Assembly (NCBI GenBank): GCA_022768695.1
Contig: JALEPO010000164.1
Coordinates: 1-38,757 of the forward strand
Direction of reading: 5' to 3'
Length of the DNA stretch: 38,757 nt
Source: Clostridia bacterium
Lineage (GTDB): Bacteria > Bacillota > Clostridia > UBA1381
Below are positions 1 through 38,757 of this stretch, one piece after another. Made by a program: the position numbers and the translations under genes. How positions within the stretch are numbered: position 1 is the stretch's first letter; every line of letters starts with the position of its first letter. The notes under the pieces are model-generated. The model saw nothing but the letters and a program-made list of their open reading frames with translations. It was not told the DNA's origin and did no database searches.

Positions 1-2
1 TA

Positions 3-275
<273 letters not shown>

Positions 276-287
276 TTTTAGAAAGGG

Positions 288-791
288 TTGAGCGTAGTGG
301 AAGAATGTTTACAGTTTGTATCAGTTGATGTGTGGACGATGATTTTTACATGGGCAAATCTTTTGATTTTGTTTTTGTTGCTGAAAAAATTTTTGTTCAA
401 GCCTGTAAATAAGGTGCTGGACGCTCGTGCGAATGAAATAGAAAGTACTTATAGGCAGGCAGAGAAAACTAAAAATTCTGCCGAGGAGCTGAAGGGACAG
501 TATGAGCAGAAGCTGCTTCAGGCAAAATCTGAGGCTGACGGTATTATTAAATCTGCTGTCGAAACTGCCAGTCTGCGTTCGGACAGCATAATAAATGAGG
601 CAACGGATAAAGTAAAGCATATAATGGAAAAATCACAAAATCAGATAGAGCAGGATAAGAAAAATGCAATAAATGAAGCGAGAACTGAGATTGCCTCGAT
701 GGCTGTTGATGTTGCGGAAAAGCTTATTGGCGAAAAATTTAACGAAGAAAATGACAAAAAATTAATCTCAGATATTATTGACAGAATTTAG
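288..791 (+). CDS. atpF: F-type ATP synthase subunit b (TTG start)
   Basis: N-terminal TM segment followed by long charged coiled coil; position between atpE and atpH. Confidence 0.95.
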   Translation: MSVVEECLQFVSVDVWTMIFTWANLLILFLLLKKFLFKPVNKVLDARANEIESTYRQAEKTKNSAEELKGQYEQKLLQAKSEADGIIKSAVETASLRSDSIINEATDKVKHIMEKSQNQIEQDKKNAINEARTEIASMAVDVAEKLIGEKFNEENDKKLISDIIDRI

Positions 792-802
792 AGGTGATTT
801 GT

Positions 803-1330
803 ATGTCAATAGCAAAATTATATGGAGAATCATTTCTTGAATTGGCACACGAGGAGGGTATTTCCGATATAATACTTTCAGATTTGAGCGATATAGCAGC
901 ACTTTTTAAAAAGCATCCGGAGTATGTTAAAATACTTGATTCGCCGAGGATTGACAAGGATGAGCTGATGAAAATATTAAATGATGATTTTTTCGGGAAA
1001 ATTAATCATTATACATTAAATTTTCTCAAGCTGCTATGCGAAAAGCATATAGTTCATCATCTTGCGGAATGTCTTGAAGCATATGAGGATTTATATAATA
1101 AATATAACAATATTAAAACAGTAAACATTACAACAGCGCGTCCATTGGGAGATGATCTTGTTAAAAGACTTATAGAAAAGCTTGAAGCTCGCACCGGAGG
1201 AAAAATAGTCATGAAAAAGCGTATTGATGAAAGCTGTATCGGCGGTATAATAATTGAAATGGACGGAAAGAGGATTGACTCAAGTGTCAAATCGGAGCTG
1301 TTGAATATCAGGCAAGCTCTAATTAATTAA
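803..1330 (+). CDS. atpH: F-type ATP synthase subunit delta (ATG at 803 preferred over the 794 GTG of the ORF track; gaggtg RBS)
   Basis: C-terminal GGIIIEMDGKRIDSSVKSELLNIRQAL typical of delta/OSCP; operon position. Confidence 0.95.
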   Translation: MSIAKLYGESFLELAHEEGISDIILSDLSDIAALFKKHPEYVKILDSPRIDKDELMKILNDDFFGKINHYTLNFLKLLCEKHIVHHLAECLEAYEDLYNKYNNIKTVNITTARPLGDDLVKRLIEKLEARTGGKIVMKKRIDESCIGGIIIEMDGKRIDSSVKSELLNIRQALIN

Positions 1331-1344
1331 CTTAGGAGTAAGAA

Positions 1345-2838
1345 ATGCAGGATTTAAGCAAAATTATAAAGGACCGTATAAAAAATTACGAAAATATTAT
1401 AAATGAAACCGAAACAGGATATGTAATTGAAGTGGGTGACGGAATAGCTCGTATACATGGTCTTGCGAATTGCATGGCGGGTGAGCTGATTGAGCTTGAC
1501 GGCGGAGTTATGGCTATGGCGATGAATCTTGAAGAGGATAATGTCAGCGTTATTATTCTTGGAGAGGATAAGCAAATAAAAGAAGGCGGATGCGCAAAGC
1601 GAACAGGAAAGGTTGCAAATGTTCCTGTAGGAGAATGCTTGATAGGCAGAGTGGTTGACGCCTTGGGAAATCCGATTGACGGCAAGGGTGCGGTTAATGC
1701 TGAGCAATATCGTCCTGTTGAAGCTGTTGCGTCAGGAATTATTGAGCGTAAGTCGGTAAGTGTGCCCTTGCAGACCGGAATTAAAGCTATTGATTCCATG
1801 ATTCCGATAGGCAGAGGTCAGCGAGAGCTTATTATAGGTGACAGGCAAACCGGAAAAACCTCTATTGCTGTTGATACAATAATAAATCAAAAGAATTCAA
1901 ATGTTATATGTATTTATGTTGCTATAGGTCAGAAACGTTCTACAGTTGCTTCAATTGTTGATACGCTTGAAAAAGCGGGAGCTATGGATTATACAATAGT
2001 TGTTTCGGCAACCGCTTCTGAAATGCCGGCAATGCAGTATATTGCGCCGTACTCAGGCTGCGCCATGGGTGAGTATTTCATGTATAAGGGCGCAGACGCG
2101 CTTATTATTTATGACGACTTATCAAAGCATGCTGTGGCATACAGAGCATTATCACTGCTTTTAAGGCGTTCTCCCGGACGTGAGGCATATCCCGGAGATG
2201 TTTTCTATCTTCATTCAAGATTGCTGGAAAGAGCCGCAAGACTTTCAGATGCTCTTGGCGGCGGCTCGCTTACAGCTCTGCCTGTAATCGAAACACAGGC
2301 AGGAGATGTTTCGGCATATATTCCAACGAATGTAATATCAATCACTGACGGACAGATTTTTCTCGAAACGGAATTATTCCATTCTGGAATTATGCCGGCG
2401 GTAAATCCGGGCATAAGTGTATCGCGAGTAGGCGGAAACGCACAGATAAAGGCAATGAAAAAGGTTGCCGGCAGTCTTAAGCTTGCATATTCGCAGTATC
2501 GTGAGCTGCAGTCGTTTGCGCAGTTTGGCTCGGATTTAGACAGAGATACAAAAATGCGTCTGGCAAAGGGCGAAAGAATAGTTGAGATACTAAAACAGGG
2601 TAGAAATACTCCGGTGAAGGTTGAATTGCAGGTGGCAATAATTTATGCGGTTATTAATGACTATCTGGAGGATATTCCTGTTGATAGAATACATGAATAT
2701 GAAAGCGCTTTGTTCAATTATATAGAAAATAAAGCGCATGATATAATAGATGATATAGAAAAAACCGGTGATTTAAGTATGGAAACCGAAAACAGGTTGA
2801 AGAATGCAATTGAGGAATGTAAACGTTCTTTTGTATGA
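1345..2838 (+). CDS. atpA: F-type ATP synthase subunit alpha
   Basis: [18 protein letters not shown] Walker [24 protein letters not shown] signature. Confidence 0.98.
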
Positions 2839-2865
2839 TATTGCATCAATGGAAAGGGATACTGT

Positions 2866-5122
<2,257 letters not shown>

Positions 5123-5147
5123 AAATCTGTATTGAGAGGATTATGAT

Positions 5148-5552
5148 ATGAAAACATTTCATTTACAGATAGTAACTCCTGACGGCTTGATGTTTGACGG
5201 ACAGGCTGAGAAAATTCTTGTTCGTACAACTGAGGGTGATGTGGGAATTTTAAGCGGTCATTCGGATTATGTCAGTCCGGTTGCTACCGGATTGGCACGA
5301 ATAACTATGGAAAACGGCGATACAAAATCTGCTGCCTGCTCAGGCGGATTGCTTAGCGTAAAAGGAAAGGTAACTCGTCTTGTTGCCGATACTTTTGAAT
5401 GGGCTGAGGATATAGATGTAGAGCGCGCCAAACGCGCAAAGGATAGAGCGGAAAAAATAATGCATACCGCTTCTGAATATGAAGAAAAGGCTGCTGAAAT
5501 TAAATTAAAAAGAGCTATTACAAGAATAAACGTGGTTGAGAGTATTAAATAA
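5148..5552 (+). CDS. atpC: F-type ATP synthase subunit epsilon
   Basis: FHLQIVTPDGLMFDGQAEKILVRTTEGDVGILSGHSDYV; operon end. Confidence 0.97.
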   Translation: MKTFHLQIVTPDGLMFDGQAEKILVRTTEGDVGILSGHSDYVSPVATGLARITMENGDTKSAACSGGLLSVKGKVTRLVADTFEWAEDIDVERAKRAKDRAEKIMHTASEYEEKAAEIKLKRAITRINVVESIK

Positions 5553-5570
5553 GAAATATGAATTGCTAAT

Positions 5571-5660
5571 TCGACTTATCGACAAAGTATTGTTTGGCAT
5601 AGTAAGCCTCCCCTCGTAGGAGAGCCTGACACACTGCTAAACAATAGGTTTTGTCGACAC
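5571..5660. repeat. Imperfect long inverted-repeat / structured element between atpC and its terminator
   Basis: cgacaaag(5580-5587)...ttttgtcg(5649-5656) and attgttt(5589-5595)/aaacaat(5639-5645) arms enclosing inner hairpin ctcc-cctcgta-ggag. Confidence 0.6.
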
Positions 5661-5663
5661 ACT

Positions 5664-5700
5664 AAAAAAGGATATGTGATTTTTTTCACATATCCTTTTT
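5664..5700. terminator. Bidirectional intrinsic terminator (atp operon / rpiB-like gene)
   Basis: aaaaaaggatatgtga tttttt tcacatatccttttt: strong stem with A and T tracts on both sides, between convergent genes. Confidence 0.93.
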
Positions 5701-5739
5701 GTTAGAATGAGTGTAAAATCACTCATTTTAAAATTCTGA

Positions 5740-6378
5740 TTAGTCAACGATTGTCTTAACGTATTCAGCAATTTTGTCGCACTTGCAGTTTGCAAAGAAT
5801 AGATCCTTAAACTGCTTTCCTGCAACAGCGCCCTTAACAAGCTCCTGATCAAGGTTAGGAAGAATGTCAAGAAGCTCTCTGTGAGTAACTTTTTTAACTT
5901 CGTTAAGTATTTTAGCATTTCTCTGCTCAGGAACTGCTCTTTCCTTAGGATAACCGCCGCCCCATTCTTCAACAAACAGCTTTTCAAATACATACTGAAG
6001 GTTTAATTCTGCACCCCAGCCCCAGCCTTTAGCGAAAGGCATAGCGATACAGTTACCGTTATTAACCTGAGTGAACTGATAAGCGTCTGTAGGATCAACA
6101 ACATGACCGCAAAGCACTCCGGGGAATGCGTTACAAGCAAGACAAGCGCCTTCGCCTGTGCCGCAGCCTGTGATAACAAGATCAGCAGCGCCTGAATTAA
6201 GAAGAATAGCAGCAAGAATACCAATCTGAACATATGTTAGCTGTTCAGCGTCATCAGCTGAGTACATACCATAGTTAAATACCTCGTGACCTAACGGTTC
6301 AACGACTTTCTTTAGGGTTTCAACGATAACACCGTTCTTTGCAGCTTGGCTGTTTTCGTTAATTAAAGCAATTTTCAT
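5740..6378 (-). CDS. RpiB/LacA/LacB family sugar-phosphate isomerase
   Basis: MKIALINENSQAAKN..., LVITGCGTGEGACLACNAFPGVLCGHV active-site region. Confidence 0.88.
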   Translation of the reverse strand: MKIALINENSQAAKNGVIVETLKKVVEPLGHEVFNYGMYSADDAEQLTYVQIGILAAILLNSGAADLVITGCGTGEGACLACNAFPGVLCGHVVDPTDAYQFTQVNNGNCIAMPFAKGWGWGAELNLQYVFEKLFVEEWGGGYPKERAVPEQRNAKILNEVKKVTHRELLDILPNLDQELVKGAVAGKQFKDLFFANCKCDKIAEYVKTIVD

Positions 6379-6564
6379 TGGAATTACCTTCTTTCTATAA
6401 TAATATTATATATATTATAACAAATTTCAGATTGATTTGCAATATATAAAATGAAAAAAGATGTAAAATCATAATTATAAGCGGGTGGATGTCACATATA
6501 TAGGTGATAAAATCTACGTCTGAAACTCTGAATGACAGAAATTTTGACATTATAAAATAATACA

Positions 6565-6593
6565 TTGACAAACAATATTATATGTGATATAGT
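6565..6593 (+). promoter_or_regulatory. SigA-type promoter of padR operon
   Basis: TTGACA (6565-6570) - 17 bp - TATAGT (6588-6593). Confidence 0.8.
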
Positions 6594-6627
6594 ATTGTTA
6601 AGAAAAAGATATAGAGGAGTGGTGTGA

Positions 6628-6948
6628 ATGATATTTAATGTCAACGGAGCGCTTCTTGATACATTAGTGCTGTCAATAGTGGAGCGCGCTGATACCTATG
6701 GATATGAAATAACGCGCGAGCTTCGTGAGTCGTTGGAAATTTCCGAATCAACGCTTTATCCTGTTCTCAGGCGTCTGCAAAAGGATGCCTGTCTGGAAAT
6801 ATACGATAAGGAATTTTCGGGCAGAAACCGCCGGTATTATTCAATAACAGACAGAGGAAAATGTCAGCTTAAGATGTACCGGAATGAATGGAAAAATTAC
6901 AGAGATAAGATAAATAACATTGTTGAGGAGGGGGACAACTGTGAGTAA
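6628..6948 (+). CDS. PadR family transcriptional regulator
   Basis: winged helix: LLDTLVLSIVERADTYGYEITRELRESLEISESTLYPVLRRLQKDACLE..GRNRRYYSITDRG. Confidence 0.93.
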   Translation: MIFNVNGALLDTLVLSIVERADTYGYEITRELRESLEISESTLYPVLRRLQKDACLEIYDKEFSGRNRRYYSITDRGKCQLKMYRNEWKNYRDKINNIVEEGDNCE

Positions 6949-7987
6949 ACAGGAGTTTTTAAACGAATTGCGGAAAGAGTTGAACTTTCTGCCGCCGGAG
7001 GAGCTTAATGACGCTATAAACTATTATGATGAGTATATAAGTGAGAGTGTCGATGAGGAAACGGCATTATGGGAGCTGGGTTCTCCGAGGAGAGTTGCAG
7101 AGGATTTCAAGAAAGAATATTGCGACAAAAATGTGGTAAATAATTTTTTGCCGATAAAATATTCGGACGAAAAAAATACCGGCAGTATTAATACGAAGCA
7201 TCCGATTTGGATGTATGTACTGTTGGTTGTGCTGATTATAGGCTTTGGAGTTCCTGTGCTGAATTTAATAGGCGGAGTAATTTCATCAATGGCATCTATA
7301 ATTATACTGGCACTGATTGCGGTTATAATTATAAAGATATTGCGTGATAAAAACCGAAGCTATGAAAATAGTGCGGCATATGTGCAAACCTGTTCCGATA
7401 TAAAAAAGCTTGATATAAATCTTGGCGCGGGAATGTTCGTAATAGACCGGGGCGATAGCTTTGGTATAGACGGCGGCAAGCTGCAAAGCAGTATAGTAAA
7501 CGGTGTATGGCATATATCGGGAAATTCTGTAGACGGAAGCCATATTGACCAGTCGGGGGCAATGACAAAGATTACAGTACCGAATTATTTTACTGCTGAA
7601 AATGCAAAAATAAGACTTGGCGCAGGAAATCTGCTTATCAAGGGCTTGTCGTCATATACAACAAACCTTGAGGTATCGGTAGGCAATATGGAAGCGGTAG
7701 GCTTATATTCAAAAAATCTGAATATAAAATGCGGTGTCGGCAGAATGAAGGCTGATGCGAGTATGCATGGAAATGTAAATATAAGCTGCGGCATGGGTGA
7801 TACATCTGTGAGGTTTACAAACAGAGCCGAGGAGTTTAATTATACTGCAACTGTGGGTTTGGGTAAGGTAATTATCAACGGACAGGAGATTCAGGGTAAG
7901 AGCGTGAACAATAATAATGCCCAGCATGACATGAATGTAAAATGCGGCATGGGTAATGTAAGAATTGATTTTGGCGGGGTGATATAA
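6941..7987 (+). CDS. DUF1700-domain membrane protein with C-terminal DUF4097-like beta-repeat domain (GTG start at 6941 likely)
   Basis: N-term SKQEFLNELRKELNFLPPEELNDAINYYDEYISE typical of DUF1700; one TM region; repetitive beta-helix-like C-term (NIKCGVGRMKADASMHGNVNISCGMGD); 8 nt overlap with padR stop. Confidence 0.85.
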   Translation: MSKQEFLNELRKELNFLPPEELNDAINYYDEYISESVDEETALWELGSPRRVAEDFKKEYCDKNVVNNFLPIKYSDEKNTGSINTKHPIWMYVLLVVLIIGFGVPVLNLIGGVISSMASIIILALIAVIIIKILRDKNRSYENSAAYVQTCSDIKKLDINLGAGMFVIDRGDSFGIDGGKLQSSIVNGVWHISGNSVDGSHIDQSGAMTKITVPNYFTAENAKIRLGAGNLLIKGLSSYTTNLEVSVGNMEAVGLYSKNLNIKCGVGRMKADASMHGNVNISCGMGDTSVRFTNRAEEFNYTATVGLGKVIINGQEIQGKSVNNNNAQHDMNVKCGMGNVRIDFGGVI

Positions 7988-8526
7988 TGGGCAAGGAAGA
8001 ATACATTGCTGAGATAAAAAAAGAGCTCGGTTTTATGCCGTATAATGAGGTAGTTAAGGCCGAGGAATATTTCAACAGCTTTTTCTGCGGCACTCAGAGC
8101 GATGAAGAAGTGATTAATACTTTAGGAACACCAAAGGAGGCGGCAAAAAAATATTGTAAATCTAATACTGAAGAAGAAAAAAATAATCAGAATAGGATAA
8201 ACAAAGCCAGAAATTACACCGGTTGGGTTATAGCAATAATTGCGGCAGTATTTCTTTTCCCGGTATGGGCACCTGTGTTGCTGATTTCTGCGGCTTTTGT
8301 GGTTTTTATTATGGTGATGGCTGTTGCTGTGAGCTTTGGAACATGGATAGGCGGCGGAGTTGCCATAATTACAGGTATTTTCTCAAATATGATAATTGCA
8401 GATAAGCTGATACAATGCGGACTGGGATTTGTTATGTTCGGAGTAGGACTTATGCTCTCATGGCTGCTTGTATGGGGACTTATTAACCTTAGTATTTGGT
8501 TTATAAGAAAGGTTACGAAAAGTTAG
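7987..8526 (+). CDS. DUF1700-domain membrane protein
   Basis: KEEYIAEIKKELGFMPYNEVVKAEEYFNSFF...GTPKEAAKKY; multiple TM helices; overlaps preceding stop. Confidence 0.85.
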   Translation: MGKEEYIAEIKKELGFMPYNEVVKAEEYFNSFFCGTQSDEEVINTLGTPKEAAKKYCKSNTEEEKNNQNRINKARNYTGWVIAIIAAVFLFPVWAPVLLISAAFVVFIMVMAVAVSFGTWIGGGVAIITGIFSNMIIADKLIQCGLGFVMFGVGLMLSWLLVWGLINLSIWFIRKVTKS

Positions 8527-8538
8527 GAGCTGATAAAT

Positions 8539-8817
8539 ATGAAAATGAAAATAACTAAGGCAGTTGCGGTTATAGCTGCTGTAGCTGTTTGCATCGGCGT
8601 GTTACTGTGCATTGCAGGTAAATCCGGCAGAGGAAGTATGGTTCGTGCATTTGAAAATATGGGCGGTAAGGTGTACTATTATGATGACCGTGATAAGAAT
8701 AATCATGAACAGGAATTTGAAGAATTTTATGACGAGTTTTTCAATGATGATTTAGAGCATTTCTTTGATGAATTTGAGGATATATATGGAGGTGAATCAA
8801 ATGAAGCGTCTTTATAA
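8539..8817 (+). CDS. Small membrane-anchored acidic protein, unknown function
   Basis: single N-terminal TM helix, then strongly acidic Asp/Glu/Phe/Tyr-rich tail (EQEFEEFYDEFFNDDLEHFFDEFEDIY); RBS ggagctg; operon position. Confidence 0.7.
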   Translation: MKMKITKAVAVIAAVAVCIGVLLCIAGKSGRGSMVRAFENMGGKVYYYDDRDKNNHEQEFEEFYDEFFNDDLEHFFDEFEDIYGGESNEASL

Positions 8818-8995
8818 AAGCACTATGAACAGAATGATATGCGGAGTATGCGGAGGAATAGCAGAATATTTTAATCTTGACCCATCACTTATAAGATTGG
8901 TTGCCGTATTGATTGCCTGCGTTTCTTTCGGAACAGGTCTGCTGGCTTATATAGTCATGGCAATTATTCTGCCGAATGATATTGAGATAAAGTAG
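8801..8995 (+). CDS. PspC domain protein (ATG at 8801 with ggaggtg RBS, overlapping previous ORF)
   Basis: MKRLYKSTMNRMICGVCGGIAEYFNLDPSLIRLVAVL..GTGLLAYIVMAIILP is a canonical PspC domain. Confidence 0.93.
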   Translation: MKRLYKSTMNRMICGVCGGIAEYFNLDPSLIRLVAVLIACVSFGTGLLAYIVMAIILPNDIEIK

Positions 8996-9004
8996 TTAAA
9001 ATGA

Positions 9005-9035
9005 AAAAAGCACTTCAGCTAATGAAGTGCTTTTT
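9005..9035. terminator. Intrinsic terminator downstream of pspC, abutting the tRNA-Met 3' end
   Basis: aaaagcacttcagctaatgaagtgcttttt hairpin. Confidence 0.85.
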
Positions 9036-9111
9036 GGTAGCGGTAACTAGATTCGAACTAGTGACACTGCGGGTATGAACCGCATGCTCTAGCCAACTGA
9101 GCTATACCGCC
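9035..9111 (-). tRNA. tRNA-Met (anticodon CAT), CCA encoded
   Basis: reverse complement ggcggtatagctcagttggctagagcatgcggttCATacccgcagtgtcactagttcgaatctagttaccgctacca folds as cloverleaf. Confidence 0.95.
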
Positions 9112-9197
9112 GTACAACATTTAATATTATACATGAAGAAGTTGGATTTGTCAATACATTTTTTTAAAAAAATATAAAAAATCTTTTGAATACCGTA

Positions 9198-9226
9198 TTG
9201 ACAGTTGGGTAATAATATGATATTAT
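9198..9226 (+). promoter_or_regulatory. SigA-type promoter upstream of riboswitch
   Basis: TTGACA (9198-9203) - 17 bp - TATTAT (9221-9226). Confidence 0.8.
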
Positions 9227-9235
9227 ACAGTCAAT

Positions 9236-9370
9236 AAAAGGGAGTAGCTTGCGCTTTTAAAGCGTAATATGATGTCGTCAGTACGATTTTTTAATCCGGA
9301 TCATATTCTAAGAAGCAAGACTTTTGTTGCAGATTTTTTTGGCTGCGATAATTGTCTTGCTTCTTTTTTT
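9236..9370 (+). promoter_or_regulatory. Probable yybP-ykoY (Mn2+) riboswitch with overlapping intrinsic terminator
   Basis: aaagGGAGTAGc...GTCGTCAGTACG...tCCGGa...GCAAGACTTTtgttgc; terminator arms gaagcaagac/gtcttgcttc followed by T7; downstream cation P-type ATPase. Confidence 0.85.
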
Positions 9371-9387
9371 CGATTAAGGAAGAAAAT

Positions 9388-9447
9388 ATGTACATAAACG
9401 GTGAGGATATGGTTCAAGAAACAGTTGTTGCGGTCATCAGAGATTAA
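9388..9447 (+). CDS. Possible 19-aa small ORF (MYINGEDMVQETVVAVIRD) between riboswitch and ATPase
   Basis: ATG preceded by aaggaag; stop shortly before the ATPase RBS. Confidence 0.3.
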   Translation: MYINGEDMVQETVVAVIRD

Positions 9448-9464
9448 ATAAGGGGAGGATTATT

Positions 9465-12065
9465 ATGATTCCGTATCAAATGAAGAAAGAAGAAGTTTTA
9501 AAAAGCTTAGGTACAGGCACAGAGGGCTTATCTGAAAAGCAGGCGGCTGAAAATCAGAATAAATTCGGAAAAAATGAACTTGCCGAAGGTAAAAGAAAAA
9601 ATCCGATAGTATTGTTTTTGGAACAGTATAAGGACTTTTTGGTGATTATACTTATTATTGCGGCGATTATATCGGGTATTCTGGGTGATTTGGAAAGCTC
9701 AATAGTAATATTTGTAGTTATAACAATAAACGCAATTTTAGGTACGGTTCAGAATATTAAGGCGGAGCAGTCCTTAAACAGTCTGAAGGAAATGTCCGCG
9801 CCGACCGCTAAGGTTATACGCGATGGAGAAATCAGAATTGTTGAGGGACGAAATGTGACAGTCGGTGATATAGTTGTGGTTGAAGCCGGAGATTTTGTGT
9901 GTGCTGACGGACGTATTATAGAAAATGCGTCGCTGAAGGTAGACGAAAGTGCGCTTACCGGTGAAAGTGAGCCGGTGGAAAAAAGCGAAGAAGCTCTTGA
10001 AGGTGAAAAAGCGCTTGGTGACAGAGTGAATATGATGTATTCGGGAAGCTTTGCGACATACGGAAGAGCTAAAATGGTTGTTACCGGAATAGGCATGGAT
10101 ACTGAAATCGGTAAAATTGCGGCGCTGTTAAAAAATACTCAGGAGAAAAAAACTCCGCTTCAGGTAAGTCTTGACAGCTTTGGCAAAAAGCTTTCGTTTA
10201 TCATATTAGGTATTTGTATCATAGTAATGGGACTTACATTATTCAGAAACAGCGGCCCAATAACGCCGGAAGCATTTTCTGATGCATTTATATTTGCGGT
10301 AGCATTAGCAGTTGCGGCAATTCCTGAGGCATTAAGCTCGATTGTTACGATAGTTCTGTCAGTAGGCACTCAGAAGCTTGCGAAGGAACATGCGATTATA
10401 AGAAAGCTGCAGGCAGTGGAGGGCTTGGGCAGTGTTTCGATAATTTGCTCGGATAAAACCGGAACGCTTACTCAGAACAAAATGACTGTTCAGAAAATGT
10501 ACTTTGACGGTACAGTTATAGATAAGGACGACAATATAAATGAGCGTCAGGCTCAGCTTATTATTGACGGTGCATTGTGTAACGATTCTGTCAGAAAGGA
10601 TGGTCAGGAGATAGGCGATCCTACGGAGATTGCTCTTATTGATTTTTCAAATAAGCATAATCTTCCGTCAGAAAGAGTTCGTGAACAGTATCCGCGATTA
10701 GGAGAAATTCCATTTGACTCGGACAGAAAGCTGATGAGTACGGTTCATAAAATAGGTAATAATTATAAAATGCTTACAAAGGGAGCGGTTGATGTTCTGC
10801 TGGAGCGTATTGTTGAAGTGAAAACAATGGACGGTAAGCGTGCGTTTGACGAGGCGGATGCCGAACAGCTGAGAAATGTGAACCGGGAATTTTCGGAATC
10901 CGGTTTGCGTGTTCTGGCGGTTTGTGAAAAAGATGTTCCGTCAGCTGACATTACGCTTGACGATGAAAAGGATTATATTCTTCTTGGACTTATCGCTATG
11001 CAGGATCCGCCGAGAGAGGAAAGCGCGGATGCTGTTGCAAAATGTAAAACAGCCGGAATTATGCCGATAATGATTACCGGTGACCACCTTGTGACAGCTT
11101 CGGCAATCGCAAAAAAGATTGGTATACTTGATGATAAGCGCAGAGCTGTTGAGGGCAGCGCTATAGAAAATCTGTCAGATGACGAGCTTGACGAATTTGT
11201 AACAGATGTTGCGGTATATGCGAGAGTTTCTCCGGAGCATAAAATCAGAATAGTCAATGCATGGCAGAGAAAGGGATATATTGTTTCCATGACAGGCGAC
11301 GGCGTTAATGATGCGCCTGCGTTAAAGCAAGCGGATATAGGAGTTGCAATGGGAATTACCGGCAGCGAGGTGGCGAAGGATGCAGCTTCTATGGTTCTTA
11401 CGGACGATAATTTTGCAACTATTGTAAAGGCAGTTGAAAACGGAAGAAATATATATAAGAATATTCAGCGTTCAATTCAGTTTTTGCTTTCGGGCAATAC
11501 AGCCGGAATACTTGCTGTTCTTTATGCGTCTGTTATGGCTTTGCCGGTACCGTTTCAGGCGGTGCATTTGCTGTTTATAAATCTTCTCACAGACAGCTTG
11601 CCGGCAATAGCTCTTGGTGTTGAACCACATTCAGCTGCTGTTATGAACGAAAAGCCAAGACGTAAGGATCAGTCCATTCTTACAGGTCGTGTAATGACAA
11701 ATATTATAAGCGAGGGTATTATAATCGGTGCGGCTGCAATTGCTGCATTCTATATCGGACTTATGCGTAATGCGGTTGTAGGAAGTACAATGGCATTTGC
11801 CACACTTTGTCTTTCAAGACTTGTTCACGGCTTTAACTGTAAATCGGAAAGACCGGTTGTGTTTACAAGGAAGATGTGGAATAATAAAAGTCTTATAGGC
11901 GCTTTTGTTATTGGTTTTGTGCTTTTGAATGCGGTATTGCTTATACCGCCGCTGCAGAGTGTATTTTCTGTTGCACCGCTTACTGTAAATGAATTGCTTG
12001 CTGTTTACGGATTATCACTTGCGACACTTGTGGTTATACAGATTTTAAAACTGATAAAAAGATAA
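9465..12065 (+). CDS. Calcium/cation-translocating P-type ATPase (P2, PMCA/SERCA-like)
   Basis: DKTGTLTQNKMTV phosphorylation motif, DESALTGESEPVEK, MTGDGVNDAPALKQADIGVAMG, PEALSSIVTIVLSVG in M4. Confidence 0.96.
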   Translation: MIPYQMKKEEVLKSLGTGTEGLSEKQAAENQNKFGKNELAEGKRKNPIVLFLEQYKDFLVIILIIAAIISGILGDLESSIVIFVVITINAILGTVQNIKAEQSLNSLKEMSAPTAKVIRDGEIRIVEGRNVTVGDIVVVEAGDFVCADGRIIENASLKVDESALTGESEPVEKSEEALEGEKALGDRVNMMYSGSFATYGRAKMVVTGIGMDTEIGKIAALLKNTQEKKTPLQVSLDSFGKKLSFIILGICIIVMGLTLFRNSGPITPEAFSDAFIFAVALAVAAIPEALSSIVTIVLSVGTQKLAKEHAIIRKLQAVEGLGSVSIICSDKTGTLTQNKMTVQKMYFDGTVIDKDDNINERQAQLIIDGALCNDSVRKDGQEIGDPTEIALIDFSNKHNLPSERVREQYPRLGEIPFDSDRKLMSTVHKIGNNYKMLTKGAVDVLLERIVEVKTMDGKRAFDEADAEQLRNVNREFSESGLRVLAVCEKDVPSADITLDDEKDYILLGLIAMQDPPREESADAVAKCKTAGIMPIMITGDHLVTASAIAKKIGILDDKRRAVEGSAIENLSDDELDEFVTDVAVYARVSPEHKIRIVNAWQRKGYIVSMTGDGVNDAPALKQADIGVAMGITGSEVAKDAASMVLTDDNFATIVKAVENGRNIYKNIQRSIQFLLSGNTAGILAVLYASVMALPVPFQAVHLLFINLLTDSLPAIALGVEPHSAAVMNEKPRRKDQSILTGRVMTNIISEGIIIGAAAIAAFYIGLMRNAVVGSTMAFATLCLSRLVHGFNCKSERPVVFTRKMWNNKSLIGAFVIGFVLLNAVLLIPPLQSVFSVAPLTVNELLAVYGLSLATLVVIQILKLIKR

Positions 12066-12072
12066 GTTAAGA

Positions 12073-12110
12073 TGGGCTGTGGCATTAAAGGTGCTCAGCC
12101 CTTTTGTTTA
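12073..12110 (+). terminator. Intrinsic terminator after P-type ATPase
   Basis: gggctg tggcattaaaggtgct cagcccttttgttt. Confidence 0.75.
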
Positions 12111-12229
12111 TTCAAAATAAAGATTATCTTATTGCTGCCTGTGTTGCAATGCAGCAAAACTGTACCTTACCGCGTTGAATGACTAAATTTAATGTTATTG
12201 TCGAAAAATATGAAAATATTGCTTTGTCC

Positions 12230-12258
12230 TTGAAAAGTGCGGCATTATATGATATTAT
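12230..12258 (+). promoter_or_regulatory. SigA-type promoter for the GH35 leader RNA
   Basis: TTGAAA (12230-12235) - 17 bp - TATTAT (12253-12258). Confidence 0.7.
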
Positions 12259-12264
12259 AACTAA

Positions 12265-12460
12265 AAGTAAGCGGCTAAAATTCTAAAAGAACATATCAAG
12301 TGATGGTATGATTTGTGGCACAGAGCTAAGTATTGAACATTTGTAAGACCTTGAAGTGATGCATATAACATTGGGGTTGGCTTGCTTTACGGCGGGAACG
12401 CAATCTGCCGCTGAAATACGGGGGCATTGCGTCCTATTGAAAATAATATCAGGAGATATT
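12265..12460 (+). ncRNA. Candidate structured leader RNA / ncRNA upstream of GH35 gene (pseudoknot-capable)
   Basis: about 200 nt from predicted start to ATG; CGGCGG(12390-12395)/CUGCCG(12405-12410) stem, loop ACGCAAU(12398-12404) complementary to AUUGCGU(12426-12432); AAUAUC-agga-GAUAUU hairpin placing the RBS core in its loop (12445-12460). Confidence 0.5.
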
Positions 12461-12465
12461 TGATT

Positions 12466-14544
12466 ATGGATTATGTATTTAACGAAATTGAAAAATATGA
12501 AATTATATCGGGACATCTGAATTTGGGCGGCAAAAATCCGGCTGATGAGGAAATTACGCTAAACAGCAAATATCTTATAAGAAACGGTAAGCCGTGGATG
12601 CCTGTAATGGCTGAATTCCATTTTTCACGAGTTAATCGTGATGATTGGCGGCGGGAGCTTTTAAAAATGAAGGCAGGCGGTATAACTGTTGTTTCTACAT
12701 ACCTGTTTTGGATATATCATGAAGAAATCGAGGGTGAATTTGATTTTTTCGGCAATCAGGATATTCGTGCCTTTCTTGAGATATGCCGCGAAACAGGTCT
12801 TGAAGCGGTTATACGGATAGGGCCGTGGGCGCATGGAGAATGCCGTAACGGTGGTTTTCCCGACTGGCTTCTGAAAAAGGGAATTGTACTTCGTGAAAAT
12901 AATGAAGAATATATGAAATATGTTCGCATTTGGTATGCGAAAATTGCCGAGCAGGTTAAAGGATTGTTTTATAAGGATGGAGGCCCGATTATAGCTGTTC
13001 AGCTTGAAAATGAGCTTGTAGATGGCGCGGAGCATCTGGCAGAGCTGAAAAAGCTTGCGATTGAGCTTGGTATGGTTGCACCGCTGTACACAGTAACCGG
13101 CTGGAACAGCTCAAGAGGGGCAAAAATTCCTGTGGATGAGGTGCTGCCGGTATTTGGCGGTTACAGTGAAGCGCCGTGGGAAGACCATACAAATCCGCTT
13201 GCACCGTCACCGCATTTCTTTTTTAATACTATGCGCAATGATTCGGCAATAGGAACCGACCTTATCGATCAGACTGTAAATGATGAATGGCAGCTGCCGT
13301 ATGAAAGGTATCCCTTTGCCACCTGTGAGTTGGGCGGCGGAATACAGGTTACGCATCATCGCCGACCGAAAATTTCACCTATGGAACCGTATGCGGTATC
13401 TATGATTAAAATTTGTGACGGCAACAATCTACCGGGATATTATATGTATCACGGCGGAACAAATAAGATTGGCAGACTTTCTACGCTTAATGAAAGCAAA
13501 GATACGGGCTATCCTAATGATTATCCTATTTTGTCATATGATTTTCAGGCGCCGATAGGTGAATACGGAATTGTCAGACGTCAGCACGGATTGTTGAATA
13601 TGCTTCATTTGTTTGTTCATGATTTTGGCAGTATTATTGCGCCTATGAATACCGCGCTGGGTGACTGCGTTGACAGGTTTGATACTGAACATTTAAGATA
13701 CGCTATGCGGACGGACGGGGAGAGCGGATTTGTGTTTGTAAACCATTTTCAGCGAATTACAAAGCTCTCGGATGTGTCAGATGTAAGGTTTAAGGTTGAT
13801 GATAAGCTGACCTTCCCGGAAAAGGGGATTACGGTTTCGGGAGAAATCTGTTTCTTTATGCCGTTTAGAATGGCGCTTGGCAATGAGGTGCTTGAATATG
13901 CGGCAGCACAGCCGGTTTGTCATGACAATAATACATATTTTTTTGCTGAAATACCGGGTGTAGATGCAGAATATAAAATAGATGGTGAAATTATAACCAG
14001 CCATGATTTTGTGAAGAATAATGTAAGAATTATAACACTTCCGTTTGAACAGGCGGAAAAGCTGCGCAGACTTGACGGTGAATTGTATATAGGAAACGGC
14101 TGTAATCTGTATATAGAGGACGGCAAAATCAAATCAGTAGAGCCGGGAAGCTATTCGTATAAGAAATGGAACGGCACATCTTTTGATGAATATTCACACG
14201 AGGTTGAATTTAAAGAACCTGAGGTTGAATTTATAAAGGTTGAAAAGCCGGATTTTGAACCTGAATATCTTTACGAATTGAATATTTGCGGTGAACGCAG
14301 GCTTGAATGGTACAAGCTGAAGGCAAAGGGCAGCGAAGGATTTCTTAAGCTTTCCTATATCGGTGATGCCGCGCAGCTTTATGCTGACGGTAAGCTTGTT
14401 GCAGATGATTATTTTTACGGCGATGACTGGATAGTTCCCGCAAAGCTGCTTGACGGAAAGGAAGTTTATTTCGGATATTCACAGCTTCGTGATGACTGCT
14501 ATCTTGAATGTGATATAGAAAAAAAGATTGGAACGATTAAATGA
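12466..14544 (+). CDS. Intracellular glycoside hydrolase family 35 (beta-galactosidase-like); ATG at 12466 preferred
   Basis: GKPWMPVMAEFHFSRVNRDDWRRELLKMKAGGITVVSTYLFWIYHE, IRIGPWAHGECRNGGFPDWL, GGPIIAVQLENEL; no signal peptide. Confidence 0.9.
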   Translation: MDYVFNEIEKYEIISGHLNLGGKNPADEEITLNSKYLIRNGKPWMPVMAEFHFSRVNRDDWRRELLKMKAGGITVVSTYLFWIYHEEIEGEFDFFGNQDIRAFLEICRETGLEAVIRIGPWAHGECRNGGFPDWLLKKGIVLRENNEEYMKYVRIWYAKIAEQVKGLFYKDGGPIIAVQLENELVDGAEHLAELKKLAIELGMVAPLYTVTGWNSSRGAKIPVDEVLPVFGGYSEAPWEDHTNPLAPSPHFFFNTMRNDSAIGTDLIDQTVNDEWQLPYERYPFATCELGGGIQVTHHRRPKISPMEPYAVSMIKICDGNNLPGYYMYHGGTNKIGRLSTLNESKDTGYPNDYPILSYDFQAPIGEYGIVRRQHGLLNMLHLFVHDFGSIIAPMNTALGDCVDRFDTEHLRYAMRTDGESGFVFVNHFQRITKLSDVSDVRFKVDDKLTFPEKGITVSGEICFFMPFRMALGNEVLEYAAAQPVCHDNNTYFFAEIPGVDAEYKIDGEIITSHDFVKNNVRIITLPFEQAEKLRRLDGELYIGNGCNLYIEDGKIKSVEPGSYSYKKWNGTSFDEYSHEVEFKEPEVEFIKVEKPDFEPEYLYELNICGERRLEWYKLKAKGSEGFLKLSYIGDAAQLYADGKLVADDYFYGDDWIVPAKLLDGKEVYFGYSQLRDDCYLECDIEKKIGTIK

Positions 14545-17096
14545 GAAGATTAGTAATTGGAATACTTGCACACGTTGACTCCGGTAAAACCACTCTCTCT
14601 GAGGGAATGCTTTATCGTGCCGGAGAAATACGAAAGCTTGGAAGAGTTGATCACGGAAACGCCTTTTTGGACAATAATCAGATTGAGCGTGACAGGGGTA
14701 TTACTATTTTTTCAAAGCAGGCGGTGCTGCCGCTGAATGGCACAGAGATTACCTTGCTTGACACTCCGGGACATATTGATTTTTCAACTGAAATGGAGCG
14801 CACTCTACAGGTGCTTGACTATGCAATTTTAGTTATAAGCGGTACTGACGGGGTGCAGAATCATACGGAAACACTGTGGAGATTGCTTATAAGATATAAT
14901 ATACCTACGTTTATATTTATTAATAAAATGGATATTTCCGAATATGAAAAAGATGAGATCATAATGGAGCTTAGGGAAAGACTTGATGACGGGTGTATAA
15001 ATTTTGACGATATTTCCTCTGAAATCTTCAGAGAATCGCTTGCTATGTGCGATGAAGAGCTGATGAATATTTTTGTTGACGGTGAAGATTTTAGCAATGG
15101 TAATATCGGCAAAGCTGTGGCAGAAAGAAAAATCTTTCCGTGTTATTTCGGATCTGCGCTTAAGCTTGAGGGAGTAGATGAATTTCTGGAGGCTTTGGAA
15201 AAATACACCGTTGATATAAAGTATGGTGATGAGTTTGGCGCAAAGATATTTAAAATATCTGAGGATGAGCAGGGTAAGCGTCTTACTCATATGAAGATTA
15301 CAGGTGGAAGTCTGAAAATAAAGACGCTGCTTACAGACAGTAAGGGTGAAGATTGGGCGGAAAAGGTAAATCAGATACGCATATATTCTGGAGTAAAGTA
15401 TAACTCGGTAAATGAGGCGTTTCCGGGAACTGTTTGCGCCGTTACCGGACTTACCCGTACATATCCGGGCGAAGGTATTGGCGCGGAGGCTGATTCGCAG
15501 CTTCCTGTCCTTGAACCGGTGCTTACTTATCGTGTTGAGCTGCCTCAGGGGATAGATGTGCATGAAGCATTGGTACGTTTAAGACGCTTAGAGCAGGAGG
15601 ATCCCGAGCTTCATATATTATGGAATGAACAGCTTCAAGAAATCCATATGCAGCTAATGGGTGAGGTGCAGCTTGATATTTTGAAACGTATAATTTCAGA
15701 ACGCTTTGATATGGATATTGAGTTCAGCCGCGGCAGTATTGCATATAAGGAAACCATTGCAGAGCCGGTTGAAGGAGTGGGACATTACGAGCCGCTCCGG
15801 CATTATGCTGAGGTTCATCTGTTGCTTGAACCGGGTGAAAGGGGCAGCGGATTGCAGTTTGCTGTAAAATGCAGCGAAGATGTTCTTGATCGTAACTGGC
15901 AGCGGCTTATTTTGACTCATCTTGAGGAGAAAAAACATATAGGTGTTCTGACCGGCTCGCCGATTACAGACATGAAAATAACTTTGATAGCCGGCAGAGC
16001 GCATCAAAAGCATACCGAGGGCGGTGATTTCAGACAGGCGACCTATCGCGCTGTGCGGCATGGACTAAAATCGACGGAAAGTATTTTGCTTGAACCGTGG
16101 TATGATTTTAGGCTGGAGGTTCCTACTGAATCGATAGGACGTGCAATTACTGATATTCAGCAGATGGGAGGAAGCTTTTCACAGCCGGAAAATCGAGGAG
16201 ATATGTCGGTTATAAAAGGAAGCGCACCTGTTGCAAAAATGCGTGATTATCAGGTTACGGAATATACCCGAGGACGAGGACGACTTTCGTGCGTGGTAAA
16301 GGGCTATGAGCCTTGTCATAATGCTGACGAGGTTATTGAAGCAATTGGATATGACAGTGACAGTGATACCGAAAATACAGCGGATTCTGTTTTCTGCTCG
16401 CATGGTGCGGGATATACTGTGAAGTGGGATAAGGTTACGGAGCATATGCATCTTGAAAGCGCATGGCAGCCGGAAACGGAAGAGGATGAAGAACCTAAAA
16501 TTATTGCCCGGCAGGTGAAGGAATATCTGGACAGCATTGCCGAGGATAAAGAATTGGTGAGAATTTTTGAAAATACCTACGGAAAAATAGACCGTAAACC
16601 GCATACGGCACTGGAAACTAAAAAGTCGGCACCGAAGAAATATCCCAAGGCAAAACCGCTCCCGCAGGGGCCTGAGTATCTGCTTGTGGACGGATATAAT
16701 ATTATATTTGCATGGGACGAGCTTAAGACTATTGCTGATAGGGATCTTGAAGCGGCGCGCGGCAGACTTATCGATATACTTTGTAATTATCGGGGCTTTA
16801 GGAATTGTGAGCTGATTCTTGTATTTGACGCATACAAAGTAAAAGGAAATGTGCGTGAGGTTGAAAATATCCATAATATAAGTGTTGTTTATACAAAGGA
16901 AGCAGAAACCGCTGATATGTATATAGAAAAGGTAACGCGTGAGCTGGGTAAGAAGCACCGTGTAAGAGTAGCGACCTCGGACAGCCTTGAGCAGATTATA
17001 ATTCTTGGCAGCGGAGCATACAGAATGTCCGCATCTGAATTATATGCGGATATAAAACGTGTTGAAAAAGAAATAAAGGAATATATGAAATCATAG
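14541..17096 (+). CDS. Tet(M)/EF-G-like ribosomal GTPase fused to C-terminal YacP/Rae1-like NYN (PIN-like) nuclease domain
   Basis: GILAHVDSGKTTLSEGMLYRAGEI, LLDTPGHIDFSTEMERTL, FINKMD; C-term EYLLVDGYNIIFAWDELKTIADRDLEAARGRLIDILCNY..LVFDAYKVKGN..VYTKEAETADMYIEKVT..RVATSDSLEQIIILGSGAYRMSASEL. Confidence 0.93.
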   Translation: MRRLVIGILAHVDSGKTTLSEGMLYRAGEIRKLGRVDHGNAFLDNNQIERDRGITIFSKQAVLPLNGTEITLLDTPGHIDFSTEMERTLQVLDYAILVISGTDGVQNHTETLWRLLIRYNIPTFIFINKMDISEYEKDEIIMELRERLDDGCINFDDISSEIFRESLAMCDEELMNIFVDGEDFSNGNIGKAVAERKIFPCYFGSALKLEGVDEFLEALEKYTVDIKYGDEFGAKIFKISEDEQGKRLTHMKITGGSLKIKTLLTDSKGEDWAEKVNQIRIYSGVKYNSVNEAFPGTVCAVTGLTRTYPGEGIGAEADSQLPVLEPVLTYRVELPQGIDVHEALVRLRRLEQEDPELHILWNEQLQEIHMQLMGEVQLDILKRIISERFDMDIEFSRGSIAYKETIAEPVEGVGHYEPLRHYAEVHLLLEPGERGSGLQFAVKCSEDVLDRNWQRLILTHLEEKKHIGVLTGSPITDMKITLIAGRAHQKHTEGGDFRQATYRAVRHGLKSTESILLEPWYDFRLEVPTESIGRAITDIQQMGGSFSQPENRGDMSVIKGSAPVAKMRDYQVTEYTRGRGRLSCVVKGYEPCHNADEVIEAIGYDSDSDTENTADSVFCSHGAGYTVKWDKVTEHMHLESAWQPETEEDEEPKIIARQVKEYLDSIAEDKELVRIFENTYGKIDRKPHTALETKKSAPKKYPKAKPLPQGPEYLLVDGYNIIFAWDELKTIADRDLEAARGRLIDILCNYRGFRNCELILVFDAYKVKGNVREVENIHNISVVYTKEAETADMYIEKVTRELGKKHRVRVATSDSLEQIIILGSGAYRMSASELYADIKRVEKEIKEYMKS

Positions 17097-17131
17097 CGCA
17101 AGCTAAAGTGCGCTCAGAATAAAATCACATC

Positions 17132-17167
17132 AAAAATGGTTGGTTCATTGTTGAACCAACCATTTTT
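17132..17167. terminator. Bidirectional intrinsic terminator
   Basis: aaaaatggttggttca ttg ttgaaccaaccatttttt between convergent genes. Confidence 0.93.
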
Positions 17168-17169
17168 TA

Positions 17170-17652
17170 TTAAACCAATCTTATTGTTTTAATAACCTGA
17201 TCCTCTATAGGCTTATCCTGGAAGCCGGTAGGGGTTTCGGCGATTTCGTCAACGACGTCCATACCGTCTGTAACCATGCCGAAGGCTGCATACTGACCGT
17301 CAAGATGGGGAGCGTCCTCGTGCATGATAAAGAACTGGCTTGAAGCACTGTTCGGAAACATTGTTCTTGCCATTGAAAGCACACCTCTTGTATGCTTTAA
17401 GCTGTTAGGCACGCCGTTTCCGTCAAATTCGCCCTTGATTGATTTTGCATCCTTATGATTTCCGTCTGTATCAAAGCCGCCGCCTTGAATCATAAATCCC
17501 GGAATAACACGATGGAAGATTAATCCGTCAAAAAAGTTATCTTCGATTAAGCCTACAAAATTATCAACTGTAATAGGAGCTGTTTCGGGATAAAGCTCCG
17601 CTTTGATAATTCCGCCGTTTTCCATTTCTATTTCGATATTGATGTTTGCCAT
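17170..17652 (-). CDS. Peptidyl-prolyl cis-trans isomerase, cyclophilin type (cytosolic)
   Basis: TVDNFVGLIEDNFFDGLIFHRVIPGFMIQGGGFDTDGN...ASSQFFIMHEDAPHLDGQYAAFGMVTDGMDVVDEIA. Confidence 0.96.
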   Translation of the reverse strand: MANINIEIEMENGGIIKAELYPETAPITVDNFVGLIEDNFFDGLIFHRVIPGFMIQGGGFDTDGNHKDAKSIKGEFDGNGVPNSLKHTRGVLSMARTMFPNSASSQFFIMHEDAPHLDGQYAAFGMVTDGMDVVDEIAETPTGFQDKPIEDQVIKTIRLV

Positions 17653-17673
17653 TTTTATCCTCCTGTAATCAGC

Positions 17674-18723
17674 TTAAATTCCACCGGTAATGCTTATGCC
17701 GGAGGTGCTGCTTTTATTTGAACTGTTAGATGAACCCGAGGCTCCGTTAGTGTCAAACGATCCCATGCCTGATGAACTGCTGTCGCTGCTGCCTGTGCCT
17801 GACATTCCTGAAGCGTCCAAATCAATCGGCGCGGAGTTGTTTGAACTTCCTGAGCCGCGTGAGCTTGAACTACCTGAACTGGAGCTTGAACTGCCTGAAC
17901 TTGAGCTTGAGGCTCCTGAACGTGAGCTTGAGCTGCCTGAACTTGAGCTTGAACTGCCTGAACTTGAACTGTCAGAGTCGTTCTCTGAACCGAACAAACT
18001 ATTTATAACATCCTCATCGGATAAATCATCTTCGTCAAGCTCTGCGTTATTCTTACTGTTGTTTTTACCGTTTGTTTTATTTGAGGCGGATGAGCCTGAA
18101 CCAATTGTAATAGATTCAATAACAATGGGTTTAACAGGTACATCATCCATACCTGCCGATGAAACTGAGCCCGTTCTTGAAGATGCAATTTCATCAACAA
18201 CGTCCATACCATCGGTTACTATACCAAAAGCTGCATATTGACCGTCAAGGTATGTCGCGTCCTGCTGAACGATGAAGAACTGACTTGAAGCACTGTCAAA
18301 CTGCTGCGCTCTTGCCATTGAAATCACACCACGCGTATGCGAAAGCGTATTTTCAAAGTTATTTGCAGCAAATTCGCCCTCTATGGTTGAAGCTTTTTGC
18401 TCTTTAAGATTTTCGTCATATCCGCCGCCCTGAATCATAAAATCCTCAATAACACGGTGGAAAATAGTTCCGTCATAGAAACCATCCTCCGCAAGCTCTA
18501 CAAAGTTATCAACCGTTTTTGGCGCAAGCTCCGGATAAAGCTCCAGCTCAATTTCATCGCCTGATTCCAAAGTTATTGTTGCCTCTATTGAATTTTCTGC
18601 CAGTATGGGGTCAATAGTGGGAATAGGGGTGGGTGTAGGCTGTGCCTTTTCATTTCCTCCCTTGCAGGATGTGAGCATCATGGCGATTGATAAAATAACT
18701 GTTAAAAAACTAAATTTTTTCAT
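17674..18723 (-). CDS. Cyclophilin-type PPIase lipoprotein with Ser/Gly-rich low-complexity C-terminal tail
   Basis: lipobox MLTSCKGG; cyclophilin core FVELAEDGFYDGTIFHRVIEDFMIQGGG..SSQFFIVQQDATYLDGQYAAFG; tail SSSGSSSSSSGSSSSRSGASSSSSGSSSS. Confidence 0.93.
   Translation of the reverse strand: MKKFSFLTVILSIAMMLTSCKGGNEKAQPTPTPIPTIDPILAENSIEATITLESGDEIELELYPELAPKTVDNFVELAEDGFYDGTIFHRVIEDFMIQGGGYDENLKEQKASTIEGEFAANNFENTLSHTRGVISMARAQQFDSASSQFFIVQQDATYLDGQYAAFGIVTDGMDVVDEIASSRTGSVSSAGMDDVPVKPIVIESITIGSGSSASNKTNGKNNSKNNAELDEDDLSDEDVINSLFGSENDSDSSSSGSSSSSSGSSSSRSGASSSSSGSSSSSSGSSSSRGSGSSNNSAPIDLDASGMSGTGSSDSSSSGMGSFDTNGASGSSNSSNKSSTSGISITGGI
17840..17970 (-). repeat. Degenerate short tandem repeats encoding the Ser/Gly tail
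   Basis: recurrent + strand motif (ctgaacttgagcttgaactgc and variants). Confidence 0.8.
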
Positions 18724-18725
18724 TA

Positions 18726-21236
18726 TTACTCATTATCTCCTTCAATTTCTTCTGTTTGAATATCTTCGGAAATGTCGTCATCTTCATGCTCTGTAAGAGC
18801 AACGCTGACAACTTTCACGTCATCATCAAGACGCATCAAGCGCACACCCTGAGTATTTCTGCTGTATGTGCTGATTTCGTCAATATGCATACGAATTACA
18901 ACACCTTCCGAAGTAATCATCATAATATCCTGATCGTCTGTTACTGTTTTCATGCCGGCAATTTTACCGGTCTTATCGGTAACCTTGTATGTGAGAATAC
19001 CAAGACCGCCTCTGTTTTGACCGCGGTACTCATCCAACTCTGTTTTCTTGCCGTAGCCGTTTTCTGTAATAACGAGCAGTTTAGAATCGGGAGCAGTTGT
19101 GCTTGCGCCTACAACATAGTCTGAATCCTTTAGTCTGATACCCATTACGCCGCGGGTTGTACGACCTGTTGCGCGCACATCTGTTTCTTTAAAGCGGATA
19201 GCAAGACCGTTGTGCGTAACAAGAATAAGATTTTGAGTATTATCCGTCAGCTCTACATGGATAAGCTCATCGCCGTCTGCAAGCTCAATGGCTCTTAAAC
19301 CGCCGTTTCTGATACGGGAGTAATCCATAAGATCTGTTTTCTTAACAATACCGTTTTTGGTTACAAAGGTCATATATTTGCCTGATTCAAATTCCTTTAC
19401 AGGTACAATTGCGGTTATTTTTTCGTCAGCCTCAAGCGGAAGCATATTTACTATAGCCGTGCCCTTTGCTTGTCTGCCGGATTCGGGAATCTGATATCCT
19501 TTTAGCTTATAGACAATACCGCGCGTAGTAAAGAACAGGATATTATTATGAGTAGATGTAGTAAACATATGCTTAACAACGTCCTCTTCGCGCGTTGTAA
19601 GACCGGAAATTCCGCGGCCGCCGCGATGCTGTGAACGGTAAGTATCAACCGGCATACGTTTTGTATAGCCGTTGTGAGTCATTGTTATTATAACATCTTC
19701 TTCATCAATCAAATCCTCCATGTCAATCTCGTCGAACGACATAGTAATTTCAGTTCTTCTGCTGTCGCCGTATTTATTTTTCAGTTCAGTAAGATCTTCT
19801 TTAACTATTTCCAATACACGCGACTCGTTGGCAAGAATATCTTCATATTCGGCTATCTTTGCGATAACCTCCTGATATTCGTTTTCTATTTTGTCGCGTT
19901 CCATGCCGGATAAGCGGCCTAACTGCATTTTAACTATTGCGTCAGCCTGAATATCATCAAGACCGAAGCGTTCGCATAGCTTTTCCTTTGCGTCGGGAAT
20001 ACCGCTTGATGCGCGGATTATGTGGACAACCTCGTCAACATTGTCAATAACGAGCTTGTAGCCTTCAAGAATATGAGCGCGTTCCTGAGCTTTTTTTAAG
20101 TCAAATACAGTTCTGCGGCGGATTACATCCTCCTGATGAGCGATATAATAATTAATCATTTCACGCAGATTCAGTATTTTTGGTTCCTTATCAACAAGAG
20201 CCAGAAGAATTATTCCAAAGGTATCCTGCATTTGTGTAAACTTATACAAATTATTCAGAACGACATTCGGATTTGCGTCACGCTTTAATTCGATTATCAA
20301 ATGAATATTTTCATCGGACTCATCGCGGGTTGAGGATATTCCGTCAATCTTACCGTCACGGACAAGCTCGTTAATGTGCTTTTCAAGCTTTGCCTTATTT
20401 ACCTGATAAGGAAGCTCGGAAACAACAATTCGCATTTTTCCGCTGTCAGTTTCCTCAATTTCAGCCTTGGCGCGGAGAGTTATTCTGCCGCGGCCTGTGG
20501 TATAAGCGTGGCGTATTCCACTCTTACCCATTATAACTCCGCCGGTAGGAAAATCAGGACCTTGTATATGAGTCATCAGCTCCTCAATGGTAATCATAGG
20601 ATCATCAATGACTGCAATAATTCCGTCAATAACCTCGCACAGATTATGCGGCGGTATATTTGTTGCCATACCTACAGCGATACCCGCTGAACCGTTTACC
20701 AGCAGATTTGGGAAACGGGAAGGCAATACGTCCGGCTCACGAAGCTTGTCATCGTAGTTTGGAACAAAATCGACGGCTTCTTTTTCGATATCTGTAAGCA
20801 TATGTGCCGAAATTTTTGACATTTTTGCTTCTGTATAACGATATGCGGCGGCAGGGTCACCGTCTATGGAACCAAAGTTACCCTTACCCTGCACAAGAGG
20901 ATAACGAAGTGAAAAATCCTGCGCAAGACGAACCATTGCGTCATAAACAGATGAGTCACCATGCGGGTGATATTTACCGAGAACGTCACCGACTGTTGCC
21001 GCTGATTTTTTAAAGTCATTTTCATAAAGCAGATTAGCCTCGTACATATCGTACAGAATACGTCTGTGAACGGGCTTAAGACCATCACGAACATCCGGCA
21101 GCGCACGGCTGACGATGACACTCATGGCATAATCAATATATGATTTTTTCATTTCGCTGTTTAAGTCCACATTGACTATTTTTTGGTTTTCAATAACGGA
21201 CATATCCAGCTCTTTTTCCTTAGCTTTCTTAGCCAT
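18726..21236 (-). CDS. gyrA: DNA gyrase subunit A
   Basis: [75 protein letters not shown], GyrA-box-like QHRGGRG. Confidence 0.97.
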
Positions 21237-21394
21237 TTGTTCCTCCTATAACATAAATCCGCAGATAAAATTTTTTGATGCAGTAGTCATAAATAAATTA
21301 TATATCATGGGATTAAAATATTTACTTTACAAGTCTTTTTCATCTTATTTATTTTACCATAAAACGGCTGAAAAATCAAGTCTTTAAGCTAAAT

Positions 21395-22132
21395 TCAACG
21401 GCATACAAATACTATTCTTTCGCTGTCCGGACGCGGCGCGTCAAAGGTAAGCTCGTGATATGTATCGATTTTTGAAAAGCCTGCTTTTTTTAGCATATAC
21501 CGCAGTTCTGTTTCGCTGTAGGCTCTTTGAAGATGACGTTCTTCAAAACGCTTATACGATTTGCCCTGTCTGACAAAGAATGTAAGCATCATATCCGAAA
21601 GATTTTTTTCTTTTATGTATCTGTTCTGCCATGCGTAGAAAATATTTTTGTCGGAATGTACAAAGGTGTTGCCGCCTATGATATTTTCAAGCTTGTGTCT
21701 TGTGCTTATGTCAAATATGAAAAGAGCGTCAGGGTCCATAAAGCAGGTTTTCATACGCTTAAAGGCATATTCAAGAAGCTTGGGAGCAATAACATAATTG
21801 ATACCGTCAATCATGCATAAAAATGCTCCCATTGTTCCGTAGAGGTCGAGTCTTTCTATGCTTTGATTCAAGAACAGAATATCGGTTCCCTGAGCTTTTT
21901 CACGCGCGATATTAAGCATATCCTCGGAAATATCAACGCCGGTCATGTCGTAGCCGCGGCGCGCAAGAGGAATTGTAATATTACCCGTACCGCAGGCGAG
22001 GTCGCATACAAGCTTGGGATTTATATCATACATATCAAAAAGATTTTCTATATAATCCGCCCATTTTTCATAATTAATATCACTATGCATAAGCGAATCA
22101 TAAATATATGCAAAATCTGAGTAACTGTTCAT
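21395..22132 (-). CDS. Class I SAM-dependent methyltransferase
   Basis: VCDLACGTGNITIPLARRGYDMTGVDISEDMLNIAREKA. Confidence 0.93.
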   Translation of the reverse strand: MNSYSDFAYIYDSLMHSDINYEKWADYIENLFDMYDINPKLVCDLACGTGNITIPLARRGYDMTGVDISEDMLNIAREKAQGTDILFLNQSIERLDLYGTMGAFLCMIDGINYVIAPKLLEYAFKRMKTCFMDPDALFIFDISTRHKLENIIGGNTFVHSDKNIFYAWQNRYIKEKNLSDMMLTFFVRQGKSYKRFEERHLQRAYSETELRYMLKKAGFSKIDTYHELTFDAPRPDSERIVFVCR

Positions 22133-22432
22133 TTATTTGTCCTTTCTCAAACGGTCAATTACTAAATTATAACCGTCTTTTCCGTAGTTAATACATCTGT
22201 TCACACGGCTTATGGTTGCTGTTGATGCGCCTGTTTTGGCGGCTATATCGGTATAGACCTTTTTGTCACGCAGCATAAGAGCAACCTCCATTCTTTGCGA
22301 CATAGATTTCAGCTCGGAAATAGTGCATAAATCCTCAAAAAAACTATAACATTCTTCAATTGTTTCAAGCTGCAGTACAGCGTTGAATAAATTGTCTAAG
22401 CTTTCGTTGTTTATATTTTTCACAATAATCAC
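22133..22432 (-). CDS. YerC/YecD family TrpR-related DNA-binding protein
   Basis: LFNAVLQLETIEECYSFFEDLCTISELKSMSQRMEVALMLRDKKVYTDIAAKTGASTATISRVNRCINYGKDGY; abuts methyltransferase gene. Confidence 0.93.
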   Translation of the reverse strand: MIIVKNINNESLDNLFNAVLQLETIEECYSFFEDLCTISELKSMSQRMEVALMLRDKKVYTDIAAKTGASTATISRVNRCINYGKDGYNLVIDRLRKDK

Positions 22433-22546
22433 CTCGTATAAGTCTATTATACCACTTTAACGTGTGAAAGTAAACAAAAACAGAGAAAATTAATGAATTA
22501 AAATTAAAAATATACAAATATTAAGAAAAGGAAAGGTCGTGATATT

Positions 22547-23251
22547 ATGCTCATACTTGTAATAAGAACATTGATTTTATATGCGACTGTTGTAATATCG
22601 CTGAGAATCATGGGAAAAAGACAGCTTGGTGAGCTGCAACCATCGGAGCTTGTTGTGGCGATTATGATTTCCGACCTTGCGTCTGTGCCGATGCAGGCGA
22701 TAGATATTCCTATTTTATCGGGAATAATACCTGTTCTTACTCTGATAGTGGCGGAGGTTTTTATGTCGTATCTGAGTCTTAAAAGCAAAAGAATACGCAA
22801 GTTTTTTTCGGGAGAGCCGAGCATTGTGGTGTATAACGGACATATAAACGAGGAGGAGCTTGGCAGACTTCGCTTTAATATTAATGACTTGATTGAAGAG
22901 CTGAGATTAAATAACTGCCATGATATTTCAGATGTGGCTGTAGCGGTTATAGAAACAAGCGGCAAGCTTAGCGTTATACCAAAGGATAAGGCGCGAAGTG
23001 TAACGGTAGAGGATATGAAAATTGAAAATCCGCGTCATGAGGGACTTCCGTGTACTCTCGTATCAGACGGTTCAATAAACCGTGAAGAGCTTGAACGCAG
23101 CGGAAAAGAAAGGGAATGGCTTGATAAAGAGCTGAAAAAGCGTGGAATAAAAAATGTTAAGGAAGTATTTATAGCCTCACTTGATGCGGAGGACGAGCTG
23201 TATATTCAGAAAAAAGGAGAAAAGGGAGTTTTCGGAAAAAGCGGAGGATAG
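22547..23251 (+). CDS. YetF/DUF421 family membrane protein
   Basis: RIMGKRQLGELQPSELVVAIMISDLASVPMQ, FFSGEPSIVVYNGHINEEELGRLRFNINDLIEELRLNNCHDISDVAVAVIETSGKLSV. Confidence 0.94.
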   Translation: MLILVIRTLILYATVVISLRIMGKRQLGELQPSELVVAIMISDLASVPMQAIDIPILSGIIPVLTLIVAEVFMSYLSLKSKRIRKFFSGEPSIVVYNGHINEEELGRLRFNINDLIEELRLNNCHDISDVAVAVIETSGKLSVIPKDKARSVTVEDMKIENPRHEGLPCTLVSDGSINREELERSGKEREWLDKELKKRGIKNVKEVFIASLDAEDELYIQKKGEKGVFGKSGG

Positions 23252-23253
23252 AT

Positions 23254-23634
23254 ATGCGAAGTGTTGTAATTTCGGCTGTGCTTGCAGTTGTAATTATTGC
23301 CGGCAGCCTGATGTACACAAATAATCTGGAAAAGGTATCAAGAGAGCTTTCTCACATTAATGAGCAGGTTGCGGAATGTTTGGAGAAAGATGACTATACA
23401 GGCGCGGAAGTGGGTGTCGAGCGTTTGTCGGCATATCTTGACCGTAAACGAGCTATGCTTGACGCTATCGGCAATCATGAGGAGATGGATAAGATTGAGA
23501 TGAATATTTCTGAATTGGCTGAGTATACAAGAGGAAAACAAAAGGCAGATGCCCTGTCAAGAAATCATGTTCTTGATTTCCTGTTTGAGCATCTGCCGCT
23601 GAATTACAAATTAAAATTTGAAAATATCCTATAG
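23254..23634 (+). CDS. DUF4363 family protein
   Basis: N-terminal TM, small helical protein, immediately downstream of yetF-like gene as in many Clostridia. Confidence 0.7.
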   Translation: MRSVVISAVLAVVIIAGSLMYTNNLEKVSRELSHINEQVAECLEKDDYTGAEVGVERLSAYLDRKRAMLDAIGNHEEMDKIEMNISELAEYTRGKQKADALSRNHVLDFLFEHLPLNYKLKFENIL

Positions 23635-23635
23635 A

Positions 23636-24778
23636 CTATTCATATAAATGCTCTAAGATAAGGCATATCTCCGCCTTTGTCGGCACACGCGGATTTGTGG
23701 CTGTACAAGCGTCGGCAAGAGCTTTTTCCGCCATTGAATCTATAGCATTAAAGTATTCTGTTTTATCAATACCGCACTGTGAAATTGAAATTGGAATATT
23801 CATTTCCTTAAGCATAAACTGAATCCAGCTTACAAGAGCGCGGATAGTAGTAATTTCATTAAAGTTATTTACGCCGAGAAGCTTTGCAACGTTGACGTAT
23901 TTTTCAACACATTTCGGATATTCCTTCTGACTCTTTGAATGCTTGTTAATGCCTGAATTAAATTCAATAACGTGCGGTAAAAGCATTGCGTTGGCTCTGC
24001 CGTGAGGAATGTGGAATTTTGCGCCGATTGCGTGAGCAATGCCGTGGTTAAGACCAAGCGACGCGCTGTTGAAGGCAAGTCCGGCAAGACATGACGCGAC
24101 GTGCATTTTTTTTCTTGCGTGAGTATCATTATTGTCAAGATATGAGCGAAGCAGAAAAGTTCCGCATATTTCGATTGATTTTTCGGCAAGCGCGGCTGAA
24201 AATTCGTTGTTGTTTATACTTACATATGCTTCGATCGCATGAGTCATAACGTCCATACCCGTGTCAGCGGTTACGTTTGCCGGAACACTTTTAACAAGGT
24301 CGGCATCAAGAATAGCCTCTGTAGGAAGCATGGAATCAGAAACAAGAGGATATTTAATATCCTTTGACGGATCGGAAACGACAGCGAAGCTTGTAACCTC
24401 CGAGCCTGTGCCTGAGGTTGTAGGAATGGCAATAAGAGCAACCTCTTTGTGTGATGCCCTTGTCGCAAATTCACGGATGGATTTTGCGCTGTCAATAGCG
24501 CTTCCGCCGCCGACGGCAATTACACAGTCAGGGTCATATTCAAGCATTGCCTTAACTCCCAGCATTATTTTTTCGATAGGAGGGTCGGGAACTACATCAG
24601 AAAACACCTCGAACTCCGTATAGCCGTCATTAAGACGATATGTAATCATTTGCAGCATTCCGCTTTTTGATACAAACGGATCAGTTATAATTAGCGCTTT
24701 TTTGTACGGAAGATCGGCAAGTCTGTCAAGTGAATTGTCGCCGAAATATATTTTTGTTCTTATATCAAAGCTTTTCAT
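23636..24778 (-). CDS. Iron-containing (type III) alcohol dehydrogenase
   Basis: VIAVGGGSAIDSAKSIREFA, PTTSGTGSEVTSFAVVSD, GLNHGIAHAIGAKFHIPHGRANAMLLPHVIEFN. Confidence 0.95.
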   Translation of the reverse strand: MKSFDIRTKIYFGDNSLDRLADLPYKKALIITDPFVSKSGMLQMITYRLNDGYTEFEVFSDVVPDPPIEKIMLGVKAMLEYDPDCVIAVGGGSAIDSAKSIREFATRASHKEVALIAIPTTSGTGSEVTSFAVVSDPSKDIKYPLVSDSMLPTEAILDADLVKSVPANVTADTGMDVMTHAIEAYVSINNNEFSAALAEKSIEICGTFLLRSYLDNNDTHARKKMHVASCLAGLAFNSASLGLNHGIAHAIGAKFHIPHGRANAMLLPHVIEFNSGINKHSKSQKEYPKCVEKYVNVAKLLGVNNFNEITTIRALVSWIQFMLKEMNIPISISQCGIDKTEYFNAIDSMAEKALADACTATNPRVPTKAEICLILEHLYE

Positions 24779-25064
24779 ACTAATTCTCCTGTAAAAATTT
24801 AATGTTATAGATATTGTACAACAATTCTGCGAAATTTACAATAGTAAAAGTAAAAAAACTGCTAAAAAATTAATTAAATCAATATTGCAATTTATATATA
24901 AATGTGGTAATATATAATTGCAAAGAAAGCGTATCCGCACAGCTTGCGCGGAGGGCATTGAATGAAATAAATACAGTAGTTTTTATATATCCGTGTGTTT
25001 TCAGCTCACGGATAAAAATTTCTTTAAAATATGTAAAAATCATTATAAACAGGAGGTATTCAAA

Positions 25065-26291
25065 ATGAATGTTAAAAAGATAACAGCTTCAATTTTGGCT
25101 TCGGCTATGATGCTGTCAGCATCAGCTTTTGCAAAAGAAAATGTATATACATACAATAAATTTTTGGTTAATGTGGAAATTCCGCAAAGCGGTTTGTGCG
25201 ATACTGCCAAATCATATGTGGGACATGAGGATGAGGATATAATAAATTATTTTTCAGGAATTATTTCCGCGTTTACTAATGACATTGACGGTGACGGCGA
25301 TGCGGAGCTGTTTACTGTTGAAGATAATCTGATTAAGATTTACGGAGCTGCTGATGGTGGCAATGTAATATATCTTGCGGATGTAAAGAAAAATCTTGTT
25401 TGCGAGAGCGGCGAGAGTTATGCGAATATTTTTGTTAAGCCGTGCGGAATGGAGCGTTTTTTGTGCGTGGAATATTTTAATGATACAGGCGCGTCAAAAA
25501 GCTATTCTTTAAAAATTTATTCTATGAATAAAGAAACAAAATCTCTGTCTGTCAGAGCCAAAATAGAAAAAATGGTTGATGATGAATCTGTGACAGAGTC
25601 TGTTTCAGGCGTTTTTGAGGACAAAAACATTTCATATTCATACAGTGATATAAATGGAACAAAATACGTTATGAATGATAATAATTATAAGGACTGCATA
25701 GAGGCTGCAAGAGTTGTTCTTACCGGTTCGGGATTTGCAAATACAGATTTTATTGCTTCTGCAAACCGTTTGAATTTATATTCTTCTGAGGCGGATAATA
25801 ATTATCGTATAAACAAATATCTCAAGGATGTGGATGCGCAGACCTACATAAGAGCGACAGGAATAAGAAACGGCGGAGTTCCTGTGGTAGCGTTTGATGA
25901 TTACAGTATGCTTCCGCAGCTTAGCGTGCCTGTGACTGAAGTTACGGTCACAGTTGACGGTCAGGATGTTAAGTTTAAAGATCAGGATCCTGTTATAATC
26001 GAAGGCAGAACTCTTGTTCCGGTAAGAGGTGTGTTTGAAGCGTTGGGGGCCGAGGTTGAATGGATTGGCGAAACAAGACAGGTTTTGGTTAAGAGTCCGG
26101 ATACTGAGGTACAGCTTACGCTTGACTCAAACCAATATTTTGTAAACGGCGAGGCAAAATACCTTGATGTGCCGGCATCTCTTATAAATGACAGAACTAT
26201 GGTTCCTGTAAGAGCTATAAGTGAGTCACTCGGATGTAGTGTTGAATGGGATGGAAATACAAATACTGTTATAATAAATACTGCCGAATAA
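25065..26291 (+). CDS. Secreted protein with C-terminal copper amine oxidase N-terminal-like stalk domain
   Basis: signal peptide MNVKKITASILASAMMLSASAFA; C-term VTVDGQDVKFKDQDPVIIEGRTLVPVRGVFEALGAEVEW...DRTMVPVRAISESLGCSVEWDGNTNTVII; RBS aggagg, ATG at 25065. Confidence 0.93.
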   Translation: MNVKKITASILASAMMLSASAFAKENVYTYNKFLVNVEIPQSGLCDTAKSYVGHEDEDIINYFSGIISAFTNDIDGDGDAELFTVEDNLIKIYGAADGGNVIYLADVKKNLVCESGESYANIFVKPCGMERFLCVEYFNDTGASKSYSLKIYSMNKETKSLSVRAKIEKMVDDESVTESVSGVFEDKNISYSYSDINGTKYVMNDNNYKDCIEAARVVLTGSGFANTDFIASANRLNLYSSEADNNYRINKYLKDVDAQTYIRATGIRNGGVPVVAFDDYSMLPQLSVPVTEVTVTVDGQDVKFKDQDPVIIEGRTLVPVRGVFEALGAEVEWIGETRQVLVKSPDTEVQLTLDSNQYFVNGEAKYLDVPASLINDRTMVPVRAISESLGCSVEWDGNTNTVIINTAE

Positions 26292-26295
26292 GGCG

Positions 26296-26319
26296 GACAA
26301 AACCGCAAAGGGTTTTGTC
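26296..26319 (+). terminator. Hairpin after stalk-domain gene (weak T tract)
   Basis: gacaaaacc gcaaag ggttttgtc. Confidence 0.45.
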
Positions 26320-26401
26320 TACAGCCTGAAAGAATTGTGAGTTTTGTCAAAAAACTGAAAAGATTGAAATTTGAAAATTTGTCAATGTGTACAATTTTTT
26401 C

Positions 26402-26430
26402 TTGACATAAAGTGTTTTAAGTGATATACT
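26402..26430 (+). promoter_or_regulatory. SigA-type promoter of sigH
   Basis: TTGACA - 17 bp - TATACT. Confidence 0.8.
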
Positions 26431-26462
26431 GATAATATACTTATATCAGCAGAGGGAGATAT

Positions 26463-27098
26463 ATGGCAGAGGCTGACAAGAATAAAAATCCGGAAAATTT
26501 GTCTGATGAGGAGCTTGTGGCTCTTGCGCAGGCAGGGGATAATATTGCACTTGAGGCAATACTTTCCAGATATAAAAATTTAGTTTATGCTAAAGCAAAG
26601 CCGTATTTTTTGGCGGGTGCGGATGAAGATGATATTATACAGGAGGGCTTTATAGGTCTGTATAAGGCAGTAAAGGACTTCGACGGTGATAAATTACCTT
26701 TTTTTAAGGTTTTTGCCGGGGTATGCGTGTCGCGTCGTATCATAACTGCCGTGAAGGCGGCAACACGTCAGAAGCATATACCTCTTAATTCTTACGTTTC
26801 GCTTGATAATAGTTCATATGAAACCGGTAGTGAAGCGAAGCTTCCGGAGCTTGTAGCAAATAAGGAGCTTCAGGATCCTGAAACTATATTGATTGATCGT
26901 GAGAATATAGATGGTATAGAGTATAAAATTAACAAGGCTTTAAGTAAACTGGAGCTGGAGGTGCTGGTATATTATCTGCGTGATATGTCATATCAGGAGA
27001 TTGCCAAGGTTCTTGGAAAGGATATAAAATCAGTTGACAATGCTGTTCAGCGCATCAGAAAGAAGCTGGAGAATATTCTTGATAAGGGGTCTTGTTAA
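26463..27098 (+). CDS. sigH: RNA polymerase sigma factor SigH (Spo0H-like)
   Basis: LSDEELVALAQAGDNIALEAILSRYKNLVYAKAKPYFLAGADEDDIIQEGFIGLYKAVKDFDG...FAGVCVSRRIITAVKAATRQKHIPLNSYVSLD. Confidence 0.92.
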   Translation: MAEADKNKNPENLSDEELVALAQAGDNIALEAILSRYKNLVYAKAKPYFLAGADEDDIIQEGFIGLYKAVKDFDGDKLPFFKVFAGVCVSRRIITAVKAATRQKHIPLNSYVSLDNSSYETGSEAKLPELVANKELQDPETILIDRENIDGIEYKINKALSKLELEVLVYYLRDMSYQEIAKVLGKDIKSVDNAVQRIRKKLENILDKGSC

Positions 27099-27138
27099 AA
27101 GACAGTTATCAGTAAGTATTGCAAAGTGAGGTAAAAAA

Positions 27139-27414
27139 ATGTACGAAGACAAGACATTAGTATGCAAAGACTGCGGTAAGGAATTTATCTTTTCTGCAGG
27201 CGAACAGGAGTTTTATGCTGAAAAGGGATTTGAAAATGAGCCTTTGCGCTGTAAGGAATGCCGGACAGCAAGAAAAAACAGTATGAGACAAAATAAGGAG
27301 ATGTATGAGATAGTATGTGCATCCTGCGGTAAGGTCGACAAGGTTCCTTTTGAGCCAAGACACGACAGACCGGTATATTGCAGCGAGTGCTTTGCAAAGC
27401 AGAGTAATGAATAA
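27139..27414 (+). CDS. Zinc-ribbon protein with four CxxC motifs
   Basis: CKDCGKEF..RCKECR..CASCGKV..YCSECF. Confidence 0.88.
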   Translation: MYEDKTLVCKDCGKEFIFSAGEQEFYAEKGFENEPLRCKECRTARKNSMRQNKEMYEIVCASCGKVDKVPFEPRHDRPVYCSECFAKQSNE

Positions 27415-27478
27415 TTGTAATTAGGTTGTCATATTTTGTTTGACTGTATATTATAAATTAATCAAATGCAAATCAGAG

Positions 27479-27517
27479 GCGGAAAAATGAGTTTTTATTC
27501 ATTTTTTCGCTTTTTTT
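27479..27517 (+). terminator. Intrinsic terminator
   Basis: gcggaaaaatga gtttttat tcattttttcgc ttttttt. Confidence 0.88.
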
Positions 27518-27536
27518 GCATAAATAACACTATAGC

Positions 27537-27565
27537 TTGACATTTTTTGAATAATATGATAAAAT
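27537..27565 (+). promoter_or_regulatory. SigA-type promoter of AGCS symporter
   Basis: TTGACA - 17 bp - TAAAAT. Confidence 0.75.
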
Positions 27566-27598
27566 TCCGCTATATATTTTTTGGAGGGGATTGATGTT

Positions 27599-29011
27599 AT
27601 GGCACAGTTTACAGCTATACTGGAGAAAATTGATAATTGGGTATGGGGAGTACCGCTTATTATCTTAATTTTGTCGGCAGGTATTTATTTGACTGTAAGA
27701 ATGAGAGGATTGCAGATACGTCATCTTGGGAAGGCTATGAAATTTATGGTCAGAAACGAAGAAGACGGAGAAGGTGAGATTTCCAGCTTTGGCGCTTTAT
27801 GTACAGCATTGAGCGCGACTATCGGAACAGGTAATATTGTCGGAGTTGCCACTGCTATCGCAGCAGGCGGACCGGGAGCGTTGTTCTGGATGATAGTTGC
27901 GGCGCTTTTTGGTATGGCAACAAAGTATGCGGAGGGATTCCTTGCAATCAAGTATCGAACAATAGATGAGGATGGACATGTTTTGGGCGGCCCGTTCTAT
28001 TATATTGAAAAAGGTATGGGCGAAAAATGGAAGTGGCTTGCAAAGATATTTGCATTTTTCGGTGTATGTGTAGGTCTTATGGGAATAGGAACATTTACGC
28101 AGATAAATGGTATTGCGTCTGCTGTTCAGAATTTCTTTGATCCTGAGTCGGCGCATATCGCGTTTACTTTGGGCGGAATGGACTATTCATGGGCAGTTGT
28201 TATTGCGGGTTTGTTTGTAACAGTCTGCACTGCTCTTGTTATAATTGGCGGTATAAAGCGAATATCAAATGTATCTCAGGTTGTAGTTCCTTTTATGGCT
28301 ATATTGTATGTATTGTTTGCAATTCTGCTGCTTATATGCAATGTTAATAAAATACCGGGTGCTGTTGCTGAGATTGTTCAGGGTGCGTTTGGAATCCGCG
28401 CTGTTGCCGGAGGAGCGCTTGGAGCAATGGTAGTAGCTATGCAAAAGGGTGTCGCAAGAGGTATTTTCTCAAACGAGGCAGGTCTTGGTTCAGCCCCTAT
28501 TGCAGCAGCTGCGGCACAGACTAAGGATACAGTTCGTCAGGGCCTTGTATCAATGATGGGCACATTCATTGATACGGTTGTTATTTGTACAATGACCGGC
28601 TTATCAATAGTAATTGCAGGCTCATGGGCAAAGGAAGGCCTTGAAGGCGTTCAGATTACTACCGACGCATTTCAATCAGGACTTCCGTTTCCGGCGGTTG
28701 TTTCCTCGTTTGTACTTATGATATGTCTTACATTCTTTGCATTTACAACTATTTTAGGCTGGGACTATTATAGTGAGCGTTGTCTGGAATATCTTTCAAA
28801 CAGAAATAAGACGTTGGTTAAGGTATACAGATGGGTATATATATTAGCTGTGTTTATCGGACCATATCTTACAGTTTCGGCAGTATGGACAATTGCTGAT
28901 ATTTTCAACGGACTGATGGCCATACCTAATATTATAGCATTGTTTGCTCTTAGCGGTGTAATCGCAAAAGAAACGAATGCTTATTTTAAAAATTATAAAA
29001 GCTTAAAATAA
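27599..29011 (+). CDS. AGCS family sodium:alanine/glycine symporter (ATG at 27599 with ggagggg RBS)
   Basis: GALCTALSATIGTGNIVGVATAIAAGGPGALFWM, GVARGIFSNEAGLGSAPIAAAAA, TTILGWDYYSERCLEYL. Confidence 0.96.
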   Translation: MAQFTAILEKIDNWVWGVPLIILILSAGIYLTVRMRGLQIRHLGKAMKFMVRNEEDGEGEISSFGALCTALSATIGTGNIVGVATAIAAGGPGALFWMIVAALFGMATKYAEGFLAIKYRTIDEDGHVLGGPFYYIEKGMGEKWKWLAKIFAFFGVCVGLMGIGTFTQINGIASAVQNFFDPESAHIAFTLGGMDYSWAVVIAGLFVTVCTALVIIGGIKRISNVSQVVVPFMAILYVLFAILLLICNVNKIPGAVAEIVQGAFGIRAVAGGALGAMVVAMQKGVARGIFSNEAGLGSAPIAAAAAQTKDTVRQGLVSMMGTFIDTVVICTMTGLSIVIAGSWAKEGLEGVQITTDAFQSGLPFPAVVSSFVLMICLTFFAFTTILGWDYYSERCLEYLSNRNKTLVKVYRWVYILAVFIGPYLTVSAVWTIADIFNGLMAIPNIIALFALSGVIAKETNAYFKNYKSLK

Positions 29012-29025
29012 TGATGCTTATATAG

Positions 29026-29066
29026 AATAACTGCTGTGGCGTGACGCTGCGGCAGTTATTATTTTT
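29026..29066 (+). terminator. Intrinsic terminator after AGCS gene
   Basis: aataactgc ... gcagttatt atttttag. Confidence 0.82.
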
Positions 29067-29242
29067 AGCTAAAAAATTAAAAAGGTAATGACAAATTGAA
29101 AAATATGTAGTATAATATAGATAATATAGCATATTTTGGCATAAAACAAAATCCGGAAGGTATTTTAGGCAAATCAGAGAAAATGGAATTATTGCCGATA
29201 AGAAAAGACTTTCAGATTGATTTAAAAGGGGGCTTGATTGAT

Positions 29243-30046
29243 ATGAGATGTCAAAACTGTGGAGCAGAGGTTCATTCCGGTGCGCAATTCTGTCAAAACT
29301 GCGGAGCGAGAATAGATCGTCTGCCTGAGCGCAACAGAGTATACGATGGACAAAGATATGCGAGTAACCGAGGCGGGAAGCAGAATGGGGTAAATCCTCT
29401 CGTTATTGTAATAATAATTCTTGCAGCTATTATTTTATTCGGTGCAGCATTTTTGGTGTCAAATCAAATTATGGGAGGCGGTTTGTTTGTAAAAGCAACT
29501 CCTACTCCGTCACCTACACCAGTTCCGACTCCGATAGCTACAGAAGCGCCTGCTCCTACACCGCAGATTGTATATGTAACGCCGCAGCAGCCTGTACCAC
29601 CTCCGCCGCAGCAACCTGCTGATACTGAGAACGTTGTAAGATATCCGTCATATTCAACATACAACAGCAGCAAATTCGGTTTTAGATGCAACTATCCGTC
29701 GCACTATCTGACGTATAATGATGGTCTTAATACAAGCTTGTACACTGTAAGGTCAGCTGACGGAAACGCAATACAGAAGATATGCGCAAAGGTGAATGAG
29801 GGTGAAACCGTACAGGGACAGCTTCAGAATTTTATAGATACTCACAGAGGCTATGTTGATTATAAAACCTCCGGAAGTGATTATTTCGCTGTAAGCATAA
29901 TAAACGGAACTATGCACAGCTACAAATACTGTAAATTCAAATACGGTAATCTTTATTGGTTTGAGTTTGAGTATAACACATCAAGCTATGCGGATGTATA
30001 TGATTCGTATATAAACGATATTTACAAAAGCTTTAGTATTTATTAA
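29243..30046 (+). CDS. Zinc-ribbon membrane protein with Pro/Thr-rich linker
   Basis: MRCQNCGAEVHSGAQFCQNCGARI zinc ribbon, one TM helix, TPTPSPTPVPTP linker; ATG at 29243 preferred. Confidence 0.85.
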   Translation: MRCQNCGAEVHSGAQFCQNCGARIDRLPERNRVYDGQRYASNRGGKQNGVNPLVIVIIILAAIILFGAAFLVSNQIMGGGLFVKATPTPSPTPVPTPIATEAPAPTPQIVYVTPQQPVPPPPQQPADTENVVRYPSYSTYNSSKFGFRCNYPSHYLTYNDGLNTSLYTVRSADGNAIQKICAKVNEGETVQGQLQNFIDTHRGYVDYKTSGSDYFAVSIINGTMHSYKYCKFKYGNLYWFEFEYNTSSYADVYDSYINDIYKSFSIY

Positions 30047-30047
30047 T

Positions 30048-30773
30048 ATGAGCAGAAAAAAAGCTATAAAACTAATATTTATAATTTCAGGATTATTTTT
30101 AATATTCGATGGTATTTTTGCGGGACTTACAGCAAATTTCACGATGGGTGTAATTTTTGAAATTATAATCGGAATAATATGTCAGGGAATTGCTCTGCTA
30201 AGAATAAAAAGGACATTTAAATATATTGCAGCGGCAGGTGTCGCAGTGATTTTTTGCTGCTGTGCTTCAGTCTGTCTTTACGGCGTGAATGACACCGCAG
30301 ATTATAACGAAAAGGTATTAATTGTGCTTGGAGCGGGAGTTAATGGTAAAACTCCGACAGCGTCGCTTGTAAAGCGACTGGACACCGCCGCTGAATATCT
30401 GGAAAAGAATAAAGAGGCATATGTGATTGTAAGCGGCGGAAAAGGTCCTCAGGAAGATGTTACGGAGGCTGAGGCAATGTCTGATTATCTTCTCAGCAAG
30501 GGTATAGCCGAGGAGAGGATAATTAAAGAGGACAAGGCGACAAGCACATATGAAAACTTTCTATATTCAAAAAAAATTATTGAGGAACGCTTCAAAGATG
30601 TAAGCGTCGCCTCAGTAACAAATGACTTTCATATTTACCGCTCAAAAACTATAGCTCAGCTTGCCGGAATTGATACTGCGACTCTTCATGCAAAAACTCC
30701 GATGAGCGGTAGAATATCAATGTATCTGCGTGAGCTTGCCGCAATCGTAAAGCTGTGGATATTCAAATGTTAA
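30048..30773 (+). CDS. YdcF/SanA/ElyC family (DUF218) membrane protein
   Basis: VLIVLGAGVNGKTPTASLVKRLDTAAEYLEKNKEAYVIVSGGKGPQEDVTEAEAMSDYLLSKGIAEERIIKEDKATSTYENF. Confidence 0.92.
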   Translation: MSRKKAIKLIFIISGLFLIFDGIFAGLTANFTMGVIFEIIIGIICQGIALLRIKRTFKYIAAAGVAVIFCCCASVCLYGVNDTADYNEKVLIVLGAGVNGKTPTASLVKRLDTAAEYLEKNKEAYVIVSGGKGPQEDVTEAEAMSDYLLSKGIAEERIIKEDKATSTYENFLYSKKIIEERFKDVSVASVTNDFHIYRSKTIAQLAGIDTATLHAKTPMSGRISMYLRELAAIVKLWIFKC

Positions 30774-31402
30774 TTCCGCGCATTACGCAGCTGAGCCTCT
30801 GCTTTTGAATATATACATCCGCAGTAATCCTGACGGTACAGTCCATAAATTTCAGATAATTCACAGGAACGCTTATAGCCGTTCCTTTTTTTGAAATCTG
30901 AGAAAAGATAATTTATCCCGTATTCTTCGGAAAGCTTACTGCCGATTTCGTTAAGCTTTGAAGCGTTTTTATGCGGACTTATTGAAAGTGTGGTTGTGAA
31001 ATAATCAAAACTGTTATTTTTTGCTTCCTGAGCTGTGCGTCTTAAACGCAGCTCGTAGCATTTAAAACAGCGTTCACCGCCCTCGGGAATGTTTTCAAGT
31101 CCTTTTGCAATTTCAAAAAAACTGTTTGAGTCGTATTCGCCTTCGATAAATTTCACAGGATGCTTAAGCGGCATTTTTGTAATCAGTCTTTTTTGTTCCG
31201 CAACGCGCTTTGTAAATTCGCTTTCCGGGGATATATTAGGATTATAATAAAATATTGTAATATCAAAAAAATCACTCAGATATTCAAGCACATAGCTTGA
31301 GCAAGGCGCACAGCAGCTATGCAGCAGAAGTGTCGGAGTTTTTTCTGATTTTTCGATTTTCTCAAGCTCTTTATTTAAAATTATCTGATAATTTGTTTTC
31401 AT
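30770..31402 (-). CDS. queH: Epoxyqueuosine reductase QueH (DUF208)
   Basis: LLHSCCAPCSSYVLEYL, GGERCFKCYELRLRRTAQEAK, DYFTTTLSISPHKNASKLNEIG, YKRSCELSEIYGLYRQDYCGCIYS. Confidence 0.95.
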   Translation of the reverse strand: MKTNYQIILNKELEKIEKSEKTPTLLLHSCCAPCSSYVLEYLSDFFDITIFYYNPNISPESEFTKRVAEQKRLITKMPLKHPVKFIEGEYDSNSFFEIAKGLENIPEGGERCFKCYELRLRRTAQEAKNNSFDYFTTTLSISPHKNASKLNEIGSKLSEEYGINYLFSDFKKRNGYKRSCELSEIYGLYRQDYCGCIYSKAEAQLRNARN

Positions 31403-31499
31403 GTTCTCACCTCGTTGGATATATTATCACAAATTCGGAATATATTCAATAAAAATATTTTTGTAAACTTGCTAAAAGGTATTTAGCCATACACTAACT

Positions 31500-31530
31500 T
31501 AAAGCGGTTACTACGGTAGTCGCTTTTTCT
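31500..31530. terminator. Possible intrinsic terminator
   Basis: aaagcg gttactacggtagt cgctttttctttt. Confidence 0.55.
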
Positions 31531-31635
31531 TTTGTTCTTCGTGTTAAGCCGTTTTCAGATATTCGGTTTTGCATCTTTTACGCTATACTCTTTTTCGTTT
31601 GCTGCTTTTATTATGCTCGCGGCACATACAGCAAA

Positions 31636-32676
31636 TTAATCTCCGAATGTGTCTGCTATGCATATATGCGGTCTGTATCCGGAAAAATTTTCAAAATCAT
31701 AGGAAATAACATCGGTAAAATAGTCAAGATTATCCTCACTTACTATTGCGGTTATTCCGTTTTTCCAGCTTCGCGCGCATAGTACTCCGTCTATGGTCAA
31801 TGATTTTTTTGCGAGAAATATATGTTGTTTTTTTGGATTCCATAATTTTTCAATAGATTGCTCCGATAAATTCATTTGATTTACGAGTGATTTTATACTG
31901 CACTTTTTTAAGCCCTCAGCGGCGGCTTGTATTCGCTCGTTTTCGTCCACCATATGACGGAGGTAATTAAGCAGTGTTTTATCTTTTATTGCGTTTTTTG
32001 AATATTCAAGCTGGTCGGGAGAAATATCGGCAAACGATTTTATATGAGGATATATACGCTTTAAAATATTAAAGCCTTTTTCTAATTGCTTTTCACGGTT
32101 TGATTTGTCGGGCTGTATATCCTGAATTACCACAATCTTAAAGCCTGTCAGCGGCAGAGGAATAAGCCGGTTGTCGGGAGTTGATGTGCAATAGCCTTTT
32201 TTTAGTGTATTAAGCGCATGATACGGATAAGCATTATATGTGCTGCAAATTTCGATGGGCGGTGATATTGCGTATATTTTTGAAAGAGTATTGAAAATGG
32301 CTGCGTTAAGTTCTTTTCCGTAGTTAAAAAAATCGGGAACAGAAACGTCAAAAATCAGTTCCGCGCCGTGTATTCCGAAGCGGTACAGTCTTTCAATCAT
32401 TTCAAATAAGCTGCGGTGCTGTGAGGGAAGGTTGTTTCCGGGATGAAATACTATACAGGTGTTACTTTTTGTTGTTTGCAGCTTGATTATTTCTCCGCTG
32501 ATTTTTCTGCCGTAAACCTGTACGTGCATCGAGAGCGAGCAGGAAAGTGATGGACAGTGCCTTAATGATATATCTCCCAGAAGTGAGCAGAGAAGTCCTG
32601 CGCGGGAATATGACAAAAAGTTATCTGAAGAGCTGTAACGCTTATAAAAATCTTGCTTAAGTTCTGTTAGGTTCAA
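31636..32676 (-). CDS. Divergent galactokinase-like (GHMP fold) protein lacking canonical catalytic motifs
   Basis: galactokinase-like layout: GADLxxDGDVP-like GAELIFDVSVPDF, NYLRHMVDENERIQAAAEGLKKCSIKSLVNQMNLSEQSI helix region, C-term GYRPHICIADTFGD; no GLSSSAS or GGGFGG motifs. Confidence 0.6.
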   Translation of the reverse strand: MNLTELKQDFYKRYSSSDNFLSYSRAGLLCSLLGDISLRHCPSLSCSLSMHVQVYGRKISGEIIKLQTTKSNTCIVFHPGNNLPSQHRSLFEMIERLYRFGIHGAELIFDVSVPDFFNYGKELNAAIFNTLSKIYAISPPIEICSTYNAYPYHALNTLKKGYCTSTPDNRLIPLPLTGFKIVVIQDIQPDKSNREKQLEKGFNILKRIYPHIKSFADISPDQLEYSKNAIKDKTLLNYLRHMVDENERIQAAAEGLKKCSIKSLVNQMNLSEQSIEKLWNPKKQHIFLAKKSLTIDGVLCARSWKNGITAIVSEDNLDYFTDVISYDFENFSGYRPHICIADTFGD

Positions 32677-32785
32677 AAAAATCTCTCCTTTTTGTTATTG
32701 AGGCAGTGAACGGGATAGTGATAATAAAAAGCTTTTTACATATTTTACCCATAAACGCATAAAATAATTCAAATTAATTTTGAGG

Positions 32786-32814
32786 TTGACATTTATAAAG
32801 AAAAAATGTATAAT
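32786..32814 (+). promoter_or_regulatory. Consensus SigA promoter of greA
   Basis: TTGACA (32786-32791) - 17 bp - TATAAT (32809-32814). Confidence 0.9.
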
Positions 32815-32857
32815 ATACCAATAAAAACTATCCAAAAAAGAAAGGGTATGAGTTAAA

Positions 32858-33325
32858 ATGGCAGAAAATAAGGAATATGTATTGACACTTGAGGGTAAGG
32901 CAGAACTCGAAGCAGAGCTTGACACTCTTAAAAATGTAACAAGAAAAGAAGTAAGTGAAAAGATTAAAGAGGCGCGTTCTTTCGGAGACCTTTCGGAAAA
33001 TGCCGAATATGATGCGGCTAAGGACGAGCAGGCTGAGGTTGAGGCAAGAATTAATCAAATCGAATATATGCTGAAATATGCTACAGTAATTGAAAATGAG
33101 GAGTCTGATATTGTTACTGTCGGCAAAAAGGTTAAGCTTGGTATTTTTGGCGGTGAGGAAGTATATACTATTGTAGGTACAACTGAGGCGGATCCGTATA
33201 AAAATAAGCTTTCATACGAATCGCCCATCGGCGCAGCCTGCATAAATCACTCGGCAGGCGATACTGTAAAGGCTCAGACACCGGGCGGTGAAGTTGAGTT
33301 TAAAATTATTGAAATTATGAAATAA
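32858..33325 (+). CDS. greA: Transcription elongation factor GreA
   Basis: LTLEGKAELEAELDTLKNVTRKEVSEKIKEARSFGDLSENAEYDAAKDEQAEVEARINQIEYML; PIGAACINHSAGDTVKAQTPGGEVEFKI. Confidence 0.97.
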   Translation: MAENKEYVLTLEGKAELEAELDTLKNVTRKEVSEKIKEARSFGDLSENAEYDAAKDEQAEVEARINQIEYMLKYATVIENEESDIVTVGKKVKLGIFGGEEVYTIVGTTEADPYKNKLSYESPIGAACINHSAGDTVKAQTPGGEVEFKIIEIMK

Positions 33326-33337
33326 CTGCGATTAAAG

Positions 33338-33385
33338 CAAGCGTTGATTGCGTCTGTATGACGTGGAGATACGCTTGTTTTTTTT
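33338..33385 (+). terminator. Intrinsic terminator after greA
   Basis: gcaagcgt...acgcttg followed by long T run. Confidence 0.75.
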
Positions 33386-33539
33386 TGCAGTATAATCGCC
33401 GGTGGGATATTTTGCTTTATATAATATATTTTTTGCTCAGAATGTGTTGAAGAATGAAGGGGAACGATTGCTCATATGTTCTTTTTTTACGAATTTATTC
33501 ATAGATTTAATTAGGTTGTAATTTGTGGGGGAATATACA

Positions 33540-34583
33540 GTGAAAAATATATTTATAGCGGCAGGTGCATATGCGGCGGCTCTTATAGGCGCCGGATTTG
33601 CCTCTGGACAGGAAATAGTAAGCTTTTTTGTGAGATATGGTAAATACAGCATTTTGGGAGTGGCAGCTTCGGCTGTGATTTTCGGGGTATTTGCCGGTGC
33701 GGTTATAGATGAATGTGTTGAAAGACGCACTGCTTCATATAAGGAATATCTTGATGGGTTTATGGGCAGAAATATTCGAAAAGCGGTGGAATGTATGACG
33801 CTTTTTTTTGCTGCGGCGGTATTCTGCGTTATGGCGGCTTGCTGCGGAGAAATGGGATATATGCTTTTTGGAATAAAAAATATATACGGCGCTTTAGTTA
33901 TATGTGTTTTATGCGGAATAATTATGATGTATAAAACAGATGATGTACTTACTCTTAATGCGCTGATAGGTGGAATTATTATTGTAAGTATAATAACGTG
34001 CTGTATTTATCTGCTTCGTTACAGGGAGCATCAGGCATTTGCCGCTGGGGGAAAAATGATTGTATCGAGTATAAGTTATTCGGGGTATAATCTGCTTACA
34101 GCCGGATTGATACTATCGCAGCTCGCGTCAGGAATAAAAAATCGCAAGGATGCTTGGCTTGTCGGATTTGCCGCGGCATTTTCGATGTTTGTTATAATGG
34201 CTCTTATGTGGGGGCTGCTTAGTATATATTACGGCAAAATACCGCTTGGAGAAATTCCGATGCTGACGCTTGCTTTGCGTGAAAATAAATATATTGCGGC
34301 GGTGTATTCTGTTATTTTGTTTTTGGCGGTATTTTCAACTGCGCTTTCAAATGGGATAAGCGCAGTAAATATTATAAAAAATAAAATAGGGAAAAGATGG
34401 GCTGTAATATTGGTAGCGGCTGTGGGCTTTTGCTTCAGCGGTACGGGATTTTCGGTGCTGATTGATAAGGTTTATAGAGCTTGCGGATATGTTGGTGTAT
34501 TGTTCTTAATGTACATAATCTGGCATTATAAAACTTTTTTAAAAAATGTGAAAAATAAAGAAAAACGAAGAAAAATAAAGTAA
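33540..34583 (+). CDS. YkvI-like multi-pass membrane protein (GTG start, 33540 preferred)
   Basis: AGAYAAALIGAGFASGQEIVSFFVRYGKYSILG, about 10 hydrophobic helices; ggggga RBS before 33540. Confidence 0.85.
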   Translation: MKNIFIAAGAYAAALIGAGFASGQEIVSFFVRYGKYSILGVAASAVIFGVFAGAVIDECVERRTASYKEYLDGFMGRNIRKAVECMTLFFAAAVFCVMAACCGEMGYMLFGIKNIYGALVICVLCGIIMMYKTDDVLTLNALIGGIIIVSIITCCIYLLRYREHQAFAAGGKMIVSSISYSGYNLLTAGLILSQLASGIKNRKDAWLVGFAAAFSMFVIMALMWGLLSIYYGKIPLGEIPMLTLALRENKYIAAVYSVILFLAVFSTALSNGISAVNIIKNKIGKRWAVILVAAVGFCFSGTGFSVLIDKVYRACGYVGVLFLMYIIWHYKTFLKNVKNKEKRRKIK

Positions 34584-34699
34584 ATATGACATAATACACA
34601 TATAAACCTGCATAAACGCCTATAAACAGAGTTGAAAAAAGATAAAGTCTTTGGTATCATATAGAAGTCGTCCGGTGATGATGACTTTGATAGAACCGA

Positions 34700-34776
34700 C
34701 GGGATGTAGCGCAGTTTGGTAGCGCATCTGGTTTGGGACCAGAGGGCCGCAGGTTCGAATCCTGTCATCCCGACCA
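34700..34776 (+). tRNA. tRNA-Pro (anticodon TGG)
   Basis: cgggatgtagcgcagtttggtagcgcatctggttTGGgaccagagggccgcaggttcgaatcctgtcatcccgacca. Confidence 0.97.
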
Positions 34777-34804
34777 ATTCTTTTAAAGCATGCCGGATTG
34801 ATAT

Positions 34805-34880
34805 GGGAGTTTAGCTCAGCTGGGAGAGCGTCTGCCTTACAAGCAGGATGTCACAGGTTCGAGCCCTGTAACTCCCACCA
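34805..34880 (+). tRNA. tRNA-Val (anticodon TAC)
   Basis: gggagtttagctcagctgggagagcgtctgccttACaagcaggatgtcacaggttcgagccctgtaactcccacca. Confidence 0.97.
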
Positions 34881-35008
34881 CCATTTTTTTGCACAGCAAA
34901 GATGTGGATGTCGAATGAATACGATTGATTTTATAGCAAGAGCGGATTTTGATATCGGTGTTGACCGGGAGAAATTGATTGTAGGTCAGTATAAGTTAAT
35001 AGTTGTAT

Positions 35009-35084
35009 GCTGGTGTAGCTCAATTGGTAGAGCAGCTGATTTGTAATCAGCAGGTCGCGGGTTCGAGTCCCATCACCAGCTCCA
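35009..35084 (+). tRNA. tRNA-Thr (anticodon TGT)
   Basis: gctggtgtagctcaattggtagagcagctgattTGTaatcagcaggtcgcgggttcgagtcccatcaccagctcca. Confidence 0.97.
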
Positions 35085-35087
35085 TTA

Positions 35088-35110
35088 AGGGACAAGATAA
35101 TCTTGTCCCT
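35088..35110. repeat. Perfect 10-bp stem hairpin between tRNA-Thr and tRNA-Tyr
   Basis: agggacaaga taa tcttgtccct, no T tract. Confidence 0.9.
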
Positions 35111-35117
35111 AACATAT

Positions 35118-35202
35118 GGGAGAGTTCCCGAGTGGCCAAAGGGGGCAGACTGTAAATCTGTTGTCTTCGACTTCGATGGTTCGAATCCATCCTCTCCCAC
35201 CA
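35118..35202 (+). tRNA. tRNA-Tyr (anticodon GTA), long variable arm
   Basis: gggagagttcccgagtggccaaagggggcagactGTAaatctgttgtcttcgacttcgatggttcgaatccatcctctcccacca. Confidence 0.97.
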
Positions 35203-35210
35203 ATAGCGAA

Positions 35211-35243
35211 AGCAACCGCATAGTTATGCGGTTGTTTTTCTTT
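35211..35243 (+). terminator. Intrinsic terminator of tRNA cluster
   Basis: aaccgcat agtt atgcggttgtttttctttt. Confidence 0.88.
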
Positions 35244-35321
35244 TGTACACGTTTTTTACACGAATTAATTAGTTTTTTCGTATCCGATCAATAATGCCAC
35301 GACTACCGCATGACAGTTCTG

Positions 35322-35771
35322 CTATGGTATAATCATTCTTTGATGTATCCCATATTCTTCACAAGCTTCGATAAATTCATTTGATGTGAATTGTGAACCC
35401 TGATCACTATGCAGAATCAACCCTGTTTTTGCAGCTTTTGGATTGTCTTTTATGGCTTTTGATAATGCCGATTTTGCAAACTCTGCAGTTATTTCTTTAC
35501 CTGTGACACTTGCAATAACCGAGCGGTCAAACAAATCAATTATCGTGCAGTTATACCTCTTGTTCCCGTTTTGCAGAAAGAAATATGTAAAATCTGCACA
35601 CCATTTCCGGTTTGGTTTTTCAGTAGTAAAATCTCTTTTTAACAAGTTATCAAACGCTTTGTGATGTTTTCCTAAAGCACTTCCTTTTTTCTTTCGGCGA
35701 GTGATTGAGTATAGCTTTAATTCGGTATTCATATATTTATGAGCGGTGTACACAAGCACTATGTCAAGCAA
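35322..35771 (-). pseudogene. IS3-family transposase (OrfB, rve integrase) fragment, truncated at both ends
   Basis: HKYMNTELKLYSITRRKKKGSALGKHHKAFDNLLKRDFTTEKPNRKWCADFTYFFLQNGNKRYNCTIIDLFDRSVIA..LILHSDQGSQFTSNEF then early stop, missing the C-terminal PYDNA-type end. Confidence 0.88.
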
Positions 35772-35897
35772 GATAGGCTTTAAAGGTCTTTTGAAGAAAG
35801 TGACGATACTTGTAATAGTCGCTCTTGCAAATGTTGTTCAGCAGCTGACAGGTGATAACGTTGCGATACGGGAAATAGTGATAGTATTTTATATGAT
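35761..35897 (+). pseudogene. Phage holin fragment (toxin secretion/phage lysis holin family), 3' truncated
   Basis: MSSKIGFKGLLKKVTILVIVALANVVQQLTGDNVAIREIVIVFYM resembles the start of holin family 4, then leaves homology. Confidence 0.65.
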
Positions 35898-35900
35898 TTA

Positions 35901-35938
35901 CAAAAGCGGAAGATGCATCGACGGCTTCCGCTTTTTAT
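35901..35938 (+). terminator. Terminator-like hairpin at the holin remnant / next ORF junction
   Basis: agcggaag atgcatcgacgg cttccgct tttta. Confidence 0.6.
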
Positions 35939-36728
35939 ATATCTTTCACAATGTCATGATAAGGATTGTCTTGAAAATATAAGGGTATATCTGACAGGCT
36001 GCGGACAGGATGTTGTTGATAAAGCAATCAGCGTAAAGTGTACAAAGGCAGAAATTATTTGGGTTTTTTCGGATATTGAACCTGTACCGTTTAATCGTGG
36101 ATTTTATTCGATTGATTTAAAGTATTTCTTTAAAATTACGCTGGCGGTATTCACAGGAGCGAGCCGACCGACGGAGGTAGAGGGATTGGCAACCTTTGAC
36201 AAGAAGGTGATATTATTCGGTTCTGAGGGAAATGCAAAGATTTTTGCATCGAAATATAAGCATGACGCATTTGACGCTCAGCTTTGGAAAAAGACAAATA
36301 TGCCTCATGCGGTGGTGGAGGTAGTTGACCCTATCACATTGGGAGAGAAGCTTGTAGATGTGCGTGACAGAAAGAATTGCAACTGCTGTGATGATGATTT
36401 TGATTTGGCATCGGTTCCTGAATCGGTTTGCAGAATTTTTGATGATAATCTGGTATTTGGCGGTGAGCAAAAACGAGTTTATGTATCAATAGGTGTATTC
36501 TCTATCATAAAGCTGGAACGTAAGGTGCAGCTGCTTATTCCGTCATATGATTTCTGTATTCCTCAAAAGGAATGTGTAAGCGCAACTGATAACAGTCCGT
36601 GCGATTTATTTGACAGAATTGATTTCCCGGTTGATGAATTTTTCCCGCCGGAGAGAGGGGAATTTTTGGAAAACGGTCAGGATGACCCATCGGAGCCGCG
36701 TGATGACGGCGGCTGTGGCTGCAGATAA
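35913..36728 (+). CDS. Uncharacterised Clostridia-type protein, 5' end possibly truncated or frameshifted
   Basis: long ORF DKDCLENIRVYLTGCGQDVVDKAISVKCTKAEIIWVFSDIEPVPFNRGFYSIDLKYFFKITLAVFTG...GLATFDKKVILFGSEGNAKIF, Cys-rich end; ATG lies inside a terminator-like stem with no good RBS. Confidence 0.7.
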   Translation: MHRRLPLFIYLSQCHDKDCLENIRVYLTGCGQDVVDKAISVKCTKAEIIWVFSDIEPVPFNRGFYSIDLKYFFKITLAVFTGASRPTEVEGLATFDKKVILFGSEGNAKIFASKYKHDAFDAQLWKKTNMPHAVVEVVDPITLGEKLVDVRDRKNCNCCDDDFDLASVPESVCRIFDDNLVFGGEQKRVYVSIGVFSIIKLERKVQLLIPSYDFCIPQKECVSATDNSPCDLFDRIDFPVDEFFPPERGEFLENGQDDPSEPRDDGGCGCR

Positions 36729-36784
36729 GTAAAATTTCTTGTAATATGATAAAATATAGCTGATATAAAGAAGGAGCGTAAATA

Positions 36785-36818
36785 ATAACTGGCCGGGGCG
36801 ATGAGTCCCGGCAGTTAT
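36785..36818. repeat. GC-rich 12-bp hairpin without T tract
   Basis: ataactg g ccggg gcgatgagt cccgg cagttat. Confidence 0.75.
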
Positions 36819-36873
36819 GCGTGTAGACTTCGAAAAATCCAGAAAATTATTTGTTGCCTGTCCAAAGACTAAT

Positions 36874-36905
36874 CTGTAAAAAAATGTTACAGCTTTTATT
36901 TTTTG
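36874..36905 (+). terminator. Possible intrinsic terminator upstream of MBL gene
   Basis: ctgtaa aaaaatg ttacag cttttatttttt. Confidence 0.5.
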
Positions 36906-36937
36906 TGGTATAAGTATATTAGAAAGGGGTGTAGCAG

Positions 36938-38545
36938 ATGAAGGTAACATTTTTAGGCGCTGCTCATGAGGTTACAGGCAGCTGTACTCTTATTGAAACA
37001 AACGGAAAAAATATACTTATTGACTGCGGCATGGAGCAAGGCGGTGACATTTTTGAAAATCAGGAGCTTCCCATAAATCCCAATAACGTTGACTGTGTGC
37101 TTCTAACCCATGCCCACATAGACCATTCGGGAAATCTGCCGCTTTTATATAAAAACGGATTCAGAGGCAAGGTGTATGCGACTGCTGAAACAACAAATCT
37201 TTGTGAGATTATGCTGCCTGACAGCGCGCATATACAGGAATCGGAAGCAAAATGGAGGAATAAAAAAGCGAAGCGTTCCGGCGCGGCGGCATATATACCT
37301 ATTTATGATATAAATGACGCTATGGGCGTTTTGCAGAAATTCCACTCCTGCTCATATAATGACAGAATTACAATTCTGGAGAATGTGGATATACGTTTTC
37401 ATGATATAGGACATCTGTTGGGTTCTGCTTGTATTGAAATATGGATAACAGAAAAGGGCATAACTAAAAAGATTGTTTTCAGCGGTGATGTGGGCAACAT
37501 AAATCAGCCTATTATAAAGGACCCGACTCCTATTACCGACACCGGCGATACTGATTATCTTGTAATAGAATCCACATACGGAAACAGAGAGCATACCAAA
37601 GTGCCGGATTACATAACCGTATTTGCCGATGCAATACAAAAAACGTTTGACAGAGGAGGAAATGTTGTTATTCCGTCATTTGCTGTAGGAAGAACACAGG
37701 AATTATTGTATTTTATACGTCAGATAAAGGAGAGAAATCTTGTTAAGGGACACGGTGATTTTACTGTCTATGTAGACAGCCCTCTTGCAAATGAAGCGAC
37801 AGCTATATTTTTGCAATGCAATGCAGATTGCTTTGATGAGGAAACGAGAGAATGTGTAGAGCAGGGAATAAATCCTCTTATATTTCCGGGGCTTAAGCTG
37901 TCTGTATCTACTGATGAATCGGTAGCGATAAATTTTGATACAAAGCCGAAGGTTATAATCTCATCAAGCGGAATGTGTGAGGCGGGAAGAATACGCCATC
38001 ATTTAAAGCATAATCTATGGCGCGGTGAATGTCTGATTATGTTCGTAGGTTATCAGGCGGAGGGCACTCTTGGCAGAGTGCTGTGTGACGGCGCGGATAA
38101 GGTGAAGCTGTTTGGAGAAGAAATAGCTGTAAATGCAGAAATTATGTTTTTTGAAGGAATAAGCGGTCATGCGGATAAGAACGGTCTTATAAACTGGCTT
38201 CAATCATTTGCAAAAAAGCCTGATATTGTTTTTGTAAATCATGGCGAGGAAAAGTCATGTGATGATTTTACGGCTTGCATAAGAGAGGAATACGGCTATA
38301 ATGCGGTTGCGCCGTACAGCGGTACCTGTTATGATTTGCTCCGCGGCAAGGTTGATATTCAGACGTATGGAATACGCAGAGGAATAAAGAATCCGACAAA
38401 GCGGGCAATGAGTGTATTTGCACGGCTTATTTCAGCGGCGGAAAGATTGCTTTCTGTTGCATACAGCTGTAAGGGCATGGCAAATAAGGATTTGGCAAAG
38501 TTTTCAAGTCAGATTGACCAGCTGTCAGATCAATGGAAAAGATAA
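36938..38545 (+). CDS. MBL-fold metallo-hydrolase with beta-CASP and RNA-specificity (Zn-dependent metallo-hydrolase) domains
   Basis: LLTHAHIDHSGNLPLLYKNGFRGKVYAT, VVIPSFAVGRTQELLYFI, VIISSSGMCEAGRIRHHLKHNLWRGECLIMFVGYQAEGTLGR. Confidence 0.95.
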   Translation: MKVTFLGAAHEVTGSCTLIETNGKNILIDCGMEQGGDIFENQELPINPNNVDCVLLTHAHIDHSGNLPLLYKNGFRGKVYATAETTNLCEIMLPDSAHIQESEAKWRNKKAKRSGAAAYIPIYDINDAMGVLQKFHSCSYNDRITILENVDIRFHDIGHLLGSACIEIWITEKGITKKIVFSGDVGNINQPIIKDPTPITDTGDTDYLVIESTYGNREHTKVPDYITVFADAIQKTFDRGGNVVIPSFAVGRTQELLYFIRQIKERNLVKGHGDFTVYVDSPLANEATAIFLQCNADCFDEETRECVEQGINPLIFPGLKLSVSTDESVAINFDTKPKVIISSSGMCEAGRIRHHLKHNLWRGECLIMFVGYQAEGTLGRVLCDGADKVKLFGEEIAVNAEIMFFEGISGHADKNGLINWLQSFAKKPDIVFVNHGEEKSCDDFTACIREEYGYNAVAPYSGTCYDLLRGKVDIQTYGIRRGIKNPTKRAMSVFARLISAAERLLSVAYSCKGMANKDLAKFSSQIDQLSDQWKR

Positions 38546-38547
38546 TG

Positions 38548-38577
38548 CAGCGTGTAGACAAAGGTATCTACACGCTG
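38548..38577. terminator. Strong hairpin immediately after MBL gene
   Basis: cagcgtgtaga caaaggta tctacacgctg. Confidence 0.6.
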
Positions 38578-38578
38578 A

Positions 38579-38629
38579 AGGGGCTGTTGCAAATAAGTGA
38601 GAAAATTTCACTTATTTGCAACAGCCCCT
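38579..38629. repeat. Perfect 22-bp inverted repeat with 7-nt loop
   Basis: aggggctgttgcaaataagtga gaaaatt tcacttatttgcaacagcccct. Confidence 0.95.
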
Positions 38630-38639
38630 GGTACAATAA

Positions 38640-38693
38640 AAGTGTAAGCAATTTAACTATTTATATAGTTGATTGCCTGCACTTATTTTTTTA
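38640..38693. terminator. Imperfect hairpin with T-rich tail
   Basis: aagtgtaagcaatttaacta tttata tagttgattgcctgcactt attttttt. Confidence 0.7.
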
Positions 38694-38757
38694 TAATAAG
38701 AGATGAAATGGTCTGACGTACAGCCCCTTGGATTTCGCATCCGCAATAAAGACTGTC

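Follow-up and report, generated by a model that had tools for sequence, protein, structure and literature searches.

Positions 12261-12441 of the window (the whole 38,757-nucleotide stretch of Clostridia bacterium DNA that was analysed) very probably hold one diverged copy of a small repeat that is mobile, intergenic and dispersed in this bacterial family. The element is best read as a mobile structured interspersed repeat of the BOX or bcr1 type, without terminal inverted repeats or target duplications, and it is apparently undescribed, being outside Rfam and not found in open-access literature text. A sequence-only reading had seen in this stretch, the leader of a glycoside hydrolase (GH35) gene, a pseudoknot-based translational switch, and what was a one-off riboswitch guess becomes a family of mobile, structure-conserving repeats.

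A covariance model based on the single sequence 12380-12466 was run over 122 genomes and returned weak matches, two of which, in the related genomes G001 and G006, had the same motif order. The loci behind them revealed the canonical element of about 115 nt, AACTAAAAGCAAGATGTCCCCCGCCTCTATAGGCGGCGGGTTCCACTTACTTTTTTCAGTGGGGGTACAATCCCCCACTGAAACGTTGAATGACGGGGCTTTGCCCCTTATTGAA, and a second covariance model was built from 15 copies. The window's own genome (G000) has at least 23 copies, and G001 and G006 have at least 39 each; the 17 copies in 0.79 Mb of G006 extrapolate to about 90 in its 4.1 Mb. The element was matched in 22 of 95 genomes of the order, all within the window's family, and a clear copy (95.8 bits) was found in another family of the class (G120, L149). 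Its ends are fixed, WATAA/CTAAAAG...CTTATTGAA/, where slashes mark the boundaries, and among the copies read seven in one relative are identical. All the genomes are drafts in which single copies could be misassembled, although the comparison of filled and empty orthologous sites generally argues against it.

Those filled and empty sites, together with the seven identical copies, indicate that the element is mobile. Orthologous loci of G000 and G001, which belong to the same genus, were located through neighbouring genes, and filled and empty sites were paired at gyrB, thrC, niaR, nusG, pfkA, folB, argC, atpD and rnfC. At gyrB the empty site reads TTATTTTAA/CTACTATA and the filled site TTATTATAG/CTAAATT...CTATTGAA/CTACTATA; the nusG copy sits directly after the TAA stop of secE, and the nrnA locus has degenerate copies in both genomes. 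Boundaries are constant between empty and filled orthologous sites. Over 72 clean copies the 5' flank is constant (T68 A93 T93 A96 A96, then C96 T100 A100, giving WATAA) and the 3' flank varies. Apart from a possible AA, these 72 copies showed no target duplication, flank identity at k=3-6 being near the permutation expectation with the constant AA alone in common, and on direct reading CTAAAAG at one end and TTATTGAA at the other do not form inverted repeats. Insertion is 3' of (W)ATAA, a sequence often supplied by the stop codon TAA of the preceding gene (22 of the 65 that lie upstream on the same strand), and in the tandem pair L228 the TTGAA end of one copy is the target of the next.

The core of the element contains three hairpin systems that covary, and a small terminal hairpin; in the family fold a helix P1 encloses a P2 of variable length and is followed by P3 and P4. 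The P1 consensus is AAAAGcAAG/CTTgCTTTT, the P3 loop reads uACAAUc and P4 reads GGGGC-nnn-GCCCC; at the 3' end stands UUAUUGAA. Compensatory changes preserve this fold across the family. Among 92 distinct copies, in an alignment fitted to the structure and thus favouring it, all 33 tested pairs have double-sided changes and 92.1% of 2911 cells are paired. Double-changed cells in that alignment number 229 against 62 in shuffles, covariation is 0.271 against 0.132, and none of 500 shuffles attains any of five measures. With no structure model, a MAFFT alignment of 15 sequences gave 92.3% of cells pairing and nine double-sided pairs, which no shuffle equalled. P1 also occurs in subfamilies whose strands compensate each other (AAAAGCAAG/CTTGCTTTT, AAATTAAG/CTTAATTT and AAACGAAAG/CTTTCGTTT). 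A 4-bp pseudoknot between the CAAU of the P3 loop and the terminal AUUG is possible; its four pairs can form in 96.7% of cells, but they are so nearly invariant that covariation speaks neither for nor against it. A conserved, covarying, pseudoknot-capable structure outside Rfam is thus what remains of the earlier proposal.

Conservation of the fold raises the question of whether the repeat is a cis-regulatory RNA used by many genes, a class of riboswitch or of protein-binding leader that spread by copying and was kept for regulation. Diverged G000 copies keep the structure through compensatory change (115 double changes still paired, 28 unpaired), and G.U cells exceed A.C cells (69 to 46; in the sense strand 127 to 77), which mildly favours selection on the sense RNA. 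Downstream genes are in sense in 67 of 97 cases, 48 of them within 100 nt, but this bias is at least partly due to insertion at TAA stop codons. Against such a class, the neighbours are unrelated and share no pathway (pfkA, argC, nusG, gyrB, trpB, niaR, rnfC, thrC, a trk-like gene, toxin-antitoxin and sugar transport genes), copies are found in all orientations (46 tandem-sense, 18 convergent, 17 divergent and 11 antisense), and same-genus orthologues lack the element at most of the loci compared. We therefore regard a regulatory class as very unlikely, while the compensatory changes and the mild G.U excess leave room for a kept RNA function in what we take to be a mobile repeat.

The window copy is among the weaker members of the family, its P2 replaced by unrelated bases (Table 1). 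In the family register P3 alone has a folding energy of -10.1 kcal/mol, compared with -8.8 for the stem originally noted, CGGCGG (12390-12395)/CUGCCG (12405-12410), which is three bases out of register. When the pseudoknot is ignored, the nested minimum-energy fold around P3 and P4 (-22.2 kcal/mol) is lower than the family fold (-14.8).

Table 1. Features of the GH35 leader and of the copy of the repeat that it contains (window coordinates).
Feature	Position	Strand	Basis or remark
Promoter-like site TTGAAA-17 nt-TATTAT	12230..12258	+	consensus match only; TG precedes the -10 box
5' flank ATAA, insertion target (family WATAA)	12257..12260	+	flank composition and gyrB pair; overlaps the -10 box
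Mobile structured element CTAAAAG...TATTGAA	12261..12441	+	R2 model match 12259-12441, 42.6 bits, E 2.5e-5
P1 5' strand AAAGUAAGC	12264..12272	+	pairs with 12380-12388; alignment, minimum-energy fold, family covariation
Enlarged P2 region, 107 nt	12273..12379	+	unlike P2 of other copies; canonical P2 is a short hairpin
P1 3' strand GCUUGCUUU	12380..12388	+	alignment and minimum-energy fold
P3 hairpin CGGCGG (12390-12395)/CCGCUG (12408-12413)	12390..12413	+	loop holds conserved CAAU 12401-12404
P4 hairpin GGGGGC-AUU-GCGUCC, one G.G mismatch	12420..12434	+	alignment, family covariation
AUUG, partner of loop CAAU 12401-12404 in the putative family pseudoknot	12436..12439	+	nearly invariant, without covariation support
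RBS hairpin AAUAUC-AGGA-GAUAUU	12445..12460	+	outside the element, host sequence; SD AGGAG 12451-12455
GH35 glycoside hydrolase gene, 692 aa	12466..14544	+	Pfam PF01301, 200.5 bits

The features first noted in the leader are all present. The promoter is there (TTGAAA at 12230-12235, a 17-nt spacer and TATTAT at 12253-12258, agreeing with the consensus at 10 of 12 positions); the region holds two promoter-like sites, with 2.1 expected by chance. The noted stem closes the loop 12396-12404, whose ACGCAAU (12398-12404) is complementary to AUUGCGU at 12426-12432, with 21 nt between the strands and not the 22 claimed. That 7-nt second arm lies in P4 and is found only in the window copy and one atypical copy; no canonical copy has it. 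Pseudoknots of equal quality arise in 0.3-0.4% of shuffled leaders and in 4 of 372 tiles of the window, and the noted one ranks seventh among 422 H-type candidates in 38.7 kb; it is not exceptional when the whole window is read. The competing pairing of AGCGGC (12270-12275) with GCCGCU (12407-12412) also exists, arises in 2.9% of shuffled leaders and is absent among the family helices. Folding of the whole leader is of ordinary stability compared with shuffles (z = -0.76). Its 3' third, 12390-12437, is unusually stable (z = -3.3) as a nested hairpin that excludes the noted stem, the pairing probability of which is 0 in the nested ensemble.

The hairpin at the ribosome binding site had been taken to occlude it. 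It can form, but at chance level (in 19% of shuffled leaders; z -0.16), and it displays the SD core in its loop, A12451-G12453 being unpaired with a probability of about 0.9. No terminator of the kind needed for terminator-type attenuation was found in the leader. A short reading frame that overlaps the end of the leader (12359-12463) was rejected, as it has no convincing SD and no support.

A translational riboswitch specific to GH35 would suit a leader that sits between a promoter and an SD and contains the strong local hairpin described above. The element is absent, however, upstream of the GH35 orthologues at 30 loci (54-64% identity), which lie in glycosidase clusters or behind unrelated leaders, and at tens of sites in a genome its neighbours are unrelated genes. 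Membership of the leader in a GH35-linked class is refuted: the leader is one copy of a dispersed repeat, its noted second arm is peculiar to that copy, and the RBS hairpin exposes the SD. A GH35-specific switch is hardly tenable, and the case carries the caution that single-sequence pseudoknot reading in the leaders of MAGs can hit repeats. Used as a search anchor in genome contigs, GH35 found only a distant Curvibacter gene, and the EF-G/YacP and Ca-ATPase anchors gave no usable synteny for the window locus. No empty site is available for the GH35 locus, since the one same-genus genome compared does not have this gene.

On the mobile-repeat reading, the window copy would have inserted itself immediately after the -10 box of the GH35 promoter and would now be transcribed as the GH35 5' UTR, between promoter and RBS; with the promoter just outside the element, such transcription is expected. 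Any effect on the GH35 mRNA would then probably be a side effect and not a metabolite switch. The hairpins may be kept because movement needs them, with single-stranded DNA or RNA as the substrate of an enzyme.

The length of the leader and its lone promoter would also fit a known non-coding RNA, and 6S and raiA RNA had been put forward. An Rfam scan of the locus, even at E 5, matched no family; the lone match listed, to Yfr21 (E 1.9), is at chance level, far below the cut-off of that family and located upstream of the element. 6S (RF00013) was not matched at the leader, the 6S RNA of the window's genome being elsewhere (G000:C36:11376-11568), and is excluded for this locus. RF03072 (raiA) had no match at the locus, nor across the window's genome in a search in which no control genome gave a signal. 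At the sensitivity of these searches, the probability that the leader is one of these RNAs is negligible. Canonical copies had no match in Rfam, and their likeness to LhrC (E 0.2, 31 bits with a cut-off of 110) was rejected. By blastn, the leader found nothing beyond chance in its own and related genomes, plasmids and phages, nor did the canonical element in plasmids and phages, and an exact-pattern search of viral contigs found none.

The element makes its mobilising enzyme a clear question. Short elements derived from IS200/IS605, such as PATE and REP, insert 3' of a short motif without target duplication and have hairpins near their ends. The present element likewise inserts site-specifically without target duplication, but there is no Y1 transposase in the draft genomes G000 and G001, none flanked by the element in the G006 draft and none beside the element elsewhere among these drafts. 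It differs from classical MITEs in having neither terminal inverted repeats nor a target site duplication. A motif search for TnpB zinc-ribbon and recombinase motifs found no association in the copy-bearing loci or in 0.79 Mb of the copy-rich G006; the single TnpB motif match (L243) is in a G014 locus that was fetched for its Y1 transposase. A serine-recombinase-like ORF with the motif KLDRISR lies 267 nt from a copy in G001 (L239, contig C50), and is the only recombinase-like gene observed close to a copy.

The absence of a TnpB motif bears on whether the repeat is a trans-acting guide RNA, of the omega or reRNA kind, of a TnpB-type system, with the 3' flank as guide and WATAA as target-adjacent motif. 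The fixed 5' and variable 3' flanks would fit this, as would a pseudoknot that abuts the variable flank, the last paired bases AUUG pairing with an upstream loop as in reRNA scaffolds. The tandem copy at L228, with TTGAA as its target, would also fit. The TnpB reRNA of RAGATH-18/IS607 (PMC11061315) is also a pseudoknotted structured RNA whose 3' end meets a variable flank. It differs in sequence and in its target motif, AGGAG/GAGGG (PMC11061315), there was no Rfam match to RAGATH-18 or HEARO, the motif search of these incomplete genomes found no associated nuclease, and no Y1 transposase was found beside the element. We judge a guide RNA to be a poorer prospect than the regulatory class considered above and highly improbable; if it were true, the tens of dispersed copies per genome would be a natural guide-RNA array.

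As a mobile structured repeat the element has close parallels. BOX of Streptococcus pneumoniae (Croucher et al. 2011, PMC3049150) is likewise a small intergenic repeat. It occurs in about 100 copies, has a modular build whose middle varies and extensive predicted RNA structure, is often co-transcribed with its neighbours, is limited to a few related species and is probably parasitic. That paper describes terminal inverted repeats and target duplications for BOX, whereas the present element has no inverted repeats and no target duplication beyond the possible AA, and belongs to another taxon; no sequence relation between the two was seen. The bcr1-bcr18 repeats of the Bacillus cereus group (PMC3446304) are also mobile-like and intergenic, several with conserved RNA structure, and occur in UTRs or between operon genes; they differ in taxon, insertion features and sequence, the last compared through Rfam only. 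In these poorly studied bacteria the tens of copies of the element supply intergenic regions with ready hairpins and stop codons. Since one genus offers both filled and empty sites, what the element does to mRNA ends, stability and translation is directly testable.

Variants of the repeat were also observed. One subfamily has an extra P3-loop hairpin, GTTGATTTGCAAGCAAGTCAAC (L153, L226, L229, L231, L233, L175 and others, in G001, G084, G090 and G065). Two copies of the window's own genome (L186 and L192) have long P2 arms with a related inner sequence, GAYGCAAGCGT...TATGYCTAYAAC, and large P2 inserts are therefore inherited in some lineages. A second dispersed repeat has the P2 and P3 modules in common with the first and other ends, GCAGATGTCCCCCGCC...GGAGTTATAATCTCCC...CCTGAGGAGCTAACGCTCC...GTTGCAATC (L239:1522-1627, L208:1478-1612, L211:1405-1527 and L164), so that module exchange between repeat families seems likely.

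Elsewhere in the window, the gene at 14541-17096 shares 4 nt with the end of GH35. It encodes a GTPase resembling EF-G/Tet(M), with a YacP (NYN) RNase domain fused at the C-terminus, and has full-length relatives in most genomes of the family. Its orthologue in G001 (L101, contig C94) reads TAA in frame at two positions that are Glu and Val in the window, and is either a pseudogene or an assembly error. At 38581-38628, just past the last long ORF, lies the local hairpin that is the strongest in the window, with -35.6 kcal/mol in 48 nt on both strands.

Follow-up and report, generated by a model that had tools for sequence, protein, structure and literature searches.

An EF-G/Tet-type GTPase fused to a Rae1-like NYN domain appears to take the place of free Rae1 in many Clostridia

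The fusion gene and its surroundings

The window (the complete stretch of 38,757 nucleotides analysed here, contig JALEPO010000164.1 of a Clostridia bacterium) contains an open reading frame encoding an 851-aa protein, in which an EF-G/Tet-type GTPase is followed by a linker and a Rae1/YacP-type NYN domain. The coordinates of this gene and the G-domain motifs AHVDSGKTTL (residues 10-19), DTPGHIDF (74-81) and NKMD (128-131), from which the original prediction started, were confirmed. The features of the gene are as follows:

14541..17096, + strand, whole fusion gene (851 aa, ATG start; EF-G/Tet-type GTPase, linker and Rae1/YacP NYN domain)
14550..15209, + strand, G domain, residues 4-223 (Pfam GTP_EFTU, E 9.8e-51)
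15237..15458, + strand, EF-G domain II, residues 233-306 (Pfam EF-G_D2)
15513..15728, + strand, EF-G domain III, residues 325-396 (Pfam EFG_III)
15732..16073, + strand, domain IV, residues 398-511 (Pfam EFG_IV)
15774..15818, + strand, domain IV tip loop I, GVGHYEPLRHYAEVH, residues 412-426 (near-invariant; differs from Tet and EF-G)
15993..16034, + strand, domain IV tip loop III, GRAHQKHTEGGDFR, residues 485-498 (stands where Tet has YYSPVSTPADFR)
16086..16322, + strand, EF-G domain V, residues 516-594 (Pfam EFG_C)
16329..16460, + strand, folded tail after domain V, residues 597-640, with ADSVFCSHGAGYTVKWDKVTEHMH (from the alignment; model pLDDT about 86-93 over residues 591-640)
16461..16673, + strand, variable linker, residues 641-711 (from the alignment; low model confidence)
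16680..17087, + strand, NYN_YacP (Rae1-like) nuclease domain, residues 714-849 (Pfam, E=3.9e-51; without the C-terminal EKWRR-type tail of Rae1)
16689..16691, + strand, active-site acid D717 (Rae1 D7; alignment)
16827..16829, + strand, active-site acid D763 (Rae1 D53; alignment)
16914..16916, + strand, active-site acid D792 (Rae1 D81; alignment)
16980..16982, + strand, active-site acid D814 (Rae1 D104; alignment)
17137..17168, + strand, intrinsic-terminator-like hairpin 3' of the fusion gene, TGGTTGGTTCA TTGT TGAACCAACCA TTTTTT (read directly from the sequence)

The GTPase half has what is expected of a translational GTPase, i.e., the G1 motif (P-loop AHVDSGKTT), the G3 motif DTPGHID with a catalytic-type histidine in switch II (His78), the G4 motif and domains II-V. 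In an alignment of 36 fusions, 46 residues of the G domain are invariant and none in linker residues 661-711. The model of the whole protein (pLDDT 82.2, pTM 0.64) found EF-G structures as its first matches in a fold search, and its confidence is low from about residue 646 to 706 (pLDDT mostly <50). A short motif like (D)ELxxIFExTYG recurs in the linkers of many fusions (about residues 669-685 in the window protein). We extracted 33 full-length collinear orthologues with 42-71% identity to the window fusion, and a gene from the same genus, of which the contig holds 553 residues, is 82% identical over this part. These orthologues rule out that the two halves were joined by an assembly or frameshift artefact, a concern raised with the original prediction. 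The fusion gene is real and intact, and chance, chimaera and frameshift are excluded.

The gene upstream encodes a GH35 beta-galactosidase (12427-14544), and its stop codon overlaps the start codon of the fusion at 14541 (ATGA), which suggests translational coupling in the window genome. We looked for a conserved operon or conserved neighbours among relatives and found none; the neighbours differ at almost every locus, and the overlap with the GH35 gene is therefore probably incidental. Conserved antitoxin or defence genes next to the fusion loci were not found either, and a search for anti-phage systems (PADLOC) gave no hit. Full fusions are also present on two unverified faecal "Bacteriophage sp." scaffolds. 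Ten proteins around the fusion on one of these scaffolds included no virion-structure families; they have endolysin-type and regulator domains that are also bacterial. The reading as a phage gene was rejected on these ten neighbours, and the DNA is probably bacterial. Nearly all genomes carrying the fusion possess one copy of it; note that an incomplete genome (G168, 61%) has two different fusion genes (L052 and L079).

The GTPase half forms a subfamily of its own

The designation "Tet(M)-like", under which the protein was originally predicted, holds for its overall similarity (about 28% identity to Tet(M/O/Q)) but not for its profile score, its place in the tree or its domain IV loops. With the curated tet_protect profile (NF012153) the window protein reaches 396 bits, compared to a cut-off of 775, to 880 bits for Tet(M) as a control and to 309-450 bits for other members of the fusion family. 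Its score with the EF-G equivalog profile TIGR00484 is likewise far below the cut-off (294.5 vs 659 bits). In a tree of 81 GTPases (quick search, SH-aLRT support only), fused and unfused members of the family form one clade (SH-aLRT 100) on a stem of 1.1 changes per site; Tet proteins are its sister group, and the EF-G clade is separate.

The most conserved domain of the family is domain IV (mean identity 0.78; 0.51-0.59 for the other GTPase domains and NYN). At its tip, the family consensus is GVGH[YF]EPL[RK]HYAEVH for loop I and G[RK]AHxKHT[ES]GGDFR for loop III, where Tet(M/O/W/Q) have IHIEVPPNPFWA (variant in Tet(Q)) and YYSPVSTPADFR, respectively. The YSPVSTPADFR of Tet loop III is thus absent from the window protein, which has GRAHQKHTEGGDFR there. 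The histidine of this loop (H488) corresponds in a gap-free alignment to H573 of Thermus thermophilus EF-G; Tet proteins have tyrosine at that position. In Tet proteins, it is these domain IV loops that dislodge tetracycline (Atkinson 2015, PMC4342817). Furthermore, both fused and unfused members have the folded tail after domain V, which Tet(M/O/W/Q) lack. A Tet ribosomal-protection protein was ruled out by the score, the separate clade and the domain IV loops. The absence of the sequence features that define Tet proteins supports the original view that this is not a tetracycline-resistance gene. An EF-G-like paralogue encoded in the same genome (L098, G000:C63) has the motifs GHGKCGKTT and DTPGFFDF without the switch-II histidine and is probably an EFG-II type protein.

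Tet proteins with a YacP-like NYN RNase domain were described for ten Clostridiales (Atkinson 2015, BMC Genomics 16:78, PMC4342817), where RNase-based resistance or rRNA cleavage was suggested and no functional test was made. Functional work on the fusion was not found in the literature searched, although earlier remarks in the primary Rae1 and the Tet(M)/Tet(O) structure literature are possible. Databases list the Monoglobus orthologue as a "translation factor GTPase family protein", as had been anticipated for such fusions. The Agathobacter rectalis fusion (L092 3649-6450, WP_306784676.1) carries the annotation TetM/TetW/TetO/TetS resistance protein and scores 389 against the tet_protect cut-off of 775. 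Such a label on the orthologue of a common gut commensal could inflate resistance-gene counts. The architecture is thus published; the replacement of Rae1, the assignment outside Tet and the lost Rae1 tail appear to be new.

The NYN half is closest to Rae1

The predicted C-terminal NYN domain was borne out by the NYN_YacP profile of Pfam, which matched residues 714-849 with 173.8 bits (cut-off 24.6). A PDB sequence search with this part gave a convincing match to Bacillus subtilis Rae1 only (5mq8/5mq9, E 7e-27). The model of the domain (pLDDT 87.9) found the same structures at ranks 1-3 in a Foldseek search (TM 0.67-0.76), with E >= 0.015 for all other hits. The four predicted acids, D717, D763, D792 and D814, align with D7, D53, D81 and D104 of B. 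subtilis Rae1. None of the 52 fused and 21 stand-alone NYN domains aligned deviates at these positions, except for gaps in one fused row truncated by a contig end.

The two forms differ at the C-terminus. The motif L[ED]KxR[RKL] is present in 19 of the 21 free Rae1s and in none of 47 fusions; its equivalent in B. subtilis Rae1 is FEKWRR (residues 161-166), and the window NYN domain has no EKWRR-type basic tail (B. subtilis residues 162-166). An R166P substitution in B. subtilis Rae1 behaves as loss of function (PMC6613710). The protein crystallised in 5mq9 is a W164L mutant. We infer that the tail helps free Rae1 to engage the ribosome and is dispensable once a ribosome-binding GTPase is attached.

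Fused and free Rae1 exclude each other

NYN_YacP was found in 161 of 245 genomes of the class Clostridia, i.e., about a third of them lack it. The lengths of the corresponding open reading frames are bimodal (about 850-930 aa for fused and 168-216 aa for free proteins, with few cut by contig ends). About 90 of the 245 genomes carry the fusion, 63 are listed with free Rae1 and none has both; if the two were independent, 23 genomes with both would be expected (hypergeometric probability 7e-16, which ignores shared ancestry). These counts follow the resolution of contig breaks and sub-cut-off hits: an apparent stand-alone Rae1 in G257 is really a fusion split over two contig ends, and the double NYN copies in G171, G235 and G274 are just sub-cut-off hits of 21 bits. 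A phylum-wide sample of 200 genomes gave the same picture (the fusion in 12, free Rae1 in about 97, and no genome with the two together). In four families (f23, f24, f28 and f29) both states are present, never in one genome, and the switch therefore happened more than once.

Free rae1 is flanked by rlmB and sigH and lies downstream of cysS and mrnC (L076, L078, L082; gene names were given by sequence and order). In the fusion genomes G235, G171, G064, G255 and G190 the order mrnC-rlmB-sigH is kept and rae1 is missing there. The gap in G064 contains a rae1 pseudogene (71.6% nucleotide identity over 587 nt) with multiple stop codons and frameshifts, and that in G190 a rae1 remnant of 39 codons; G097, of the same genus as G064, has an intact free rae1 at the operon position. 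In our view, nothing argues more strongly than this loss and decay that free Rae1 is made redundant by the fused NYN domain. That the fusion replaced free Rae1 in the fusion-bearing genomes of many Clostridia is well supported by this comparison. Comparative genomics supports a link of the NYN half to the job of Rae1 by three observations: the two forms are never found in one genome, the old rae1 locus has lost the gene or holds a decayed copy, and the acids are invariant. Note, however, that Rae1 is dispensable, as seen from the third of the class without NYN_YacP, and its loss in fusion genomes could therefore partly be coincidence.

Origin of the fusion and its unfused relatives

Unfused family members are about 645-730 aa long and end just past the folded tail. 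In the GTPase tree, the fused proteins form one group with three NYN-less sequences nested within it (Bifidobacterium, Collinsella and one viral-contig copy), which are best read as later losses of NYN. In the NYN tree, which is unrooted, most fused domains are separate from the stand-alone ones and form one block, with one stand-alone exception inside it (G275, weak support). By these topologies, the fusion arose essentially once; it is now present in more than 20 families. In G275 (L077, L112), the stand-alone Rae1 nested in the fused clade is accompanied by a separate unfused GTPase, and this pair is possibly a fusion that came apart. Two IMG/VR viral contigs (L206, L207) start at position 1 with the first codon of a GTPase of the Bifidobacterium type, which has no NYN domain; this would be expected if the GTPase gene marked the boundary of a prophage.

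The GTPase clearly has a role of its own as well, as shown by its unfused forms in genomes that lack NYN_YacP altogether (G068, G073, G100, G115, G241). Both halves are present as separate genes in G203, G157, G180, G223, G106 and G245. Such co-occurrence was rejected as evidence, as free Rae1 in 7 of the 13 genomes with an intact unfused GTPase is near background. Decayed copies were also found: the fusion of G254 (L069) is interrupted by an in-frame TAG, that of G089 (L124) has a frameshift near residue 566, and G028 (L118) has a broken NYN-less GTPase. Unless sequencing errors are the cause, some lineages can thus do without the gene.

Possible function of the fusion protein

EF-G/Tet-type factors insert domain IV into the decoding centre, and no other domain of the fusion family is as well conserved. 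For Rae1, a review (PMC12320835) describes an attack on mRNA at the ribosomal A site. We therefore favour, as rather probable, the reading that the fusion is a GTPase-tethered Rae1, i.e., an A-site mRNA endonuclease. The comparison of genomes shows intact domains and NYN acids, a subfamily of its own, an essentially single origin and the replacement of rae1; binding to the ribosome, cleavage in the A site, dependence on GTP and the order of events are inferred. The EF-G-like half would dock at the factor site of a ribosome that is stalled or has a vacant A site, and its domain IV would extend to the decoding centre; this docking would stand in for the conserved C-terminal tail of free Rae1. 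The NYN domain, on its flexible linker of roughly 70 residues, would then cut the mRNA within the A site or close to it. Domain IV and NYN probably cannot share the A site simultaneously, and cleavage would therefore come after GTP hydrolysis or withdrawal of domain IV. The cut mRNA would enter translation-dependent decay, and the resulting non-stop ribosome would be left to tmRNA, which all six fusion genomes checked possess. The protein may also clear the A site in a GTP-driven manner and have a role in rescue, as originally proposed.

The match of the NYN half to Rae1 in sequence and fold with its four invariant acids, the mutual exclusion with the operon losses and the pseudogene, and the distribution of the C-terminal motif together with the R166P phenotype speak for a GTPase-tethered Rae1. 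Against it stand the competition of domain IV and NYN for one site, the GTPases that live without NYN (unfused genomes; nested forms of Bifidobacterium and Collinsella), the decay of some fusions (G254, G089), the dispensability of Rae1, the shared ancestry that the exclusion probability ignores, and the absence from the window NYN of the tail in which a point mutation of B. subtilis Rae1 behaves as loss of function. In a more far-reaching version, the fusion would be a one-polypeptide bacterial no-go-decay factor: its unique domain IV tips would recognise ribosomes that have stalled with the A site empty, and upon GTP hydrolysis the A-site codon would be handed to the Rae1 nuclease of the same protein, which would make cleavage conditional on the sensing of a stall. 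We regard this version as possible but doubtful; the counterparts in eukaryotic no-go decay would be a GTPase and an endonuclease, which are separate factors there.

Alternatively, the fusion could be passive, with NYN doing the ordinary job of Rae1, the GTPase doing a separate EF-G/LepA-like job, and only expression or location being tied. The long and variable linker, the existence of the halves as separate genes elsewhere and the persistence of unfused GTPases without any NYN would all fit. However, the fused state has been kept in >20 families from essentially one origin, and NYN domains attached to the GTPase consistently lack the Rae1 tail, which suggests that the GTPase took over part of the function of Rae1. 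We consider a passive fusion unlikely.

Improbable, too, is a ribosome-tethered nuclease for rRNA or tRNA maturation. Such a role has been proposed for NYN domains (as cited in PMC4342817), but Rae1, the closest characterised relative, cleaves translated mRNA, and it is specifically rae1 that the fusion appears to replace. Ribosomal-protection resistance to tetracycline or another antibiotic, perhaps RNase-aided, was proposed by Atkinson 2015 (PMC4342817) and is echoed in the annotation of WP_306784676.1; although Tet proteins are the nearest named GTPases, we give this very little credence in view of the low score, the separate clade, the missing Tet loops and the lack of a shared mobile context at loci whose neighbours differ almost everywhere.

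Ribosome-dependent mRNA cutters are often growth regulators (RelE), and by analogy the GTPase might sense blocked or foreign-modified ribosomes and NYN cut mRNA for an abortive or stress-induced growth stop; this is equally far-fetched for a gene without a PADLOC hit or conserved antitoxin or defence neighbours, which is present in one copy in nearly all its genomes and appears to replace a housekeeping nuclease.

For the question of how Rae1 enters the A site and chooses its mRNAs, the fusion, if it is indeed a GTPase-tethered Rae1, could reveal the ribosomal state that recruits the nuclease, and it makes GTP-gated mRNA cleavage directly testable.

Comparison with known systems

The protein shares its architecture, within one clostridial polypeptide, with the Tet proteins carrying a YacP-NYN domain of Atkinson 2015. 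They were filed there as Tet resistance proteins, whereas our analysis puts them in a separate subfamily with distinct loops, linked to Rae1 by replacement. With B. subtilis Rae1/YacP (PDB 5mq8, 5mq9) the fusion shares the NYN fold and the four acids. Free Rae1, however, is a protein of about 170 aa with an EKWRR tail encoded between rlmB and sigH, whereas the fused form is GTPase-attached and tail-less, and the fusion genomes inspected encode it elsewhere. Tet(M), Tet(O), Tet(W) and Tet(Q) are EF-G-like five-domain GTPases as well and the nearest named sister group, but the fusion is only about 28% identical to them, reaches half of the curated score, lacks the YSPVSTPADFR loop and has the extra folded tail and the NYN domain. 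EF-G (FusA), finally, has the same five domains, and its histidine at the domain IV tip is kept in the fusion, whereas loop I and the remainder of loop III differ, the clade is separate, and a C-terminal tail and a nuclease have been added.
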